Of a stretch of DNA of 64,000 nt, positions 1 through 64,000 are shown one piece after another. The translations under genes were made by a program, and so were the position numbers. The DNA is taken from assembly GCA_017416535.1 (NCBI GenBank), contig JAFQCG010000001.1, positions 62,001 to 126,000 on the forward strand, read 5' to 3'. The stretch comes from Bacilli bacterium. GTDB taxonomy: Bacteria; Bacillota_I; Bacilli_A; RF39; UBA660. Position 1 is the first letter of the stretch. Each line of letters opens with the position of its first letter. Below the pieces are notes generated by a model that saw only the letters and a list, made by a program, of their open reading frames with translations, was not told where the DNA came from and ran no database searches.

Positions 1-256
1 AAACGTTAAGTTGAGCTAAATTTACAACTGCGTAAGTTGTTTTAAACATATGATTTGAGAATCCTCTTTTTGGAATTCTTCTATATAATGGTAATTGTCC
101 ACCTTCGAATACTGGGTTGATACTACCACCACTACGTGCTTTTTGTCCTTTTTGTCCGCGACCACTTGTTTTACCAAGACCACTACCTGATCCACGTCCT
201 ACACGTTTTTTAGCATGAGTAGCTCCGATATTTTTTTCTAATTCATGTAATTTCAT
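1..256 (-). CDS. rplO: 50S ribosomal protein L15 (3' end cut by window)
   Basis: L15 is a late-assembling large-subunit protein that binds 23S rRNA. The readable N-terminal 85 residues begin [20 protein letters not shown] and carry the Gly/Arg/Lys-rich stretch around [17 protein letters not shown] that is typical of L15 N-termini. The C-terminal part lies beyond position 1. The start codon overlaps the rpsE stop by one base, so the two genes are translationally coupled and no rpmD (L30) fits between them. Confidence 0.97.
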
Positions 257-765
257 TATCCTAATATCTCCTCTACTGATTTTCCACGAAGTGCTGCAAC
301 TTGTTCTACAGTCTTAATTGACTTAAGTGCATTTAATGCAGCAGTCGCCATATTTAATTTTGTTCTTGCTCCTAGTGATTTAGAGACAACATCACGAATT
401 CCTGCTAATTCTAAGATTGCACGAACTGATCCACCAGCGATTACACCAGTACCAGCAGCAGCTGGTTTGATGATTACTCTAGCAGCTCCAGCGTGTCCAA
501 TTGCTTCATGAGCAACTGTTCTTCCATCGATTAGAGGTATTGTGATTAATTTTTTATTAGCATCTTGAATTGCTTTTTTAATTGCATCAGGTACTTCATT
601 AGCTTTACCAATACCTAATCCAACTTTACCTTTACGGTCACCTACTACAACTATAGCAGAATATCTTCTTTGACGTCCACCTTTGTTAACTTTAACAACG
701 CTCTTTACGTCAATAACTAATTCTTCTAAAAGTTTTTCTTTAGGTTCTTGAGTTCTCTTTTGCAT
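256..765 (-). CDS. rpsE: 30S ribosomal protein S5
   Basis: S5 helps shape the decoding site and the mRNA entry channel of the small subunit. The 169-residue product has the N-terminal double-stranded RNA-binding fold with [18 protein letters not shown], followed by the C-terminal S5 fold with [18 protein letters not shown]. The ATG at 765 follows an AGGAGGGTA ribosome binding site. Its stop overlaps the rplO start, which is unusual because rpmD normally sits here. Confidence 0.99.
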
Positions 766-777
766 AATACCCTCCTA

Positions 778-1140
778 TTAGAATTCTAATCCGTTTTCAC
801 GTGCAGCTTCAGCTAAAGCTTTAACACGTCCGTGATAAAGGTATCCACCTCTATCGAATACTACTTTTGTAATTTTTGCTTTTGTTGCTTTTTCAGCGAT
901 TGCTTTACCAACAACTTTAGCTGCTTCTACATTACTACCATTTGCTAGTTTTAATTCTTTGTCTAATGAGGAAGCAGATACAAGAGTAGTTCTAGTTTCG
1001 TCATCAATGATTTGTGCATAGATTCCTGTATTTGAACGGAATACACATAATCTTGGAGTTGCGCATGTTCCCATGATTGTCTTACGAATTCTTTCATGAC
1101 GTACTTTACGCATACTATTACGAGATTCTTTTTTTATCAT
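778..1140 (-). CDS. rplR: 50S ribosomal protein L18
   Basis: L18 binds 5S rRNA and attaches it to the large subunit. The 120-residue protein has the basic N-terminus ([15 protein letters not shown]), the central core with [18 protein letters not shown] and the C-terminal [20 protein letters not shown] block of the family. It lies 12 bases upstream of rpsE in the spc part of the operon. Confidence 0.99.
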
Positions 1141-1162
1141 TTTAATTCTCCCTTCCTACTGA

Positions 1163-1693
1163 CTAAGCAGCTTTCTTTCCTTCTTTACGAACAATATGTT
1201 CATCTTTGTAACGAATTCCTTTACCTTTGTATGGTTCAGGTTGTCTTACTTCTCTAACTTTTGCAGCGAATTCTCCAACTAATACTTTGTTAATACCTTT
1301 GATAGTAATTTCTGTATTTCCGTTAGCTTCTACTGTTAATCCTGCTGGAATTTCCATATTAACTGGGTGTGAGTATCCAGCACTAACTACTAATTTTTGT
1401 CCTTGAACATTGAAACGGTATCCAACACCAATAATTTCAAGTGTTTTAGAATATCCTTCACTAACACCTTTAATCATGTTAGAAATTAATGCGTTCATTG
1501 TTCCATGCATAGCTTTTGCATTTTCATTTTTACGTTCTAAAATAATTGTATTTTCTTCTTGTTTCATAGTAATATCTTTTAACATTACTTGACTTAATTC
1601 TCCCTTAGGTCCTTTTACTGTTACAACATTATTGTTTAATTCAACAGTAACACCTGCAGGAACTGTAATAATACGATTTCCAATACGGCTCAT
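1163..1693 (-). CDS. rplF: 50S ribosomal protein L6
   Basis: L6 binds 23S rRNA near the factor-binding centre. The 176-residue product has the two duplicated L6 folds and ends with the conserved block EPYKGKGIRYKDEHIVRKEG near its C-terminus. It starts MSRIGNRIITVPAGV at an ATG behind a GGAGG site. A spacer of 69 bases separates it from rpsH, the longest within this part of the cluster. Confidence 0.99.
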   Translation of the reverse strand: MSRIGNRIITVPAGVTVELNNNVVTVKGPKGELSQVMLKDITMKQEENTIILERKNENAKAMHGTMNALISNMIKGVSEGYSKTLEIIGVGYRFNVQGQKLVVSAGYSHPVNMEIPAGLTVEANGNTEITIKGINKVLVGEFAAKVREVRQPEPYKGKGIRYKDEHIVRKEGKKAA

Positions 1694-1725
1694 ATCGACA
1701 CCTCCTATATCTCATTTTAAATTTA

Positions 1726-1739
1726 CCATGTTTCCATGG
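1726..1739 (-). other. Small GAAA-tetraloop hairpin between rpsH and rplF
   Basis: Read on the minus strand the sequence is CCATG-GAAA-CATGG, a five base-pair stem capped by a GNRA-type loop. It sits in the 69-base rpsH-rplF spacer and has no U-tract, so it is not a terminator. It may be a processing or translational control element, or chance. Confidence 0.3.
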
Positions 1740-1762
1740 GTTTCAAACTATCTTTGTCTTTA

Positions 1763-2161
1763 TTACCAAATATAAGCTAAAACTTCTCCACCTATATTTT
1801 CTTTGCGAGCTTCTTTATCTGTCATAATTCCTTTTGATGTTGAAATGATAGCGATTCCTAATCCATTTAATACTTTAGGAATTTCATCATTCTTAGCATA
1901 TACACGAAGCCCTGGTTTGGAAATTCTTTTAAGACCAGTGATAACTCTTTCTTTTTTGTTATATTTTAAAGTTAAAACGATTGTTCCTTGAGCGTCATCA
2001 CTTACAATTTTATAATCTTTAATAAATCCTTCTTCTTTAAGAATTCTTGCGATTTCTTTTTTAATGTTTGAAGCAGGAACTGTTACTTCTTCATAACGCA
2101 TTTGGTTAGCATTACGAATACGTGTTAACATATCTGCAATTGTATCTGTTACTACTGCCAT
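1763..2161 (-). CDS. rpsH: 30S ribosomal protein S8
   Basis: S8 is a primary 16S rRNA binder and, in other bacteria, a repressor of its own operon. The 132-residue product starts [19 protein letters not shown] and contains the conserved C-terminal [20 protein letters not shown]. The reading frame is open to a TTG at 2182, but the ATG at 2161 has a perfect AAAGGAGG nine bases upstream and matches the family N-terminus, so the shorter form is called. Confidence 0.98.
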
Positions 2162-2182
2162 TTTAATTTTCCTCCTTTCCAA

Positions 2183-2368
2183 TTACCAACTTGATTTTTT
2201 AATTCCTGGTATTTGTCCTTTATAAGCTAATTCACGGAAGCAAATACGGCAGATTCCGAATTTACTCATAACTGCGTGTGGACGACCACATCTTGTACAT
2301 CTTGTATATTCACGTACTTTGAATTTTTGTGGTCTATTAGCTTTAATTATCATACTTTTCTTTGCCAT
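2183..2368 (-). CDS. rpsN: 30S ribosomal protein S14, zinc type
   Basis: S14 is a late-assembly protein of the small-subunit head. At 61 residues this is the short, zinc-binding (type Z) form. It carries two CxxC pairs, CTRCGRP and CRICFRE, followed by the conserved tail [11 protein letters not shown]. The zinc-dependent form in the spc operon is the usual arrangement in Bacilli. Confidence 0.99.
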
Positions 2369-2384
2369 AATTTTCCTCCATTAT

Positions 2385-2924
2385 TTACTTTCTAAAAGGA
2401 ATTCCAAGTCCATTTAATAAGTCGAATGATTCTTCATTTGATTTAGCTGTTGTTACGAACACGATATCCATACCGCGAACTTTTACAACATCGTCATAAT
2501 TAATTTCTGAAAAGATTAATTGTTCTTTTAATCCCATAGTGTAGTTTCCTCTACCATCGAAAGCTTTTGGGCTAACACCACGGAAGTCTCTTACTTGAGG
2601 TAATGAGATAGATATTAACTTATCTAAGAAGTTATACATATTATCTCCTCTTAAAGTAACTTTGCAACCAATTGCTTGACCTTCTCTTAATTTAAATCCA
2701 GCGATTGATTTTTTAGCTCTTGTTACTACTGGTTTTTGTCCAGAAATTTTAGCTAGGTCAGCTACTGCAGCATCTAATAATTTAGAATTTCCAGTTGCAT
2801 CTCCTACTCCCATATTTATAACAATCTTTTCTAATTTTGGTACTTCCATTATTGACTTATAATTGTATTTATTCATTAAACTTGAAACAACTTCATTTAA
2901 GTATTTCTCTTTTAGGCGGTTCAT
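2385..2924 (-). CDS. rplE: 50S ribosomal protein L5
   Basis: L5 binds 5S rRNA with L18 and contacts the P-site tRNA. The 179-residue product has the conserved [37 protein letters not shown] and [19 protein letters not shown] segments in the expected order. The ATG follows a GGAGGGTA ribosome binding site. Confidence 0.99.
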
Positions 2925-2941
2925 AGTTACCCTCCTTCCAA

Positions 2942-3253
2942 TTAATCAATCTTCTCGTTTGATTTTTTTGCGATTCTTATTTTTTTACCTGTTTTTTCAT
3001 CAGTTGTATGTCCTACTCTAGTTCTTTTTTTAGTTTTAGGATCAACTATCATAACATTTGATGCATGAATTGGTGCAGCCATTTCAACGATTCCACCAGT
3101 TTCTTGTCCTGTAGCTTTTTGATGTTTTTTTACAATATTAACACCTTCAACTACAACTTTATTTTCATCTCTTAATGTTCTAACGATTTTTCCTGTTTTA
3201 CCTTTATCAGAACCAGCGATAACTACAACTTCATCTCCTACTTTAAAGTTCAT
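2942..3253 (-). CDS. rplX: 50S ribosomal protein L24
   Basis: L24 starts folding of 23S rRNA. The 103-residue product opens with [20 protein letters not shown], the KOW motif of the family. Further on it has [13 protein letters not shown] and [11 protein letters not shown]-like C-terminal sequence. It lies between rplE (17-base gap) and rplN (13-base gap), the standard order. Confidence 0.99.
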
Positions 3254-3266
3254 ATTTATCCTCCTC

Positions 3267-3635
3267 TTATAAAACTTCTTTTGCTAAAGAAACAATTTTC
3301 ATGTAATCTTTATCACGAAGTTCTCTTGCTACTGGTCCAAAAATACGAGTTCCTACTGGACTCTTGTCATCACGAATGATAACACAAGCATTGTCATCGA
3401 ACTTAATGTAACTTCCATCTTCACGACGAACGCCTTGACGACTACGAACGATAACTGCTTTTACAACTTTTCCTTTTTTAACTGGTGAGTTAGGAATTGC
3501 ACTCTTAACTGTTCCAACTACTACGTCACCAATGTTACCTGTTTTTACTTTACTTCCACCTAATACACGGATTACTAATAATTCACGTGCACCAGAGTTG
3601 TCAGCAACCTTCATACGGCTTTCTTGTTGTAACAT
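3267..3635 (-). CDS. rplN: 50S ribosomal protein L14
   Basis: L14 forms an inter-subunit bridge and is the docking site for ribosome silencing factors. The 122-residue product has the diagnostic [19 protein letters not shown] start and [20 protein letters not shown] end. Length and sequence are typical. Confidence 0.99.
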
Positions 3636-3663
3636 AGATTATTCCTCCTTCTTCATCTAAGCG

Positions 3664-3924
3664 TTAAATAATAACTGCTTCTTTTACGATTTCTTTTAAA
3701 TAGAAATGCTTTGTTTTTGACATAGGTCTAGTTTCAACTATACGAACTACATCTCCAACCTTAGCGATATTCTTTTCATCATGTACACAATATTTCTTTG
3801 AGCTTTTAACTCTTTTGTGATATAACGGATGGTTTTTATAAGTTTCAACTAATACAGTGATTGTTTTATCATTTACTGAGCTAACTACTGTACCAACTAA
3901 TTCTTTACTTAATTTCTTTTCCAC
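3664..3924 (-). CDS. rpsQ: 30S ribosomal protein S17
   Basis: S17 is a primary 16S rRNA-binding protein of OB fold. The 86-residue product includes [37 protein letters not shown] and [18 protein letters not shown]. Translation begins at a GTG (3924) placed eight bases after GGAGGGA; no ATG gives a better N-terminus. Confidence 0.98.
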
Positions 3925-3935
3925 TTAAATCCCTC

Positions 3936-4130
3936 CTACTCGCTTAATTCACGTTCTCTTAGAACGGTTTTTAATCTTGCAACTGTATGTCTTAAATCTT
4001 TAATTCTAGATGGTTTTTCTAAGTTCCCTGTTGCTTGTTGGAAACGTAAGTTAAATAATTCTTCTTTTGCTTCAACTAATTTTTTGTTGATTTCTTCTGT
4101 TGTTAATTCTCTAATTTCTTTAACCTTCAT
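3936..4130 (-). CDS. rpmC: 50S ribosomal protein L29
   Basis: L29 is a small helical protein near the peptide exit tunnel, where trigger factor and the signal recognition particle dock. The 64-residue product ([18 protein letters not shown] to the [16 protein letters not shown] helix) has the family signature. Its start lies inside the last codons of rplP, an 11-base overlap suggesting coupled translation. Confidence 0.98.
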
Positions 4131-4551
4131 TTACTTCACCACCATTTTCTTTTTTTACAAATTTAGTTGCGATTGGTAGTTTGTGAGATGCAAGTCTTAA
4201 TGCTTCACGAGCAACTTCTTCAGTAACTCCAGCAACTTCGAACATGATCTTTCCTTCTTTAACTACTGCAACCCATCCTTCAACGTTACCTTTACCTTTA
4301 CCTTGTCTTGTACCGATAGGTTTTTTAGTTAATGGTAAGTGAGGGAAGATGTTTATCCAAACTTTTCCACCACGTTTCATATAACGAGTCATAGCGATAC
4401 GAGCAGCTTCGATTTGGTTTGCTGTAATCCAAGCTCCTTCTTTAGCTTGAAGACCGAATTCTCCAAATGATAATTCTCTATTTCCACGTGATCTTCCTTC
4501 GTAAGGTAATCTATGAACACGACGATATTTAGTTCTTGACGGTATTAACAT
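4120..4551 (-). CDS. rplP: 50S ribosomal protein L16
   Basis: L16 lies near the A-site tRNA elbow and is needed late in large-subunit assembly. The 143-residue product has the conserved [20 protein letters not shown] start, [20 protein letters not shown] centre and [18 protein letters not shown] end. It overlaps rpmC by 11 bases and follows rpsC by one base. Confidence 0.99.
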
Positions 4552-4552
4552 A

Positions 4553-5203
4553 TTAATTACCTCCTTTTGCCTTTTTGTTTAAGATTTCACCTTTGTAAAT
4601 CCAAACCTTTACACCAATTTTACCAAATGTTGTATCAGCTTCAGCTGTTGCATAATCAACATCTGCTCTTAATGTATGTAGAGGAATAGTTCCTTCAGTG
4701 TATCCTTCACTACGTGCCATATCAGCTCCACCTAAACGTCCTGAAACTGATGTTTTAATTCCTTTAGCTCCTGCTTTCATAGCATTTCTAATTGCACGTT
4801 TTTGAGCCATACGGAATGAAGCTCTGTTAGTAATTTGATTAGCGATTGAATCAGCTACTAATTGAGCATCTAAATCTACTTTTTTAATATCAACGATTGA
4901 GATTTGAACGTTTTCATCAGCAATCTTTGATAATTGTGTTTTTAATTTTTCAATTTCTTCTCCACCGTGTCCAATCATAACACCAGGTTTTGAAGTATGA
5001 ATTACAACTTCACATCTCTTAGAATTTCTTTCAATTTCAACTTTAGCAATTCCAGCATTTTTTAAGTTTTCAGTTAAATATTCACGAATTTTAACATCCT
5101 TTTCTAAGTTCTTAGAAAAATCTTTACCTTTAGCATACCATTTTGCTTGCCAGTCTTTATTGATTCCAAGTCTAAGTCCATTAGGATTAACCTTTTGTCC
5201 CAT
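4553..5203 (-). CDS. rpsC: 30S ribosomal protein S3
   Basis: S3 lines the mRNA entry tunnel and contributes helicase activity. The 216-residue product starts [18 protein letters not shown], has the type 2 KH domain with [16 protein letters not shown], and the C-terminal domain with [19 protein letters not shown] and [11 protein letters not shown]. All are in the expected order and length. Confidence 0.99.
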
Positions 5204-5218
5204 TTTGTAACCTCCTTA

Positions 5219-5554
5219 TTAGTTTTTTGTAGCCACTGCTATAACTATGTGACTAGTTCTGTGATCTTTGTGTCCAATATGAGAACGTGAATCAAACATA
5301 TGACGTTTCATAACAGGACCAGCATCTACTCTTGCTTCTTTAACATAAAGTGTTGCAGCATCTGCACCATTGTTGTTAACAGCGTTAGCAATAGCAGAAT
5401 CTAAAACTTTTTTAGTAAGTCTTGCTGACTTATTATTTACATTACTTAATATGGTTAATGCTTCTTGTACACTTTTACCACGAATTAGGTCAGCTACTAA
5501 ACGAGCTCTAATAGGTGATATTCTAAGTCCCTTAGCAATTGCTTTTGCTTCCAT
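5219..5554 (-). CDS. rplV: 50S ribosomal protein L22
   Basis: L22 extends a loop into the peptide exit tunnel, where macrolides and stalling peptides act. The 111-residue product contains LRISPIRARLVADLIRGK near the start and the tunnel-loop region VDAGPVMKRHMFDSRSH, with HRTSHIVIAV at the end. The spacing residues of the loop look normal, with no insertion or deletion of the type linked to macrolide resistance. Confidence 0.99.
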   Translation of the reverse strand: MEAKAIAKGLRISPIRARLVADLIRGKSVQEALTILSNVNNKSARLTKKVLDSAIANAVNNNGADAATLYVKEARVDAGPVMKRHMFDSRSHIGHKDHRTSHIVIAVATKN

Positions 5555-5578
5555 ATATTTCCCTCCTAGTCATTATTT

Positions 5579-5845
5579 TTATTTTTTGTCTGAACCATGT
5601 CCACCGAATTTACGTGTTAATGCGAATTCACCTAATTTATGTCCAACCATGTCTTCTGTAACATATACTGGAATAAATTCTTTACCATTGTGAACTGCAA
5701 ATGTGTGTCCTATAAAATCAGGAAAAATAGTGGAACGGCGTGACCAAGTTTTAATGACTTCTTTTTTTCCAGACTTATTTAATTCTTGAACTCTTTTTAG
5801 TAATCTATCGAATACATAAGGTCCTTTTTTTAAACTTCTTGCCAT
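5579..5845 (-). CDS. rpsS: 30S ribosomal protein S19
   Basis: S19 sits in the small-subunit head and touches the large subunit. The 88-residue protein begins [19 protein letters not shown], has [20 protein letters not shown] and [19 protein letters not shown], all family hallmarks. It is flanked by rplB and rplV as usual. Confidence 0.99.
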
Positions 5846-5865
5846 TTTTTAATCATCCTTTCCTA

Positions 5866-6693
5866 TTATTTACTACGACGACGTACTATGAACTTGTCAG
5901 ATTGTTTTTTCTTACGTGTCTTTAATCCAAGTGCAGGTTTACCCCAAGGTGTCATTGGTGCTTTACGTCCTACTGGAGCGCGTCCTTCACCTCCACCATG
6001 TGGGTGGTCATTAGGGTTCATAACTGAACCACGAACTGTTGGTCTAATTCCCATATGACGGCTACGTCCTGCTTTTCCAACTTTAACTAGTGAAGAGTCT
6101 TCATTTCCAACTTCTCCAACTGTAGCCATACAAGTTCCAAGAACTTTTCTTTGTTCTCCACTTGATAAACGAATCATTACATAATTTCCTTCACGACCAA
6201 GGATTTGAGCAGATGCACCAGCACTTCTTGCTAATTCTCCACCTTTTCCTGGACGAAGTTCAATATTATGAATCATTGTACCAACTGGAATATTCATAAT
6301 TGGTAATGCATTACCAACTTTGATATCAGCATTTTCTCCAGCTTCAACTGTCATACCAACTGTTAAACCTTTTGGAGCGATGATATATCTTTTTTCTCCA
6401 TCTGCGTAATTGATTAATGCAATATTAGCAGTTCTGTTTGGATCGTATTCGATTGATGCTACTGATCCAGGTACGTTTAATTTATTTCTTTTGAAATCAA
6501 TGATACGATATTTTCTTTTTTCTCCACCACCGTGGTGACGAACTGTTATCTTACCTTGATTATTACGTCCACCATTTTTCTTAATAGTAACTGTAAGTGA
6601 CTTTTCTGGTACGTTAGTAGTGATTTCTTCATTTACTAATGTACTCATTTTTCTACGTCCTGGTGTAGTAGGTTTATAATTTCTGATTGCCAT
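5866..6693 (-). CDS. rplB: 50S ribosomal protein L2
   Basis: L2 is a highly conserved protein needed for subunit association and peptidyl transfer. The 275-residue product has [20 protein letters not shown] in the N-terminal domain and the C-terminal [19 protein letters not shown] loop with the invariant histidine near the peptidyl transferase centre. The start [17 protein letters not shown] is canonical. Confidence 0.99.
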
Positions 6694-6709
6694 AATTTAT
6701 TTCCTCCTT

Positions 6710-6994
6710 CTAACCAAGATCAATTGTTTGTCCTTCAGCAAGACTAACAATTGCTTTCTTATAACGAGTAGTTAATCCTGTATAACGACCAACTCTTCTT
6801 TTCTTAGGTTTTACATTTATTGTTCTAATTGCTGTAACTTTTACATTAAAGATTTTTTCAACTGCTTCTTTAATTTCAGTTTTGCTAGCTTTTGGTGATA
6901 CTTTAAAAGTATATTTTCCTTCGCTTTTAGCAATTTGTGATTTTTCAGTAATAACTGGTGCTTTAAGTATTTCTAAATATTTAGTGTCTTTCAT
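6710..6994 (-). CDS. rplW: 50S ribosomal protein L23
   Basis: L23 lies at the exit tunnel and binds trigger factor and the signal recognition particle. The 94-residue product has ILKAPVITEKSQIAK near the N-terminus and NVKPKKRRVGRYTGLTTRYK in the RNA-binding loop. Its ATG overlaps the rplD stop by one base, so the pair is probably translationally coupled. Confidence 0.99.
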   Translation of the reverse strand: MKDTKYLEILKAPVITEKSQIAKSEGKYTFKVSPKASKTEIKEAVEKIFNVKVTAIRTINVKPKKRRVGRYTGLTTRYKKAIVSLAEGQTIDLG

Positions 6995-7620
6995 TATTTA
7001 AGCACCTCCTCAATATTTTTTAATGCAGCTTCTGTAACTACCATAACGTCAGTTCCAACTACATCTAATACGTTGATTTCTTCTGCTAAGATTAATACTA
7101 AGTTTTGGATGTTTCTTGAAGCTAAAATCATGTTATCATCAAATGCATCTACAACTAATAATACTTTCTTATCAGCAACTTTTAAGTTTTCAAGAATGTT
7201 CATCATTTCTTTTGTTTTTGGAGTTTCAACTTTGAAACTATCTAAAACGATGATTCCTTTTTCAATTGCTTTATCTGCTAAAGCTGATTTTAAAGCAATT
7301 CTTCTTTCTTTTCTATTTTGTTTTTTGCTATAGTCTCTTGGTACTGGAGTTCCATAGTTTCCTCCACCTACCCATTGTACAGATCTAATAGATCCTTGAC
7401 GAGCACGTCCAGTTCCTTTTTGTCTCCATGGCTTTCTTCCTCCACCACTTACTTCTGAACGATTTTTTGTTTTATGTGTTCCTTGTCTTAATGATGCCAT
7501 TGTTAAAATGATTGCATCGTGTAAAACAGCATTGTTTGGGTTAATTCCAAAAATTTCTTCGTTTAAATTAATGTCCTTTACTTTTTCACCTTTAAGATTT
7601 AAAAGTTCTACTTTTTTCAT
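6994..7620 (-). CDS. rplD: 50S ribosomal protein L4
   Basis: L4 reaches into the exit tunnel and in enterobacteria also represses the S10 operon. The 208-residue product has the conserved tunnel-loop block EVSGGGRKPWRQKGTGRARQ and the preceding RQGTHKTKNRS. A strong AAGGAGG precedes the ATG. Upstream is a 65-base spacer with an inverted repeat (7637-7684), the only sizeable gap in the S10 half of the operon. Confidence 0.99.
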   Translation of the reverse strand: MKKVELLNLKGEKVKDINLNEEIFGINPNNAVLHDAIILTMASLRQGTHKTKNRSEVSGGGRKPWRQKGTGRARQGSIRSVQWVGGGNYGTPVPRDYSKKQNRKERRIALKSALADKAIEKGIIVLDSFKVETPKTKEMMNILENLKVADKKVLLVVDAFDDNMILASRNIQNLVLILAEEINVLDVVGTDVMVVTEAALKNIEEVLK

Positions 7621-7636
7621 TTACGATTCCTCCTTT

Positions 7637-7684
7637 CATCACATTTAAATTAATAATTTTCTTTCTTTATTATATATTGTGATG
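7637..7684 (-). other. Inverted repeat CATCACA/TGTGATG spanning the rplC-rplD spacer
   Basis: CATCACA at 7637-7643 and TGTGATG at 7678-7684 form a perfect seven-base inverted repeat with a 34-base AT-rich loop. On the mRNA the 3' arm lies directly before the rplD ribosome binding site, so pairing could affect L4 translation. No U-tract follows, so it is not a terminator. Confidence 0.35.
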
Positions 7685-7685
7685 A

Positions 7686-8408
7686 TTATTCAACTGTTGT
7701 TTCTTCAGTAGCTGTTTCTTCAACAACTTCTTCGATTGATGGTTCTACATAACTAACTAAGTTAGCAGCTTCTCTTTTTACATCAGGTTTTTTAACCGCA
7801 GTACGAATCATAACTAATGATTTCTTTGGACCTGGAACATTTCCTTTAACTAAGATTACGCTGTTTTCTGTATCTACTGATACGATTTCAAGATTTTGAA
7901 CTGTTCTTTGAACATTACCCATTTGTCCTGGCATCTTTTTACCTTTAAGAACGTGCATTGGTAAAAGAGTACCTAATGAACCAACACCTCTGTGGTATTG
8001 TGAACCATGTCCTTTTGGACCGATTGATTGATTATGGCGTTTAATAACACCTTGGAAACCTTTACCTTTACTAGTTCCAGTAACATCAACCATTTCCCCT
8101 TCGCTGAAAATGTCTACTCCAATAGTTTGACCTAAAGTGTATTCATTAACGTTAACTCCTCTAATTTCTCTTAAGAAGCGCTTAGGTGCTGTATTAGCTT
8201 TGTTTGTATGACCCATAGCTGGTTTGTTGCTTAACTTTTCTCTGATTGTTTCAGTTGCAAGTTGTACTGCTTCATAACCATCTTTTTCTACTGTTTTGAT
8301 TTGAGTAACTACATTTGGTTCTACTTCAATAACAGTAACCGGAATTAATTTACCTTCTGTAGTAAATACTTGAGTCATTCCGATTTTCTTACCTAAGATT
8401 CCTTTCAT
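7686..8408 (-). CDS. rplC: 50S ribosomal protein L3 with acidic C-terminal tail
   Basis: L3 is an early assembly protein whose loop reaches the peptidyl transferase centre. The 240-residue product has [20 protein letters not shown], the loop [19 protein letters not shown] and [20 protein letters not shown]. Family members are usually about 205-215 residues. Here the last 25-30 residues are a Glu/Thr-rich extension ([17 protein letters not shown]), which would be surface-exposed and is likely disordered. Confidence 0.99.
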
Positions 8409-8425
8409 TATTGTTTCCTCCTAAA

Positions 8426-8737
8426 TTATTTTGTTTTGATTTCGATATCAACACCACTTGGTAAGTCTAAGTGAGCTAAAGCTTCAACTGTTTCCTTACT
8501 TGGATTTTTAATATCAATTAATCTTTTGTGTGTACGCATTTCGAATTGTTCACGTGAATCTTTGTATTTGTGTACAGCTCTTAAAATTGTGAATTTTTCA
8601 ATTTCAGTTGGAAGTGGTACTGGACCAGAGATAACTCCACCAGATCTTCTTACTGTTTCAACAATTTTCTTAGCAGCATTATCAAGTACTCTGTGATCGT
8701 ACGCTTTAATTCTGATACGAATTTTTTCTGTTGACAT
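8426..8737 (-). CDS. rpsJ: 30S ribosomal protein S10
   Basis: S10 belongs to the small-subunit head and also acts as NusE in transcription antitermination. The 103-residue product ([20 protein letters not shown], then [20 protein letters not shown]) is typical. It is the first gene of the ribosomal protein operon and is preceded by a structured leader and a strong promoter. Confidence 0.99.
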
Positions 8738-8853
8738 TTTGTATTCTCCCTTCGCCTATATCTTGTATAGACTTGCTCCGTGCGAATAACCCAATAACGA
8801 ATTAACAACTTAACCCGGTGTATCGACAACCTCGCACATCTAAGCAGTCACAC
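8738..8853 (-). promoter_or_regulatory. S10 operon 5' leader RNA, structured
   Basis: About 115 bases separate the predicted transcription start from rpsJ. On the minus strand GTGCGA (8837-8832) can pair with TCGCAC (8785-8780), enclosing about 46 bases. A second hairpin CTATA-CAAGA-TATAG (8770-8756) sits just upstream of the AAGGGAG ribosome binding site. This layout suggests autogenous control by a ribosomal protein, but which protein is not shown by the sequence. Confidence 0.5.
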
Positions 8854-8860
8854 GGTTATA

Positions 8861-8889
8861 ATTATAACAAGGGTGGGGTTCTTTTGCAA
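8861..8889 (-). promoter_or_regulatory. S10 operon promoter
   Basis: On the minus strand TTGCAA (8889-8884) is followed after exactly 17 bases by TATAAT (8866-8861), with an extended -10 element TGT before it. This is a near-consensus vegetative sigma factor promoter, as expected for ribosomal protein expression. Confidence 0.85.
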
Positions 8890-8950
8890 GCATTTTTTTT
8901 ATTTTTTTCTTATTTTTCAACACTTTTTTGTTTTTTTACACTTTTTTCGT

Positions 8951-10183
8951 CTATTTTTTTATTTCTTGATTTTTAGATTTTCTGTTACTAATCATTTTTA
9001 AAGATGCTGGAGTTATCAAAGATTTACCAAACTTATTATTTATTTTGTCTATTGTTCGTTGTATTTCTTCATTTTCCACAGTTTCTGTGGATTCTTTTTC
9101 TTCAAACAAAGATATTTGTTCTTCCTTTTTTGTTTGAAAATCTGATAATCTTATTCCAATTAATCGTATTGGATCTTTTTTATAATTTTCATCAAATATT
9201 TTTATAGCTAACTCATATATATTCTTTGTACTATTACTAGGTAATTTTAATTTCGCTTGTGCTGAATAATTTTTAAATTGGTTATTTTTAAATATAATTG
9301 CTACTGTTTTAGCATATTCTCCTTGTTTTCTTAATTGTCTTGCAACATCGTCTGCTTGTCTAAATAATATTTCTTTTAATTTATCTTCATCTGTATAATC
9401 GTGATTTAATGTTTCTGTTGTACTTATACTTTCTCTTTTATTACTTCTTGCTGTTACTTTTGAATTATCAATTCCCCATGCTGCTTCTTTTAAATATTTT
9501 GCTTGTGATTTAAATTTTCTTTCTAGCATACGTTCGCTTGTGTTTGCAAGGTCTTTAATTGTAAATATATTCATTTTATTTAGTTCTTCTTTTGTTTTTT
9601 TGCCTACCATAAATAGTTCGCCAACGTCTAAAGGCCACATTTTTGATGCTATTTCATCTTTAAATAATGTATGAACTTTATCTGGTTTTTCAAAATCAGA
9701 TGCCATTTTAGCACAAAGCTTGTTGTTTCCAATTCCGATATTAACTGTGAATCCAAATAACTTTTTTATATCTTCTTTTATTTTATGTGCTAATTCTATA
9801 TGGTCTTTATATAGGTAATTTGTTCCTGTCATCTCAATAAAACATTCATCTATTGAAAATTGTTCTAGATTTGGGGAATATTGTTTTAAATAAGCAAATA
9901 GTTCTTTAGAACATTTTGAATACCATTCATAGTTTGGTGGAAACATTTGTAAAGATGGACATTTTTTCTTTGCACTATATATAGTTTCTGCAGTTACTAT
10001 TCCATATTTCTTTGCAATAGGTGATTTAGCTAAAACAATACCGTGTCTTTGCTTTTCATCTCCTCCAATAATAGATGGAATATTTCTTATATCTTGTTTA
10101 TATCCGTTTTTTAATAAGTATATGGCTGTCCATGATAAAAAAGCATTATTAACATCTATGTGAAAAATAATTCTTTCTTTCAT
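8951..10183 (-). CDS. dinB: Y-family DNA polymerase IV
   Basis: This is an error-prone translesion polymerase. The 410-residue product starts with FHIDVNNAFLSW, holding the first catalytic Asp, and has the SIDECF motif near residue 110 with the Asp-Glu pair that binds metal. Helix-hairpin-helix and little-finger regions follow. Near the C-terminus QISLF is a good match to the QxxLF clamp-binding motif, expected for a polymerase that works on the sliding clamp. It is transcribed alone from its own promoter, divergent from a small XRE regulator. Confidence 0.95.
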   Translation of the reverse strand: MKERIIFHIDVNNAFLSWTAIYLLKNGYKQDIRNIPSIIGGDEKQRHGIVLAKSPIAKKYGIVTAETIYSAKKKCPSLQMFPPNYEWYSKCSKELFAYLKQYSPNLEQFSIDECFIEMTGTNYLYKDHIELAHKIKEDIKKLFGFTVNIGIGNNKLCAKMASDFEKPDKVHTLFKDEIASKMWPLDVGELFMVGKKTKEELNKMNIFTIKDLANTSERMLERKFKSQAKYLKEAAWGIDNSKVTARSNKRESISTTETLNHDYTDEDKLKEILFRQADDVARQLRKQGEYAKTVAIIFKNNQFKNYSAQAKLKLPSNSTKNIYELAIKIFDENYKKDPIRLIGIRLSDFQTKKEEQISLFEEKESTETVENEEIQRTIDKINNKFGKSLITPASLKMISNRKSKNQEIKK

Positions 10184-10202
10184 GCAATCACCTCTTTTAT
10201 TT

Positions 10203-10234
10203 ATTATAGATCTTATTAATTACCGATTCAATCG
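10203..10234 (-). promoter_or_regulatory. dinB promoter with palindrome over the -35
   Basis: On the minus strand TTGAAT (10231-10226), 17 bases, then TATAAT (10208-10203) form a good vegetative promoter. The -35 is embedded in CGATTCAATCG (10224-10234), a palindrome with five-base arms around a central C. It is a plausible operator for the divergent XRE protein or an SOS-type repressor, although it does not match the CGAACnnnnGTTCG LexA box of Bacillus. Confidence 0.65.
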
Positions 10235-10316
10235 AACAAAACAAAAAATATTGTACACTTGTAATTTACATATATTTTATTAATTTTAGTTCATAATATT
10301 GTTAGCAGGTGATTTT

Positions 10317-10568
10317 ATGAATAAATATGAAATAAATATATATGAACAAATTGCAAGAAATATTAGAAAGTATAGAAAAGAAGCAGGCATTACTCAAGCT
10401 GTATTAGCCGAAAGAATTGGTGTTTCTCATGAATTCATTAGAAGAATAGAATCTAAGAAAGGTGCAAAGACTTTTTCTGTTGATACAATTTGGAAAGCAT
10501 CTCTTGCATTAGATGTTGAACCAGGTAAATTATTTGAAATTAATATGGATGAGGTTGTTAATCAATAA
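10317..10568 (+). CDS. XRE-family helix-turn-helix regulator
   Basis: An 83-residue DNA-binding protein made almost entirely of one Cro/C1-type domain. The helix-turn-helix reads IRKYRKEAGITQAVLAERIG then VSHEFIRRIES, followed by TFSVDTIWKASLALDV. The ATG at 10317 has AGGTGA at the right distance; a TTG at 10299 in frame lacks one. It is divergent from dinB with 133 bases between starts, so it may regulate that intergenic region. Target and signal are unknown. Confidence 0.85.
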   Translation: MNKYEINIYEQIARNIRKYRKEAGITQAVLAERIGVSHEFIRRIESKKGAKTFSVDTIWKASLALDVEPGKLFEINMDEVVNQ

Positions 10569-10571
10569 AAC

Positions 10572-10605
10572 AAAAAAATAACAGAAAATAATCTGTTATT
10601 TTTTT
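10572..10605. terminator. Bidirectional terminator between the XRE gene and gpmI
   Basis: A13-base inverted repeat, AAAAAAATAACAG and CTGTTATTTTTTT, with an eight-base loop. It has U-tracts in both directions and includes the gpmI stop codon, serving two convergent genes. Confidence 0.85.
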
Positions 10606-12101
10606 ATTAAAGATATACCTGTCATTTCGATAGGTTTTTCTATGTTCATTAGCTCTAAGATTGTTGGTGCAATATCTCCTAGTTTTCCAGGTACTAGTGA
10701 GATATTTTTATTTGTAACAATAAATGGCACTGGATTTGTTGTGTGAGCTGTTAGAACATTATTGTTTTCATCTAGCATTTCTTCGCAGTTACCATGGTCT
10801 GCTGTTATTATCATTGTCCCACCTAGTTCTTCTACTTTTTGATATATTTTACCTAAGCATTCGTCTACACTTTCAACAGCTTTAATCGCTGCTTCTAAAA
10901 CACCAGTATGTCCTACCATATCACCATTTGCAAAATTTAGAATTACTAAATCATAATTTTCAAGTTCATTTAGCAATTCATCTGTTACTTCATAAGCACT
11001 CATTTCTGCTTTCAAGTCATATGTTGCTACTTTTGGAGATGGAATAAGTATTTTCTTTTCATTTTGATAATCTACTTCTTTCCCACCATCAAAGAAGAAT
11101 GTTACGTGAGCATATTTTTCTGTTTCGGCAATTCTCAATTGAGACTTTCCTTGTTTTTCAATATATTCTCCTAATATATTTACAAGTTTTGGATCATCAA
11201 ATGCATGTGTTGCAATTACAGACTCTACTACTGGCATCATTGTTACTACTTTTATTCCTTCTAATCCATGAATTGGAAGTTCTTTAAATTCTGGGTTTGT
11301 AATTGCTGTTAATATTTCTCTTAGACGATCTTTTCTAAAGTTAAAGGCAATTATACCTTCATTATTGTGTTCAATATTTCCTGACTCGTCAAATATTGCC
11401 GGTTCAAAAAATTCATCAGTTATACCTTTACTATAGTTTTCTTCTATATATTCTTTTACAGAGTCTCTATATGGTCCTACATTATCTATCATAGCATCTA
11501 GTGCTTTTTTCAAACGATCATAGTTGTTATCTCTATCCATTCCATAGTATCTTCCACCTACTGTCGCAATAGATCCAATTCCTATTTCTTTTAGTTTATC
11601 TTCTACTTGTTTGATATATGTATAAGCACTTTGTGGAAGTACATCTCTACCATCAGTAAACAAATGCAAATATAGTTTTTCTATGTTTTGTTCTTTACAC
11701 ATATCTAGTAAAGCCATTAAATGATCAATATGCGAATGAACTCCTCCATCGCTTATTAATCCCATTAAATGCAATTTTGAATTATTTTCTTTTACATGAT
11801 TCATTACCTTAAGTAGTTCTTCATTTTTGAATAATTCTTTATCTTCAATACTTTTATTAATTAATTCTAATGGTTGATAGACAATTCTTCCAGCACCAAT
11901 GTTCATATGTCCTACTTCGCTATTGCCCATTTGTCCTTTTGGAAGACCTACTAGTTGGCCTGACGCTTCTAATTCTGTATGTGGATAATTATCCCATAAT
12001 AAATTAAATATTTCATTATTTGCTAATTTTACTGCATTTCCATGTGATTCTTCTCTTAGACCATAACCATCTAAGATTGTTAATACTACTGGTTTTGTCA
12101 T
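10596..12101 (-). CDS. gpmI: 2,3-bisphosphoglycerate-independent phosphoglycerate mutase
   Basis: It interconverts 3- and 2-phosphoglycerate in glycolysis using two manganese ions. The 501-residue product has the alkaline-phosphatase-type core: LTILDGYGLRE with the first metal Asp, GNSEVGHMNIGAGR with the phosphoserine nucleophile, TDGRDVLPQSA, and near the end NGDMVGHTG and ITADHGNCEEM. Length is typical. It follows the DUF4143 ATPase gene by nine bases, with its ribosome binding site inside that gene's end, so the two are probably cotranscribed. Confidence 0.98.
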   Translation of the reverse strand: MTKPVVLTILDGYGLREESHGNAVKLANNEIFNLLWDNYPHTELEASGQLVGLPKGQMGNSEVGHMNIGAGRIVYQPLELINKSIEDKELFKNEELLKVMNHVKENNSKLHLMGLISDGGVHSHIDHLMALLDMCKEQNIEKLYLHLFTDGRDVLPQSAYTYIKQVEDKLKEIGIGSIATVGGRYYGMDRDNNYDRLKKALDAMIDNVGPYRDSVKEYIEENYSKGITDEFFEPAIFDESGNIEHNNEGIIAFNFRKDRLREILTAITNPEFKELPIHGLEGIKVVTMMPVVESVIATHAFDDPKLVNILGEYIEKQGKSQLRIAETEKYAHVTFFFDGGKEVDYQNEKKILIPSPKVATYDLKAEMSAYEVTDELLNELENYDLVILNFANGDMVGHTGVLEAAIKAVESVDECLGKIYQKVEELGGTMIITADHGNCEEMLDENNNVLTAHTTNPVPFIVTNKNISLVPGKLGDIAPTILELMNIEKPIEMTGISLIKK

Positions 12102-12110
12102 ATTTTCCTC

Positions 12111-13388
12111 CTACATTTTTGTTTCATTTAGACAAAATACTGCATATATTGGAATATATCTAATATCTTTTTTTGTTGAGAAATTATTTTCTGTTATACG
12201 ATATGCTTGTTGTACTGTAAATTTCTTCATAAATACAGATAATGATTTTGCTTTAGACATTGATTTTGTTGCTATTTCAATTGGAATAATTTGACCCATT
12301 CTATTTTGAACAACGAAGTTAACTTCTGCTTTTCCTTCTGATTGATAATAATATAGTGCATATCCTGCTTCTACTAATGTCTTAGCAACATGATTTTCAT
12401 AAATTGTTTCTTTTAATTTTTCATCTGTTATAAATTGTTTATAATTAAGGTGTAACATAGAAAATAATAGTCCATCATCTGGTATATATAGCTTGAAACT
12501 ATCTTTTTGACGACAACTACTTAACGGCGATTTAATTGTTTTAACTTTAAAACTTCTATAAACAAGTTGATTATTAACTAAGAAATTAATTGTACTTTCA
12601 TATTCTTTTGCTCTTTTTCCAGTACCCATTAATCCATATTGGAACTTTTTATTTTCTTTCTTTAATTGTTCTGGAATTGAGTTAATTACTTCGATACCTC
12701 TTGGAATATCAATTAATGTTTTATTTAGTGCGATTTCCTTTTTATATACATCTAATATTTTTTGTTGAATTGCATCAAGTTCATAACTTGTTTTTCCTTC
12801 AATATGAGCAACTACAGCTTCTGGAAATCCTCCAGTCATTAAATATTCTTGAAATAGTTCAAGTGCAACTTTATGGAATGGACAAGTTTTATGTTTAGAA
12901 TATGATTCCTTAATAAGTTCAGCTAATGACTTTTCATCTTTAGCCCATAGATATTCTTCAAAATCCATTTCATTCATTGCTTTGAATTGTAATTCTTCAC
13001 CTTTAAACTCAGTTAATTTTTCTCTATTTGAGGTAATTCCAATAATATGATACTTACTTGATTCACTTCCAAATAGTTTCATACCCTTAACAATTATATT
13101 TGATGTTAAATTATCTAAAATTATTAAAGTATCTTCTGGAAGAATGGTTTCACCAGAAATTAAAGATAAATTAATTATTAACTTTTCTGTTGACTTTTCT
13201 TTTGTGAATAATTCTTCTAATTGTAAATTATTTTCTGTATTGAAATAAATTACATTTTTATATTCTTTTGAACCATATGCTAGAGCTGAAAAAGTTTTAC
13301 CTACTTGTTTTGGTCCATATAAAATTAATGGCTTTCTAATGATATCTTTTTGCCATTTTCGAAAAAAAGTTTCTATTTTACGTTCCAT
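12111..13388 (-). CDS. AAA ATPase with DUF4143 domain
   Basis: A 425-residue predicted ATPase of the AAA_14/DUF4143 type. An N-terminal Walker A (LYGPKQVGKTFSALAYG, about residue 24) and Walker B-like TLIILDNL are followed by the C-terminal DUF4143 region with VNFVVQNRMGQIIPIEIATK, a motif resembling restriction-endonuclease-like folds. Such proteins are common and mobile in gut Bacteria; their role is not settled. It has its own consensus promoter and runs into gpmI without a visible terminator. Confidence 0.85.
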   Translation of the reverse strand: MERKIETFFRKWQKDIIRKPLILYGPKQVGKTFSALAYGSKEYKNVIYFNTENNLQLEELFTKEKSTEKLIINLSLISGETILPEDTLIILDNLTSNIIVKGMKLFGSESSKYHIIGITSNREKLTEFKGEELQFKAMNEMDFEEYLWAKDEKSLAELIKESYSKHKTCPFHKVALELFQEYLMTGGFPEAVVAHIEGKTSYELDAIQQKILDVYKKEIALNKTLIDIPRGIEVINSIPEQLKKENKKFQYGLMGTGKRAKEYESTINFLVNNQLVYRSFKVKTIKSPLSSCRQKDSFKLYIPDDGLLFSMLHLNYKQFITDEKLKETIYENHVAKTLVEAGYALYYYQSEGKAEVNFVVQNRMGQIIPIEIATKSMSKAKSLSVFMKKFTVQQAYRITENNFSTKKDIRYIPIYAVFCLNETKM

Positions 13389-13421
13389 AAACTGTATTCT
13401 CCTTACATATTTTATAAATTA

Positions 13422-13450
13422 AGTATACTTTTTTCTTTTGATAAAGTCAA
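13422..13450 (-). promoter_or_regulatory. Promoter of the DUF4143 ATPase-gpmI unit
   Basis: On the minus strand TTGACT (13450-13445) and TATACT (13427-13422) are separated by 17 bases. This is a strong match to the vegetative consensus, 34 bases upstream of the ATG. Confidence 0.8.
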
Positions 13451-13460
13451 TAAAGGTAAT

Positions 13461-13480
13461 AAAAAAAAGACCGAAGTCTT
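13461..13480 (-). terminator. Terminator of spo0A
   Basis: On the minus strand AAGAC-TTCG-GTCTT followed by a run of eight T. The UUCG tetraloop stabilises the short stem, and the spo0A stop codon lies in its 5' arm. Confidence 0.75.
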
Positions 13481-14255
13481 AATTTGTAATTAATGGTTTA
13501 TTGTATTCTAATCTTAGTTGGTCAGCTACGGTTACTATAAACTCTGAGTTTGTAGGTTTAGCTTTATCAATATCAACACTATGTCCAAAAATGTCTTCCA
13601 TTAGTTGCCAGTTACCTCTATTCCAACTTATTTCTATTGCATGGCGTATTGCCCTTTCTACCCTTGACACTGTTGTATTAAATTTTTTGGATATTTCTGG
13701 ATATAGTTCTTTAGTGATACCTCCTACAATTTCTGGTCTTTCATATACTATTGATATTCCTTCTCTTATATATTGATATCCTTTGATATGAGATGGTACT
13801 CCTAGTTCATGAAGTGTCTTGGTTATAGATACTTGAAGGTTATTATGATATAAGTCAATTGACTCTCCTCCGTATTTAATACCTGTTGATACTTCTTTTA
13901 TTCTTTTTTCTAAATCTTTTAATTCAAATGGTTTTAACATAAAGTAACTTACCCCAAGTTCTGATACTTTTCTTATCATTTCTTGAGTATTGTATGAAGT
14001 TAAAACAATTACTTTTTTATCTATATTTTTCTTTTGCATATGTTCTAAAACACATATTCCATCTTTATTAGGCATTATTAAATCAAGTAATAATAAATCT
14101 ATTTCATCTTTATTACTTTCTAATATGCGTAGGGCTTCTGAACCATCATATGCCTCTTGAGATATTTTGATTTCTGCGTTATCTTCAAAATATTCTTTAA
14201 TCATTTCTACTAAACTTCTATTATCGTCTACTACTAGTACATTTATCTTTTTCAT
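13479..14255 (-). CDS. spo0A: Sporulation master response regulator Spo0A
   Basis: Spo0A is the phosphorelay end-point that switches Bacillota cells to stationary-phase and sporulation programmes. The 258-residue product has a receiver domain (D10, D11, phosphoacceptor D58 in LLLLDLIMP, Lys in MLKPFE) and the diagnostic Spo0A DNA-binding domain. That domain contains [35 protein letters not shown] and [22 protein letters not shown] at 14279 would add eight residues, but the ATG at 14255 has AAGGAG seven bases upstream and the family N-terminus. Spo0A marks a spore-forming or recently spore-forming lineage. It is transcribed alone. Confidence 0.97.
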
Positions 14256-14287
14256 TTTTCTCTCCTTATCATACTGCACGCATTATC

Positions 14288-14306
14288 ATTATATAATAAT
14301 TCGTCA
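14288..14306 (-). promoter_or_regulatory. spo0A -10 element and 0A-box-like site
   Basis: On the minus strand TATAAT (14293-14288) lies 32 bases before the spo0A ATG without a clear -35. TGACGAA (14306-14300) fits the TGNCGAA 0A box described in Bacillus and overlaps the promoter region. A perfect TGTCGAA on the plus strand (14337-14343) falls in the loop of the tpiA terminator. Autoregulation is therefore possible but rests on short motifs. Confidence 0.45.
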
Positions 14307-14322
14307 TATTGCGATAGAGAAA

Positions 14323-14355
14323 AAAAGAACAACTTTTGTCGAAGTTGTCTTTTTG
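14323..14355 (-). terminator. Terminator of the pgk-tpiA unit
   Basis: Stem arms ACAACTT (14329-14335) and AAGTTGT (14342-14348) with loop TTGTCG, followed on the minus strand by a T-rich tract. It lies just downstream of the tpiA stop. Confidence 0.75.
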
Positions 14356-14358
14356 TGT

Positions 14359-15060
14359 CTAGTTTTCTAATTTTTCAATAAATACTTTTAAGTTTTCTGG
14401 TTTTAAACTTAATCCACCTAATAGGTATCCTTCTATTAATGAACATTGTTTCAATTCATCAATATTTTTGTCATTTGCACTTCCACCGTATAATACTTTT
14501 GTATTTGGAAGTAAGTTATTTATTAATTTGAATACTTCTTCTATTTCTTCAATTGTTGGGATTAATCCTGTTCCAATTGACCAGATTGGCTCATAAGCAA
14601 CAATAAGTTCATCTTTTTCTTCTGATGTTAAATTTTCAGTTGCACTTATAATTTCTTGTTCAATAACTTCTATTAGTTTTCCTGATTCTCTTTCTTCTTT
14701 TGTTTCTCCACAACAAAGAATTGGTTTTATTCCTTCTGCATATAGATTTTGAATCTTTTGAGCAATTTCTTCGTTTGTTTCTTTTTGATCTTGTCTTCTT
14801 TCAGAGTGACCTACTATACAATATTCTACACCATATGATTTTAATTGAGATGCAGCTATTTCTCCTGTATGGGCTCCTACTAAATCTTTACTTACGTTTT
14901 GGCTCCCCCAATGACAATTAGTTAAATTATAATTAGCAATATTTAGTGGGCTCGCACATAAAATCATTGTTGATGCACATGTTATCTTTCCTAATTCTTC
15001 TTGGTACGATAAAAATTCTTCTTTTGTTAAATTACTTTTATTATTTAATGCTACTATCAT
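14359..15060 (-). CDS. tpiA: Triose-phosphate isomerase (divergent, short)
   Basis: It interconverts dihydroxyacetone phosphate and glyceraldehyde 3-phosphate. The catalytic set is present: N6-x-K8 near the start, the electrophile His in YCIVGHSERR, the base Glu in VAYEPIWSIGTG with loop 6, and the phosphate-binding VLYGGSAN. At 233 residues it is shorter than the usual 245-255 and the N-terminal GNWKMN block is altered to LNNKSN. It closes an operon with pgk and an unknown gene, so glycolysis is the likely role. Confidence 0.93.
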   Translation of the reverse strand: MIVALNNKSNLTKEEFLSYQEELGKITCASTMILCASPLNIANYNLTNCHWGSQNVSKDLVGAHTGEIAASQLKSYGVEYCIVGHSERRQDQKETNEEIAQKIQNLYAEGIKPILCCGETKEERESGKLIEVIEQEIISATENLTSEEKDELIVAYEPIWSIGTGLIPTIEEIEEVFKLINNLLPNTKVLYGGSANDKNIDELKQCSLIEGYLLGGLSLKPENLKVFIEKLEN

Positions 15061-15099
15061 ATTTTCTCCTTTATAGAAAAAAAGAAAAACACTAACAGC

Positions 15100-15606
15100 T
15101 TAAGCTGCTAAGGCATTTCCTCTTTCTTGTTCTTTATCAAATTGTTTTTCTTTTAAATACATGATGTTACCATCATTTTCTCCTAAGTTTTCAAATCCAT
15201 TTAATTCTAGATTTTCTATTAATTCGTGGTCTGTTGAACCATCAACTGTTACAAAAACATCTTCCATTCCCAATACTTCAAAAGCATAATCTGTTGCAAG
15301 AGGTACTAATCTTCTACTTCTCATATTTATTGGCGCAAAAAAGATTCTACATGATTTCATGTCTTTTTCCGCTTGAACGTGACAAGTATCAGTTATGTTT
15401 TCTTCATTTTGAAGAAACAAACTTTGATGAATTTCATTACTTTGTTTAACTTCTTCCTTATATTTTTCTTCTGTTCTAGTTTGACGAATATTTTTTAATA
15501 AAGTAGAAGTTACAGTAGTTATTCCATTAGTTTCCTCAAAGTCAGTGATTAATCTAATATGCTCATCATTATATGGGTCTGCTATGAAAAATCTTTCTGT
15601 ACTCAA
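15100..15606 (-). CDS. Unrecognised protein in the pgk-tpiA operon
   Basis: A soluble, acidic protein of about 168 residues with no transmembrane segment or signal peptide. The alternation of a strand-rich start (RFFIADPYNDEHIRLITDF) and a central MRSRRLVPLATDYAFEVLGM block gives a weak impression of a degenerate GNAT-like fold, but no cofactor motif is clear. Translation probably starts at TTG 15606, six bases after AGGTG; a GTG at 15615 overlaps that site. It sits 19 bases after pgk and 39 before tpiA, with a weak hairpin at its stop. Confidence 0.6.
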   Translation of the reverse strand: MSTERFFIADPYNDEHIRLITDFEETNGITTVTSTLLKNIRQTRTEEKYKEEVKQSNEIHQSLFLQNEENITDTCHVQAEKDMKSCRIFFAPINMRSRRLVPLATDYAFEVLGMEDVFVTVDGSTDHELIENLELNGFENLGENDGNIMYLKEKQFDKEQERGNALAA

Positions 15607-15625
15607 TTTTTTCACCTACTTTTTA

Positions 15626-16798
15626 TTATTTAATTGCTTCAATTCCAGGTAGTGTTTTTCCTTCTAGATATTCTAATGTTGCTCCTCCACCTGTAGAGGC
15701 ATGATATACTTTATCTTTATATCCTGCAGTTGATGCTGCAGCTACGATATCTCCTCCACCAAGGATTGCTTTTATATCATTACTTACAATATATTCTAAT
15801 AATTCATCAGTATGTTTTTTATATTTTGAAAATTCATATACACCTAATGGTCCATTCCATACTGCAATAGATGCATCTTTTAAGATGTTGGCGAATAGTT
15901 CTTTTGTTTCTGGACCAATGTCTAATCCCATTTCATTTTCAGCTATATCTGTTACTGGTTTAACTCTATATTCTTCATCATTTGTATATTCATTTGTTAC
16001 AGCAGTATCTACTGGTAAAACAATTTTATCTCTATGTGATGCTAAAACATTTCTACAGAATTCTACGTTTTCTTCATCTAATAATGATTTACCAATTTCT
16101 ATTCCATCTGCTTTTAAGAATGTGAAGGCCATTCCTCCACCAATAAGAATTTTATCAGCTTTTGTTACTAGGTTTTCGATAACTCCAATTTTATCTGCTA
16201 CTTTTGCTCCACCTAATACAACTACAAATGGATGTGGTGGATTATCTAATAGACTAAGTGCAGTTAATTCTTTTTCAATTAAGAATCCAAAGGCTGATGG
16301 TAAGTGAGCTGCTACTCCACAATTTGATGCATGTGCTCTATGGATAGTTCCAAAGGCATCATTTACAAACACATCTCCTAAAGACGCCCAATATGCTCCT
16401 AGTTCTGGATCGTTTTTACTTTCTTTTTTACCATCTAAATCTTCATAACGAGTATTTTGAACTAGAACTACATCTTGAGGTTGCATTTCTGCTACAGCAT
16501 TTTCTAATTCTTCTCCTCTTGTTTTATTAATAAATGTTACTTTCTTTCCTAATAATTCTTCTAGTCTTACAGCTACCGGTGCAAGATCGTTTTTTTCAAG
16601 GTCTGCTTCTTCTTTAACACGACCTAAGTGTGATAATAAAATGACCTTTGCATTTTGCTCTAAGCAATGATTGATTGTCTTTAGAGCTCCTACTATTCTT
16701 GTGTCATCAACAATCTTTCCATCTTTTATTGGAACATTGAAATCTACACGTATTATAACTTTTTTGTTTTCGACATTTAAATCTTTTAGCGTTTTCAT
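15626..16798 (-). CDS. pgk: Phosphoglycerate kinase
   Basis: It makes ATP from 1,3-bisphosphoglycerate in glycolysis. The 390-residue product has the N-terminal substrate-binding RVDFNVPIKDG, the HLGR motif in VILLSHLGR, the hinge and the C-terminal nucleotide domain with GGGMAFTFLK, WNGPLGVYEF and ILGGGDIVAAA, ending with STGGGATLEYLEGK. It is the first gene of a pgk-unknown-tpiA operon and is separated from gap by a terminator. Confidence 0.98.
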   Translation of the reverse strand: MKTLKDLNVENKKVIIRVDFNVPIKDGKIVDDTRIVGALKTINHCLEQNAKVILLSHLGRVKEEADLEKNDLAPVAVRLEELLGKKVTFINKTRGEELENAVAEMQPQDVVLVQNTRYEDLDGKKESKNDPELGAYWASLGDVFVNDAFGTIHRAHASNCGVAAHLPSAFGFLIEKELTALSLLDNPPHPFVVVLGGAKVADKIGVIENLVTKADKILIGGGMAFTFLKADGIEIGKSLLDEENVEFCRNVLASHRDKIVLPVDTAVTNEYTNDEEYRVKPVTDIAENEMGLDIGPETKELFANILKDASIAVWNGPLGVYEFSKYKKHTDELLEYIVSNDIKAILGGGDIVAAASTAGYKDKVYHASTGGGATLEYLEGKTLPGIEAIK

Positions 16799-16846
16799 TG
16801 GCTAATCCTCCTGTCCTACCTAAAGTATAGCATTTTTATATACAAA

Positions 16847-16869
16847 AAAAAAGGAATTAATCCTTTTTT
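16847..16869 (-). terminator. Terminator of gap
   Basis: Stem arms AAAAAAGGA and TCCTTTTTT with a five-base loop, followed on the minus strand by T residues. It separates gap from pgk, so the two are expressed from different promoters. Confidence 0.75.
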
Positions 16870-16886
16870 GTCAGTAACTTTACTTA

Positions 16887-17888
16887 TTATTTCATTAAGT
16901 ATTTTGCAGTTCTTACCATTTGTGCTGTATAACTCATTTCATTGTCATACCAAGAAACTACTTTTACTAATTGTTTACCATCAACATCTAATACTGTTGT
17001 TGATAAACCATCTACTAATGAACCACAACGTCTTCCAATTACGTCGCTTGAAACGATTGGATCTTCTGTATATTGAAGTGTTTCATTTTGAGCAGCTTTT
17101 AATGCAGCATTTATTTCTTCTGCTGTTGTATTTCTTCCCAATTCTAATGTTAGATCAACTACTGAACCAGTTGGTACTGGAACACGCATAGCTGAACCAT
17201 CTAACTTACCAGCTAAGTTTGGACATACTAATCCAATTGCTGATGCTGCACCAGTAGAAGCTGGAATAATATTTGCAGCACATGCTCTACCACGACGTGC
17301 TTTAATACCTTTTTTATGAGCAATATCTAGTGAAGCTTGGTCATTTGTATAAGCATGAACAGTAGTCATAAATCCTTTGTTAATTCCAAATGTTTTATCT
17401 AGTACATCAACTACTGGAGCTAAACAGTTAGTAGTACATGATGCTGCACTAATAATTTTTTCATCTCCTGTTAATGTTTCATGGTTTACATTGTAAACGA
17501 TTGTTTTAATATTACCTTTTGCTGGTGCAGAGATAATAACTTTCTTAGCTCCAGCATTAATATGAGCCATAGCTTTTTCTTCAGAAGTAAATAATCCAGT
17601 ACATTCAAATACTACATCTACTCCTAATTCTCCCCATGGTAACATAGCTGGGTCTTTTTCTGCATAAACTTTTACACGTCTATTACCGATAATAATTTCA
17701 TCTTCATCATGTGAAATTTCATCAATACGATAATTTCTGTGATTTGTGTCGTATTTTAATAAATATGCTAATTGTTCAGCATCTGTTAAGTCGTTAATAG
17801 CAACAACTTCAAATTCTTCATTTTCTTCCATTAAACGGAAGCATAATCTACCGATTCTTCCGAATCCATTGATTGCAACTTTAATCAT
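16887..17888 (-). CDS. gap: Glyceraldehyde-3-phosphate dehydrogenase
   Basis: It is the NAD-dependent phosphorylating dehydrogenase of glycolysis. The 333-residue product has the Rossmann start [15 protein letters not shown], the catalytic [13 protein letters not shown] with the nucleophilic Cys, the following His in TVHAYTND, and [18 protein letters not shown]. It has a strong promoter and its own terminator. Confidence 0.99.
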
Positions 17889-17914
17889 TTTATAAATCCT
17901 CTCCTTATAATTTC

Positions 17915-17943
17915 ATTATATATTGTTATTTTTTTACTTTCAA
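17915..17943 (-). promoter_or_regulatory. gap promoter
   Basis: On the minus strand TTGAAA (17943-17938), a 17-base spacer and TATAAT (17920-17915). It is close to consensus and ends 27 bases before the start codon. Confidence 0.85.
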
Positions 17944-18012
17944 CAAATTAGAGTTTTTTTGACATATTTTGATGTAAAAAGTTTTATCCACAGATTGTTT
18001 TAATTAAAATAA

Positions 18013-18039
18013 AAATATCCACAGAAATTGTGGATATTT
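18013..18039 (-). terminator. Terminator of the TGS-domain kinase gene
   Basis: A perfect stem AAATATCCACA/TGTGGATATTT with a five-base loop directly after the stop codon at 18041, followed on the minus strand by a T-rich stretch. Confidence 0.75.
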
Positions 18040-18040
18040 A

Positions 18041-19696
18041 TTATTCGTGGAAGTATCCTCCGCCTATAAATTCTCTTACTACAGCATCTTCTGGAATTGC
18101 ATCTGCTGGTATAGGTAAGAATAAACGTAAGAAATTTATTAAACGTTTTGCTTCTTCATAATATGGTGAATCAGTTGGTACAGAATATAATAGTGGTTCT
18201 GCATATGTTTTTAAAACACCTATTTCATATATTGATGCCGAGTTAATTGTAGCATCAGCTTCGTCTTGATATGGGAAGATATATTTTTCTTCTCCACGTC
18301 TTACACTTCCCCATAATTGAAGTGTATATTCAACTTTATAATCACGTGTTCTATTATCTCTAACAATTCTTCTTAGTAATCTATTATCACTTGTACATAT
18401 TCTATTGTGATTATCCATATTTAACTCTGTTAGAGCAGAAATATAAATTTTATATTTATTTTCTCTTTTAATATTAGTTAATATTCTGTCATCAAGGGCA
18501 TGAATTCCTTCAATAAGTAGGATATCTTTTTCACCAATTTGAACTTCTTCTTTAAATTCTTTTTCTCCTAATGCAAAGTTATATGTTGGCATTAGTACTT
18601 TTTCACCTTTCATTAAGGCAGCCATTTGTTTATCAAATAACTTTGTATCCATTGCTTCTAAACATTCGTAATCTGGTTTTCCAAATTCATCTAATGGAGT
18701 GTCTTTTTTTTCTACAAAGTAATCATCCATTGAAACAACTTTTGGGGTTAAACCAAAACTTTGTAGATACATACATAATTTTCTTGTTGTTGTTGTTTTT
18801 CCTGATGATGATGGTCCTGCAATTAGAACGATTTTTACTTTGTTCTTTTTATCATTAATCTCTTTTGCTACATTTAATAATCTATTGCTTTGTAATGTTT
18901 CGTCTATTTTAATTAAATCACTTATTTTACCTGTAGATACTATTCTATTTAAATCTACGGATGTTTGAATATTTATTAGTTTTGCCCAATCTCTATGTTC
19001 TTTAAATACTTTAAACATATTTTCATGATGGACATACTTTTTTATTTTATCGTTAACATATACAGTTGGGAATCTTAATACAAATCCATTGTCTTTTACG
19101 TATGTTAGGTCAAATTCCTTTAACTTACCAGTTGATGCTGCCATACGACTATAGAAATAATTATATGAATTTCCTAATCTATATAAAGTAACATAACTAT
19201 TTGTGTTGTAAGTCATTACTCCTGCCTTTGCATTATCGCCAATGCTTTCAAAGTATCTAATTGCTTCTAATCTATCAATTACTACCTTTGTTATTGGCAT
19301 ATCTGCATCTACAAGTGCTTTCATACATTCTTTTATCGCTTGTAATTTTGTTTCTGTTAAACGAAATGTTGTTTCAATATAGATTCCTTTATCTAAAGAA
19401 TGTTGAACTATAATATCTTCTTTTTTACCATATAATTTTTTAACAGCATAAACTAACATGTAAATTAATCCATTTACATGACATCTGTTACCTTCTCTTT
19501 TAGTTAAATCAATGAATTCAATTTCTGCATCTTCTTTTAGTTTTGCTGATAATTCTTTATAAGCATTGTTTACTTTAGCTAAAAGAATTGGATGTTTATA
19601 GTTTTTTTCTAATTCATTAGCTATTTCAAGTAAGGTGATACCTTTACTGTATTCATATTTTTTTCCATCAATTGTTACTGAAACTGTTTCTATCAC
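18041..19696 (-). CDS. Nucleoside kinase with N-terminal TGS domain
   Basis: About 551 residues joining three parts. They are a TGS domain (about residues 1-65), a threonyl-tRNA-synthetase-like second region (CHVNGLIYMLVYAVKKLYG) and a uridine-kinase/phosphoribulokinase P-loop domain from about residue 290 (LIAGPSSSGKTTTTRKLC, then SMDDYFVEKKDTP and LIEGIHALDD). This fusion is well known in Bacillota and Thermotogales and is annotated as nucleoside or uridine kinase; its true substrate is uncertain. GTG at 19696 follows GGGGTGA by five bases and is preferred over the GTG at 19705 that overlaps that site. Confidence 0.93.
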   Translation of the reverse strand: MIETVSVTIDGKKYEYSKGITLLEIANELEKNYKHPILLAKVNNAYKELSAKLKEDAEIEFIDLTKREGNRCHVNGLIYMLVYAVKKLYGKKEDIIVQHSLDKGIYIETTFRLTETKLQAIKECMKALVDADMPITKVVIDRLEAIRYFESIGDNAKAGVMTYNTNSYVTLYRLGNSYNYFYSRMAASTGKLKEFDLTYVKDNGFVLRFPTVYVNDKIKKYVHHENMFKVFKEHRDWAKLINIQTSVDLNRIVSTGKISDLIKIDETLQSNRLLNVAKEINDKKNKVKIVLIAGPSSSGKTTTTRKLCMYLQSFGLTPKVVSMDDYFVEKKDTPLDEFGKPDYECLEAMDTKLFDKQMAALMKGEKVLMPTYNFALGEKEFKEEVQIGEKDILLIEGIHALDDRILTNIKRENKYKIYISALTELNMDNHNRICTSDNRLLRRIVRDNRTRDYKVEYTLQLWGSVRRGEEKYIFPYQDEADATINSASIYEIGVLKTYAEPLLYSVPTDSPYYEEAKRLINFLRLFLPIPADAIPEDAVVREFIGGGYFHE

Positions 19697-19726
19697 AAAT
19701 TTCACCCCTCATATTTTCTCATAATA

Positions 19727-19735
19727 AGTATAACA
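19727..19735 (-). promoter_or_regulatory. Extended -10 promoter of the TGS-domain kinase
   Basis: On the minus strand TGT-TATACT (the hexamer at 19732-19727) forms an extended -10 element about 30 bases before the start. No convincing -35 is seen. Confidence 0.45.
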
Positions 19736-19804
19736 TATATTTTTATTTAATCTAGGAATAAATTTATGTTGTTTACACTATACTATGTATAGGTAGGTGA
19801 TTAT

Positions 19805-20380
19805 ATGAATTTAGTACCTGTAGTTGTAGATAAAGATATTAATGGCGAAAGAAGTTATGATATTTTTTCTAGATTGCTTAAGGAAAGAATTATTTTTATA
19901 AGTGGAGAAATAAATGATAGTATGGCTAATAGTGTAATTGCTGAACTTTTATACTTAGATTCTATTAATCACAACGATATTTCTCTTTATATTAATTCTC
20001 CTGGTGGTGTTATTACATCAGGAATGGCTATATATGACACAATGAATTTTGTTAAAAGTGATATTTCAACTATTTGTGTTGGAATGGCAGCATCTATGGC
20101 AGCATTTTTACTTTCTAGCGGCGCTGTTGGTAAAAGATATATTTTACCAAATGCTGATGTAATGATTCATCAACCTTTAGGTGGTGCTGAAGGACAAGCT
20201 ACTGATATAAAGATTGCTTCTGATAGAATTATTAATTTACGTAGTAAACTTAATAGGATTCTTGCGAAGAATACTGGAAAAAGTATAAGTAAGATTACTA
20301 AAGATACTGAAAGAGATAATTATTTAGATGCTGATGCTGCATTACAATATGGAATTGTTGATAAGATTATAAAAAAATAG
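19805..20380 (+). CDS. clpP: ATP-dependent Clp protease proteolytic subunit
   Basis: ClpP forms the barrel protease that works with Clp ATPases. The 191-residue product has the catalytic Ser in [15 protein letters not shown], the His in VMIHQPLGG and an Asp in [19 protein letters not shown]-type sequence, plus [19 protein letters not shown]. The ATG follows GGTAGGTGA. It is a lone plus-strand gene and shares a convergent terminator with whiA. Confidence 0.97.
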
Positions 20381-20401
20381 AACTATGAATGTCATAGTTC
20401 T
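20379..20401. terminator. Bidirectional terminator between clpP and whiA
   Basis: Perfect 10-base arms AGAACTATGA and TCATAGTTCT with an ATG loop, flanked by A- and T-tracts suitable for termination in both directions. Confidence 0.9.
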
Positions 20402-21336
20402 TTATTTTTTTGTTTTATTAGTCTTTCTGATAATTCTTTTATTTTTCTTAGACGATGGTTTAGTCCAGATTTTGTAATTGGTTTTCCTGTTTCTAAAGAA
20501 ATAATTTCTGATAGTTCTTTCAATGATGCTTCAGGATATTTTTTTCTATATTCAAGTGTTTCTTTTGTTTTATCATCTAGTAAATCTACACTTGATGTTT
20601 CTTCAATAATTCTTATTTGTTCTAATTGAGAAGTAGCAGTTGCGACTATTTTATCGATATTGGCTTGCTCACAATTATTTAGTCTGTTGGTTTTATTTTT
20701 TTGTTCACGATAGATTCTTACATTTTCAAAATACATTACGGCATTGTTTGCGCCCAATATTTTTATGTAGTCACTTATTTTTTCTGCTTCTTTTAAATAG
20801 ATCATATAACCTTTGTCTCTATTTAATATTTTTGCATTTAAGTCAAATATATTAAGAAGTTTTTGAACAAATACCGCTTCATCTGGTTCAGAAATTAGTA
20901 ATTCCATATGATATCTTGATGTCTTTGGGTCATTTATACTTCCACAACATAGAAATACACCTCTTAAATAGGCTCTTATTTCTTCGTTTGCACCAACTAT
21001 ATATGTTGGTGGTGTTAATAAAAATTCTCCATTTGAGTCGGTATATCCAACATCTTTCAATATATTTGAAACATTAGTGGTAACATTCATTACTACTAAT
21101 TCTTTTTTACTAAAATTTGTATTATCTTTTGTTTCTATTTTTAAATCAACATTATAAACTGTTTTAATAAATGTTTTTATTCTTTCTACTGTTTTTTTAT
21201 TTTCTGTTGTTAGAACTATTTTATCTTTTGTTACTGTACCATTGTTTCTTATAAATCCTGCTAGTTCTGCAATCATTTCTGATTTTGTATTTTCAATACT
21301 AGCAATTTCTTCTTTTATCTTTGTTGTATATGACAT
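20392..21336 (-). CDS. whiA: DNA-binding protein WhiA
   Basis: WhiA is a LAGLIDADG-like/helix-turn-helix protein linked to cell division and chromosome segregation in Gram-positives. The 314-residue product has the N-terminal MSYTTKIKEEIASIE, the LRGVFLCCGSINDPK block and the C-terminal helix-turn-helix TGKPITKSGLNHRLRKI. Its ATG overlaps the yvcK stop by one base. The lgt-yvcK-whiA order resembles the Bacillus yvc cluster, but without rapZ or hprK here. Confidence 0.97.
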   Translation of the reverse strand: MSYTTKIKEEIASIENTKSEMIAELAGFIRNNGTVTKDKIVLTTENKKTVERIKTFIKTVYNVDLKIETKDNTNFSKKELVVMNVTTNVSNILKDVGYTDSNGEFLLTPPTYIVGANEEIRAYLRGVFLCCGSINDPKTSRYHMELLISEPDEAVFVQKLLNIFDLNAKILNRDKGYMIYLKEAEKISDYIKILGANNAVMYFENVRIYREQKNKTNRLNNCEQANIDKIVATATSQLEQIRIIEETSSVDLLDDKTKETLEYRKKYPEASLKELSEIISLETGKPITKSGLNHRLRKIKELSERLIKQKNKEL

Positions 21337-22286
21337 TATCTCATTAAATAAGAGAAAATTAGAGAACTTAGTTTTAAACTATTATGTCTTAAAATATTAT
21401 CTTCGATGATAATAAGGTCATCCTCTATTAACTCTACGCCTATCTCTTTTAGTTTTTTATGATCTATTGGTACAGGGTCTTTTTGTTCTTGAGTATAATA
21501 TTTCTTTGCTATTTTTTTATCTATTTTAGTATTGCTTGCAATTACTGCATCTAGTTTTTTTGTCTCTAAATATCTGTTTAATAATTCTACGTGATCTCCA
21601 ACTGTAAATTTATCTGTTTCTCCCGGTTGTGTTACTACATTACATAAATACATTGTTGGAGCTGTTGCATCTCTTAATGCCTCTTGTACTTCTTTACAAA
21701 TTATGTTTGGAAGTACACTTGTATATAAGCTTCCCATACTAAATATTATTAAATCAGCTTCTTTTATAGCATCTATTACTTCTGGGACAACGTTTGGTTC
21801 TTCTTTGTAATAGATTCTTTCAAATTGCTTATGTGCACTTGTAATTTGATGTTCGCCTTCAATAACATTACCATCAAAATCTCTTGCCATAAGAGTTAAT
21901 TTTGAATCTTCTGATATCGGTAATACTCTATGTCTTACATCTAATAATTTACTAAGATATGCTATTGAATCTTTTAATGAACCATTTATATCTAGCATTG
22001 CAGTTAGGATTAAATTTCCCACTGAATGTCCATCTAAATCACTTGATGTTTTAAAGCGATATTCCATCATCTTCTTTATAGGTTCATCAATTCCTGATAA
22101 AGAAGTTATTACTTTTCTTATATCTCCTACTGCGGGAGTATGAAATTCTTCTCTTAATCTTCCTGTTGATCGTCCGTTATCTGATACAGTAATTACTGCT
22201 GTTATATCTACAGGAAAATGTTTTAGTCCTTTTAGTAGATAGGAAATTCCTGTTCCTCCACCAAAAACTACTATTTTTTTATTCAT
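21336..22286 (-). CDS. yvcK: YvcK/CofD-like gluconeogenesis factor
   Basis: YvcK is a UDP-sugar-binding protein that helps set peptidoglycan synthesis and cell shape in Bacilli, structurally related to CofD. The 316-residue product starts IVVFGGGTGISYLLKGL and contains ITAVITVSDNGRSTGRLREE and the FSMGSLYTSVLPNII block. It lies in the lgt-yvcK-whiA unit, 11 bases after lgt. Confidence 0.96.
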   Translation of the reverse strand: MNKKIVVFGGGTGISYLLKGLKHFPVDITAVITVSDNGRSTGRLREEFHTPAVGDIRKVITSLSGIDEPIKKMMEYRFKTSSDLDGHSVGNLILTAMLDINGSLKDSIAYLSKLLDVRHRVLPISEDSKLTLMARDFDGNVIEGEHQITSAHKQFERIYYKEEPNVVPEVIDAIKEADLIIFSMGSLYTSVLPNIICKEVQEALRDATAPTMYLCNVVTQPGETDKFTVGDHVELLNRYLETKKLDAVIASNTKIDKKIAKKYYTQEQKDPVPIDHKKLKEIGVELIEDDLIIIEDNILRHNSLKLSSLIFSYLMR

Positions 22287-22297
22287 CTAAACCACCT

Positions 22298-23131
22298 CTA
22301 ATTATAATATACCATTTGTTCCATCATCACTTTATTAGGGTCTTTTCTGTATAGATTTTCGTCTCCTTTAGATTTTTTTAAATTAATTAAAAATATAATA
22401 ATTCCGATTAGTACAAATGATAAAGATACTATTTGTGCCATTTTTAATGAACCTAGCATTAATGAATCTGTTCTTAATCCTTCTACTAAAAATCTTAATA
22501 CTCCGTACCATACAAGGTAGAATGCTGTTAAGTTTCCTCTTTTCAAATATTTTCCAAGTCTGATTATTATCATTGCTAGGAATCCAAATAGACATCCTAT
22601 TGATTCATAAAAGAATGTTGGTTGACGATATTCTCCCATAATATACATTCCATCTATTATAAATTTTGGAATTCCTTGAGATTGTAGTGTTTCTAATGTA
22701 GTTATTGCTCCGTATGCTTCACTATTAAAGAAATTTCCCCAACGACCAATTGCTTGTCCTAATATTAATCCTACTACAATAATATCTAACATTCTCATTA
22801 CACTAATTCTTTTCTTTTTACAGTTGGAAATTATTGATATAAGTCCGAATAATAATCCTCCGTGAATTGCTAATCCACCATTCCATATTTCTAATATTTC
22901 TAATGGATGTTTTGAATAATAAGGAAAGTTAAATATAACGTAATATAATCTTGCACCTATTATTCCAAATAATATTGTACTAAATGTTAGATTAATTAAT
23001 GTATCATCATCTATTCCTCTTCTTTTAGCTTCACGATATATAACAAAACTTGCTGCTAACATTCCAACAAATAAACATATTGAATACCAATAAATCTGAA
23101 TAAATCCTAAATCAAGTGCTACTCTATCCAT
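22298..23131 (-). CDS. lgt: Prolipoprotein diacylglyceryl transferase
   Basis: Lgt adds diacylglycerol to the lipobox Cys of prelipoproteins at the membrane. The 277-residue product has several membrane segments, the signature GGLAIHGGLLFGLI region with the essential His, GRWGNFFNSEAYG and PTFFYESIGCLFG. It sits between uvrA and yvcK in the same direction. Confidence 0.97.
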   Translation of the reverse strand: MDRVALDLGFIQIYWYSICLFVGMLAASFVIYREAKRRGIDDDTLINLTFSTILFGIIGARLYYVIFNFPYYSKHPLEILEIWNGGLAIHGGLLFGLISIISNCKKKRISVMRMLDIIVVGLILGQAIGRWGNFFNSEAYGAITTLETLQSQGIPKFIIDGMYIMGEYRQPTFFYESIGCLFGFLAMIIIRLGKYLKRGNLTAFYLVWYGVLRFLVEGLRTDSLMLGSLKMAQIVSLSFVLIGIIIFLINLKKSKGDENLYRKDPNKVMMEQMVYYN

Positions 23132-23146
23132 AAAAATCCCTCTTTA

Positions 23147-25960
23147 TCATAATAGTTTTTTTAAGAACTGACCTGTGTAAGATTCTTTTACTTTTGAAAC
23201 TTCTTCTGGAGTACCTATTGCTACTATTGTTCCTCCACCATCTCCACCTTCTGGTCCTAAGTCAATTATGTGGTCTGCAACCTTAATTACATCAAGGTTG
23301 TGTTCTATTACCACTACTGTATCTTTATTATCTACTATTTTCTGTAAAATTGCAAGTAAACGCTTGATATCATCAACATGTAATCCTGTTGTTGGTTCAT
23401 CTAATACAAATAGGGTTTTTCCTGTTGCTTTTCTTTGTAATTCTTTGGCTAATTTAACACGTTCGGCTTCTCCTCCAGATAGTGTTGGAGCACTTTGTCC
23501 TAATTTAATATAACCTAGTCCTACATCTTCTAATACTTGTAATTTTTGTTTGATTTTTGGAACATTATCGAAGAATTCTAAAGCCTCAGATACCCTCATA
23601 TCTAATACTTCAGCTATATTCTTCCCTTTATATTTTATGTTTAGCGTTTCTCTATTATATCTTGTTCCATGACATACTTCACAAGGGACGTAAACATCTG
23701 GTAGGAAATGCATTTCTATTTTCTTAACTCCATCTCCGCGACATGCTTCACATCTTCCACCTTTTACATTAAAAGAAAATCTGTTTTTTTCAAAACCATA
23801 CATTTTAGCTTCTTTTGTTGTTGTAAATAAAGTTCTGATGTCATCAAATACTCCTGTATATGTTGCTGGATTTGAACGTGGTGTTCTTCCAATTGGATTT
23901 TGTGATATTGCTACTATTTTATCAATGTTATCCATTCCTAGTATTTTGTCGTGTTTTCCTGGTTTTTCTTTTGTCTTATATAAATGTTGTGATACTGCAC
24001 GACATAAAATGCTGTTTATTAAACTACTTTTTCCACTTCCAGATACTCCAGTTACACAAGTTAGTGTTCCTAGTGGGATATCTACATCAATATTTTTTAG
24101 GTTATTTTCTTTTGCACCTTTAATTTTAATATATTTTTTATTGCCTTTTCTTCTTGTTTTTGGGATTTCTATACATTTTTTACCGCTTAAGTATTGTCCA
24201 GTTATACTTTTATCACATTTCATTACTTCTTCTGGGGTACCTTTGGCAATAATGTTACCACCAGCATCTCCTGCTCCTGGACCAATATCTACTAAATAGT
24301 CGCATGCTAACATTGTATCTGTATCATGTTCTACAACTATTAATGTGTTTCCTAAATCTCTCATTTCTTTCATAGAATTTATTAATTTTTCATTATCTCT
24401 TTGATGTAGTCCAATGCTTGGTTCGTCTAATACATAAAGAACTCCTGTTAAATGAGAGCCAATTTGTGTTGCAAGTCTAATTCTTTGGGCTTCTCCACCT
24501 GATAATGTTCCAGCACTTCTATTTAATGTTAAATACTCTAAGCCTACATTTGATAGGAAACTTAATCTTTCATTTATTTCTTTTAATACTAAGTTAGCTA
24601 TTTGTTTTTGTTCTTCTGTTAGTTTTAATGATTCATATGACTTTAGCAGTTCTTTTATACTCATACATGTTACTTCATAAATATTTTTACCATCAACCTT
24701 TACAGATAAAACCTCATCTTTTAGTCTAGCTCCATGACAAACATCACATTCATATTCAACCATATAGTTCTCTAACCAGTCTCTAATCCAAGTTGAACTT
24801 GTTTCCATATAACGTCGTTCTAAGGTGTTTATAATTCCTTCATAGAAATCTTTTCTATTATATAAATTTCCACTTTTTGAATTATACTTAAATTCTATGA
24901 TTTCATCAGAACCATATAATACTAAATTCTTATGTCTTTCTGAAAGACTTTTCCATGGTTTAGTCATGCTTATTTTGTAATGTTTACATAAGCATTCTAG
25001 TCTTTTATAATCTAATCCTTCTGGGTCATCTGTTAGTGTTTTAATACATCCCTCCGAAATAGATAATGTTTGGTCTGGAATTATTAAATCTTTATCTATT
25101 TGAAGTTTTACTCCTAATCCTTTACATTCAGGACATGCTCCATATGGAGCATTAAAACTAAATGTACGTGGTTCTAACTCGCTTAGTGAGAAATCGCAAT
25201 GAGGACAAGCAAATTGTTCTGAAAAAACTACTTCTTTAGCATTTTCTCCTAATACTTGAATTATTACTTTTCCATCTGCTAGTTTTGTTGCATTTTCAAT
25301 CGCTTCAAAAATTCTACTATGAGAGTCTTCTTTTATAACAACTCTATCTATTACTACATCGATATTATCTTTTTTATTCTTATCAAGGTCTATTTCTTCA
25401 CTTAAATCTAACATTTCTCCGTTTATTCTTACACGGATATAACCTTCTTTACGAAGTTTATCTAAAGTTTCTTTATGAGTTCCTTTTTCACCATGTACTA
25501 CTGGTGCTAAAATTATGATTTTTGTGCCTTCACCATATTCTAATACTTTATCAGTCATTTCTTCTACACTTTGTGAAGATATTGGAATACCATGAGTCGG
25601 ACAATATGGTACTCCAACTCGTGCAAATAAAAGTCTTAGGTAATCATAGATTTCAGTAACAGTTCCAACTGTTGAACGAGGATTATTATGAGTTGTTTTT
25701 TGATCAATACTAATTGCAGGTGATAAGCCTTCAATGCTATCAACATCTGGTTTTTCTGAACCTCCTAGAAATTGTCTAGCATATGCAGATAAACTTTCTA
25801 CATAACGACGTTGTCCTTCTGCATAAATAGTATCGAATGCTAATGAACTTTTTCCACTTCCAGATAATCCTGTCATTACAATCATTTTATTTTTTGGTAA
25901 TTCTATATTTACATTTTTTAAGTTATTTTCTCTTGCACCTTTAATAATAATTTTATCCAT
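23147..25960 (-). CDS. uvrA: Excinuclease ABC subunit A
   Basis: UvrA finds bulky DNA lesions in nucleotide excision repair. The 937-residue product has two ABC ATPase modules: Walker A in MTGLSGSGKSSLAFDTIYAE and VTGVSGSGKSSLINSI, signatures TLSGGEAQRIRLA and TLSGGEAERVKLA. It also has zinc-finger CxxC pairs such as CPHCDFSL and CEACRGDGV. Here it is separated from uvrB by two other genes. Confidence 0.99.
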   Translation of the reverse strand: MDKIIIKGARENNLKNVNIELPKNKMIVMTGLSGSGKSSLAFDTIYAEGQRRYVESLSAYARQFLGGSEKPDVDSIEGLSPAISIDQKTTHNNPRSTVGTVTEIYDYLRLLFARVGVPYCPTHGIPISSQSVEEMTDKVLEYGEGTKIIILAPVVHGEKGTHKETLDKLRKEGYIRVRINGEMLDLSEEIDLDKNKKDNIDVVIDRVVIKEDSHSRIFEAIENATKLADGKVIIQVLGENAKEVVFSEQFACPHCDFSLSELEPRTFSFNAPYGACPECKGLGVKLQIDKDLIIPDQTLSISEGCIKTLTDDPEGLDYKRLECLCKHYKISMTKPWKSLSERHKNLVLYGSDEIIEFKYNSKSGNLYNRKDFYEGIINTLERRYMETSSTWIRDWLENYMVEYECDVCHGARLKDEVLSVKVDGKNIYEVTCMSIKELLKSYESLKLTEEQKQIANLVLKEINERLSFLSNVGLEYLTLNRSAGTLSGGEAQRIRLATQIGSHLTGVLYVLDEPSIGLHQRDNEKLINSMKEMRDLGNTLIVVEHDTDTMLACDYLVDIGPGAGDAGGNIIAKGTPEEVMKCDKSITGQYLSGKKCIEIPKTRRKGNKKYIKIKGAKENNLKNIDVDIPLGTLTCVTGVSGSGKSSLINSILCRAVSQHLYKTKEKPGKHDKILGMDNIDKIVAISQNPIGRTPRSNPATYTGVFDDIRTLFTTTKEAKMYGFEKNRFSFNVKGGRCEACRGDGVKKIEMHFLPDVYVPCEVCHGTRYNRETLNIKYKGKNIAEVLDMRVSEALEFFDNVPKIKQKLQVLEDVGLGYIKLGQSAPTLSGGEAERVKLAKELQRKATGKTLFVLDEPTTGLHVDDIKRLLAILQKIVDNKDTVVVIEHNLDVIKVADHIIDLGPEGGDGGGTIVAIGTPEEVSKVKESYTGQFLKKLL

Positions 25961-25977
25961 AATATCACCTGGTTCAT

Positions 25978-25986
25978 ATTATACCA
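25978..25986 (-). promoter_or_regulatory. uvrA extended -10 promoter
   Basis: On the minus strand TGG-TATAAT (hexamer at 25983-25978) about 18 bases before the ATG; the -35 is weak. It follows directly after the terminator of the upstream gene. Confidence 0.55.
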
Positions 25987-25992
25987 CAAAAA

Positions 25993-26019
25993 AAGGAAAA
26001 TAATTAGTATTATTTCCTT
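25993..26019 (-). terminator. Terminator of the radical SAM gene
   Basis: Arms AAGGAAA(A)TAAT and ATTATTTCCTT with a TAGT loop and one bulged A, overlapping the stop codon, followed on the minus strand by T residues. Confidence 0.7.
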
Positions 26020-26854
26020 ATTTAAATCGATTTTTATAAGTACAATTTAAGCATAGTTTTTCACATGGTTTTCTATCCTGAAAAGATTTTTTCAAATCAA
26101 GACATCTTTTACTATTAATTATTGATTCAAATGAATCTTTATAAATATTTCCTAGGGATATTTTACCATTACTATCTAAGCAACATGGCACTACTGTACC
26201 ATCTACTAAAATTGCAATTTGTGTTTTTAATGCCATACAAAAGCCATTATTTTCTTCATCTTTTTTTTCATCTGGCCAAATAAATTCGTTATCTTTATCC
26301 ACATAAATTGTGGATGTTATTTTTACATTATTTTCATTATATATTTTTTCCACTATATTTGGGGATAAATTATAATACTTAATTATTTTTTCCACTGTTT
26401 TTGTGGATTTCTCATCAAATTCTCCATTTTTTAATGTCCATAGTCTATATATTATAGTTACATTGCTTGGAAGTTTTTCCACACTTTTGAATATTTTTTC
26501 TTCATAATCTTCGATGTTATTTTCACTATGTAAGGAAAAGTTTATCTTTTTTAATGATTTACATTTAGAAAGTTGTTCTACTTTTGTTGGAAATAATACT
26601 CCGTTAGTTGTAATATTTACATTTAAATTATGTTTTTCTGCTATATGTAGGAAATCTATTAAATCTTTATGAAGTAAAGGTTCTCCTTTTACGTGTACGT
26701 AAATATTATCTGTGTAAGGTTTTATTTCTGTTAGAATATGGTCAAATTCTTCTTTGGTCATATTTCTTCTTGGCTTTTCTACTTTACTGCAGAAACTACA
26801 ATTAAGATTACAATTATTTGTTATTTCAACATATACTTTCTTAAACTTCTTCAT
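26018..26854 (-). CDS. Radical SAM/SPASM domain protein
   Basis: A radical S-adenosylmethionine enzyme of about 278 residues. C15, C19 and C22 in ITNNCNLNCSFC form the CxxxCxxC iron-sulfur motif, followed by HVKGEPLLHKD and the strand ITTNGVL. A C-terminal SPASM-like Cys cluster (FCMALKT, VVPCCLDSNG, CEKLCLNC) suggests a second cluster. Substrate is unknown; the family includes RiPP-modifying and anaerobic sulfatase-maturing enzymes. It overlaps the upstream YfiH-like gene by 14 bases. ATG 26854 is chosen over GTG 26869, neither having a strong ribosome binding site. Confidence 0.85.
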   Translation of the reverse strand: MKKFKKVYVEITNNCNLNCSFCSKVEKPRRNMTKEEFDHILTEIKPYTDNIYVHVKGEPLLHKDLIDFLHIAEKHNLNVNITTNGVLFPTKVEQLSKCKSLKKINFSLHSENNIEDYEEKIFKSVEKLPSNVTIIYRLWTLKNGEFDEKSTKTVEKIIKYYNLSPNIVEKIYNENNVKITSTIYVDKDNEFIWPDEKKDEENNGFCMALKTQIAILVDGTVVPCCLDSNGKISLGNIYKDSFESIINSKRCLDLKKSFQDRKPCEKLCLNCTYKNRFK

Positions 26855-27560
26855 CTGTATATACCGCACATACTAGGTTTTTCCCTGGTTTATTTCCAAT
26901 ACTAGAGAAATACTTTTCATCTTCTGTTGTATCTGTTGAATCAAAATAAATATTATTTGGGTCTACAATTTCTTTTATTAATGTATTAAAAATTGCATAT
27001 CTTATATCTAAATAATGTTTTTTCTTCTTTTTAGTAATTGTATCTTTCCAAATATATGAATTTGTTAGTAGATTTGGGTCTACTTCTAATTTTTCTTTTG
27101 ATGGACATGCTCCAATATAAAAAGTCATTTCAAATGGAGCGGCATTTGTTTCTTTCATTAAACTTTCTATCATTTCATGTAATAAGTTATTATTTATATT
27201 TTCAGTTGTTCCTAAGGCAATTGCTGAAATACTTTTATTATCTTCTGTATTTGCTGTTGCAATTATTGCTGGATAATCATTTGTTTCTACAGCAACACAT
27301 AAGTCTTTATTATCTTTTAATAATAGAATTGCTTCTTTTATTTTTTTTATGGAGTTTGTTGCTGTACGAGATTTTATTTCTTTATTTTCTTCTTTTAATA
27401 CTATTACATTTTCATATTTAATGTTTTTTCTTTCAAAGAAACGAGTTAGTGTTGTTTTATATAATAATTCTCTTTCTTCTTTTGATAAGTTGGGAAAGAA
27501 TTTTTTATCATCTGACATAATTCCATCTCTTTGAGTTGATATAAATACATTTAACTTCAT
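26841..27560 (-). CDS. Degenerate YfiH/laccase-domain-like protein
   Basis: A 239-residue protein whose order of elements recalls the YfiH (PF02578) family: a nucleotide-site-like strand AVETNDYPAIIATA, then a helix, TFYIGACPSKEKLEV, YLDIRYAIFNTLI and FSSIGNKPGKNLVCAVY. In active YfiH proteins the first of these reads T-A-D-C-x-P and is followed by HAGWRG. Here the Cys is Tyr and the His block is GTTENI. It therefore seems to have lost the metal/catalytic residues. It lies nine bases after uvrB and overlaps the radical SAM gene. The family assignment is from memory of motifs. Confidence 0.55.
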   Translation of the reverse strand: MKLNVFISTQRDGIMSDDKKFFPNLSKEERELLYKTTLTRFFERKNIKYENVIVLKEENKEIKSRTATNSIKKIKEAILLLKDNKDLCVAVETNDYPAIIATANTEDNKSISAIALGTTENINNNLLHEMIESLMKETNAAPFEMTFYIGACPSKEKLEVDPNLLTNSYIWKDTITKKKKKHYLDIRYAIFNTLIKEIVDPNNIYFDSTDTTEDEKYFSSIGNKPGKNLVCAVYTDEEV

Positions 27561-27568
27561 ACTTCCTC

Positions 27569-29521
27569 CTATATTGCTTTCATTTCAAATAGAATATCTC
27601 TTAATTCCATTGCTCTTTCAAAGTCTAAGTTTTTAGCAGCCTCTTTCATCTCTTGTTCTAACATTTCGATTGTCTTCGCTAATTCTTTCTTAGTCATTTT
27701 CTTTTGTTTCTTAGATGAATCTTCTATTGCTACATTGCTAATTACTTCTCTTATTTCTTTAGATATTGTTTTTGGAGTTATTCCATGTTCTTCATTATAT
27801 TTTTCTTGAATATTACGACGACGAGCTGTTTCATCTATTGCTTGTTTCATAGAGTCTGTAATCTTATCTCCATACATAATTACATGACCATTTGCATTTC
27901 TTGCACAACGTCCTGCAGTTTGAATTAAACTTCTGTTACTACGTAAGAATCCTTCTTTATCAGCATCTAGTATTGCAATTAAAGATACTTCTGGAATATC
28001 AATTCCTTCTCTTAATAAGTTTATTCCAACTACAACATCATATTTTCCAATACGTAAATCATGAATAATTTGTAATCTTTCTAAGGTTTTTACTTCTGAG
28101 TGAAGATATGCTACTTTTATATCTAATTCTTTTAAGTAGTTTGTTAGTTCTTCTGCCATACGAATTGTTAGTGTTGTAACTAATACTCTTTCATCTTTTT
28201 CTATTCTAGTTTTTATTTCACCTACTAAATCATCAATTTGTCCTTCTGTCTTTCTTACTTCTATTGTTGGATCTAGTAACCCAGTTGGACGAATAATTTG
28301 CTCCGCATAAACATTATTTACTCTTTCTAATTCATAGTCTCCTGGTGTTGCAGATACATAAATTGCTTGATGAATCTTTTTATCAAATTCTTCATATTGT
28401 AAAGGTCTATTATCAAGAGCACTAGGAAGTCTGAATCCATATTCAACTAAGTTCATTTTTCTGGCTCTATCTCCATTATACATCCCTCTTACTTGCGGTA
28501 AAGTTACATGAGATTCATCTACTACTAGTAAATAATCATCTCCGAAGAAATCCATTAATGTTACTGGAGTTTCTCCTTTTTTACGACCTGCCATTGGTGC
28601 TGAATAGTTTTCTATTCCTGAACAGAATCCTGTTTCTTCTAGCATTTCTATATCATATCTTGTTCTTTGTTCTAAACGTTCAGCAGCAACAAGTTTATTA
28701 TCTGCTTTTAGTTCCTCTAATCTTATTTCTAATTCTTCTTTTATACGTTCAATTGCTGCATGTAATTTTTCATCACTAACAACAAAGTGACTCGCTGGGA
28801 ATATGCTAATATTTTTTTTATTACCTAATACAACTCCTGTTAGTGTATCTATTTCACTTATTCTATCTATTTCATTATCGAAGAATTCAATTCTATATCC
28901 AGTTGTCTTTTGATATGCAGGAATTATTTCTAATACATCTCCACGTACTCTGAATGTTCCTCTTTTAAAATCAAGATCATTTCTCTCATAAAGCATTTCA
29001 ACTAATTTTGTTAAAACTTTATTTCTTTCAATAGTGTCTCCTACCGATAAAGTTAGCATTTTATTTTTATATTCTTCTACTTCTCCAATACCATAAATAC
29101 ATGATACACTGGCTACTACAATTACGTCATCTCTAGAAAGTAATGCACTTGTTGCTGCATGACGTAGTTCATCTATTTCGTCATTAATTGAAGAATCCTT
29201 TTCTATGTATGTATCAGTTGAAGGTACATATGCTTCTGGTTGATAGTAATCATAATATGATACAAAGTATTCTACTCTATTGTTTGGAAATAATTCTTTT
29301 AATTCAGAGTATAATTGTCCTGCTAAAGTTTTATTATGAGCAAGTACTAGTGTTTTTTTATTTACTTCTTTTATTACATTAGCAATTGTAAATGTTTTTC
29401 CTGTACCAGTTGCTCCTAATAGTACTTGTTCTTTTTTGCCATCTTTAATCCCTTTTACTAGTGTTTCTATAGCTTTTGGTTGATCTCCAGATGGTTTATA
29501 TTTAGATACTAATTCAAACAT
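27569..29521 (-). CDS. uvrB: Excinuclease ABC subunit B
   Basis: UvrB is the damage-verifying helicase-like subunit of excision repair. The 650-residue product has Walker A in [17 protein letters not shown], the [12 protein letters not shown] beta-hairpin, DESHVTLPQ as helicase motif II and the C-terminal UVR domain that binds UvrA and UvrC. An in-frame ATG at 29551 exists, but ATG 29521 ([15 protein letters not shown]) has AAGGAGG six bases upstream and fits the family. Confidence 0.99.
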
Positions 29522-29557
29522 AGCGCACCTCCTTATATGGGTCAATTTCAATTCTAT

Positions 29558-29586
29558 ATTTTATCACTTATTTATATACAAAACAA
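29558..29586 (-). promoter_or_regulatory. uvrB promoter
   Basis: On the minus strand TTGTTT (29586-29581), 17 bases, TAAAAT (29563-29558). It lies 37 bases upstream of the uvrB start. No LexA-type palindrome is obvious. Confidence 0.7.
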
Positions 29587-29626
29587 GAAATGTTTATTAT
29601 TAGTATGTGTTTATTCGAGATAAATT

Positions 29627-29651
29627 AAAACTCACAATAGTTGTGAGTTTT
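29627..29651 (-). terminator. Terminator of the acyltransferase-like gene
   Basis: Arms AAAACTCACAA and TTGTGAGTTTT with a TAG loop, ending just downstream of the stop codon at 29656 and followed by T residues on the minus strand. Confidence 0.8.
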
Positions 29652-29655
29652 TTTA

Positions 29656-30933
29656 TTATATAATACTATTTATTTCATTACTTTCAATTTCGTATGATAT
29701 TTTATTTTTTTCTAATAATTTTTTAAACTTTTTTTCTATACTTGGTTCTTCTAATGATGTTGCAAGTGTTACAACAAGATTATTCTTATATGATACAACA
29801 CCACATCTTATTTTTTCTGACCAATCAGGTGGTAAAATAAAATAATAATTTTTTATATATTCTTGATACTTTTCTTCTACATCAAACTTTCCTATATTTG
29901 ATAAAGTTGTTGTAAAGTGTCTTTTAAATTCAAGTGTACCTAAGATAACAAATATTTTTTTTAAAATTAATGGAACTATTTTTATAAAGACACTGTTTAT
30001 AAGTTTTCCATTAGTGGACATTGTTTCTACTATTTTTTCATATTTTAATTTGTTTTCGAATTCTTGTTTAACTTGTTCTATTATTTCATTAAAACTATAT
30101 TCTTTATTTCTTTTTAACAATAAACTTGTTACCATGTATGATACAAAGTTAGATACGGTATTAGATGAAAAATACTTTTTTAAATCTATTGGAATACATA
30201 CATTTATTGGTTTTTTACTTTTATGTTTTTTATAGTTACTATAATAAATTGAATAAATAAGCATACTTACTAACATAATTGTTATACTACAAGAATTTTC
30301 TTTTGAATATTTCTTAAATTCTTCTAAATTAATAACGAAATGATTAATTCCAACTACTCCTGGTTTTAGTTCTTTTCCTTTTAGCATATAAGCTGAAGGA
30401 GGATTGTATGCTTTTGTTATTTTTTTATCATAACTTGTTAAATATGAATTATCTGTTTTAATAGATTGATTATCATCAAATTCTTTACTTTTTAATTTAT
30501 TTGGGTAACGTAATTCTAAATACTTATATATTATTTCTTTAAAGAACATACTTCCACCATTTCCGTCTGTTAAAGTATGAAATAGTTCTAGGTTTATTTT
30601 GTTCTTAAAATACGTTACTTTAAATAAATAGTTATTATTTTCTGGTGTATTTATCTTTTGAAATGGATAATCATTTTCTTCTGTCACAACAACTTTTTTA
30701 TGATTATTATCCATGTAGTACCAAAAGAATCCACCTTCCATTTTTACTTTATATGCTTTATATTTTTCTAATACTATTTCAATTGCTCTTTCTAGTATCT
30801 TTGGATTAATTTTGTCTTTTAGAACAACTGATAGTCTAAAAATAGATGTATCATTAATATTTTCTGATAATGAATATATTTTTGCTTGATCGTCTAATTT
30901 TCTCCATTTTGTTTTTTTACTTCCTTTATTCAT
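29656..30933 (-). CDS. Condensation-domain-like acyltransferase
   Basis: A 425-residue protein resembling the alcohol acetyltransferase/condensation-domain superfamily. The key motif HxxxDG is visible as ELFHTLTDGNGGSMFF near residue 125. A second half has a plausible latch region (NVCIPIDLKKYFSSNTVSNF). These enzymes use CoA- or carrier-bound acyl donors; the acceptor here cannot be read from sequence. There is no carrier protein or synthetase nearby. It lies eight bases after pepV and ends at its own terminator. Confidence 0.7.
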   Translation of the reverse strand: MNKGSKKTKWRKLDDQAKIYSLSENINDTSIFRLSVVLKDKINPKILERAIEIVLEKYKAYKVKMEGGFFWYYMDNNHKKVVVTEENDYPFQKINTPENNNYLFKVTYFKNKINLELFHTLTDGNGGSMFFKEIIYKYLELRYPNKLKSKEFDDNQSIKTDNSYLTSYDKKITKAYNPPSAYMLKGKELKPGVVGINHFVINLEEFKKYSKENSCSITIMLVSMLIYSIYYSNYKKHKSKKPINVCIPIDLKKYFSSNTVSNFVSYMVTSLLLKRNKEYSFNEIIEQVKQEFENKLKYEKIVETMSTNGKLINSVFIKIVPLILKKIFVILGTLEFKRHFTTTLSNIGKFDVEEKYQEYIKNYYFILPPDWSEKIRCGVVSYKNNLVVTLATSLEEPSIEKKFKKLLEKNKISYEIESNEINSII

Positions 30934-30941
30934 ATAAGCTC

Positions 30942-32282
30942 CTAACTAGCTAGTTCAATAATTGCTTTAGTGTATATTTCTGTTGCAAGTAAAAGATTAT
31001 CTATATCGATGTTTTCATTTACTTGATGACATAATTCTTCTTCATTTGGAAAGGTCATTCCGAAAGATACACAATTATTAAATGCTCTTGCATATGTTCC
31101 ACCACCAATAGCAATTGCTTCTTCATTCATATTAGTAGTTTCATTAAATATTTTAGTTAACGTTTTTACTAAATAACTATCTTTTGAAACATATAATCCT
31201 TCATTTTCACCTTCAAAAGAATATTTTATATCCTTTAAATTAGTACTACATATTTCTTTTAATTCTTTAAATGAAGTCTTTATAGGAACTCTTAAATTTG
31301 TTTTTATAATTATTTTATTGTTTTCATAATTAATAATTCCTATATTAGATGTTAAAGTACCAGATTCATCTGTTAAAGAGTCTCCTCCTAAATATAGTGG
31401 ATTTTCTAAGTTATAAAAGTCTAGTTCTTCTAATTTTGTTAAAAACTTATTTTTATAAATTTTATTTATGTATTTTAGTAGTTTTGTTGCAGCATTATCT
31501 CCTAATGTTGGAAATGCTGCATGTGATGAAACTCCTGTAGCAGTTATTTTTATTGTATTTTCATTTTTTTCTACTATTATATCTTTTTCTTCTATAAATT
31601 TGTTTGGGTTGTTTGTTTTTATAATAATATGTGCTGTTTTAGGGACTACGTTTATGGCATTATTTCCTGTTGTAAACTCTAATATTTTGTCATCTAAATT
31701 AAAGTCATTTTCTATTGTTAAAGTGATTATTCCTTTTTCTGCATAAATACATGGAAAATTAGCATCAGGACTAAAACTAATTGTAGGAAGTTCTTCTGTT
31801 TGTTTATATCTTTCGATACACTCCCAATCTTGTTCTTCATTTAAACCAATAATTAATCTTACTCTTTTATTTAACTGTTTTAATGAATTTGCAATTTTCA
31901 TTGCATATAAGCAGGAAATTACTGGACCTTTATCATCACTTGTTCCTCTTCCATATAATTTATTATTTATTATTTCTGCTTGGTATGGGTCTTTTGTCCA
32001 TCCATCTTCTTTTGTTGCTGGAACTACATCTAAGTGACCAATTATTCCTAGAAGTTCTTTTCCTTCTCCAAATTCAATATATCCGCAATATCCATCAATA
32101 TTTTTTGTTTTAAAACCTAGTTTTTTTCCTAACTCAAGAATATGTTCAAGTGCTTTTTTACATTCTTCGCCAAATGGTTTTTCCTTATCATTTGTCTTTA
32201 TTGAAATACTTTGATAACTAACTAAATTTATTATTTCTTGAATCATTTCATCTTTTATTTTTAATACATTTTCTTTTATCAT
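30942..32282 (-). CDS. pepV: Dipeptidase PepV (M20 family)
   Basis: A zinc dipeptidase with broad specificity, used in peptide nutrition. The 446-residue product has the M20 metal ligands in GIIGHLDVVPATK (His, Asp), GRGTSDDKGPVISCLYAMK (bridging Asp) and LIIGLNEEQDWECI (Glu-Glu), the PepV-type lid domain in the middle and FSPDANFPCIYAEKG. It is divergent from metK and precedes the acyltransferase-like gene by eight bases. Confidence 0.95.
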   Translation of the reverse strand: MIKENVLKIKDEMIQEIINLVSYQSISIKTNDKEKPFGEECKKALEHILELGKKLGFKTKNIDGYCGYIEFGEGKELLGIIGHLDVVPATKEDGWTKDPYQAEIINNKLYGRGTSDDKGPVISCLYAMKIANSLKQLNKRVRLIIGLNEEQDWECIERYKQTEELPTISFSPDANFPCIYAEKGIITLTIENDFNLDDKILEFTTGNNAINVVPKTAHIIIKTNNPNKFIEEKDIIVEKNENTIKITATGVSSHAAFPTLGDNAATKLLKYINKIYKNKFLTKLEELDFYNLENPLYLGGDSLTDESGTLTSNIGIINYENNKIIIKTNLRVPIKTSFKELKEICSTNLKDIKYSFEGENEGLYVSKDSYLVKTLTKIFNETTNMNEEAIAIGGGTYARAFNNCVSFGMTFPNEEELCHQVNENIDIDNLLLATEIYTKAIIELAS

Positions 32283-32329
32283 TAGATCACATCCTTTAAT
32301 TATTATCCTACTCTAGTTTCAACATAATT

Positions 32330-32338
32330 ATTATATCA
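32330..32338 (-). promoter_or_regulatory. pepV extended -10 promoter
   Basis: On the minus strand TGA-TATAAT (hexamer 32335-32330), about 48 bases before the pepV start codon. A clear -35 is not seen. Confidence 0.5.
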
Positions 32339-32374
32339 TATTGATGTAAAGTATTATTTTTTATAGTAAAAGTA

Positions 32375-32403
32375 TTGACTTTATAATTTATTAATATTTA
32401 AAT
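32375..32403 (+). promoter_or_regulatory. metK promoter
   Basis: TTGACT (32375-32380), a 17-base spacer and TTAAAT (32398-32403). The -10 is weak, but the predicted start near 32410 falls right at the beginning of the riboswitch P1 stem. Confidence 0.6.
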
Positions 32404-32413
32404 TAAAGTAGAA

Positions 32414-32529
32414 CTTTTATCAAGAATGAGGGAGAGAGTTAGCTCAGTGAACTCATACCAACCTGCAAGGAAGTAAGGTGGTAATGCTAACAACGATGAA
32501 GGAGGCCACAACTCTTTCAAGAGTTTTTT
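32414..32529 (+). promoter_or_regulatory. SAM-I (S-box) riboswitch with transcription terminator
   Basis: The aptamer pairs CTTTTATC (32414-32421) with GATGAAGG (32495-32502) as P1. It carries the S-box core pieces ATCAAGA, GAGGGA, CAGTGAACTC, CCAACC and AAGGTGGTAAT in order. It is followed by a terminator AACTCT-TTCA-AGAGTT plus T-run (32510-32529). TGAAGGAG at the 3' side of P1 can instead pair with CTCTTTCA of the terminator, giving an antiterminator. High SAM should thus stop metK transcription. Confidence 0.92.
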
Positions 32530-32563
32530 ATTTTGATAAAATTTCTGAAGGAGGAGTGAAAAA

Positions 32564-33649
32564 ATGAAAAAATACTATTTTACAAGCGAAAGTGTCACAG
32601 AAGGTCATCCAGATAAAATCTGCGATAAAATAAGTGATAAGATATTGGATGAAGCATTAAAGAAAGATCCAAATAGTCATATGGCTGTCGAAGCTACTAT
32701 TAAGGATAATTTAATCTTTCTTTATGGCGAAGCATCTACAAGTGCAAAGATTAATTATGAAAAAATTGCGAAAAATGTACTAAAGGATATTGGATACAAG
32801 GAAAGGTTTGATGTTATTACAAAAATTTCACAACAATCTGTGGAAATTAATAAAGCTGTTTCTAAAGAAGAAGTTTGCGCTGGCGATCAAGGAATAATGT
32901 TTGGATATGCCTGTAATGAAACTGAGGAATTAATGCCTTTACCTATTATGCTTGCCAACAAATTAGCAATGAGATTAACTGAGGTTAGAAAAAAGGATAA
33001 AAACAGTTTTCTATTACCTGATGGAAAGACTCAAGTAACAGTTGAATACATTGATGGAAAGCCTTCTCGAGTGGATACTATTATCATTGCATGCCAACAT
33101 AAAGAGAATATTAGTAGAGAAAAATTAGAAAATTACATTAAAAAAGAAGTCATTTCATACGTTTTAAGTGATGAATTATGTGACAGCAATACAAAAATAT
33201 TAATTAATACAAGTGGTTCATTCACAACAGGCGGTCCTTTTGCAGATAGCGGAACTACAGGGCGTAAGATTGTTGTAGATACATATGGTGGTATAGGAAG
33301 AATTGGCGGAGGATGCTTTAGTAGTAAAGACCCAAGTAAAGTTGATCGTTCTGCTGCGTATTATGCTAGATATGTGGCAAGAAATATTGTAAGTAAAGGA
33401 TATGCTGATAAAGTTGAGATAGGCCTTTCATATGCTATTGGTAAAGCTCAGCCAATAAGCATATTCATTGAAACTTTTGGTACTAACAAAACTTCGGTAT
33501 CTGAAATTGAGAAATATGTATATGATAATTTTGATTTTTCTGTTTCAAATATTATTAAGGAGTTAGATCTTAAGAAACCAATATATTATGATTTGGCTAG
33601 TTATGGTCATTTTGGTAGAAAAGGTTATTCTTGGGAAAAAGATAAATAA
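32564..33649 (+). CDS. metK: S-adenosylmethionine synthetase
   Basis: It makes SAM from methionine and ATP. The 361-residue product has FTSESVTEGHPDKICDKISD, the CAGDQGIMFGYACNET block, TGRKIVVDTYGG and KDPSKVDRSAAYYARYVARN. It is somewhat shorter than the usual 380-400, and the phosphate-loop motif normally read GGGAFSGKD is GGGCFSSKD here. Control by the upstream SAM riboswitch gives direct product feedback. GGAGGAG lies seven bases before the ATG. Confidence 0.97.
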   Translation: MKKYYFTSESVTEGHPDKICDKISDKILDEALKKDPNSHMAVEATIKDNLIFLYGEASTSAKINYEKIAKNVLKDIGYKERFDVITKISQQSVEINKAVSKEEVCAGDQGIMFGYACNETEELMPLPIMLANKLAMRLTEVRKKDKNSFLLPDGKTQVTVEYIDGKPSRVDTIIIACQHKENISREKLENYIKKEVISYVLSDELCDSNTKILINTSGSFTTGGPFADSGTTGRKIVVDTYGGIGRIGGGCFSSKDPSKVDRSAAYYARYVARNIVSKGYADKVEIGLSYAIGKAQPISIFIETFGTNKTSVSEIEKYVYDNFDFSVSNIIKELDLKKPIYYDLASYGHFGRKGYSWEKDK

Positions 33650-33675
33650 AAAAACAGTCTATAGACTGTTTTTTT
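33648..33675. terminator. Bidirectional terminator after metK
   Basis: AAAAAACAGTC-TATA-GACTGTTTTTT hairpin with A- and T-tracts on both sides, serving metK and the convergent gene that ends at 33659. Confidence 0.85.
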
Positions 33676-34471
33676 CTTCTGTTGAAGTTCTTCCTGTAAA
33701 TTTATATGTTGCATCTTCATCATAACTATAAATTTCTTGGAACTTATATACTTCTTTTTTGTTTCCGTTAGTTATATGTAATTCTACTTCTTTTCCTTTT
33801 TTTATTGCCTTTGTAAGTGTTGCTCTTGTTTTTGGAGTGTTTTGTGTTTGATTTAAATTTATATATTTAATATATCCTGATGCAGATTCGTTATATTTAT
33901 ATACAACATCTTTTCCATCATACATTAAGGCAGTATAATCAATACCTACAACTGTTCCAAATAACTTATCATACATATTCATTACAACGTATCTTTCAAA
34001 TTTTACATTTGGTTGTTGAGCTACATAGTGAATATTATTATCATAAAGGTCAACTTCTGTTACATCTGTTACTGTTTGAGTTGGTAATTCTTTTTGACTA
34101 TTTAAAGCTGCCATTACTAAACGCATTTTATTTGTTTCTGATAATGTAGTAACTTCGAATGATCCTTTAATTTCTTCGATATATGTAAAGTTTTCTATAT
34201 ATGAATACAACGTTTGAACAACATTTGAACTTAATTCTAATGTTTTTTCTTTGTTTTCTTCTTCATAGTTGTCATATTCATCATCATAATCATTATCGTA
34301 GTCTTCCTCATAATTTTTATCTACATATATGTCTTTAAAATCATTACCTGCTAGTTTATTATTTTCTTTTGTTATTGCTACATAGATAGTTGTTCCTACA
34401 TATACAAGTAAAACTATTCCAAGAATAATTGTTCTAATTTTTTTATTTGGAACTTTATTTGTTTTTTGCAC
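33659..34471 (-). CDS. Membrane-anchored protein with acidic linker, unknown function
   Basis: About 270 residues: a short basic cytoplasmic start, one membrane segment (about residues 13-31, IRTIILGIVLLVYVGTTIYV), then an Asp/Glu/Tyr-rich linker with repeated DYDNDYDDEYDN, and a C-terminal domain of about 190 residues presumably outside the cell. No catalytic motif is recognised. GTG 34471 follows AGGAGTGG and is preferred to GTG 34480, which overlaps it. It lies downstream of the ABC exporter but beyond a terminator. Confidence 0.7.
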   Translation of the reverse strand: MQKTNKVPNKKIRTIILGIVLLVYVGTTIYVAITKENNKLAGNDFKDIYVDKNYEEDYDNDYDDEYDNYEEENKEKTLELSSNVVQTLYSYIENFTYIEEIKGSFEVTTLSETNKMRLVMAALNSQKELPTQTVTDVTEVDLYDNNIHYVAQQPNVKFERYVVMNMYDKLFGTVVGIDYTALMYDGKDVVYKYNESASGYIKYINLNQTQNTPKTRATLTKAIKKGKEVELHITNGNKKEVYKFQEIYSYDEDATYKFTGRTSTEEKNSL

Positions 34472-34528
34472 TAATACCACTCCTCTATTCTTCTTAATTA
34501 TATCTTTTTTATGTTATCAATACAATAA

Positions 34529-34553
34529 AAAAATAGACATTACGTCTATTTTT
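34529..34553 (-). terminator. Terminator of the ABC exporter gene
   Basis: Arms AAAAATAGAC and GTCTATTTTT with loop ATTAC, directly after the stop codon, followed by T-rich sequence on the minus strand. Confidence 0.8.
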
Positions 34554-34554
34554 A

Positions 34555-36285
34555 TTATGAATTTAAAGATTCTGTTTCATATAAGTTTTTATAAATTTCA
34601 TTTGTTTTTAATAATTCATCATGTGTACCAGAAGCAACTATTTTACCTTGGTCTACTATGTGAATTACATCGGCATCCATGATTGTGGATAATCTATGAG
34701 CAACTATAACAACTGTGTGGGATTTTGTTAAGTTATCAATTGCTTGTTTAATATATTCTTGAGACTGATTATCTAAAGCTGATGTAGCTTCGTCAAATAA
34801 GATGACTTTACTTTCTTTAGCAAGAGTTCTTGCGATTGATAATCTTTGTTTTTGTCCACCTGATAGATTAACTCCACTCTCTCCTAAAACTGTGTCATAT
34901 TTTTTAGGTAAAGACATAATGTAGTCATCTAGGTATGCCATTTTTGTGTATTTTCTTATTGTAGCTAAAGGAATTCTACTATCGATTAATTTAAAGTTTT
35001 CTTTTATTGTTCTATTGAAGATGAATGGTTCTTGTCTAATAATAGAAATATTTTTTCTAAGTGATATTTCTGTTAAGTCTTTTATATTAACTCCATCTAA
35101 TAATATTTGTCCTTCAATTGGATCGAATATTCTTGTGATTAAGTTGAATAATGTAGACTTTCCTTGTCCTGACTTTCCAACAATGGCAATCTTTTTATTT
35201 GGTTCAAGTACAAGATTGAATTTATTAAGAGTTATTTGTTCATTCGGATATCCGAATGTTACATCTTTGAATTCTATAATTCCTTTTGTCTTAGATATTT
35301 CTTTTTCACCATATTTTTCATCTTCATATAATCTGTTTTCTAATATTTCATTAACTCTTCCTAATGATACAACTAGTTTTTGATATGTTTGTGTTAAGTT
35401 ATTAAAATTTTCTATTAACCACATATATCTATAAACGTAGTATGTCATTGATATAAAGAATGTTAATGAGATTTGTTTATAATAGATTAAGATTACACAT
35501 GTTATAAAAACGCCAACCTCTAAAAATCCTTTTAATATCCTTGTTTGTAATGTAAATCCCTTACGTACATCAATTTCATTTTTTGATTTTTGGAATATAC
35601 TTTTAATAATATCTGTCATGTCTTTTAACAGACTGTTTTTTATTCCTAATGTTTTGATTTCTCTAATTCCTCTTATGGATTCTGTAACTAAGGAAGTAAA
35701 GTTATCTTGCTTTTCTTTTCTCTCTTTGTGAGCTTGTTTTAAAATTGGGTTATATTTTCTTATTATTAAGAATAGTAATAATACAAAAATTACTATTTCT
35801 AACCCTACTATCCATGAGTTTATGAAAATATATATAATTACTACTAATGATCCAATAAGTGATGATACAGCACTTAATAAGTGTCCGAAAGAAAAACTTA
35901 ATGAATCTGCATCTGTTGTTATTCTATTTATAACTTCTCCTGATGTTTTTTCTTCATAAGCATATGACGGCATATTTAATGCTTTTTCATATGTATAGTA
36001 CCCCAATTTTCTTGTTAATTTGCTTTCAATTTTTTCAAGCATAGCTCCGGCATAATTTTCAATTATGGCATGTGATAATAATTCTATTCCTAAATATATT
36101 AATAGATATATTACCGCATTCTTTAAAGCCATATTTGTAATCGATTCTACTGCGGCACCATTAAGGTATCCAGTTGCTATTTCGGCAATTCCTGCAATAA
36201 GTATAAGAGAACTTGCAACGATTAATTTTACCTTTTCTTCTTTAATTAGTTTCCATAGAGGTATAAATTCTTTTAAACTTTTCAT
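34555..36285 (-). CDS. ABC exporter, fused permease and ATPase
   Basis: A 576-residue half-transporter of the multidrug/peptide exporter type. Six membrane segments occupy about residues 15-310. The ATPase follows with Walker A IVGKSGQGKSTLFNLI, signature LSGGQKQRLSIARTL, Walker B VILFDEATSALD and the switch His in VVIVAHRLSTI. It probably works as a homodimer since no second half is adjacent. It is preceded by a 32-codon reading frame and a terminator-like hairpin with competing pairing, so its expression looks attenuator-controlled. Substrate is unknown; drugs are one guess. Confidence 0.93.
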   Translation of the reverse strand: MKSLKEFIPLWKLIKEEKVKLIVASSLILIAGIAEIATGYLNGAAVESITNMALKNAVIYLLIYLGIELLSHAIIENYAGAMLEKIESKLTRKLGYYTYEKALNMPSYAYEEKTSGEVINRITTDADSLSFSFGHLLSAVSSLIGSLVVIIYIFINSWIVGLEIVIFVLLLFLIIRKYNPILKQAHKERKEKQDNFTSLVTESIRGIREIKTLGIKNSLLKDMTDIIKSIFQKSKNEIDVRKGFTLQTRILKGFLEVGVFITCVILIYYKQISLTFFISMTYYVYRYMWLIENFNNLTQTYQKLVVSLGRVNEILENRLYEDEKYGEKEISKTKGIIEFKDVTFGYPNEQITLNKFNLVLEPNKKIAIVGKSGQGKSTLFNLITRIFDPIEGQILLDGVNIKDLTEISLRKNISIIRQEPFIFNRTIKENFKLIDSRIPLATIRKYTKMAYLDDYIMSLPKKYDTVLGESGVNLSGGQKQRLSIARTLAKESKVILFDEATSALDNQSQEYIKQAIDNLTKSHTVVIVAHRLSTIMDADVIHIVDQGKIVASGTHDELLKTNEIYKNLYETESLNS

Positions 36286-36292
36286 AATACCT

Positions 36293-36326
36293 CCTAAAAA
36301 TAAAACCTACTATACTTATAGTAGGT
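36293..36326 (-). terminator. Attenuator hairpin between leader peptide and ABC exporter
   Basis: On the minus strand ACCTACTATA, a two-base loop and TATAGTAGGT (arms at 36326-36317 and 36314-36305; four- to six-base loop in practice), then TTTTATTTTT, directly ahead of the exporter's AGGAGG. It would stop transcription before the exporter. CTACTATAAG of its 5' arm is perfectly complementary to CTTATAGTAG inside the leader reading frame (36400-36391), giving an alternative antiterminator. Confidence 0.8.
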
Positions 36327-36346
36327 GTTTGTAAAATTAATCGATT

Positions 36347-36445
36347 CTAATGAGCAGGAAAAAATGCGATTTTCCAACTCCATCCTTTTGCTACTATAAG
36401 TTCTTTAAAATTTGTTTTAAATAATTTGAAATTTAAATTCTTCAT
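36347..36445 (-). CDS. 32-residue putative leader peptide of the ABC exporter
   Basis: A small frame encoding 32 residues, starting MKNLNFKLFKTN and ending GWSWKIAFFPAH. It has AAAGGAGTGGG at proper distance, an ATG start and a TAG stop, and lies directly behind a consensus promoter. Codons 16-18 hold CTTATAGTAG, complementary to the downstream attenuator stem. This is the layout of a regulatory leader peptide such as bmrB ahead of the BmrCD exporter in Bacillus subtilis. It could instead be an exported peptide. No leader-peptidase motif is seen. Confidence 0.7.
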   Translation of the reverse strand: MKNLNFKLFKTNFKELIVAKGWSWKIAFFPAH

Positions 36446-36478
36446 TTTTCCCACTCCTTTCTCTTTAAATTCAAGTTG

Positions 36479-36507
36479 ATTGTAGCACTTGTTTTTTAAT
36501 CTGTCAA
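36479..36507 (-). promoter_or_regulatory. Strong promoter of the leader peptide-ABC exporter unit
   Basis: On the minus strand TTGACA (36507-36502), exactly 17 bases, TACAAT (36484-36479). A perfect -35 and five of six in the -10. Such a strong promoter ahead of a 32-codon frame and a terminator fits constitutive initiation with control by attenuation. Confidence 0.88.
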
Positions 36508-36526
36508 CCTTTTTTTGTTGATAGTT

Positions 36527-36919
36527 TTATTTATATTCCCAGATTCCTAGTTTACCTTTTGTTTCTATTGGCTCATTTAAACATTCTATTTCTTCTAGAA
36601 TCCAAGCATATCTTCCTTCTTCATATATTCCTAATATATATTCTTGTTTATTCTTCTTTATTTCTTTAATATAATCTTTTGTCATCTTTACACAATCTTT
36701 TAATTTTGCTTTGCATATTATTTTTCCATAGTTTAACTTTAAATTATCTATTAACATTAATACTTCTTCATCGGTTACTTCTTTTAGAAACTTTTTCGAT
36801 AAACTTGCATGTATATATATTTCACCTCTATAGTTTGTATTCCAACTTCTTGTTTCTATTTGTTTTTTTCCTAATGAGATAAGTGTTGCATATGGTTCTT
36901 GTATACTTATTACTTTCAT
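36527..36919 (-). CDS. ASCH domain protein
   Basis: A 130-residue ASCH-fold protein, a PUA-like beta-barrel thought to bind RNA or modified nucleotides. The family start VISIQEPYATLISLGKKQIE and ETRSWNTNYRGEIYIHASL are diagnostic. It ends with a tryptophan-containing strand (KGKLGIWEYK). It follows a Nudix gene, separated by a terminator-like hairpin. The precise substrate is unknown. Confidence 0.9.
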   Translation of the reverse strand: MKVISIQEPYATLISLGKKQIETRSWNTNYRGEIYIHASLSKKFLKEVTDEEVLMLIDNLKLNYGKIICKAKLKDCVKMTKDYIKEIKKNKQEYILGIYEEGRYAWILEEIECLNEPIETKGKLGIWEYK

Positions 36920-36933
36920 ATTACTCCTTATAA

Positions 36934-36953
36934 AAACGACTATATAGTCGTTT
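36934..36953 (-). terminator. Terminator of the Nudix gene
   Basis: The palindrome AAACGACTATATAGTCGTTT followed on the minus strand by T-rich sequence. It overlaps the Nudix stop codon. Confidence 0.65.
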
Positions 36954-37359
36954 ATTTTATTAAGTTATTTTCTATACAATATGGTATGACTTTGTGTTTT
37001 AATGTATTAGATAGAATATCTTCTTTAATAGATGTGTCATACCATAAGAAACTTTCAATTTCTTCTGAAGTTTCTAATGTTCCTTCTAAGTTTCCATTGT
37101 ATTTAAATACATAGAAATGGATCTTTAGGTTTGGATCTGATGTTGCGATTTCGTCAAAGTCCATTACTTGTTCAAATTTTGATTCATCAAAAATTGCTTT
37201 TGGACCTAGTTCTTCGTAACACTCTCTAATTGCGGCTTGTAAAGGTGTTTCTTTTTCTTCTACTTTTCCACCAATCATTTGATGCGTTGGTTTTGTTCTT
37301 GGTTTATCTATTAATAGTTTATTGTCTTTTAAGAATATTGTTCCTACTACTTTAAGCAT
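36952..37359 (-). CDS. Nudix hydrolase
   Basis: A 135-residue pyrophosphohydrolase. The Nudix box is complete: GGKVEEKETPLQ followed by AAIRECYEELG, i.e. G-x5-E-x7-REC-x-EE-x-G. It is preceded by the typical strand start VVGTIFLKDNKLLID. It starts one base after the pepT stop, so it is cotranscribed with pepT. Substrate is not predictable; MutT-like nucleotide cleaning is common for this size. Confidence 0.92.
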   Translation of the reverse strand: MLKVVGTIFLKDNKLLIDKPRTKPTHQMIGGKVEEKETPLQAAIRECYEELGPKAIFDESKFEQVMDFDEIATSDPNLKIHFYVFKYNGNLEGTLETSEEIESFLWYDTSIKEDILSNTLKHKVIPYCIENNLIK

Positions 37360-37360
37360 A

Positions 37361-38584
37361 CTATTCTCCTTTTGTAAGTACTTTGCTTGCTGTGTTTTCT
37401 TTTACCATAGCAATTAGTATTTCGCTAGTTTTTTCCATATCTTCTACTGATACATATTCATGTGTACCATGAAAGTTATGTCCACCAGTTCCAATATTAG
37501 GGCAAGGAAGTCCATGATATGTTGCTTCTGCTCCATCTGTTCCTCCTCGCATTGGAATAATTATAGGTTTTACTCCAATCAATTTCATTGCATTTGTTGC
37601 AAGTTCAACAACAGACATATCCTTTTCAATTATATTTCTCATGTTATAATATGAATCTTTTATTGTTAGCTTTATTCTATTATCGTATTTTTCATTTAAC
37701 TTAGATACTAGTTCTTCGAATAGTTGTTTCCTTTTTTCAAAGTTTTCTTTATCAAAGTCTCTAATTAAATATTCTAAATATGCAAACGATACTGTTCCTT
37801 GGAATTTTTCTATATGATAGAATCCTTCATATCCTTCTGTATTTGATGGTGTTTCATTCGGAAGAGATGATACTAATGCATTGGCTATTAATATAGCATT
37901 AGCCATTATTCCTTTAGCTGTTCCACAATGACATGACTTTCCTTCTATTTCTATTTTTGCACTTGCGGCATTAAAGTTTTCATAACATATTTCTCCTAAT
38001 GTTGATCCATCTACTGTATATGCTATTGGTGCAGCAAATTTTTCATAATCAAAATAGTCCATTCCTTTACCTATTTCTTCATCTGGGGTAAACGCTACAC
38101 AAATATCTCCATGATGAGTTTTTGTTTTAGCAAAGTGTTCTAGCATTGTCATTATTTCTGCTATACCAGCTTTATCATCTGCTCCTAATAAAGTTCTTCC
38201 ATCTGTTGTTATTAATGTATTTCCTATTTGGTCTTTTAAATTAGGATAATCAGTTGTGGATAAAACATTTCCATTAGCAAGGATTATGTCTTTTCCATCA
38301 TAGTCACTTATAATATTTGGTATTATTTCATTTCCTTTAGCATCTTCAGATGTATCCATATGTGCAATAAAACCAATTTTCGGAAGTTTTTCGTCTCCTT
38401 TTAATGTTGCATATAGATAACAATGATCTTCATCAAAATATGTTTCTGCTCCTATTTCTAACAATTCTTCTTGAAGTAGTTTTGCTAATATTTTTTGATT
38501 ATCATTACTAGGAGTTTTATCTACTAACGAAGAAGATGTTGTATCTATATTTATATATTTAATAAATCTTTCTAATAAAGTCAT
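37361..38584 (-). CDS. pepT: Peptidase T (tripeptidase)
   Basis: A zinc aminotripeptidase of the M20 family. The 407-residue product has IGFIAHMDTSEDAKG with His and Asp ligands, TTDGRTLLGADDKAGIAEIM with the bridging Asp, FTPDEEIGKGMDYFD with the catalytic Glu pair, and the late MRGGTDGAEATYHGLPCPN and GGHNFHGTHEYVS. Length is standard. Nudix follows immediately. Confidence 0.97.
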   Translation of the reverse strand: MTLLERFIKYINIDTTSSSLVDKTPSNDNQKILAKLLQEELLEIGAETYFDEDHCYLYATLKGDEKLPKIGFIAHMDTSEDAKGNEIIPNIISDYDGKDIILANGNVLSTTDYPNLKDQIGNTLITTDGRTLLGADDKAGIAEIMTMLEHFAKTKTHHGDICVAFTPDEEIGKGMDYFDYEKFAAPIAYTVDGSTLGEICYENFNAASAKIEIEGKSCHCGTAKGIMANAILIANALVSSLPNETPSNTEGYEGFYHIEKFQGTVSFAYLEYLIRDFDKENFEKRKQLFEELVSKLNEKYDNRIKLTIKDSYYNMRNIIEKDMSVVELATNAMKLIGVKPIIIPMRGGTDGAEATYHGLPCPNIGTGGHNFHGTHEYVSVEDMEKTSEILIAMVKENTASKVLTKGE

Positions 38585-38665
38585 AATATCACTCTTTCTT
38601 TTTTGTTTTATTATATCATAAACTTATATGCTTATTATGATATAATTTTATTAGGATGTGAGATT

Positions 38666-39571
38666 ATGTTGTATAAAGCAGGTGTTGTAGAATCAGAAGA
38701 AATAGATTTTTTATTTGATGCAGGTATTTATAATGAGGATATCGATATAAGAGAAGTCGCAGCTATTCAAGGGTTTTATGAAAAACATGGATATATTCCA
38801 GAGAATCATATTGTTACTTTTTTAAATTGGTTGACTTATAGTGCAAGAAAGAATATTTCTAATGAACTAGAAGATATTACTAAATCTTCTTTTTCTGGAA
38901 GATGTGCTGTTGCGCAATCATTTTATTCACAGTTACTTGATAAGCTAGGTCTTAATAAAATGACTTTTAATATTGGTGATGTTGTTGGTACCGATCCAAT
39001 ACATGCTCTTACTTGCGTTGAAATTCCTACTAAACATAATGGTGAAGATGTTAAGAAACTATTTGTTTTAGATCCTACTTTTAGACAATTTTGTATTAGT
39101 GAAGAAAATAGATTTGAAAGGTATTACGAAGAACCCCGTTGGAGTGTAAAAATGTCTTCTCCACATCCAGGATATTTCTTTAATTTAACTGATGAAGGTA
39201 GAGAATTTGCGCAAGGACTTATACATTATGGTTTCTTTGAAGTTAATGAAGATAGTTTAAAAACATATTTCGATCCTTTTAAACTGTATGTGACACCTAA
39301 AGAAGATTATGCTAATAAAGAGGATGTTGGTAAAATTGCAAGTACTGAGTTAACTGGAATTGATTATTGGGATAGAATGCTTGCTTCTAGAAAAGATGTT
39401 ATGACTAGTTCAAATAACTTTGATTTAAGTACCCCTAGGGAGATTGCTCAAAAGGAAGACAGTAAATTACTTAATAGATTGCGCAGAAGAAATATTCAAG
39501 GAGAATTGGATGCTATGTTTGAAGCAGAGAATTCTTCTTCGCATGTATCTTCTAATTCAAGTACAAAATAA
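38666..39571 (+). CDS. Putative transglutaminase-like/papain-fold protein, unknown
   Basis: A 301-residue cytoplasmic-looking protein. Three segments could form a Cys-His-Asp triad: Cys in SFSGRCAVAQSFYSQLL (about residue 76), His in GTDPIHALTCVEIP and Asp in LFVLDPTFRQF, in the order used by transglutaminase-like enzymes. The C-terminus is Ser-rich (ENSSSHVSSNSS). ATG 38666 has AGGATGTGA upstream; an in-frame TTG-type start at 38603 would read through the divergent pepT promoter region. Function is not known. Confidence 0.65.
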   Translation: MLYKAGVVESEEIDFLFDAGIYNEDIDIREVAAIQGFYEKHGYIPENHIVTFLNWLTYSARKNISNELEDITKSSFSGRCAVAQSFYSQLLDKLGLNKMTFNIGDVVGTDPIHALTCVEIPTKHNGEDVKKLFVLDPTFRQFCISEENRFERYYEEPRWSVKMSSPHPGYFFNLTDEGREFAQGLIHYGFFEVNEDSLKTYFDPFKLYVTPKEDYANKEDVGKIASTELTGIDYWDRMLASRKDVMTSSNNFDLSTPREIAQKEDSKLLNRLRRRNIQGELDAMFEAENSSSHVSSNSSTK

Positions 39572-39598
39572 AAAGAATAGTTAAAACTATTCTTTTTT
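39570..39598. terminator. Bidirectional terminator at 39.58 kb
   Basis: AAAAAGAATAGT-TAAA-ACTATTCTTTTTT hairpin, with U-tracts in both directions, between two convergent genes. Confidence 0.85.
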
Positions 39599-40788
39599 TA
39601 TCTGTTGTTAAATTGATATGGAATATTTATATAACTTCCTGGGTTAAGACCTTTATATCCTTTTGATGTACATCCACCATTGTTCATGTAGTGACATGTT
39701 GCAAGTTCAAAGTGTAAGTGTGGTCCTGTTGAACAACCAGTGTTACCCATGTTACCAATTTTTGTATTTCTTGTTACAAAACTTCCTACCGATATATTTC
39801 CAAAGCTTCCTAAATGTGCATATGTTGCATAGTAGTATTTTCCGTTGTAGTTATGTTTTGTAACTACTACTTTGGCATTTCCATTACATCTGTATCCACA
39901 GAAGTTACCAGTAGTACAGTTATCATGATAAATTGCATGTACTGTTCCTTCTGCTATAGCATATATTGGTTCTGATTTGTTACTACTACTAAAGTCGTAA
40001 GCTCTATGTGAAGATGAATTATAATATTGTGTTACATATCCTTTTGCCATTGGTCTTGAGAAGAATCCAACGCTTGGAAGTGATGTTCCTGTACTTTGTT
40101 GAATACGTCTTTCACAATCCTGAATATCTTCATTTGTTCCACATTTTAAACTCTTATAATATTTAATTTGAGCTTGTGCTTCTTTAATTTGTGTTTCAAT
40201 AGAAGGCATTGTTCCTCTAATTGAATTACTATCTGCTTCTACTTTTCTTTGTTGTGCTTTAAGGCTTGTTTCTAGAGCATTTAGATTATCCATTTTCTTT
40301 TCTAATTCTTTTTGCTTTTTCTTGTTGTTTTCAATTAGGATTTCTAATTCTTCTACAACTTTATCATTATATTCTGTTAGTTGTTCTACAATTGACATTC
40401 TATATATCATGTCAGTTATATCGGTTGCTCCAAAGGCATATTCTAAATAAATATTTTCTCCATTAGAAATTTGATAATACTCAATAATAGATTTGCTTTC
40501 TTCACCTTTTTCTTTTATTTCTTGGTTACTTTCTTCTATTTCTAATTGTAATTTATCAATTTCTTTTTCAGCTGCTGCCATTTGATCAATGATATTTGAA
40601 ATTTTTTGTTTAATTACTTCTATTTCAGCTTTATTTTTATTCAAACTATTTTGTTTTGCTTGTAATTCAGCAGTAAATTTTTCTACTTCTGCTTCGAATT
40701 GTGCTATTGTTTTTGCTTCTGTTCTCATTGGTAGTGCAAATAGAGAAAGAATCATTACAATTACTAATGTTAACGATATCTTTTTCAT
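39598..40788 (-). CDS. FtsEX-associated murein hydrolase (M23, coiled coil)
   Basis: A secreted 396-residue protein: signal peptide (about 1-25, ending PMRTEA), a long antiparallel coiled coil (about 30-240) and a C-terminal LytM/M23 endopeptidase domain. The zinc site is intact: HRAYDFS (His, Asp), TYAHLGSFGN and GPHLHFELA. EnvC-like architecture and position just after ftsX indicate a hydrolase or hydrolase activator switched by FtsEX to split septal peptidoglycan. Extra Cys pairs in the catalytic domain (CTTGNFCGYRC) may form disulfides. Confidence 0.93.
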   Translation of the reverse strand: MKKISLTLVIVMILSLFALPMRTEAKTIAQFEAEVEKFTAELQAKQNSLNKNKAEIEVIKQKISNIIDQMAAAEKEIDKLQLEIEESNQEIKEKGEESKSIIEYYQISNGENIYLEYAFGATDITDMIYRMSIVEQLTEYNDKVVEELEILIENNKKKQKELEKKMDNLNALETSLKAQQRKVEADSNSIRGTMPSIETQIKEAQAQIKYYKSLKCGTNEDIQDCERRIQQSTGTSLPSVGFFSRPMAKGYVTQYYNSSSHRAYDFSSSNKSEPIYAIAEGTVHAIYHDNCTTGNFCGYRCNGNAKVVVTKHNYNGKYYYATYAHLGSFGNISVGSFVTRNTKIGNMGNTGCSTGPHLHFELATCHYMNNGGCTSKGYKGLNPGSYINIPYQFNNR

Positions 40789-41687
40789 TACACTTTTAAA
40801 TATTTCTTAACGGCACTAGCACTACCTATCATACCTACAATAATACCAATTACTAATACAATTAGTGATGTTGTATAAATAAATGGTTCTGGCTTAATCA
40901 ATTGAATTAATTCTGAGAATAAGTGTCCATCAAAATGATTATAGAAAGCTAAGTATCCATATGTTGAAATTATAATTGGAACTATTGAACCAAATACTCC
41001 TAAAATCATACCTTCTACAATAAATGGTGTTTTAATTGTAAAATTACTTGCTCCTACTAAACGCATAATGCTAATTTCTCTTTTTCTTGCAGAGATTGTT
41101 AATTTAATTGTATTTACAATTAAGAATACTGTTACTATTATTAATGCTATAACTATACCATAAGTAACTTTTTCAATTGAAGAGAAAGCAGTTACCATTT
41201 TGTCAACCATTCCTTCTCCATATCTAACTACTGATACTTTGTTGAATGCTTGAATTTTTTCTGCTGTTGCACTAATTTTTTCGATATCTTTTACTTTTAC
41301 TTGAAATGTATCTTTTAATGGACTTTCATTTTCATCCCATTCTTCTAATACTTTGTTGAATACTTCTGATTCAGATTGCATTTGTTTTTTAATTTCTACT
41401 TTTGATTGAAATGTATATTTTTCAACATTAGAGATATTATCTATTTTATGTTTTACTTCTTCAACATCTGCTTCTGTAGCATCATTTTCTAAGAATACAA
41501 CTATAGTCATATCTTTTTCTATTTCTTTAGTAAAGTTTTGAACGTTGAATGATGCAATTACTGCTACTGCTACAATAATTAGAGTTATTGTAATACATGA
41601 GATTGATGCAAGAGATAAACTAAAGTTTCTAATTACACTTTTGAAGGCATCACGGATGCTTCTTCCTAACATTCTAAATGGCTTCAT
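40788..41687 (-). CDS. ftsX: Cell division protein FtsX
   Basis: FtsX is the membrane partner of FtsE that transmits ATPase motions to an outside murein hydrolase. The 299-residue product has one N-terminal membrane segment, an extracellular loop of about 120 residues starting EKDMTIVVFLENDATEADVE, and three C-terminal segments with ISARKREISIMRLVGASNFT, the FtsX core. It overlaps ftsE by 14 bases and the M23 gene by one. Confidence 0.97.
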   Translation of the reverse strand: MKPFRMLGRSIRDAFKSVIRNFSLSLASISCITITLIIVAVAVIASFNVQNFTKEIEKDMTIVVFLENDATEADVEEVKHKIDNISNVEKYTFQSKVEIKKQMQSESEVFNKVLEEWDENESPLKDTFQVKVKDIEKISATAEKIQAFNKVSVVRYGEGMVDKMVTAFSSIEKVTYGIVIALIIVTVFLIVNTIKLTISARKREISIMRLVGASNFTIKTPFIVEGMILGVFGSIVPIIISTYGYLAFYNHFDGHLFSELIQLIKPEPFIYTTSLIVLVIGIIVGMIGSASAVKKYLKV

Positions 41688-42372
41688 TGTTATATGTTCC
41701 TTTCTTCTTAAAGTTTACTAAACGACCTTCTTTTAATGTGATTACTTGTTTTTTCATTTTGTTAACTATATCTTTGTCATGAGTAACCATTATTATAGTC
41801 GTACCTCTTTTATTATTAATTTCTTCTAGAACTTTCATTATTTCCATACTCATTTCTGGGTCTAAGTTTCCAGTAGGTTCATCACATAATAATAATTTAG
41901 GATCATTAACAATTGCTCTTGCAATAGCAACTCTTTGTTGTTCTCCTCCAGATAAATGGTCTGGATATTCGTGTAATTTATGTTTTAATCCAACATCTTC
42001 TAATGCTTTTAACACTTTTACTCTAATTTCATCTTTTTTAGCACCAATAACTTCTAATGCAAATGCTACATTTTCATATACTGTTTGTTTTGGTAATAAT
42101 CTATAATCTTGGAATACAATTCCTAGTTTTCTTCTTAATTTATAAACTTTGCGGTTTTTTAATTTTGCAACGTCTAGACCACCAACAATAATTTGTCCTT
42201 TTGTTGGTTTTTCTTCACGGTATAACATCTTGATTAAAGTAGATTTTCCACTACCTGAACCTCCGATTACAAAGACGAATGCCCCTTTTTCGATGGCTAA
42301 ATTTAAATCATATAATGCTGTCACACCATTTTTGTATTTTTTTTCTACGTTTTTTATTCTGACTAAATCCAT
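41674..42372 (-). CDS. ftsE: Cell division ATP-binding protein FtsE
   Basis: FtsE is the ABC ATPase of the FtsEX complex. The 232-residue product has Walker A VIGGSGSGKSTLIKMLY, the Q-loop LGIVFQDYRLLP, signature HLSGGEQQRVAIARAIV, Walker B LLLCDEPTGNLDPEMS and switch His in IIMVTHDKDIV. The frame is open upstream to 42468, but ATG 42372 (MDLVRIKNVEKKYKNGV) has GGAGG and matches FtsE N-termini. Extended -10 TGATACAAT lies upstream (hexamer at 42401-42396). Confidence 0.97.
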   Translation of the reverse strand: MDLVRIKNVEKKYKNGVTALYDLNLAIEKGAFVFVIGGSGSGKSTLIKMLYREEKPTKGQIIVGGLDVAKLKNRKVYKLRRKLGIVFQDYRLLPKQTVYENVAFALEVIGAKKDEIRVKVLKALEDVGLKHKLHEYPDHLSGGEQQRVAIARAIVNDPKLLLCDEPTGNLDPEMSMEIMKVLEEINNKRGTTIIMVTHDKDIVNKMKKQVITLKEGRLVNFKKKGTYNNEAI

Positions 42373-42418
42373 CTTTACCTCCATCCTATATGTGTATTGT
42401 ATCATATTTTGTCGCATA

Positions 42419-42453
42419 AAAAAAGGGAAGATATTGGAAATCTTTCCTTTTTT
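42419..42453 (-). terminator. Terminator of the YitT genes
   Basis: Arms AAAAAGGGAAGAT and ATCTTTCCTTTTT (one G-U pair) with a seven-base loop, followed by T residues on the minus strand, just before the stop at 42458. Confidence 0.75.
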
Positions 42454-42457
42454 ACTA

Positions 42458-43315
42458 TTATTTTCCACCTATTACTTCATAGGAATCTGTAACAACGAAA
42501 AATGCCTCTTTATCAATATTTTTTATACCTTCTGTTACTTTATAATATTCTCTTGAAGGTATTACTGATAATAATACTTTTCTTTTCTTTTCAAGAAATC
42601 CACCTTTTACATCAAATGTTGTTACATTATGATGAAGTTTATCTATAATATATTCTTTTACTTCATCTTCTTCACTTGTTATTATATAAAATGCTTTATT
42701 ATTAGAAATCCCTAATATCACTTTATCCATAACAAGACTACTTATATATAGTAATATTATTGCATACATTGCATTTAGACTACCAAAGAATATTCCTCCA
42801 AAGAAGACTACTATAACATTTATTACTAATGTACTTTTACTAATTGCAATTTTAAAATTTTGATATAAAACTTTACAAATTACTGGGAATCCACAATTTA
42901 CATATCCAGATCTATAGAATAGACCGCTTGCTATACCTGATAAGACTCCAGCAAATATAACAATAATAAATATATCATTTGTTTCAATCGGTATTAATGT
43001 TGCAATTGGAGCAGTTATTTTAACAAGTAATGGATAAATAATACTTGCAACTATTGTTCCAGCAGTTTGTTCAAATCCTAGATACATTAAACTTATTATT
43101 GAACAGGCTGCTGATAATATAAATATCATTAAAGATGGATCTATGTCGTATAAATGATTTGTTATTGTGGCAACTCCACTTACTCCACCTGATACAATAT
43201 TTAATGGTAGTAAAAATATATTATAAATTAACGCACTCATTGTAAGTGATATAAGTGCTAGTCCAAATTTTTGTAATCTTTTTTGTTTTTTTATTGAGGC
43301 TAATATGTCTTCCAT
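42458..43315 (-). CDS. YitT family membrane protein (DUF161/DUF2179)
   Basis: A 285-residue integral membrane protein with five or six hydrophobic segments. The N-terminal half has the YitT pattern LPLNIVSGGVSGVATI, and the C-terminal soluble DUF2179 domain contains KAFYIITSEEDEVKEYI and DVKGGFLEKKRKVLLSVI. ATG 43315 has GGAGGTGA; a longer in-frame start at 43345 lies inside the upstream gene. Function of the family is unknown, with transport suspected. It follows a paralog by one base. Confidence 0.92.
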   Translation of the reverse strand: MEDILASIKKQKRLQKFGLALISLTMSALIYNIFLLPLNIVSGGVSGVATITNHLYDIDPSLMIFILSAACSIISLMYLGFEQTAGTIVASIIYPLLVKITAPIATLIPIETNDIFIIVIFAGVLSGIASGLFYRSGYVNCGFPVICKVLYQNFKIAISKSTLVINVIVVFFGGIFFGSLNAMYAIILLYISSLVMDKVILGISNNKAFYIITSEEDEVKEYIIDKLHHNVTTFDVKGGFLEKKRKVLLSVIPSREYYKVTEGIKNIDKEAFFVVTDSYEVIGGK

Positions 43316-43316
43316 A

Positions 43317-44198
43317 TTATTCACCTCCAAAGACTTCATATGCATCTGTTACTACAACGAACGCATCATTATCAATCTCAGTTATACCAGCTTTTAAACG
43401 ATAATAATCTTTTGTTGGTAATACACACATTAATACGGTTTGAGTGTCCTTTTTATATCCTCCTTTAGCATTAAATATTGTTACTCCATGATTTAATACT
43501 TTTAGAATATATTCTTTTATTAATTCTTCTTGATCTGTAATAATATAGAATGCTTTACTATCAGACACTCCTAATATTACTCTATCTGATATGAAACTTA
43601 TTATATATAAAACCATTATTGCATACATTACTTTAGTTGGTCCAAAGACTAATCCTGATAATAATACTATTGAACCGTCACATAATAACATACTTTTTCC
43701 GATTCCTATTTTCATAAATTTAGATATAATTTGGTTTAATATATCTGTTCCACCTGTTGTGAAACCCGCTTTAAAGATCATTCCAAGACCAAATCCATAT
43801 ATTACTCCACCAAATACTGATGATACTAATAATTGTGATGTATCAAGTTCTAACCATACATTTATATGACTTGTTAATTCTATTAATACTGGTAATAATA
43901 ACGAACCCATTAGTGTTGCTTTTGTTTTTTCTTTTCCTAATAAGAAATAACTTAATACTAGTAATAATATATTACAAATAAATATTACTAGTGAATTACT
44001 TATAGATGTTAGTTCATTTAAAATAATTGCAATACCACCAATTCCTCCAGATACAATATCATTTGATGCTAAAAATAAATTATATGATATAGCCATTAAT
44101 AAACATCCTATTGTGAAATTAAAGTATCTTTTTACTCTAGATTTTTTTTCTACTGATGCTAGTGCATGTTTTAATTTTATCTTTGAAAATATACTCAT
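43317..44198 (-). CDS. YitT family membrane protein, second copy
   Basis: A 293-residue paralog of the downstream protein, with the same layout: NDIVSGGIGGIAIILN in the first half, GFTTGGTDILNQIISKF in the middle, and DUF2179 with KAFYIITDQEELIKEYI and NAKGGYKKDTQTVLMCVL. The tandem arrangement suggests gene duplication, perhaps forming a heteromer. It follows prfB by two bases. Confidence 0.92.
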   Translation of the reverse strand: MSIFSKIKLKHALASVEKKSRVKRYFNFTIGCLLMAISYNLFLASNDIVSGGIGGIAIILNELTSISNSLVIFICNILLLVLSYFLLGKEKTKATLMGSLLLPVLIELTSHINVWLELDTSQLLVSSVFGGVIYGFGLGMIFKAGFTTGGTDILNQIISKFMKIGIGKSMLLCDGSIVLLSGLVFGPTKVMYAIMVLYIISFISDRVILGVSDSKAFYIITDQEELIKEYILKVLNHGVTIFNAKGGYKKDTQTVLMCVLPTKDYYRLKAGITEIDNDAFVVVTDAYEVFGGE

Positions 44199-44200
44199 AG

Positions 44201-45299
44201 TTATAATCCCCTTTTTAAATTACTTTCTATAAATAAATCAATATCTCCATCTAATACTTTTGTAACATTACTTGTTTCTTCATTTGTTCTATGATCTTTT
44301 ACCATTGAATATGGATGCATTACGTAACTTCTTATTTGCGAACCAAACTCAATATTCATTTGACTTCCTTTTATGGCATTAAGTTCATGTGATTGTTCTT
44401 CTATTTTTTTTAATAATAATTTATTTCTTAAAACTTTCATTGCTTGTTCTTTATTTTGAATTTGGCTTCTTTCATTTTGGCAAGTAACTACTATTTTTGT
44501 TGGCAAGTGAGTAATTCTTACTGCTGAATCTGTTGTATTTACTCCCTGTCCTCCACATCCACTTGAGCGGTAAACATCTATTTTTAAGTCTTTTTCATCT
44601 ATTTCAATAGAATTATCTTGTTCAATTTCTGGTGTTACTTCAATTGATGCAAACGATGTGTGACGTCTATTATTTGAATCGAATGGTGAAAGTCTCACTA
44701 GTCGATGAACTCCTTTTTCATTTTTTAAGTATCCATAAGCATTTGTTCCTTTTACTCTTATAGATGCACTTTTAATTCCCGCTTCTTCACCATCTTGATA
44801 ATCAAGTAGTTCTACTTTATAATTTTTCTTTTCACACCAGCGCATATACATTCTGTATAGCATCATTGCCCAATCACATGCTTCTGTTCCTCCTGCACCA
44901 GAGTGAACTTCTAATATACAATCTAATTTATCATGTGGACCGTTTAATAGTAAAAGTAAGTTTAATTGTTCTACTTCTTCTACTATTTGATACATATCTT
45001 TTTCTAGTTGCATTTCTTGTTCTTCATCTTCTTCTATTTCTAACAAATCAATTAGTTCAATATCATCTGTAATTCTTGTTTTAATATTATCAAGTTGTTC
45101 TATTAATGATTTCTTTTCATTTAATTCTTTTAAGGTTTTCTCCGCTTTATCTCGATCATTCCAAAAATTTTCTTGTTCAGTTTGTTTTTGTAACTTATCT
45201 AATTCTTCTTTTTTAGAATCGATGTCAAAGTGACCTCCATAAGTTAGTTACTACTTCTAAATTTTTTTCTAATTCTCTTTTTATTTCTCTTTTTTCCAT
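44201..45299 (-). CDS. prfB: Peptide chain release factor 2, with programmed +1 frameshift
   Basis: RF2 ends translation at UAA and UGA. The gene reads MEKREIKRELEKNLE from ATG 45299 (AAGGAG upstream). It meets an in-frame UGA at codon 25 in CTT-TGA-C (45230-45224), then continues in the +1 frame from 45226 to the stop at 44201, giving 365 residues. The downstream part has the peptidyl-hydrolase GGQ motif in SSGCGGQGVNTTDSAV. The stop-codon recognition tripeptide is SPF in RLVRLSPFDSNNRRHTSF, as in RF2. Low RF2 favours frameshifting, an autoregulatory loop. Its presence shows UGA is a stop here. Confidence 0.97.
45224..45239 (-). promoter_or_regulatory. prfB programmed +1 frameshift site
   Basis: On the minus strand TGGAGG-TCA-CTT-TGA-C. 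A Shine-Dalgarno-like GGAGG lies three bases before the slippery CTT, and TGA is followed by C. This matches the bacterial RF2 recoding element in every part. Confidence 0.95.
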
Positions 45300-45435
45300 A
45301 GTATCTCTCCTTAGTTTGTGTATAATTTATTAATTCATACTTTCTCAGCATAAGTCTAACATAAAAATATTGTTTATACAATTAAATAGAAAATTTAATG
45401 TGTATACTTTTGTAATATGTGCATATATTATTATC

Positions 45436-45507
45436 AGAGGAAGGTTCACTGATGAGTGTGAAGATCCTCTTTAAATAGATTAAGGAGCTAATGACAGCTC
45501 CTTTTTT
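45436..45507 (+). ncRNA. Candidate small RNA or structured element with terminator
   Basis: In the 206-base gap between prfB and the gene ending at 45506. AGAGGA (45436-45441) pairs with TCCTCT (45465-45470), enclosing an inner stem TTCACT-GATG-AGTGTGAA. A second hairpin AAGGAGCT/AGCTCCTT (45482-45503) has a strong U-tract only on the plus strand (TTTTTTATTTT). No plus-strand gene is present, so a short RNA is possible. A clear promoter was not found, and the second hairpin could also end the convergent gene. Confidence 0.35.
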
Positions 45508-45928
45508 ATTTTATTTTTGTTAGATCCTCATTTAATATTAATGGGTTAAATCCTTTTATTTCGTCTAATAACATGTTTTCTGGATAACCATTCATCATAT
45601 ATATTTTCTTATTATTCATAAATGCTTCATACATTTCTAGGAAAGTTGATGCTCCAATATAATTTTCTAATTTTTTTCCATTTTTTTCTTTTGAATAGTT
45701 TAATACTAGTATTGCATCTACATTACTTACTTTTTGTCTGCTTTCATAATAACATGATTTAAAAAACTCTAAATATTCTTCATCTGTCATATTATACGCA
45801 TCATCATTAAAGTCAGGGTCATCATAATGGTTTGGAGTTGTTACTTGATGTCCTAATTTTTCTAATTCTTCTTTTATACTATCTATTTTATTGTAAAAAG
45901 CAGTTGAACATACAATTAAAACTTTCAT
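45506..45928 (-). CDS. Small Rossmann-like protein, nucleoside deoxyribosyltransferase-like
   Basis: A 140-residue protein starting KVLIVCSTAFYNKIDSIKEE, a strand-helix unit, followed by a variable part and YIGASTFLEMYEAFMNNKKIYMMN. The last block resembles the substrate-binding Glu region (S-x-x-x-E-M-x-x-A) of nucleoside 2-deoxyribosyltransferase-like proteins. Function is not established. It is transcribed leftwards after the 63-residue gene and a terminator. Confidence 0.6.
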   Translation of the reverse strand: MKVLIVCSTAFYNKIDSIKEELEKLGHQVTTPNHYDDPDFNDDAYNMTDEEYLEFFKSCYYESRQKVSNVDAILVLNYSKEKNGKKLENYIGASTFLEMYEAFMNNKKIYMMNGYPENMLLDEIKGFNPLILNEDLTKIK

Positions 45929-45966
45929 TTTATTTCCTCCTTTTGCGAATTATTATATCACAAAAA

Positions 45967-45990
45967 AAACTAAGATTTATATCTTAGTTT
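45967..45990 (-). terminator. Terminator after the glycosyltransferase-63-residue gene pair
   Basis: Stem AAACTAAGAT-TTAT-ATCTTAGTTT, overlapping the stop codon at 45989, with T-rich sequence following on the minus strand. Confidence 0.75.
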
Positions 45991-46180
45991 ATTTATCTAA
46001 TATTTCAATAGTTTGAATAAAGTTAATATTTATAAATCCACGATCTAGTTCAATAAAGTTTTTATCTACTGAAACTACTTTTCCTTCATAAAACTTAGTA
46101 ATATTGGCATAATTCATTTTACCTGCAGTTACAAAGGCAACTGCTACACTTACTCTCTTTCCTACTAATTTTTCTAACAT
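45989..46180 (-). CDS. Small beta-rich protein of unknown function, 63 residues
   Basis: Starts MLEKLVGKRVSVAVAFVTAG and continues with alternating strands (YEGKVVSVDKNFIELDRGFI), which gives an SH3- or Sm-like impression. No membrane segment. Its ATG comes one base after the glycosyltransferase stop, with a ribosome binding site inside that gene, so the two are cotranscribed and may act together. Not recognised. Confidence 0.65.
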   Translation of the reverse strand: MLEKLVGKRVSVAVAFVTAGKMNYANITKFYEGKVVSVDKNFIELDRGFININFIQTIEILDK

Positions 46181-46181
46181 A

Positions 46182-48050
46182 CTATTTTACCTCCTCTTTT
46201 TTAGTCTCTATTATTTGCATACTTGTAGCATCATAGTTTACTTTCATAAAATCATACCATGAACAAATTGGTCGTTCATTACCTAAATCATATTTATAAT
46301 CTGATGGCATTGTTTTACTATAATAATTATTTTGACCAGTTAACCCACATATTACATCTTGATGAATTACACTTCCATGTAGTAAGTTTTCTGGTTTTGT
46401 TCTTATCATATAAGATACAGGTGGATAATAAATATTAATTCCATTAGTCCATAATCTCACAGAATATAAATATTGATGTTCTTCATATGTTAAATTTGGG
46501 TCTACCAATACATTTTTCAGAACATTAGACTTACAAAATACGAACCCATCTGATATAAATGGAGTTTGATATGGAGCGTTTCTTTTTGCTAAATCAATTG
46601 TTTCGTTATATTTTAAAACTGGTAAGAAGTTTATAAAAGTGTCTAACTCTTTTACTATATTGTTATAGTTATAGAAATTATCTGGATCAACTTTATCATC
46701 TGCTTGCCATACCCAACAAGTTAATGCAGAATTATTTCCACATTCTTTTATCTTTTGACAATATTCTTTATCCCAACCATCCATAAATCTTATGCTTGAA
46801 TCAACAATTGCTACATAGCTATTTCCTAGAAATTCAGTTATTTTGGCTAATGCTTGTACATAGTTTTCATCTTTTAAATATATTATTTCTTTTATATTAT
46901 TTTCTGATATATATTTTTCTGATGCTTTTCTTTTATCATTTGTTGCGACTAAGAATTTTATTTTATTTGGATATGTTGAATGTTTTAGACATGATTTAAT
47001 GCATTCTTTATATTCTTCAAATAAATCTATAATTATTACTTCAACATTTTCTTGTTTTAACATTTCTTTATACTTTTCAGCTTGTTTCTTTTGAATGTAA
47101 GATTGTTTGTTTTTCAATTCTTTATTTTCAAACTCTCCTGTTTCTGCAGTCATATAAACTATTTTTTCTTTAAAACTAATACCAGAAAATTCTTCGTATT
47201 CTTTAAGTGTTCTTTCTTTACCCAGTCCAAATTTTCCTAGATCTTCTTTTTTATCTCCTAAATTTAAAAGAGATGCCAGTCTGTTGCTTTCTATTAGCAT
47301 TGCATTTGTTACAGAGGGGAACTTTTGATTTTTTCTTTCATATTGATGATATATGTAACTTTTTCCTGGATTATAAACATTCCAGCCATATGTAAATAAA
47401 CGTATGCTCATTGGTAATTCATCTCCATAAAAGTACATTTCTTTATCGTGAATTACTTCTTTATGTGCCTCACTAAAAGTGAAGAAATTTCCAGCTGCGA
47501 TAAAGGCATTTCTCTTGTAAGCCCTTGGGTCATCATCATTTATCGGAAGTGAATTACAATTTAAAAAGTATGTAGCTGTGTCTCTAAATCCATTAGTGTA
47601 CATTATGCCACCCTCTACTGGATTATCATATGTTTTATCATCTAATGGTAGACTCATCATTTCTTCTGTACAATATGGGGGATATACAGATAATATTGCT
47701 TTTTTATCATTTAATGATAGTAGTTGTTCTATTAACTTTGTATCCCAGTGTTTTACAAATCTCATATGGGAGTCTATTTGATAAACATACTTTTCATCTT
47801 CTATTAAACTTTGACATAAGTATCTTGCATATACACTTCCTCTTGCTTCATTCTCTTTGAGATGAATATATTTACAATTTTTTATTTTTTTTATTTTTTC
47901 TAAATCTTCTGGATTATCACTTTGATAACATATTGAAAAATGTACTCTACCAGGATTATCAGCTTGAATTAGGGCACTATTTATTGTGTTTAAAAGTTCT
48001 GGGTCACAATATGCTGCGATTTCAATTAGTATTGTATCTTCTTTATTCAT
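46182..48050 (-). CDS. Tandem GlcNAc-transferase-like glycosyltransferase
   Basis: A 622-residue cytosolic protein with two glycosyltransferase-A-like halves. The first (about 1-290) resembles the GlcNAc family PF11397 of Skp1-type transferases: IEIAAYCDPELLNTINSAL, ENEARGSVYARYLCQSL and the metal motif YQIDSHMRFVKHWD. It continues with AGNFFTFSEAH and YGDELPMSIRLFTYGW. The second half (about 330-622) repeats the pattern with AIVDSSIRFMDGWD and HQYLYSVRLWTNGI, where DSH is changed to DSS, so it may be inactive. Acceptor is unknown. No sugar-nucleotide pathway genes lie near. Confidence 0.8.
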   Translation of the reverse strand: MNKEDTILIEIAAYCDPELLNTINSALIQADNPGRVHFSICYQSDNPEDLEKIKKIKNCKYIHLKENEARGSVYARYLCQSLIEDEKYVYQIDSHMRFVKHWDTKLIEQLLSLNDKKAILSVYPPYCTEEMMSLPLDDKTYDNPVEGGIMYTNGFRDTATYFLNCNSLPINDDDPRAYKRNAFIAAGNFFTFSEAHKEVIHDKEMYFYGDELPMSIRLFTYGWNVYNPGKSYIYHQYERKNQKFPSVTNAMLIESNRLASLLNLGDKKEDLGKFGLGKERTLKEYEEFSGISFKEKIVYMTAETGEFENKELKNKQSYIQKKQAEKYKEMLKQENVEVIIIDLFEEYKECIKSCLKHSTYPNKIKFLVATNDKRKASEKYISENNIKEIIYLKDENYVQALAKITEFLGNSYVAIVDSSIRFMDGWDKEYCQKIKECGNNSALTCWVWQADDKVDPDNFYNYNNIVKELDTFINFLPVLKYNETIDLAKRNAPYQTPFISDGFVFCKSNVLKNVLVDPNLTYEEHQYLYSVRLWTNGINIYYPPVSYMIRTKPENLLHGSVIHQDVICGLTGQNNYYSKTMPSDYKYDLGNERPICSWYDFMKVNYDATSMQIIETKKEEVK

Positions 48051-48113
48051 AATACCTCCTTATCAATTAGCTGCTATTTTATATATTTTAGTATATCATA
48101 TTTTGACAAAGAA

Positions 48114-48197
48114 AAACTCGCGTTTTCTCAGATTAACTGGTTATGCGAGTTATTTTCCACAACATTGTTTATATTTTTTACCACTGCCACATGGTAA
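48114..48197 (-). pseudogene. Displaced secA 3' end with its terminator (duplicate copy)
   Basis: 48150-48197 on the minus strand encodes [15 protein letters not shown] and a stop, matching the last residues of SecA ([14 protein letters not shown]) at 51431-51473. The adjoining AAACTCGC...GCGAGT hairpin (48114-48150) parallels the secA terminator (51395-51431). The two copies differ at many bases, so the duplication is not recent. Upstream codons do not continue as SecA and no start or ribosome binding site is present, so it is a relic and not a gene. It marks the left edge of the restriction island. Confidence 0.8.
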
Positions 48198-48295
48198 AAA
48201 ATTAAAACAACTGAGTAATTTTTTTCTTTTAAATTGGTGTTTTTTGTTTTAAATAAATAATTTTTTACTCAATAATTGTAAGTTTTTATTCGACA

Positions 48296-48319
48296 ACGTA
48301 TCTAAAAACGTATCTAAAA
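48296..48319. repeat. Tandem repeat ACGTATCTAAAA x2, left edge
   Basis: Two exact copies of a 12-base unit (48296-48307, 48308-48319), four bases from the stop of the restriction-modification gene. The same unit occurs again in the same orientation at 51328-51349, on the other side of the island. Confidence 0.9.
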
Positions 48320-48323
48320 GAAA

Positions 48324-50954
48324 TTATATTTTTATTTCTGCGTCTCCAATAAATGATAGCTCATCAACCAACATTTTTTTTAATTCATTTACCTTAGCGT
48401 ACTTTTCAGCAATTATTTTTTGAATCTCAATATCAGGAATATCAAATCTAAAATTCTTAAAGCATTCTGTTATACTCCAAGTTTGATTTCCTGCTTTTGT
48501 TGTTTGATAAGAGTCTTTTATAATATTTTGAAACTCGCTAATGAACCAATTCAAGTCTATATTATATTTACAATCTTCTTTAATATATAAGATATAAGCA
48601 TGATCAGTTAATGTATATATACCCGGCTTTAAATATGACATTGTTCCGGCATGACCATTTCTACTTATAACAATTCCTTCTTTATCTTTAAAAATTTTCA
48701 ATTTTTTACCATTTGGTAAAATCATATCCTGTTGAACATATCCTAAAGAAGTTTGATCCATTAACGAACTAGATAGTACTATACAATCATCTTTTTTTCC
48801 TTTATTATTATGAATTATTCTAACCGATAAACCTTGATTACCACTCATATACTCAAAGCATTCGGTTATCTTAACATTCTTTGCCTGATATTTAATTGTG
48901 TCAACATCTTCATTTACTTCTTCAAGTGATTTTTTAACATCTAATATTAGATTTTGAGCAGTATCTAAATCTGTTATATATGTATCTAAAGATTTATAAT
49001 TATCATCTATCAATCCTAACTTTATTTGTTCTTCTTTTGTCCACCAATTTTCTATTAGCCATGATTTATCCGAATTAAATTCACTAATATTGATTGCCTT
49101 AAATCTGCCTTTCGCTCTACTTTCTATAATTGGTTTTATAAATTCTTTATCTGCGCTTTTCCATATATTGTAATTATCCACTGCATCCTTTAGGTCATTA
49201 TCAATTGTATCAAATCTATAAACATCTAATGTTTCTCCTATAGAAGAACATATATATGCAAATACATCAGTTTCTTGTATTGGAAGAGTTCCACCTTCAT
49301 TTGGAACTTTTTTTTCTAAGGTAATAATATATGTTTTCTTTTGAGTATTAAAAAATGATTTTTTAGGCAATGAAATAATTGAATTAATATTACATAGTTC
49401 CAATATCTTTTGCTTTAATCTTTTATTATTTAAATTTGACAAAATACCATCAGGAATTACAACGTTTGCTAATCCTCCCGGTTTTAATGATTTAATAATC
49501 CATTCTATAAACATTGCTTCAATTCCCAAACCGCCCCATTTATAATCATCTGTTAATTTTTTTAAATCTGAAGATCCATTTTGAACATAGGGTGGATTAG
49601 CGAGTATCAAGTCATATGTATCATATTCTATTTTGTCTAAAGTTCCTAATGAAGAATGTTTTAGTTGAAATGATTTATTTAATACTTTTGCAGAAAATTC
49701 CTTTGTAAATTCATGTGATGGATACATTGATAACATTTTTGAAAAATATATTAAAGCATTAGCTTTAGCTAATATTATCGTTTTGTCCCCATTATCCTCA
49801 CTATATTTATCATAACCTGTAATAGATATTGAATTATTAAATTCTTTTAGTTTAGAATCATAAGAATATAATTCGTTAATTCTATTTCCAATTGATTCGA
49901 GAAGAAATTTCCCAACTCCACATGCAGGATCACATATATTCATTCCCGGTTTAATATCTACCATTCTAACCATATTATCTACTATTTTTAATGGCGTAAA
50001 GAATTGACCCATGTTCTTTGAATCAGAATCTTGCTTTAAGAAAGATTCAAATAATTTAGATTTAAAATCTTTGGAAATATTTATAAATTTTCCGTTTTCT
50101 TTTTCATAGTTTTTAAATGTTTCTAATATATTTCTAAACGTTTTAGCATCCCCATCATTTTCGTGAAAAACATTACCATTAATAATTCCAGTTCCATCTA
50201 AGCCCTCAGGAAATAACTTTTTCATTTGTGCTCTCGCCCCATTGTCTGAATAATAATTATTCAAAACATCTATTTCACTGTTTCTTTGTTCATATAATGA
50301 AATAAGATATTCAAAGGAGTACATTCCATTTAACACTCCAATATCACTTAAATACTTGAATAAAAACAATTCAACAAAAGTATACAACGCTGCACTTGGT
50401 GAAATACTTTTTGTAATCCATAGTTTTTGATGAACTTGCTTAGCTAAATCTGTAGGATTTAAATATTCTTCTTTTAATATTGCATCATTTGATTGAGATA
50501 TGGAGGCTAATATTCTTTTTAACAATATTTCGGTTTCAACTGGCATACTTTTTGGATGTAATTCAGTTCTTAAATAATTTTCGTGTTCATCCAGTATTTG
50601 ATTACCAGTTAAAGGATTCAACCAAATTGTTTTTGAAGAATCTCTAACCGCATATATTTGCGCTTTTACGGCTTTTGCCACTTCAAATTCTTGCTTAATT
50701 GCATTATTTATTTGTACCTCACTATTAAGCAAGCCATCATTCTTAGATTCTACATATAGAATAATTTCTTTATTCGTATCTACAACTAAGGCATCAGGTT
50801 TTTTTCTTAGAATTTCTGGATTATTTGTATGCTTATTTATTACTTTAGCGTTTATTAAATCATTAATAGTTGTAGCCCCTATATCATAAACTCGCCACTC
50901 TCCAATATATATTGGGCTACTAAATTCCTTACTTTGATTCATTTGTTCACTCAT
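48324..50954 (-). CDS. Type IIG-like restriction-modification enzyme (nuclease, methylase, specificity in one chain)
   Basis: An 876-residue protein. The N-terminus has a PD-(D/E)xK-type nuclease site: P53-D54 in KPDALVVD and E69-S-K71 in YVESK. An HsdM-like N6-adenine methylase follows with GQFFTP (315-320), SAM-binding DPACGVG (341-347) and catalytic NPPY (452-455). The C-terminal third (from about 640) has a type I-S-like target-recognition region, ending in a helical spacer. One chain holding all three functions is a type IIG layout. ATG 50954 follows GAGG; it overlaps the XRE gene by eight bases. Recognition sequence is unknown. Confidence 0.88.
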   Translation of the reverse strand: MSEQMNQSKEFSSPIYIGEWRVYDIGATTINDLINAKVINKHTNNPEILRKKPDALVVDTNKEIILYVESKNDGLLNSEVQINNAIKQEFEVAKAVKAQIYAVRDSSKTIWLNPLTGNQILDEHENYLRTELHPKSMPVETEILLKRILASISQSNDAILKEEYLNPTDLAKQVHQKLWITKSISPSAALYTFVELFLFKYLSDIGVLNGMYSFEYLISLYEQRNSEIDVLNNYYSDNGARAQMKKLFPEGLDGTGIINGNVFHENDGDAKTFRNILETFKNYEKENGKFINISKDFKSKLFESFLKQDSDSKNMGQFFTPLKIVDNMVRMVDIKPGMNICDPACGVGKFLLESIGNRINELYSYDSKLKEFNNSISITGYDKYSEDNGDKTIILAKANALIYFSKMLSMYPSHEFTKEFSAKVLNKSFQLKHSSLGTLDKIEYDTYDLILANPPYVQNGSSDLKKLTDDYKWGGLGIEAMFIEWIIKSLKPGGLANVVIPDGILSNLNNKRLKQKILELCNINSIISLPKKSFFNTQKKTYIITLEKKVPNEGGTLPIQETDVFAYICSSIGETLDVYRFDTIDNDLKDAVDNYNIWKSADKEFIKPIIESRAKGRFKAINISEFNSDKSWLIENWWTKEEQIKLGLIDDNYKSLDTYITDLDTAQNLILDVKKSLEEVNEDVDTIKYQAKNVKITECFEYMSGNQGLSVRIIHNNKGKKDDCIVLSSSLMDQTSLGYVQQDMILPNGKKLKIFKDKEGIVISRNGHAGTMSYLKPGIYTLTDHAYILYIKEDCKYNIDLNWFISEFQNIIKDSYQTTKAGNQTWSITECFKNFRFDIPDIEIQKIIAEKYAKVNELKKMLVDELSFIGDAEIKI

Positions 50955-51201
50955 CAATAATACCTCTTTTCATAAATTTTTTTTCATTTTTACTATAAAC
51001 ATCTTCAAATGTTAATATTTTATCAATATCACAATTAAGTACCTCTGCTATTATCTTTAATGCCTTCATACTTATATCCTTATTTTTCGCTATTTTTGCA
51101 ATAGTTGTTGTTGATAATTGTGTTTCTTTTTGTAAATCTGTCTTAGACATTCTTTGCCTTTTTAATTCACATTCAAGTGGGTAATATGATATTTTTCTCA
51201 T
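50947..51201 (-). CDS. XRE regulator, possible controller of the restriction gene
   Basis: An 84-residue Cro/C1-type DNA-binding protein (LKRQRMSKTDLQKETQLSTT with the recognition helix TTTIAKIAKN). It is the promoter-proximal gene of the restriction unit and overlaps the large gene by a few codons, so they are cotranscribed. This is the usual place for a controller (C) protein delaying nuclease expression, although its sequence is nearer to the generic small XRE type. Confidence 0.8.
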   Translation of the reverse strand: MRKISYYPLECELKRQRMSKTDLQKETQLSTTTIAKIAKNKDISMKALKIIAEVLNCDIDKILTFEDVYSKNEKKFMKRGIIDE

Positions 51202-51230
51202 AATAACACTCCTCTATTATTCCTAGTATA

Positions 51231-51259
51231 ATTTTATCATTTATCTTTACTTTTGTAAA
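51231..51259 (-). promoter_or_regulatory. Promoter of the XRE-restriction unit
   Basis: On the minus strand TTTACA (51259-51254), 17 bases, TAAAAT (51236-51231), about 30 bases before the XRE start. A second -10-like TATACT lies just downstream. Confidence 0.6.
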
Positions 51260-51327
51260 TATTATTTTTAATATAATAAAATATTATTCCATATATGTGC
51301 ATATATTCTTTACTTATATAAATAAAA

Positions 51328-51349
51328 ACGTATCTAAAACGTATCTAAA
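51328..51349. repeat. Tandem repeat ACGTATCTAAA x2, right edge
   Basis: Two exact 11-base copies (51328-51338, 51339-51349), the same unit and orientation as at 48296-48319. With the left pair they bracket the XRE and restriction genes with their promoter. Confidence 0.9.
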
Positions 51350-51394
51350 GGTTATTTTTGATGCAAAATTACCTAAAAATTGTAAGCAATAAAA

Positions 51395-51431
51395 AACTCG
51401 CAAGCCCTTTATTTATAAGGCTTTGCGAGTT
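51395..51431 (-). terminator. Terminator of secA
   Basis: Arms AACTCGCAAGCC and GGCTTTGCGAGTT with one extra T and a 12-base loop, overlapping the secA stop; T-rich sequence follows on the minus strand. Confidence 0.85.
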
Positions 51432-53920
51432 TATTTTCCGCAACACTGTTTATACTTGCGTCCACTGCCACATGGACAAGGATCATTTCTTCCTATTTTA
51501 TTTACTCTTTTTGGTGCTTTCTTAGCTTCTTCTTTTCCATCATTTGTAAGCATCTTTTTAACAGCAGGTTTCCTTTCAACATTATGTCTTATTTCTGCTT
51601 TTAATAAGAATATTGAAACATCTTTGTCGATCTTTTGCATCATTGAGTCAAATAAATCAAATCCTTCCATTGTATAAGCTCTTAAAGGATCTTCTTGAGC
51701 ATATCCACGTAAGTGAATACCTTCTCTTAAATGTGACATAGTATTGATATGTTCCATCCAATAATTGTCTAATACTTGAAGTGTAATTACTTTTTCAAAT
51801 TCTGAAGTTACTTCTTCTGGAATATCTTTTAGTTTTTCCTCATACTCTTTAGTTACTAATTCGTATAATTTATCAATTGTTCCATCTTCTGATAAATCAT
51901 TTATATCAGATACTTTTATATCTTTTGTTAACAAGTTTTGATTGGCAAATTCTGTGATTTCTTCATAATCTTCTGTTGTTAAATGTCCTTCTGGATATAA
52001 ATGTGATTTTACTAAATCAGTAATATGATTTTTAAATGAGGCTAATGTCATTTCATGAATTGATTCACTATCTAGAATAGTATTTCTCTTTTCATAAATA
52101 ATTTCTCTTTGATTATTCATAACATCGTCATATTGTAATAATGATTTACGAATATCGAAGTTATTTCCTTCAACTCTTTTTTGAGCTGTTGTAATTGAAT
52201 TTGTAAATGTTTTACTTTGAATTGATTGATCTCCAAGTCCCATTGTACTCATCATATCTGCAATTCTATCTGATCCGAATCTTACCATTAAGTCATCTTT
52301 CATAGATACAAAGAATTGAGTATATCCTGGGTCTCCTTGACGTCCTGAACGTCCACGTAATTGATTATCAATACGGCGTGATTCATGACGTTCTGTACCA
52401 ACTACACATAACCCACCTAAAGCTTTAATTTCATCAGATAATTTAATGTCTGTACCACGTCCAGCCATGTTAGTAGCGATTGTTACTGACTTTTGACTTC
52501 CGATTTTAGAAATGATTTCTGCTTCTCTTTCATGATTCTTAGCATTTAATACTTCATGAGGTATGTGCGCTTGCTTTAATAATCTACTAATTAATTCACT
52601 TGTTTCAATTGCAATTGTACCTATTAATACAGGTTGTCCCATATCATATTTCTCTTTTACAAATTGAATTAATGCTTTATATTTAGCTTCCTTATTTGCA
52701 TACACTAAATCTGGTGCATCAATACGAATTACTTCTTTATTAGTTGGAATTTCAATAACATACATATTGTAGATGTTTCTAAATTCTTCTTCTTCTGTTT
52801 TTGCTGTACCAGTCATTCCTGATAATTTCTTATACATTCTAAATAAATTTTGGAATGTAATTGTTGCTAAAGTTTTTGTTTCTTGATTAATGTTTACGCC
52901 TTCTTTAGCTTCTATTGCTTGATGTAGTCCTTCAGAATATGCTCTTCCTTTCATTAAACGACCCGTAAATTGGTCAACAATAATGATTTCTCCTTCTTGA
53001 ACTACATAATCTACATCTTTCTTCATAGAGTAGTTAGCTCTAAGAGCTTGATTAATGTGATGTAATAATGATGCATTATCAACTTCATATAAGTTTTCTA
53101 TGTTAAAACTTTTTTCAGCTTTATCTGAACCTGTTTCAGTTAAATTAACACTTCTTGTTTTTTCATCAAAAATGAAATCTTTGTTTTCTTTTAAACTTTT
53201 TGCAAAACGGTCTGCATCTATATATAAATTTGCACTTTTCATTTCTCCACCAGAAATAATTAATGGTGTTCTAGCTTCATCAATTAATACTGAATCGACT
53301 TCATCTATAATTGCAAAGTTAAGTGGTCTTTGTACTCTTTCTTCTTTACGAACAACCATGTTATCTCTTAGGTAATCGAATCCAATTTCATTATTTGTTG
53401 AATATAAAATGTCACATGCATATGCTTCTTGTTTTTCTTTTGAACTCATGTCTCTTCTATTAACACCAACTGTTAAACCAAGGAATCTATGAATTCCACC
53501 CATCCATTCAGCATCACGTCCAGCTAAATATTCATTAACTGTGATAATGTGAACACCTTCACCTGATAAGGCATTTAAATATGCTGGAAGTACTGAAGTT
53601 AATGTTTTACCTTCTCCAGTTCTCATTTCAGCAATATTACCATAATGGATTGCTAATCCTCCAAGGATTTGAACATAATAATGTTTTTCTCCTATTACAC
53701 GGAAAGCTGCTTCTCTTGCAGTAGCAAATGCTTCTACTAATATATCTTCTAGAGTCTCTCCTTCAGATAATCTTTTCTTAAATTCTTCAGTTTTTGCTTG
53801 TAACTCTTCATCTGTAAGTTTTGCATATTCTTCTTCTAATGCAACTATTTTATCTGCTTGCACAGTAAACTTTTTTAATTCTTTATACTCATGATCGAAC
53901 AGTCTTCTTAAAAACTTCAT
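51431..53920 (-). CDS. secA: Protein translocase subunit SecA
   Basis: SecA is the ATPase motor of the general secretion pathway. The 829-residue product has the first nucleotide-binding fold with [20 protein letters not shown] and [20 protein letters not shown], the preprotein-binding region, the second fold with [13 protein letters not shown] and [17 protein letters not shown], and the C-terminal zinc motif [13 protein letters not shown]. All features of a housekeeping SecA are present. A second copy of its last codons lies 3.3 kb downstream. Confidence 0.99.
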
Positions 53921-54009
53921 CCTATCATCTCCTTCATCTTACTATTCTATCAAAAATTATTAAATAAGAAAAGTATTTATTACTTATATAGCATTATATA
54001 GCAACAAAA

Positions 54010-54030
54010 AAGGTACCTTTTAGGTACCTT
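54010..54030 (-). terminator. Terminator of hpf
   Basis: Arms AAGGTACCT and AGGTACCTT with a TTT loop, followed on the minus strand by a T-run. It lies just after the hpf stop at 54038. Confidence 0.85.
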
Positions 54031-54037
54031 GATTATT

Positions 54038-54571
54038 TTATTCTGATTCGATAACTCCATAATTGCCATCGTTTCTCTTATAAACAACAGCAGGTTTATT
54101 TGTTTCGCTATCTTTATACATGTAAAATTGATGTCCTAGTAATTCCATTTGAAGAATTGCTTCTTCTTCATTCATTGGTTTTACTTCAACTTGTTTTCTT
54201 TTTATAACCTTTGTATCAGAAACGTCTTCATCATCTGCCTCGAACTCAGGTAATGCAAAATCAAACGATGTTTTGACTTGTTTAGACATAATTCTTGTCT
54301 TATTCTTACGAATTTGTCTTTCTAGCTTGTCGATTGTTTTATCAACAGCTGCATAAAAGTCATCTTGTGTTTCCTCAGATCTTAAAATAAATGTTTTTAA
54401 CGGTATGGTAATTTCTACACGTTGTTCATGGTTTTTTACTTTTACTATCACGTTTGCGCGAACTGTATCGCTATTTTCTAGGTATTTATCTAATTTTCCT
54501 AGTTTGTCATTAATATAATCGCTCATAGCATCTGTAATTTTAATTTTGTCTCCACGAATGATAATTTCCAT
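54038..54571 (-). CDS. hpf: Long-form ribosome hibernation promoting factor
   Basis: Long HPF drives formation of inactive 100S ribosome dimers in stationary phase. The 177-residue product has the N-terminal S30AE/YfiA domain (MEIIIRGDKIKITDAMSDYI to IRKNKTRI), a linker, and the C-terminal dimerisation domain KRKQVEVKPMNEEEAILQME, GHQFYMYKDSETN. ATG 54571 with AAGGAGG is preferred over a longer in-frame start at 54604. Confidence 0.97.
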   Translation of the reverse strand: MEIIIRGDKIKITDAMSDYINDKLGKLDKYLENSDTVRANVIVKVKNHEQRVEITIPLKTFILRSEETQDDFYAAVDKTIDKLERQIRKNKTRIMSKQVKTSFDFALPEFEADDEDVSDTKVIKRKQVEVKPMNEEEAILQMELLGHQFYMYKDSETNKPAVVYKRNDGNYGVIESE

Positions 54572-54617
54572 ACTATCGCCTCCTTTACAATTTAAGTATA
54601 TCATATCAAAAGAAAAA

Positions 54618-54643
54618 AAACTACTATTTTACACTAGCAGTTT
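54618..54643 (-). terminator. Terminator of the cold-shock gene
   Basis: Arms AAACTACTA and TAGCAGTTT (one G-U in RNA) with an eight-base loop, overlapping the stop at 54624 and followed by eight T on the minus strand. Confidence 0.7.
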
Positions 54644-54845
54644 CTTTCACTAGTCGAACATTTACCGCTTGATAACCTTTACTTGTTTCAATTAGTTTAA
54701 ATTCAACTAGTTGTCCTTCTGATAAAGTTTTATACCCCTCTTTATCTATAGCTGAGTAATGTACGAAGATATCTTCATTCTCTTTGAAATCGATAAATCC
54801 ATAACCTTTATCATTGTTAAACCATTTCACGCGCCCTACTATCAA
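54624..54845 (-). CDS. Cold-shock domain protein
   Basis: A 73-residue single-stranded nucleic-acid-binding OB-fold protein, likely an RNA chaperone. RNP-1 is KGYGFID and RNP-2 is DIFVHYSAI, preceded by VGRVKWFNND. The TTG at 54845 is six bases after GAGAGGTG and gives the family N-terminus, whereas a GTG at 54854 overlaps that site. An extended -10, TGC-TAAAAT (hexamer 54898-54893), lies about 50 bases upstream. Confidence 0.95.
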   Translation of the reverse strand: MIVGRVKWFNNDKGYGFIDFKENEDIFVHYSAIDKEGYKTLSEGQLVEFKLIETSKGYQAVNVRLVKETASVK

Positions 54846-54892
54846 CTCTAGCACCTCTCATTCTACCCATTATTTTTCTGTCGGCACATTCT

Positions 54893-54901
54893 ATTTTAGC
54901 A
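54893..54901 (-). promoter_or_regulatory. Cold-shock gene extended -10 promoter
   Basis: On the minus strand TGC-TAAAAT with no clear -35. The short leader predicted from it is about 40 bases. Confidence 0.5.
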
Positions 54902-54948
54902 GAACTTTTTTATTTTTTTCACAATTTCCCTTAGCAGTAAAATTATGT

Positions 54949-55054
54949 CCTTGAAATGCATTATTTATTCCTAAATCGGTTTTTTAAGGCATTTAAGTTT
55001 GGTTCAAGGCCTTTTATAGAATAAAAAAATAATAATATTTTTTTATTCTATAAT
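54949..55054 (+). promoter_or_regulatory. agrBD control region with inverted and direct repeats
   Basis: TATAAT (55049-55054) lacks a consensus -35. It overlaps the right arm of a 16-base perfect inverted repeat (55015-55030 and 55037-55052; arms TATAGAATAAAAAAAT and its complement). Upstream are direct repeats TTTAAGGC (54983-54990) and TTCAAGGC (55003-55010) with 20-base period and an inverted CCTTGAA (54949-54955). Two repeats two helix turns apart upstream of a poor -35 fit a LytTR-type activator such as AgrA. This is inference. Confidence 0.5.
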
Positions 55055-55077
55055 ACTAATTGTAAGGTGTGATGATT

Positions 55078-55671
55078 ATGAAAGAAAAGTTTCTTGATTT
55101 TACAATTAATTTTTTAAAGCAGAACAACACTTATTCTGAGAATGAAATTAAGAAACTTAGATATGGACTTGAAGGAATTTATTTAACTATTACTAAGACC
55201 ATTGTTATTCTTATCATTGCTTTATTACTAAATTTTCTAAAAGAAATTATTATTTTACTTTTACTATTTAATATTATTAGATATTTTTCTTTTGGTTTTC
55301 ATGCGGAGAAAAGCAGTGAATGTTTAATTCTATCAATTTTTAACTTCTTACTTGTTCCATATATATTTTTAAAGTTAAATACTTCCCTATTTGTTAATTT
55401 AATTATATGTGGCATATGCTTGATACTACTTTTAATATTTGCGCCTGCAGACACGCCTAAAAGGCCTTTAAAAAATAAGAAAAAAAGAATTATTAGAAAA
55501 ATAATTACTTTGGTGATTGGTTTTATATATACATGTCTTGTAATTATATTTAAAAACAATTATATATCTCAATTACTTGTTTGTTGTTTAATAGCAACAG
55601 CAATAGTTGTTAATCCTTTGACTTATTTATTATTTGGTCAAACTTATAACAATTATAAAAAAATTAATTAG
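55078..55671 (+). CDS. agrB: AgrB-like peptide-processing endopeptidase
   Basis: A 197-residue membrane protease of the AgrB family, which cuts and cyclises an AgrD precursor. Catalytic H75 and C82 (FGFHAEKSSEC) have the same seven-residue spacing as His77 and Cys84 of Staphylococcus aureus AgrB, preceded by NIIRYFSFG. Four to six membrane segments follow, with a basic KRPLKNKKKRI loop. ATG 55078 lies eight bases after AAGGTG; earlier GTG/ATG codons at 55069 and 55072 are too close. The agrD-like frame follows by 46 bases. Confidence 0.93.
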   Translation: MKEKFLDFTINFLKQNNTYSENEIKKLRYGLEGIYLTITKTIVILIIALLLNFLKEIIILLLLFNIIRYFSFGFHAEKSSECLILSIFNFLLVPYIFLKLNTSLFVNLIICGICLILLLIFAPADTPKRPLKNKKKRIIRKIITLVIGFIYTCLVIIFKNNYISQLLVCCLIATAIVVNPLTYLLFGQTYNNYKKIN

Positions 55672-55717
55672 GCTATAATACTTTAAGTATTTTAGTAAAA
55701 AAATAGGAGGTGTGTTT

Positions 55718-55840
55718 ATGAAAAAAAGATTAGCTAGTATCTTAGCTGCAATCGCATTATTTGCTACTGCTGGAGCAAGTTTAGGATGCATTTGGATTCT
55801 TAGTGATGAACCAAATTCTTGTGGAATATTTAATGACTAA
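55718..55840 (+). CDS. agrD: AgrD-like autoinducing peptide precursor, 40 residues
   Basis: Starts MKKRLASILAAIALFATAGA, an amphipathic/hydrophobic leader for membrane targeting. It then has S-L-G-C24-I-W-I-L28 followed by S-D-E-P and a short tail NSCGIFND. Cyclic-lactone precursors have a Cys four residues before the cut, then an acidic-Pro motif. C24 to L28 would form a five-residue thiolactone CIWIL with a short exocyclic tail. A strong AGGAGGTG lies seven bases upstream. The second Cys in the tail is unusual. Confidence 0.85.
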   Translation: MKKRLASILAAIALFATAGASLGCIWILSDEPNSCGIFND

Positions 55841-55843
55841 AAC

Positions 55844-55873
55844 AAAAAAACTAGATATTAATCTAGTTTTTTT
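55844..55873. terminator. Bidirectional terminator between agrD and agrC
   Basis: AAAAAAACTAGAT-ATTA-ATCTAGTTTTTTT hairpin with U-tracts on both strands; the agrC stop codon lies in the loop region. It ends both convergent units. Confidence 0.9.
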
Positions 55874-57150
55874 ATGCTTAATGTTTGAATGTAATAGTCA
55901 TCTATAACTTCTTGTTTAGATTCTAACCATTTATTTTTAGATAAAATATTGTTTGCATAATATAGTCCATTTCCTCTACCTTCTCCTTTTGTAGATATTC
56001 CTTTTTTATTTATATCAGAAAAGTTTTCCGGCATATTAAACGAATTTGAAATAACTATATTTATTTTATCTTTTAGTTCATATACTTCTAATAATAAATA
56101 TTTATTTCTTGTCTCAGCTGCTGCTTCAATTGCATTATCAAAATAGATACCTATTAGTTTACAAATTGTTTTCATTTGACTTTCATCTAATTTTTTCAAT
56201 TTAGAGTTTGATTTTAAACTAACATCTACCACAAGATTGATTTTTTTCTTTTTAGCAATTGCAGCCTTATAGTACATTAATCCTTTTAGACCTCCCTTAG
56301 GTAGGTCTTTTAATTTATTTACTACTTCATCTTCAATATTTATATTATCATCCAATATTTCGTCAATTTTAGATTTTACCTTCTTGTCTTTGGCAACAGT
56401 TCTTAGTACAGCCAATTGATTTTTATATTCGTGCCTATTCAATTGTTCTTTCTCAATCCATTCTTCAAAATTTTGAATATAATTAAATAAAACATCATAT
56501 TCATCACTTAATACTTTATAATCATTTTTACTATCTATATAAATATAAGTTATTACAGAAAAAGAAGCTAAAATTATTAAATAAGACATTGAAGTTGTGC
56601 TATAAATTTTACTGTTTGCAAAGTTATATACAATATATACAAATCCTATTATTAACATTATTAGATACACTATATTCAATAATGGCTTTTTGTTTCTAGC
56701 ATTATTGTAAAAATCCCTTAATTTCAATAATACTATTCTGCTGCTTACAATTAAATTTCCTAATATTGCTATTAAAAAATTAGCTAATACAGACAATACA
56801 TTATTTATTCTAATTTCTTCTTGAGTAAAGAAAATTCTTAATATAGTTGTCACCGCTACATCTGATATAGTTAATATCATCATTAACATAGCACCTACAA
56901 TTGTCGCTTGACTTAAGTCTAATTTAAATACACTTTTATACACAACAATATTAAGTAGAAAAATCATTATTGTATATATAGCTGTGTACTCTTCTTTATG
57001 AAGAAACACTGTAGCAAGTGCAAATAATATAATATATAAATAAGAACTTTTTGTTATTTTCGTTTCTCTTTCAGTAATTCTTTTTACAATATTCAAACTA
57101 GCTATATACATTATCAAGAAGCATATGAATTTACTAACTACTTGTAACAT
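55858..57150 (-). CDS. agrC: AgrC-like sensor histidine kinase
   Basis: A 430-residue membrane kinase of the AgrC/HPK10 type. Six or seven hydrophobic segments lie in the first 205 residues. The HisKA-like helix with H240 in LNRHEYKNQLAVLR and a GHKL ATPase domain follow: N-box IGIYFDNAIEAAAE and G-box GEGRGNGLYYANNIL. It should sense the cyclic peptide. It follows agrA with a 17-base overlap, and is convergent with agrB and agrD, unlike the agrBDCA order of staphylococci. Confidence 0.93.
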   Translation of the reverse strand: MLQVVSKFICFLIMYIASLNIVKRITERETKITKSSYLYIILFALATVFLHKEEYTAIYTIMIFLLNIVVYKSVFKLDLSQATIVGAMLMMILTISDVAVTTILRIFFTQEEIRINNVLSVLANFLIAILGNLIVSSRIVLLKLRDFYNNARNKKPLLNIVYLIMLIIGFVYIVYNFANSKIYSTTSMSYLIILASFSVITYIYIDSKNDYKVLSDEYDVLFNYIQNFEEWIEKEQLNRHEYKNQLAVLRTVAKDKKVKSKIDEILDDNINIEDEVVNKLKDLPKGGLKGLMYYKAAIAKKKKINLVVDVSLKSNSKLKKLDESQMKTICKLIGIYFDNAIEAAAETRNKYLLLEVYELKDKINIVISNSFNMPENFSDINKKGISTKGEGRGNGLYYANNILSKNKWLESKQEVIDDYYIQTLSIKKLD

Positions 57151-57865
57151 TGTCTATTACTCCTTTTTTCATATCTCTTGATATGGTTTCTAATACTTCT
57201 CCATTTTTAAATTTTATTGAATTTTCTTTTATATCAAATTTATTTATATGATCTGAATTTATTATTGAACTTCTTGATACTTTTACAAATCTTTCATCTA
57301 GTATTTCCATTAGATGACTTATTGTTCCTGGATATGGCATAACATCTTTATTAATTAAATGTAATATGCATCTTTTACTATCTTGTTCTTTGTCTATAAA
57401 TACAATTTCTCTATAGTCAATATTATATACTGTGTTTTTATATACAAACTTTAATGCTTTTGGTCTAGTATCGTAATATTTCATACATATATCTAAAGAT
57501 TTATGTAAATGTGGAATACACTTATCTAGTTTATTTATGAAATCCACTAACATTAGTCTTTTACCAAATGCATCATATTTATATTCATTATATGAAGTAA
57601 TAATTATAATCATAGATACCCAATCATTTAGTTCTTCTCTAATCATTCTTGCAGCATCTAATCCTGAACCTTCATTTGTTTTAATATCTAGTAAATAGAC
57701 TTTAAAATCAGTATTTGTTTTTGCATAGTTATTAAATTCCTTATTATAACCAGAAAATAATTTACAATTATAATCATGGTCATATTTCATCATAAATTTA
57801 TCAATTTCATTTTTATATTCTGTTGCAAGAACTTTCTCATCCTCACAAATTACAAAACTTATCAT
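57134..57865 (-). CDS. agrA: AgrA-like LytTR response regulator
   Basis: A 243-residue regulator. Receiver acidic E8-D9 and phosphoacceptor D60 (FKVYLLDIKTNEGSG), then a LytTR DNA-binding domain from about residue 140 (VFIDKEQDSKRCILHL, ISHLMEILDERFVKVSRSSI, NSDHINKFD). ATG 57865 follows GGGTGAG; a longer start at 57892 lacks one. It is the first gene of the agrA-agrC unit and probably activates agrBD through the repeats at 54983-55010. Confidence 0.92.
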   Translation of the reverse strand: MISFVICEDEKVLATEYKNEIDKFMMKYDHDYNCKLFSGYNKEFNNYAKTNTDFKVYLLDIKTNEGSGLDAARMIREELNDWVSMIIIITSYNEYKYDAFGKRLMLVDFINKLDKCIPHLHKSLDICMKYYDTRPKALKFVYKNTVYNIDYREIVFIDKEQDSKRCILHLINKDVMPYPGTISHLMEILDERFVKVSRSSIINSDHINKFDIKENSIKFKNGEVLETISRDMKKGVIDNVTSS

Positions 57866-57930
57866 ATACTCACCCGCTTCTTTCATTTTCAAACTCTATT
57901 TAATATTTTATAACTTTTATAGACAAAATA

Positions 57931-57959
57931 AAAGAACGTTTTATCTTTTTCCGTTCTTT
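57931..57959 (-). terminator. Terminator of the WecA/MraY-like gene
   Basis: Arms AAAGAACG and CGTTCTTT with a 13-base loop, overlapping the stop at 57941, and T-rich sequence following on the minus strand. Confidence 0.6.
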
Positions 57960-59101
57960 TTTTTCTTGTTTTTTGTCTTTTTATTTTCTTTTGTAAACAG
58001 GTTGGCTACAATTGATTTTTCTGGGTTTAAATGTAGTTTCTTTTTTACTGATTTTCTTAAGTTTGCACTCTTATCTGAAATAATAGATGTGTGTAATACA
58101 AACCATACTACAAGTACAAAAATTACTATATATATTATTCTACCGATAATTGGATCTTTTAATGTATAGAAGATTGACGCGGCAGCAAATAATAAGTTAA
58201 TTCCGTAGATTATTAGAACTGTTGTTCTTTGAGAAAAGTTCATTCCTAATAGTTGATGATGAAGATGTTCTTTGTCAGCTTGGAATGGTGGTTGTCCTTT
58301 TAATAATCTTCTTATTATTGCGAATAGTGTATCTAATATTGGTATTCCTAATATTGATATTGGTATAAAGAATGATATTAAGGCAGGTCCTTTAAATTCT
58401 AATAATGTAATTACGGAAATAATAAATCCCATAAATGTTGCACAATCTCCAGCAAATATTTTTGCAGGATTAAAATTATGTAATAGGAACCCTAATGTTG
58501 ATCCTAACATTATAAGACTTAGTATCATTACTAAACTTCCATATCGTCCTTGATAGAATGCTATAATTGCGATTGTGATATAGAAGATACTACATATACC
58601 ACTGCTTAGTCCATCTAATCCGTCAATTAAATTTATTATATTAGTACATGCTACAATAAATAAGATTGTTATTGGATAAGCAAAAATACCAAAGTTTAAT
58701 GTATAACCAAAAGCGCTAATTTGGTCTAGGAGGATACCTCCATAGAATACTATAACTGAAGCAGCAATTAAGTGCCCAATCATTTTATGGGATGCTTTTA
58801 TCGGTTTTATATCATCCATTATACCTGTTAGAATCATTATAAAACTTCCAATTAATATTGAGTTCATTCTAACACTTTGTTCACCAAATAGCATATATCC
58901 AACTAGAAATGCTAGAAAGATACCAACAGCTCCTAGTTTTGGTGTAGCCTTTTTATGAATGTGTCTGTTACCCTCATCAGATCTTGGTATATCCATTGCA
59001 CCAACATGTACGGCAATTTTTTTCATTACTTCCATTATAAGTGCTGAACATATAAATGTTACTAACACTATCTTGCAAGCATCAAGTATTTGCATTTTCA
59101 T
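57941..59101 (-). CDS. MraY/WecA-family undecaprenyl-phosphate sugar-1-phosphate transferase
   Basis: A 386-residue polytopic enzyme moving a sugar phosphate (typically GlcNAc-1-P) to undecaprenyl phosphate, the first step of teichoic acid or surface polysaccharide synthesis. Conserved IPRSDEGNRHIHKKATPKLG, GIMDDIKPIKASHK (Asp pair), NIINLIDGLDGLSSGI and KIFAGDCATFMGF match WecA/TagO. The C-terminus has a Lys-rich tail (KKTKNKKKKNGKR) in the cytoplasm. It lies beside mreB, as expected for envelope work. Confidence 0.92.
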   Translation of the reverse strand: MKMQILDACKIVLVTFICSALIMEVMKKIAVHVGAMDIPRSDEGNRHIHKKATPKLGAVGIFLAFLVGYMLFGEQSVRMNSILIGSFIMILTGIMDDIKPIKASHKMIGHLIAASVIVFYGGILLDQISAFGYTLNFGIFAYPITILFIVACTNIINLIDGLDGLSSGICSIFYITIAIIAFYQGRYGSLVMILSLIMLGSTLGFLLHNFNPAKIFAGDCATFMGFIISVITLLEFKGPALISFFIPISILGIPILDTLFAIIRRLLKGQPPFQADKEHLHHQLLGMNFSQRTTVLIIYGINLLFAAASIFYTLKDPIIGRIIYIVIFVLVVWFVLHTSIISDKSANLRKSVKKKLHLNPEKSIVANLFTKENKKTKNKKKKNGKR

Positions 59102-59161
59102 TTACTTCAACTTCTTTCTAATTAAAATTATATATCAGATATGATATAAATAGCAAATAAA

Positions 59162-59180
59162 AAGACCTATATTTGGTCTT
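59162..59180 (-). terminator. Weak terminator of mreB
   Basis: Arms AAGACC and GGTCTT with loop TATATTT, overlapping the mreB stop at 59167, with TTTTTATTT following on the minus strand. Confidence 0.5.
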
Positions 59181-60162
59181 CTTCTAGTAATTTATGTTTT
59201 TCTAATAGCATGCCAGTTCCCTCTACAACACATGTTAATGGAGACGCAGCTATTAATGTAGCTATTTTTGTTTTTTCTTCAATTAACTCTAATAATCCAG
59301 TTAATTTTGAAGTTCCTCCTGTCAATACAATTCCTTTATCTATAATATCTGATGATAGTTCAGGTGGTGTTGATTCTAAAATAGAGATTATTTCTTTTAT
59401 AATTTTGTCAACACTACCTTGAAGAGATTCTTTAATCTCTTTTTGATTTATTTTTATTATTGAGGGAAGACCAGTAATTAGATTTCTACCTCTTACATCC
59501 ATTGTTATATCTTTAGGTTTATAGACGTTTGCAAAAGAAATTTTAATTTTTTCTGCAGTTAAATCTCCTATTAGCAATTTATATTTTTCTTTTATATATT
59601 TAATTATATTTGCATTTAATGTGTTTCCTGCTGTTTTTATTGATGATGATTTTACAATATCATCTAATGATAGTACTGCTATATCTGTTGTTCCTCCTCC
59701 AATATCTACAATCATATTAGCAATAGGTTTACTTATGTCTAATCCTGCTCCTATAGCCGCTACTTTTGCTTCTTCTTCTATGTAAACTTTTCTTGCACCA
59801 GTTCTTTCGGCTACTTCTTTTAGTGTTTCTCTTTCTAATGGTGTGATATTTGCAGGACAACATATAAGTACTCTTGGTTTTATAAATAGTTTTTTAGATT
59901 TTATTTTCTTTATAAATTCATTTAACATTATCTCGGTTATCTCTAAATCTGCAATTACTCCGTTTTTTAATGGTCTGATTGCTTTTATTTTTCCAGGTGT
60001 TCTTCCCACCATATCATAAGCTTCTTTTCCTACGGCAATTACTTTTTTAGTACTATTTTCTAAAGCAACAACACATGGTTCGTTTAAAACTATTCCTTTT
60101 CTTTTTTCATAAATTAATATATTAGATGTACCTAAATCTATTCCTATATCTGTTGATATCAC
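59167..60162 (-). CDS. mreB: MreB/Mbl rod-shape actin homolog
   Basis: A 331-residue actin-like protein guiding cell-wall synthesis. The phosphate and adenosine motifs are present: DIGIDLGTSNILIYEKRKG, VIADLEITEIMLNEFI, MIVDIGGGTTDIAVLSLDD and IVLTGGTSKLTGL. Start is GTG 60162, nine bases after AAAGGA. The order SpoIIQ-like then mreB resembles the spoIIQ-spoIIID-mbl neighbourhood of Bacillus, so it may be the Mbl paralog. spoIIID is absent here. Confidence 0.96.
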   Translation of the reverse strand: MISTDIGIDLGTSNILIYEKRKGIVLNEPCVVALENSTKKVIAVGKEAYDMVGRTPGKIKAIRPLKNGVIADLEITEIMLNEFIKKIKSKKLFIKPRVLICCPANITPLERETLKEVAERTGARKVYIEEEAKVAAIGAGLDISKPIANMIVDIGGGTTDIAVLSLDDIVKSSSIKTAGNTLNANIIKYIKEKYKLLIGDLTAEKIKISFANVYKPKDITMDVRGRNLITGLPSIIKINQKEIKESLQGSVDKIIKEIISILESTPPELSSDIIDKGIVLTGGTSKLTGLLELIEEKTKIATLIAASPLTCVVEGTGMLLEKHKLLEEDQI

Positions 60163-60189
60163 ATTATCACGTCCTTTTTATGAATATAT

Positions 60190-60813
60190 TTAGTCTTGTA
60201 CATCTTTATTTAAATATAAAAGTGGGTCTACTGTTTGTCCTCCAACATACATTTCAAAATGTAAATGGTTACCTAATTCTTTATCTAGTTCATTTTTTCC
60301 GCTTTTACCTATTACTTGTCCTTGAGAAATTATATCTCCTTTTTTTACATTTGCTTCACTTAAACTTTGATAAATTGATACATATTCATTGTTGTGACTA
60401 ATTTCAATTATTTTTCCTAATATCTCATCTTCTTTTACGTTTGTTACTTCTCCATCTAATACTGCTACTACATCAAATGTTTTATCATAGACAAAATCTA
60501 CTCCTGAGTTTTGTATATATGTATTTTCATGATAAATAATTGACTTTTCTTGTTCTGCAGATTCTGCTTTATAGTTATAATAATTTTTTCCAATTGTTAC
60601 AGATTGATCTGTATATGGATTAATTATTTTTTTTGTTGTGTTTATAACAGCCATATCTTGAGAAATAATAGTGTTTGACACATATGTAATGTTATCTTCT
60701 TTGGATAAGTTCTTATTATCCTTTGTTATTATTGCAACTGTTAATATAACTATAAAACTGAATGTCATTATTATTGTTGGTAATACATATTTTTTTAATT
60801 TTCTTTTTCTCAT
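60190..60813 (-). CDS. SpoIIQ-like LytM (M23) protein with degenerate zinc site
   Basis: A 207-residue protein with one N-terminal membrane segment (about 9-30) and a C-terminal LytM domain (about 95-200). The HLH motif (H183, H185) and D106 are kept. The first zinc ligand His is N102 (NSGVDF in place of HxGxDF), and the YxHL histidine is Ser (YQSL, 148-151). SpoIIQ of Bacillus is also a catalytically dead LytM protein in the channel between mother cell and forespore, and is encoded near mbl. This context supports a SpoIIQ-like role. ATG 60813 follows GAGGTGG. Confidence 0.75.
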   Translation of the reverse strand: MRKRKLKKYVLPTIIMTFSFIVILTVAIITKDNKNLSKEDNITYVSNTIISQDMAVINTTKKIINPYTDQSVTIGKNYYNYKAESAEQEKSIIYHENTYIQNSGVDFVYDKTFDVVAVLDGEVTNVKEDEILGKIIEISHNNEYVSIYQSLSEANVKKGDIISQGQVIGKSGKNELDKELGNHLHFEMYVGGQTVDPLLYLNKDVQD

Positions 60814-60844
60814 TTTTTCCACCTCATTATAAGTTTTGGCAAAA

Positions 60845-60867
60845 AAAAAGAATTTATACTTCTTTTT
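60845..60867 (-). terminator. Weak terminator after the DUF1146 gene
   Basis: Arms AAAAAGAA and TTCTTTTT with a seven-base loop, overlapping the stop at 60866. The stem is AT-rich. Confidence 0.45.
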
Positions 60868-61063
60868 ATAATATTTTTATAGAAGTAAATAAATCCCAAA
60901 AAAAGTTTGTTGATAAATATATTAATGATGCAGCTAGTAAGAAATAAAATATTCTTGCTTGATAATACCTATTTTTTTTAAATATTGAATTTATATTAAT
61001 TGATTCTAATGACCATATTACTAATATTGAGTCTAATATATATAAAATAAGTTTCCCTGTCAT
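60866..61063 (-). CDS. DUF1146 (YwzB-like) small membrane protein
   Basis: A 65-residue protein with two hydrophobic segments and the family pattern LDSILVIWSLESININSIFK, then YYQARIFYFLLAASLIYL. In Bacillus ywzB lies just before the murAA-spoIID-spoIIQ region, and here the gene lies just before the SpoIIQ-like gene. Function is unknown. Its ATG overlaps the rpiB stop by one base. Confidence 0.8.
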   Translation of the reverse strand: MTGKLILYILDSILVIWSLESININSIFKKNRYYQARIFYFLLAASLIYLSTNFFWDLFTSIKIL

Positions 61064-61506
61064 TAGTTATTTTCCTCATATGCAATTATTTTATTAACTC
61101 TTCTTGTATGTTTTTCTTCAGTTGATGCTTCTGTTGTAAGGAAAGATAATACAACATTTAGTGCCTCTTCTTCAGTTAATTTTTCACTAAATGCTACAAT
61201 ATTGGAGTTATTATCAATTCTTGTTACTTGTGCTTCCTCTTTATTTGAAACTTTTGCACAACGTACTCCTTTTACTTTATTACAAGCAATACTAATTCCA
61301 ATTCCAGAACCACATATTGCTACACCATAATTTACTTGTTTTGATACAACAGCTTCTCCTAATGCAAAAGCATAGTCTGGATAATCTGTGGATTCTTCAC
61401 TATTTGTTCCAAAATCAACTACTTCATAATTGTAGTTTGGTAAAATATTTTTTAAATATTCTTTTAGTTTATATCCTCTGTGGTCACTTGCTAATCCTAT
61501 TTTCAT
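61063..61506 (-). CDS. rpiB: Ribose-5-phosphate isomerase B
   Basis: It interconverts ribose and ribulose 5-phosphate, or related aldoses. The 147-residue product has the start MKIGLASDHRGYKLKEYL, DFGTNSEESTDYPDYA and CGSGIGISIACNKVKGVRCA with the catalytic Cys. A longer frame to 61557 exists, but ATG 61506 has AAGGAG and forms an ATGA overlap with the upstream stop. Confidence 0.97.
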   Translation of the reverse strand: MKIGLASDHRGYKLKEYLKNILPNYNYEVVDFGTNSEESTDYPDYAFALGEAVVSKQVNYGVAICGSGIGISIACNKVKGVRCAKVSNKEEAQVTRIDNNSNIVAFSEKLTEEEALNVVLSFLTTEASTEEKHTRRVNKIIAYEENN

Positions 61507-62060
61507 TTTAATCTTCTCCTTTTTAATTTTTGTAATGTTATTTCTCCACCCATACATTGACTTAAATGTGAGTAGTGAATTCCGCTATTATCGTCATAAC
61601 CATCAATACTTAGTTTATTACTTAGTGATTCTAATTCTATGATGGTTCTTGGTAAATCATAACTATATCCTGTTTCTACTTTTATAGTCCTACTTAAGAC
61701 AAACGTTTCTTTTGTCGATAAATTGTAGATTAGTGGTCTATAATTAACATATAAACTTCCCGGATAAATTATTCCTGCTGAAAAGTCACATGTTATAAAG
61801 CTTTTAGCTCTTTGTTCTCTTATTCTTGGGTAGAACATTGTTATATCTCCAGGAAAGAATATTTCGCTTTTATAATGTTGTTCTTCTTCTAGTATTCCAT
61901 AATATATTTCTTCAAGGGAACGTCCTTCTAATTCTTCAACTATATTTGTATAGAATGAATTTGTTTTCATTGATTCGATGTAAGAATAATATTGTCTTAA
62001 TAATGTTTGATCTTGTGTTGCTTTTATTTCTTCTAATGTCATTTCATCTAATTGTTTCAT
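61503..62060 (-). CDS. Unrecognised 185-residue protein
   Basis: A soluble protein with a helical first third (MTLEEIKATQDQTLLRQYYS, ESMKTNSFYTNIVEELEG) and a strand-rich remainder (FITCDFSAGIIYPGSLYVNY, FVLSRTIKVETGY). The end is strongly basic (LQKLKRRRLK). The stop is UGA, giving an ATGA overlap with rpiB and coupled translation. No domain is recognised. Confidence 0.75.
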   Translation of the reverse strand: MKQLDEMTLEEIKATQDQTLLRQYYSYIESMKTNSFYTNIVEELEGRSLEEIYYGILEEEQHYKSEIFFPGDITMFYPRIREQRAKSFITCDFSAGIIYPGSLYVNYRPLIYNLSTKETFVLSRTIKVETGYSYDLPRTIIELESLSNKLSIDGYDDNSGIHYSHLSQCMGGEITLQKLKRRRLK

Positions 62061-62092
62061 ACCTTATCCCTCTATGTCATTATATCATAGAA

Positions 62093-62116
62093 AAATGAGG
62101 TATTACTACCTCATTT
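62093..62116 (-). terminator. Terminator of the GNAT gene
   Basis: Arms AAATGAGGTA and TACCTCATTT with loop TTAC, immediately after the stop at 62118, and a short T-run follows on the minus strand. Confidence 0.8.
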
Positions 62117-62117
62117 A

Positions 62118-62726
62118 TTATTTCCACAATTTTTGTGGAAAGTTTAGTAATGTTTTTATGGTTTCTTTTATTATTTTTATTTTATATATTTTATATGTTT
62201 TCTTTAGAGATTTTTCAGCGGAATTTTGGGTATTTTTTTCTAGTAGTTCTCCATTTACTATTACCTCTGGTGTTGTTGTTCGATATAGATTTTCTTTTAT
62301 TTCTGATATTTCCCAACCATACTTTTCTGCAATTTTTACAAATTCATGTAATTTATCCATTGGTATTGTAATTAAGGGTTTTTCTTCTTCTAAATAATCC
62401 ACAGCTTTTTCGGCTAAGAGTGTACCAATGCGGTTCCTTCGAAAACTTTTTTCCACATAAAATGTGCATATTTTTTTCTCATCGTGTGTTTTCTTTAATG
62501 AAACAAATCCTACTATCTTATCTTTTATATGTGCGATGATTATGTTTCTTGTTCCATCATATAGACCGGGTACTTGAATTGTTTGATACCAATTTCTATA
62601 ATCAGGATAGTCGTTTTTTACTTGCATACTTAATAATAAGACATCATCTAGTAATTTTTTTATTACTTCCATTGGGTAATTTTGTTGTATTAACTCTTCT
62701 AAATTATGTATTTCAATTTTACTCAT
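62118..62726 (-). CDS. GNAT-family N-acetyltransferase
   Basis: A 202-residue acyl-CoA transferase. The acetyl-CoA motif is FYVEKSFRRNRIGTLLAEKA (R/Q-x-x-G-x-G/A type), preceded by the strand KDKIVGFVSLKK. A basic C-terminal tail of about 40 residues (KKTYKIYKIKIIKETIK) extends past the normal domain end and could bind nucleic acid or membrane. Substrate is unknown. Confidence 0.88.
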   Translation of the reverse strand: MSKIEIHNLEELIQQNYPMEVIKKLLDDVLLLSMQVKNDYPDYRNWYQTIQVPGLYDGTRNIIIAHIKDKIVGFVSLKKTHDEKKICTFYVEKSFRRNRIGTLLAEKAVDYLEEEKPLITIPMDKLHEFVKIAEKYGWEISEIKENLYRTTTPEVIVNGELLEKNTQNSAEKSLKKTYKIYKIKIIKETIKTLLNFPQKLWK

Positions 62727-62745
62727 AGTGTCCCCCTAAAAATAA

Positions 62746-62766
62746 AAACTGCTTATTCAGCAGTTT
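62746..62766 (-). terminator. Terminator of rpmE
   Basis: Stem AAACTGC/GCAGTTT with a seven-base loop, overlapping the end of rpmE, followed by TTTTATTTTT on the minus strand. Confidence 0.75.
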
Positions 62767-62974
62767 CTGTAGTTGTAGTAAATCCATATTTTTTGTTGAA
62801 TTTGTCTACGCGACCAGCACGAGATGCTCTACTTTGTTTTCCTGTATAGAAAGGATGACACTTTGAACATACTTCAACATTAATTTCTGGTTTTGTTGAT
62901 TTTACTTTAAATGTTTCTCCACATGCACATGTTACTGTACATTCCATTGTTTCTGGATGTATATCTTTTTTCAT
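62753..62974 (-). CDS. rpmE: 50S ribosomal protein L31, zinc type
   Basis: L31 bridges the two subunits. The 73-residue product has the zinc Cys set in [10 protein letters not shown] and [15 protein letters not shown], the primary (C+) form. An in-frame frame to 63010 exists, but ATG 62974 follows AAGGAGAAG and gives the family start [14 protein letters not shown]. It has its own promoter and leader. Confidence 0.97.
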
Positions 62975-63026
62975 ATTATCTTCTCCTTCCGCCATGACTA
63001 ATAAAGTCATAGTAATTCAAATGCGT
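62975..63026 (-). promoter_or_regulatory. rpmE leader RNA with hairpin before the ribosome binding site
   Basis: On the minus strand CTATGACT-TTATT-AGTCATGG forms a hairpin (63011-62992) directly ahead of GGAAGGAGAAG. L31 leaders are a known autoregulatory RNA class in Bacillota; the match here is by position and shape, not by a covariance search. Confidence 0.45.
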
Positions 63027-63030
63027 TATT

Positions 63031-63059
63031 AGTATAACAAGTATTTTTTTATTTTTCAA
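63031..63059 (-). promoter_or_regulatory. rpmE promoter
   Basis: On the minus strand TTGAAA (63059-63054), 17 bases, TATACT (63036-63031) with extended TGT. The -35 lies in the last codons of the upstream SGNH-like gene. Confidence 0.85.
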
Positions 63060-63771
63060 GTTTTTTTGATATTTTATCTATTATTTTACTTGATATTGCT
63101 TGATATCCTTTATAATTTGGGTAGTAATTTGAGGGATTTGATATAAAAATAGATTTATTTTCTGAAATTATATCTGTTGATATATATATTACATCTTTAT
63201 TTTTTTTAAATATATTGTTTAATTTTTCTATATATTTACTGTAATCTTGATTATTTATACTTTGCTTATAATATCCAATTATATATATATCTCGATTATA
63301 TATTTTTCTTAATTCTTTTATTAAACTATTGAATGATTTTTCAATTTCTTTCATTTTTCTATTTATATTAGATAAATTACTAGGATCCTCTACTTTTTCT
63401 AATATATCATTTATTCCCACTGATATAGTTAGATAGTCAGTTTCATGAAGAATGTCTTTTATATTCTTATTTGTGTTGTTTATATTCACTTTTTTGTTTG
63501 TTAAAAGTGTGTAATGAAGTTTTTCTATACTCATTTCCTTTGTACTATATTCATTATAGTAATCTTTAAGTTTCTTTTTTTCTTTTAAATAGTTTTTTAC
63601 ATAATCACTATAACTATATGTTTTTGAGCCATAACTATCTATACCTATTGATAATGAATCACCAATATTTGTATATGTGATATTATTAAAATTTGTTTGT
63701 TTATATATAAAAAAAATAGAAGAACTCATTAATAATAGTATTAAAAACTTTATTTTTCTTGAAAGTCGCAT
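63049..63771 (-). CDS. SGNH/GDSL-like protein with altered catalytic end
   Basis: A 240-residue secreted or anchored protein: N-terminal hydrophobic segment (about 8-24), then the GDSL block TNIGDSLSIGID with the candidate Ser, and SVGINDI with the Asn block. The last block, normally DxxHPNxxGY, is NPSNYYPNYKGYQ: the His is Tyr and the Asp is not conserved. It may have lost esterase activity or use other residues. It lies between murA and rpmE, suggesting envelope function. Confidence 0.75.
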   Translation of the reverse strand: MRLSRKIKFLILLLMSSSIFFIYKQTNFNNITYTNIGDSLSIGIDSYGSKTYSYSDYVKNYLKEKKKLKDYYNEYSTKEMSIEKLHYTLLTNKKVNINNTNKNIKDILHETDYLTISVGINDILEKVEDPSNLSNINRKMKEIEKSFNSLIKELRKIYNRDIYIIGYYKQSINNQDYSKYIEKLNNIFKKNKDVIYISTDIISENKSIFISNPSNYYPNYKGYQAISSKIIDKISKKLEK

Positions 63772-63785
63772 CTTGCCTCCATAAA

Positions 63786-63815
63786 AAAAGAAATATATTA
63801 AATTATATTTCTTTT
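63786..63815 (-). terminator. Terminator of murA
   Basis: Arms AAAAGAAATATA and TATATTTCTTTT with a six-base loop, overlapping the stop at 63803, followed by T residues on the minus strand. Confidence 0.75.
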
Positions 63816-64000
63816 ATTTCTATTTTAGCACCAACCTCTGTTAGTTTTTCAACTATATGTTCATATCCTCTTAGAATATGTTCTACATTAGTAATTGTAG
63901 TTTTTCCTTCGGCAAGTAATGCAGCTGCGACCATTGCTGCTCCTGCACGTAAGTCTGTTGCAACAACTTCTGTACCTACTAATTTATGTGGTCCCAAAAT
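63803..64000 (-). CDS. murA: UDP-N-acetylglucosamine 1-carboxyvinyltransferase (5' part beyond window)
   Basis: MurA starts peptidoglycan synthesis by adding enolpyruvate to UDP-GlcNAc. Only the last 65 codons are in the window. They include the end of the catalytic fold, [20 protein letters not shown] with the substrate-binding Asp-Arg, and [18 protein letters not shown]. The frame is open to the window edge, so the gene continues upstream. Confidence 0.95.

Follow-up and report, generated by a model that had tools for sequence, protein, structure and literature searches.

The window (the whole 64,000-nt stretch of DNA analyzed) carries on its minus strand a single-gene type IV ABC exporter, preceded by a leader with its own promoter, a small frame and an intrinsic terminator (Table 1). 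The exporter consists of a membrane domain and an ATPase (Pfam ABC_membrane, 2.6e-23; ABC_tran, 5.5e-32), and its Walker A/B and LSGGQ motifs are intact. The best NCBIfam models are MsbA-like, all of them under the cut-off, and the nearest solved structures in the PDB are ABCB1 and MsbA. No peptidase domain was detected in the exporter by Pfam. The adjoining gene (33659-34480) matched no Pfam or NCBIfam model, and there is no two-gene ABC half-transporter pair here; nor is the gene downstream of the leader of the ABC-F type, the target being an exporter of the ABC_membrane plus ABC_tran composition.

Table 1. Features of the exporter gene and its leader in the window (positions in the window)
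Feature	Position	Strand	Basis or remark
Sigma-A type promoter, TTGACA-17-TACAAT	36479..36507	-	read from sequence; 17-base spacer
-35 box, TTGACA	36507-36502	-	
-10 box, TACAAT	36484-36479	-	
Predicted RNA start	~36473	-	from promoter position
S1, conserved RNA 5' end, GAATTTAAAGAGAAAGGAGTGGGAAAAATG	36443..36472	-	holds leader SD and start codon
S1 helix arm	36456-36445	-	
Leader SD, AAAGGAG	36460-36454	-	
Leader ORF, 32 codons plus stop	36347..36445	-	translation; encoded peptide MKNLNFKLFKTNFKELIVAKGWSWKIAFFPAH
Leader start codon, ATG	36445-36443	-	
Leader stop codon, TAG	36349-36347	-	
A, antiterminator element, CTTATAGTAG	36391..36400	-	within codons 16-19; complementary to T5
S2, anti-SD segment, TTTTTCCTGCTC	36352..36363	-	ORF end; 12 bp with S1 here
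Intrinsic terminator hairpin, ACCTACTAT-AAGT-ATAGTAGGT	36305..36326	-	9 bp
T5, terminator 5' arm plus loop	36326-36314	-	pairs with A
CTACTATAAG, ten-base complement of A	36324-36315	-	in hairpin 5' arm and loop
Terminator U tract, TTTATTTTT	36296..36304	-	read from sequence
Regulated gene, type IV ABC exporter, 576 aa	34555..36285	-	Pfam; ATG at 36285

The promoter, the SD, the 32-codon frame, the terminator and the ten-base match between A and the hairpin all lie where the first-pass annotation had placed them. The transcript is expected to start only a few bases ahead of the leader SD, and the T5 arm begins 21 nt downstream of the leader stop codon. Rfam gave no match over the window leader at the gathering score, and chance matches only at a relaxed E-value.

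Immediately upstream of the leader promoter, and in the same direction, lies a gene for an ASCH-domain protein (Pfam PF04266; 36527-36919, minus strand); a similar coding sequence likewise precedes the leader in the same-genus relatives L004 and L005. The promoter sequence of the window leader, ATCAACAAAAAAAGGTTGACA, recurs before another gene of the same genome (L002:1501-1720; G000:C4:17136 onward), where it is followed by a leader of about 120 nt with a strong terminator-like hairpin and without a meaningful Rfam match. The window also contains a SAM riboswitch (RF00162, 58.3 bits) at 32414-32502 on the plus strand, before the gene at 32564, and an L31-Firmicutes ribosomal protein leader (RF03156) at 62983-63012 on the minus strand.

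Distribution of the leader

The upstream DNA of about 120 exporters was read for leaders, which yielded 54 leaders of the same plan, 33 of them mutually dissimilar. They belong to many genera within a single family of uncultivated gut Bacilli, which we take to be placed near GTDB RF39/UBA660. The exporters behind them are 40-100% identical, and the assemblies carrying the orthologues, titled Bacilli, Erysipelotrichaceae or Tenericutes bacterium, derive from gut or rumen material, including that of goat, deer, rabbit and buffalo. The spacing of the -35 and -10 boxes from the leader ATG is nearly constant, at about 33 nt, in most of 46 leaders.

The leader was found via the exporter or via the RNA pattern, and not via the peptide, a protein search with which yielded beyond the genus only weak matches and no leader among the loci inspected. 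At 0-1 mismatch, the S1 DNA pattern occurs in 386 genomes of the family only before the exporter orthologues, once per genome. In a class-level sample, 3 of 296 genomes match the leader pattern at <=2 mismatches, all belonging to the same family; no other family in these 296 genomes matched at this threshold, at which diverged leaders may escape, and an order-level search likewise returned the same family only. A search of the literature outside subscription papers found nothing specific on this leader or on RF39/UBA660 attenuators, and a prior description is possible.

Two covarying helices in the leader RNA

A convincing terminator is present in 48 of the 54 leaders, and in these an element A within the frame is complementary to the terminator 5' arm. 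To quantify this pairing, the terminator 5' arm and loop of each leader were matched against its frame for the most stable duplex. The A:T5 duplex surpasses those formed by codon-shuffled frames in the window leader (p = 0.007) and in 35 of the 42 leaders with a called terminator (p <= 0.05). Frames were also exchanged between leaders, own and foreign frames being submitted to the identical search: the mean energy is -11.3 kcal/mol with the leaders' own frames as against -7.1 kcal/mol with swapped ones (48 leaders; z = -13.9, or -11.6 in 30 dissimilar leaders), and none of 20,000 permutations was as good as the own pairs. This swap test ignores the tree, near relatives making it more conservative, and the dissimilar subset agrees. 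Since own pairs are superior to swapped ones, the A:T5 pairing covaries, and it takes the form of some 44 distinct helices, such as GGUAAUGA/UCAUUACC and AUGAUAGUUUCA/UGAGACUAUCAU. The alternative pairing pointed out in the window by the first-pass annotation is thus conserved, by covariation, across distant relatives.

The pairing also reaches into the terminator loop, the bases of which are not needed by the terminator itself. With the register fixed from the stem alone, 30, 27, and 25 out of 40 leaders show pairing of A with loop positions 1, 2, and 3, respectively, where the expectation is 0.44 (p = 8e-5, 0.003, and 0.015 in the same order). Across the leaders, A begins between 25 and 53 nt downstream of the AUG, past the edge of a ribosome positioned at the start codon. 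It is very probable that the leader is a transcription attenuator with A:T5 as its antiterminator.

The two stems first described, the terminator and A:T5, were both borne out, while a third helix had been missed. The SD and start region (S1) pairs with the end of the frame (S2) over 10-20 bp across the leaders, and the helix encloses A. In the window the S1:S2 duplex amounts to -15.7 kcal/mol (codon-shuffle p = 0.003), and in the comparison of own with swapped partners z is -13.8 in 48 leaders and -10.5 in 30 dissimilar ones. The columns between the SD and the start codon show compensatory AU, UA, GC, and CG pairs. Sequence and comparison together show the parts of the leader, the covariation of both helices and the coding frame, and the parts and the two helices are almost certainly as described here.

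S1:S2 and A:T5 have no base in common in the window leader or in most of the others, and the two helices cross; a pseudoknot containing both is therefore possible. The median loop lengths are 21 nt between A and S2 and 20 nt between S2 and T5. Six leaders (L037, L048, L083, L087, L089, and L093), in which the promoter, the frame and S1:S2 are kept, lack a convincing terminator, and in the same six A is degenerate or missing, so that S1:S2 must serve another use there.

Related exporters are preceded in L135, L155, L170, and L172 by divergent leaders whose anti-SD segment overlaps or abuts the antiterminator segment, which gives the same switch another geometry. The overlap of S2 with A is full in L135 and partial and less clean in L170, and the two pairings are therefore mutually exclusive in these leaders. 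In L135 (G220:C1), which precedes a 49%-identical exporter, S2 and A are one and the same segment, CAUGGGAUU, with a predicted energy of -23.3 kcal/mol for its duplex with the start region and of -19.7 kcal/mol for that with T5; to judge from its sequence, this leader is a classic anti-antiterminator/antiterminator/terminator switch. It is mainly because of this single-segment arrangement that S1:S2 can be read as an anti-antiterminator in general, a function that we consider reasonably likely.

Ribosome position and the fate of the transcript

The effect of a ribosome on these pairings was analyzed in 40 leaders by folding with the occupied bases masked, a procedure that predicts nested structures only, pseudoknots being forbidden by construction. 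Without a ribosome, the RNA finally folds into the terminator (mean probability 0.90), and S1:S2 is formed as well (0.80). With a ribosome at the start codon, the probability of A:T5 before synthesis of T3, the terminator 3' arm, is close to 1 in all 40 leaders, and the mean terminator probability decreases from 0.90 to 0.46; in the window leader its equilibrium value is still 0.61. A ribosome placed on A brings the probability of A:T5 to 0 and that of the terminator to 1.00. These predictions accord with what the first-pass annotation had expected of folding with occupied codons: a ribosome near the start leaves A free, and one on A imposes termination. It had also proposed that stalling either early in the frame or near its end would allow expression of the exporter; the masked folding favors the early stall, whereas a late stall would have this effect only in part, and in compact relatives T5 would itself be occupied by a ribosome standing at the stop codon. 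The three-part attenuator that it had recognized before the ABC exporter (a small frame, a terminator and an antiterminator that a ribosome can mask) thus finds support in both the covariation and the masked folding.

In an undisturbed cell, the first ribosome would run through the frame and would either cover A, or S1 would shut on S2 behind it and trap A in the loop, this closure also blocking further initiation on the leader. With A covered or trapped, the terminator would form and transcription would end before the exporter. A ribosome held at the start codon or on one of the first few codons would block S1:S2 and leave A free past the edge of the ribosome, so that A could pair with T5 once the latter is made; the terminator would then not form and the exporter would be transcribed. 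The leader is thus probably a translation-sensing transcription attenuator, predicted from sequence and folding to activate the exporter in response to ribosomes that stall during initiation or immediately afterwards. The order of these events, the anti-antiterminator role of S1:S2, the inducer and the substrate of the exporter are what we infer.

Even in the free RNA, A:T5 is permitted before T3 in 26 of the 40 leaders, with a probability of 0.99 in that of the window, and S1:S2 can therefore not be a strong anti-antiterminator at equilibrium; according to the folding model, it could act only through kinetics or topology. This early formation of A:T5 in most leaders is also compatible with another reading of the same attenuator, in which S1:S2 merely self-limits the translation of the leader to one pioneer ribosome, may coexist with A:T5 as a pseudoknot, and leaves the decision to whether a ribosome lies over A when T5 emerges. 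The trp leader of E. coli is another that limits its own translation, through base pairing at its ribosome binding site. The lack of a shared base in most leaders, median loops that suffice for a pseudoknot, and the retention of S1:S2 in the six leaders without a terminator are all in keeping with such a role; however, the pairings exclude each other in L135 and, less cleanly, in L170, and the OFF state of the unstressed cell would hinge on a tight spacing of ribosomes. We regard this reading as unlikely and prefer S1:S2 as an anti-antiterminator. The fact that S1 and S2 bracket the whole frame, with A in the loop, suggests a readout of the position of the first ribosome. That the leader is a ribosome-initiation sensor of this kind, reading the place of the first ribosome and not its peptide and deciding via crossing, pseudoknot-type helices, is put forward tentatively.

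The leader peptide and comparison with known systems

The leader frames are 20-41 codons long. In 46 leaders they contain no stop among 1297 codons as against 170 and 181 in the other two frames, the frames counted having been picked for openness; an SD and a start codon are present in all 46, and the frame mostly terminates in or close to S2. These features suggest that the frame is translated. The C-terminus WS[WG]KI[AG]FFP[AT]H is kept within the genus, outside which the peptides have little sequence in common, so that the conservation of the peptide ahead of the relatives' exporters, for which the first-pass annotation had proposed to look, does not extend further. The segment A encodes Val-Val in many leaders and is read in other frames elsewhere (KSSYK in L153). 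What is conserved is the RNA pairing and its spacing, and not the amino-acid sequence.

Stalling specific to the peptide or to an amino acid, either trp-like or as a drug-dependent arrest at the C-terminal FFPAH, is suggested by the conserved C-terminus of the genus and by the presence, close to the C-terminus of 33 of the 46 peptides, of an F with P, S, F or T as the next residue. The terminal F-P codons are nevertheless what the S2 anti-SD spells, and are therefore explained by the RNA pairing; Trp is found in just 9 of 46 peptides, no run of regulatory codons is conserved, and in the absence of peptide conservation outside the genus such stalling is left without support and seems very improbable. 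The role previously suggested for the two Trp codons of the window leader (22 and 24), at which a parked ribosome would cover A, likewise gains nothing from the comparison. A Trp-starvation model was ruled out by the same count.

The strong conservation at the RNA level, together with a frame known from its sequence, might also be expected of a leader binding a ligand or a protein, in which translation would be irrelevant; the uninterrupted frames, the SD and start codon in every one of the 46 leaders, the usual end of the frame near S2 and the lack of an Rfam match at the gathering score make this highly unlikely. That the frame, a small lysine-rich ORF immediately before an ABC exporter, encodes a secreted bacteriocin or pheromone carried by the exporter, the RNA helices being secondary, is most unlikely, since the peptide is not conserved, Pfam finds no peptidase domain in the exporter, and two covarying helices and a terminator bracket the frame.

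For the attenuator that senses translation, the fact that the peptide is not conserved points to a general slowing of initiation or early elongation as the likely signal, caused by translation inhibitors or by a toxic substrate of the pump; inhibition of translation is in our judgment the probable inducing condition.

Among the systems described, the closest in plan is bmrB-bmrCD of Bacillus subtilis, in which induction requires translation of the leader and responds to ribosome-targeting drugs, and in which a leader ORF, a terminator, an antiterminator and a putative anti-antiterminator likewise precede an ABC exporter (PMC4191407). The kinship with it noted in the first-pass annotation holds for this plan, but not for two other features: the terminator of bmrB lies within the leader ORF and its target is the two-gene BmrC/BmrD (PMC4191407), whereas here the terminator follows the stop codon, with an overlap only in a few relatives, and the exporter is a single gene. 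The use of the SD as an arm of a third helix is a feature of the present leader, unlike bmrB (PMC4191407).

In vmlR of B. subtilis, the sequence of the leader peptide is not critical, variants having worked, and a stall at or near the start of the leader opens the anti-antiterminator so that the antiterminator forms (PMC9226507), as is proposed here. The vmlR frame has three codons and its target is an ABC-F ribosome-protection ATPase (PMC9226507), in contrast to the longer frames and the exporter described here, and its anti-antiterminator overlaps the antiterminator (PMC9226507), whereas our helices mostly cross without overlap: S1:S2 does include the SD and the start codon and does covary, while L135 is the one leader with clear exclusion by overlapping bases, L170 showing it in part.

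The cplR and vgaL leaders share a short frame, attenuation and an anti-SD element with the present one, but they control ABC-F targets, and the terminator stem of cplR hides the SD of the main gene (PMC10201436), whereas here the anti-SD at the ORF end targets the leader's own SD. In toiL-topAI of E. coli, a single leader frame responds to translation inhibitors of several classes, including those causing start-codon stalls, but acts by unmasking a downstream ribosome binding site and through Rho-dependent termination, without an intrinsic terminator switch (PMC12121999). The present leader would work like the bmrB and vmlR controls and, by the features tested, is a member of neither family; what is new is a family of leaders whose frame is bracketed by a third helix of the SD/anti-SD type.

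To the single experimental cases in which efflux pumps are controlled by translation-sensing attenuation, this family would add a group supported by covariation in many genera of uncultivated gut Bacilli. Its 54 natural sequences, with several geometries (crossing helices, overlapping helices, terminator lost), bear on the respective shares of the peptide and of the ribosome position in the switch, and the exporter is marked by its leader as a likely contributor to the tolerance of translation-inhibiting compounds in the gut.

What the first reader, a model, noticed from the sequence alone, without database searches (positions are those of the whole stretch)
55718..55840. Predicted new autoinducing peptide with thiolactone ring CIWIL
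The 40-residue frame is too short for most gene callers. A hydrophobic leader, C24-I-W-I-L28 and then S-D-E-P reproduce the AgrD plan. The ring Cys-Ile-Trp-Ile-Leu with a short tail (G or L-G before Cys) would be very hydrophobic and unlike the S. aureus rings. The precursor's C-terminal tail is short and holds a second Cys (C35) that AgrD proteins lack.
Basis: inference. Interest (0 to 1): 0.68.

Follow-up and report, generated by a model that had tools for sequence, protein, structure and literature searches.

The report
Agr-type peptide signal, six-residue ring
A 40-residue gene that standard models overlook encodes a ring-shaped bacterial signal peptide of the known agr quorum-sensing type, in an uncultured gut Bacilli lineage whose members mostly appear to use a ring one residue larger than usual.

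Summary
The ORF is real (55718-55840 +, 40 aa, strong Shine-Dalgarno). It lies 46 bp behind an AgrB gene and convergent to an AgrC-like kinase and an AgrA-like LytTR regulator: a complete agr-type locus. No curated model recognises this AgrD, but relatives link it: 63 of 65 distinct family loci with AgrB carry an AgrD-like ORF just downstream (the other two end at contig edges), and 35 of 40 aligned members match the AgrD model TIGR04223. Conservation centres on C24 and on D30-E31-P32; C35 is confined to this genus. Six-residue rings are known from Clostridium acetobutylicum, so this is a new member of a known kind with clade-wide variations (six-residue ring, convergent BD/CA). Product, ring size, sensing and regulon are inferred, not shown.

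The parts
55718..55840 (+). agrD-like precursor gene, 40 aa; leader 1-20, predicted exocyclic tail S21-G23, predicted ring C24-S29, excised tail D30-D40
   Evidence: ring and leader boundaries inferred
55787..55804 (+). codons of the predicted six-residue ring C24-I-W-I-L-S29
   Evidence: DEP anchor; inference
55078..55671 (+). agrB: membrane cysteine protease/cyclase, 197 aa; H75 and C82 in 68 of 68 aligned AgrB rows, R68 in 67 of 68
   Evidence: Pfam PF04647 E 4.3e-34; alignment
55858..57150 (-). agrC-like sensor histidine kinase, 430 aa, GHKL domain, convergent to agrBD
   Evidence: PF14501 E 1.1e-7; AgrC model NF046015 E 2.1e-13 but far under its cut-off
57134..57865 (-). agrA-like LytTR response regulator, 243 aa, overlaps agrC by 17 bp
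   Evidence: PF04397 E 6.7e-10; AgrA model NF046049 E 8.4e-19, under its cut-off
55844..55873 (.). perfect 13-bp hairpin with A and T runs between the agrD and agrC stops, likely bidirectional terminator
   Evidence: fold -11.8 kcal/mol, z -6.2, 0 of 200 shuffles as good; the G+C-based terminator scan found none
54949..54976 (+). two imperfect direct repeats (CCTTGAAAT and CCTAAAT) with LytTR-like spacing upstream of agrB; candidate AgrA operator
   Evidence: seen by eye in the sequences; the derived pattern matches once in the own genome and 0 times when read backwards; weak lead

Best explanation
An agr-type quorum-sensing locus. AgrB (H75/C82) cuts the 40-aa precursor before D30 and joins the carboxyl of S29 to the thiol of C24, giving a six-residue thiolactone C-I-W-I-L-S. 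A signal peptidase or a MroQ-type CPBP protease removes the leader, probably after A20, leaving S-L-G-[CIWILS]. The released peptide is sensed by the convergently encoded AgrC-like kinase, which phosphorylates the AgrA-like LytTR regulator, which acts at least on its own agrBD promoter. Shown: genes, order, conservation, spacing. Inferred: cyclisation, ring size, leader cut, sensing, autoregulation.
For: AgrB, GHKL kinase and LytTR regulator adjoin it. An ORF with Cys and [EQ]P lies behind agrB in 57 of 65 distinct family AgrB loci; six of the eight misses hold an AgrD-like ORF with Ser, Thr or a changed EP, two end at contig edges. 35 of 40 aligned members match TIGR04223 and 15 of 40 match PF05931 at E up to 1. 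E31 and P32 are invariant, C24 and D30 present in 90% or more of the 40 rows. Residues from Cys up to DEP: 6 in 50, 7 in 5, 5 in 2 of 57. In S. aureus the AgrD contacts modelled with AgrB are D33-K139 and E34-R70, right after ring residue M32 (passage of PMC10482373; that the ring is C28-M32 is recalled); R68-H75-C82 here has the same spacing as R70-H77-C84. Six-residue rings have precedent, CVLVTL of C. acetobutylicum (passages of PMC12312760 and PMC4916163). 57 of 57 rings differ; AgrC residues 91-180 are 30-33% identical to the congener's against 73-83% for 211-300. The own genome has 3 CPBP-protease and 4 signal-peptidase matches.
Against: The window AgrD itself matches no curated AgrD model at E up to 10; its only hit is a lipoprotein leader model (E 0.6). 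It lacks the tail Pro-x-x-Pro that 36 of 57 members have. S29 is polar, whereas the residue before DEP is not Ser in 48 of 50 six-residue rings. The MreB-like neighbour is also only 70% identical to the congener's, so fast divergence is not confined to agr. Two agrB-lacking relatives keep the regulator and one agr locus lacks it, so the pairing is not strict. No product has been seen.
Confidence: 0.78

Rival explanations
1. Same system, but AgrB cuts after L28, so the ring is the common five-residue C-I-W-I-L and the excised tail begins S-D-E-P.
For: Most characterised AIPs have five-residue rings (passages of PMC4916163 and PMC12312760). L28 is a more usual, hydrophobic ring end than S29.
Against: DEP, whose D and E correspond to the residues modelled in contact with AgrB in S. 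aureus (passage of PMC10482373), is one residue further from Cys in 50 of 57 members, and the extra position is large and hydrophobic (F, I, L, V, M or W) in 42 of those 50.
Confidence: 0.18
2. A tiny lipoprotein or secreted peptide: A-S-L-G-C acts as a lipobox, C24 is lipidated and the peptide sits in or is shed from the membrane.
For: LP_plasma leader model E 0.6 for the window member; 5 of 40 members match it at E up to 1, best 0.0061.
Against: Four relatives have Ser and one Thr at the Cys position, which lipoprotein processing does not accept (established knowledge); fixed place behind agrB; E-P invariant.
Confidence: 0.03

Closest known systems
agr system of Clostridium acetobutylicum (AIP CVLVTL)
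   Same: Six-residue Cys ring; agrBD and agrCA as separate transcription units (passages of PMC10301443 and PMC12312760)
   Different: Here agrBD and agrCA are convergent, and the neighbours are secA, hpf, csp and tagO/mreB-like genes, not a LanM-like gene. The ring sequence is unrelated.
Staphylococcus aureus agrBDCA
   Same: AgrB R-H-C register; AgrD Cys, then D-E after the ring; AgrC/AgrA type kinase and LytTR regulator
   Different: There the four genes form one transcript and the ring has five residues (passages of PMC12312760). Here two convergent pairs, six residues, tail without P-x-x-P.
NCBIfam TIGR04223 (AgrD family cyclic lactone autoinducer peptide)
   Same: 35 of 40 aligned members match at E up to 1, best 1.3e-10
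   Different: The window member does not match at E up to 10: its tail has diverged, with C35 where many relatives have the second Pro

Membership tests
agr-type quorum sensing (AgrB/AgrD/AgrC/AgrA) | AgrB-family membrane protease with catalytic His and Cys | tested here: met
   PF04647 117.9 bits, cut-off 23; H75 and C82 in 68 of 68 rows
agr-type quorum sensing (AgrB/AgrD/AgrC/AgrA) | short precursor next to agrB with hydrophobic leader, Cys/Ser, and acidic D-E-P tail start | tested here: met
agr-type quorum sensing (AgrB/AgrD/AgrC/AgrA) | linked GHKL sensor kinase and LytTR regulator | tested here: met
   PF14501 and PF04397 over cut-off; staphylococcal equivalog cut-offs not reached: 50.2 of 500 and 68.1 of 400 bits
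agr-type quorum sensing (AgrB/AgrD/AgrC/AgrA) | secreted cyclic (thio)lactone that activates the cognate kinase | not testable with these tools
   needs mass spectrometry and a reporter assay
PF05931 staphylococcal AgrD | match of the protein to the model | tested here: not met
   window member no hit at E up to 10; 15 of 40 members hit at E up to 1
TIGR04223 quorum_AgrD | match of the protein to the model | tested here: not met
   window member no hit at E up to 10; 35 of 40 members hit at E up to 1
bacterial lipoprotein | lipobox with invariant Cys | tested here: inconclusive
   LP_plasma E 0.6, 10.7 bits against cut-off 24; Ser or Thr replaces Cys in 5 relatives

The most novel reading that the evidence does not exclude
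A whole family of uncultured gut Bacilli uses species-private, very hydrophobic six-residue thiolactone (in some species Ser- or Thr-lactone) signals from an agr locus at a fixed place in the chromosome, tied in many members to sporulation control through Spo0A, with the signal renewed at every speciation.
Probability: 0.35. Interest if true: 0.65.

Novelty: new member of a known kind. Interest (0 to 1): 0.42.

Why it matters
It adds an unrecognised signal gene to an uncultured gut lineage, shows that curated AgrD models miss diverged precursors that gene order and intermediates recover, and gives a family-sized natural series (57 rings, all different, mostly six residues) for testing how AgrB measures ring size and how AgrC follows a changing signal.

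Tried and rejected
Rejected: C35 as the ring nucleophile (only the window and its congener have it, 2 of the 40 rows of A1, read by eye; it stands where many relatives have the second Pro of P-x-x-P). Rejected as main reading: a lipoprotein. Second agrB in the genome: none at E up to 0.001. Solved AgrB structure: no PDB chain matched at E up to 1. A G+C-rich intrinsic terminator was not found; an A/T-rich hairpin was. A regulon by operator pattern gave only the agr promoter itself. In one search the rows for AgrB and Csp are wrong (the helper required an ATG start and picked another ORF); for these I use. The family table leaves out five loci from other families of the class (L024-L027, L029); of these L024 and L025 have Cys plus four residues plus YEP. 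No structure prediction was run, since a complex would have been needed. Literature searches were made; I saw no paper on agr in this lineage in those listings, which does not prove absence. Of each paper cited I saw passages only.

Full report
Observation. The 40-residue frame at 55718-55840 is exactly as described. It starts behind an AGGAGG, 46 bp after the stop of a 197-aa AgrB (PF04647, E 4.3e-34). Of 140 ATG ORFs of 30-70 aa in the window it is the only one with a Cys 4-6 residues before [DEYH][EQ]P.

Locus. On the opposite strand, 18 bp beyond the agrD stop, end a GHKL kinase (55858-57150) and, overlapping it by 17 bp, a LytTR regulator (57134-57865); the staphylococcal AgrC and AgrA models are the best-scoring NCBIfam models for them but lie far below their cut-offs. 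A 13-bp perfect hairpin with A and T runs separates the convergent pairs. The genome has one AgrB match only. The two named records found are MAGs titled Bacilli bacterium, one from water deer colon.

Family. AgrB matches were found in 27 of 60 genomes (own genome included), AgrD matches in 61 of 193 family genomes at the loose limit E 10 (some weak rows are surely chance, since they lie in frames of several hundred residues) and, with the profile of 40 AgrDs, in 28 of 395 genomes of the class at E 0.01, all 28 in this family. In 21 longer loci a csp gene lies beside agrB in 20 (not in L074), and an agrC-like gene on the opposite strand follows in 19 (L062 and L077 end at contig edges); TagO-, MreB- and SecA-like neighbours recur. 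The shared place in the chromosome fits vertical descent; I built no tree. In 14 genomes without an AgrB match, searched by their TagO gene, two keep the LytTR regulator alone between TagO and Csp (L111, L112), which suggests loss of agrBDC; the other 12 show no agr gene in the stretch held, some of which is short. One agr locus (L065) lacks the regulator at its place.

Precursors. After removal of duplicates 65 family AgrB loci remained; 57 had an ORF with Cys and [EQ]P by rule. Of the eight misses, two end within about 120 bases after agrB, and six hold an AgrD-like ORF that the rule excluded: Ser in place of Cys in L097, L104, L105 and L110, Thr at that place in L109, and Cys with DEE in L108. 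These six were assigned by eye; each has six residues from the presumed nucleophile up to the D or E of the tail. Six-residue spacing is thus found in 50 of 57 by rule and in 56 of 63 with these. The others are seven (5) and five (2). Two AgrDs from other families of the class have Cys plus four residues plus YEP, the usual five-residue plan.

Ring. In S. aureus AgrD the residues D33 and E34, right after M32, are modelled in contact with AgrB K139 and R70 (passage of PMC10482373); that the ring there is C28-M32 I recall. The window AgrB has R68, H75 and C82 in the spacing of R70, H77 and C84, in 67, 68 and 68 of 68 rows, and E31-P32 of AgrD are invariant in 40 rows. I therefore place the cut before D30 and the ring at C24-S29. 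A six-residue ring is reported for C. acetobutylicum (passages). Against this stand the commonness of five-residue rings and the unusual Ser at the ring end.

Signal diversity. All 57 rings differ. Between window and congener the AgrC residues 1-210 are 30-50% identical in 30-residue blocks, residues 211-300 73-83%, while SecA, Hpf, Csp and TagO are 93-98%; an MreB-like neighbour is only 70%, so the contrast is not perfect.

C35. Only the window and one congener have it; the third congener's agrD runs off its contig (L047). Nineteen of 57 tails contain a Cys somewhere.

Why models miss it. The tail reads DEPNSCGIFND, not DEP-x-x-P as in 36 of 57 members; 35 of 40 members match TIGR04223 at E up to 1, the window member does not at E up to 10.

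Upstream. In 68 distinct agrB upstream stretches of 230 bp (family and class loci together) the 7-mer TTCGACA/TGTCGAA, which I recall as the core of the Spo0A box, occurs 25 times in 21 stretches against 0.7 expected from shuffles; it clusters near -100, in four stretches as a pair 10 bp apart. Spo0A is found in 19 of 21 genomes tested, own genome included. The window and its congeners show no exact box there. The intergenic stretch is shared with csp, so which gene it serves is open.

Verdict.

Noticed in passing
upstream of agrB in relatives, e.g. L066, L068, L050, L042: Exact TTCGACA/TGTCGAA 7-mers (recalled as Spo0A box core) 25 times in 68 upstream stretches against 0.7 expected, often near -100 and in four as a 10-bp tandem; absent in the window's genus.
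   Followed up: partly
window 13515-13826 (-): A Spo0A C-terminal domain match (E 7.8e-40, G000:C4:75515-75826) falls inside the window, in a 1.5 Mb genome.
   Followed up: no
L109, L097, L104, L105, L110, each near base 1500: AgrD relatives with Ser, or in L109 Thr, at the ring nucleophile position, suggesting lactone signals.
   Followed up: partly
L111 2647-3336, L112 795-1490: LytTR regulator retained alone between TagO and Csp in genomes without an AgrB match.
   Followed up: no
L065 6341-7762: agrBDC present but no agrA at its usual place; only about 135 bp between the agrC and TagO matches.
   Followed up: no
L028: A distant second AgrB in G011 (about 20% identity) with its own AgrD-like ORF, CVFMSIL before HQP.
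   Followed up: no
window 32414-32502 (+) and 62983-63012 (-): SAM riboswitch and L31-Firmicutes leader by Rfam.
   Followed up: no
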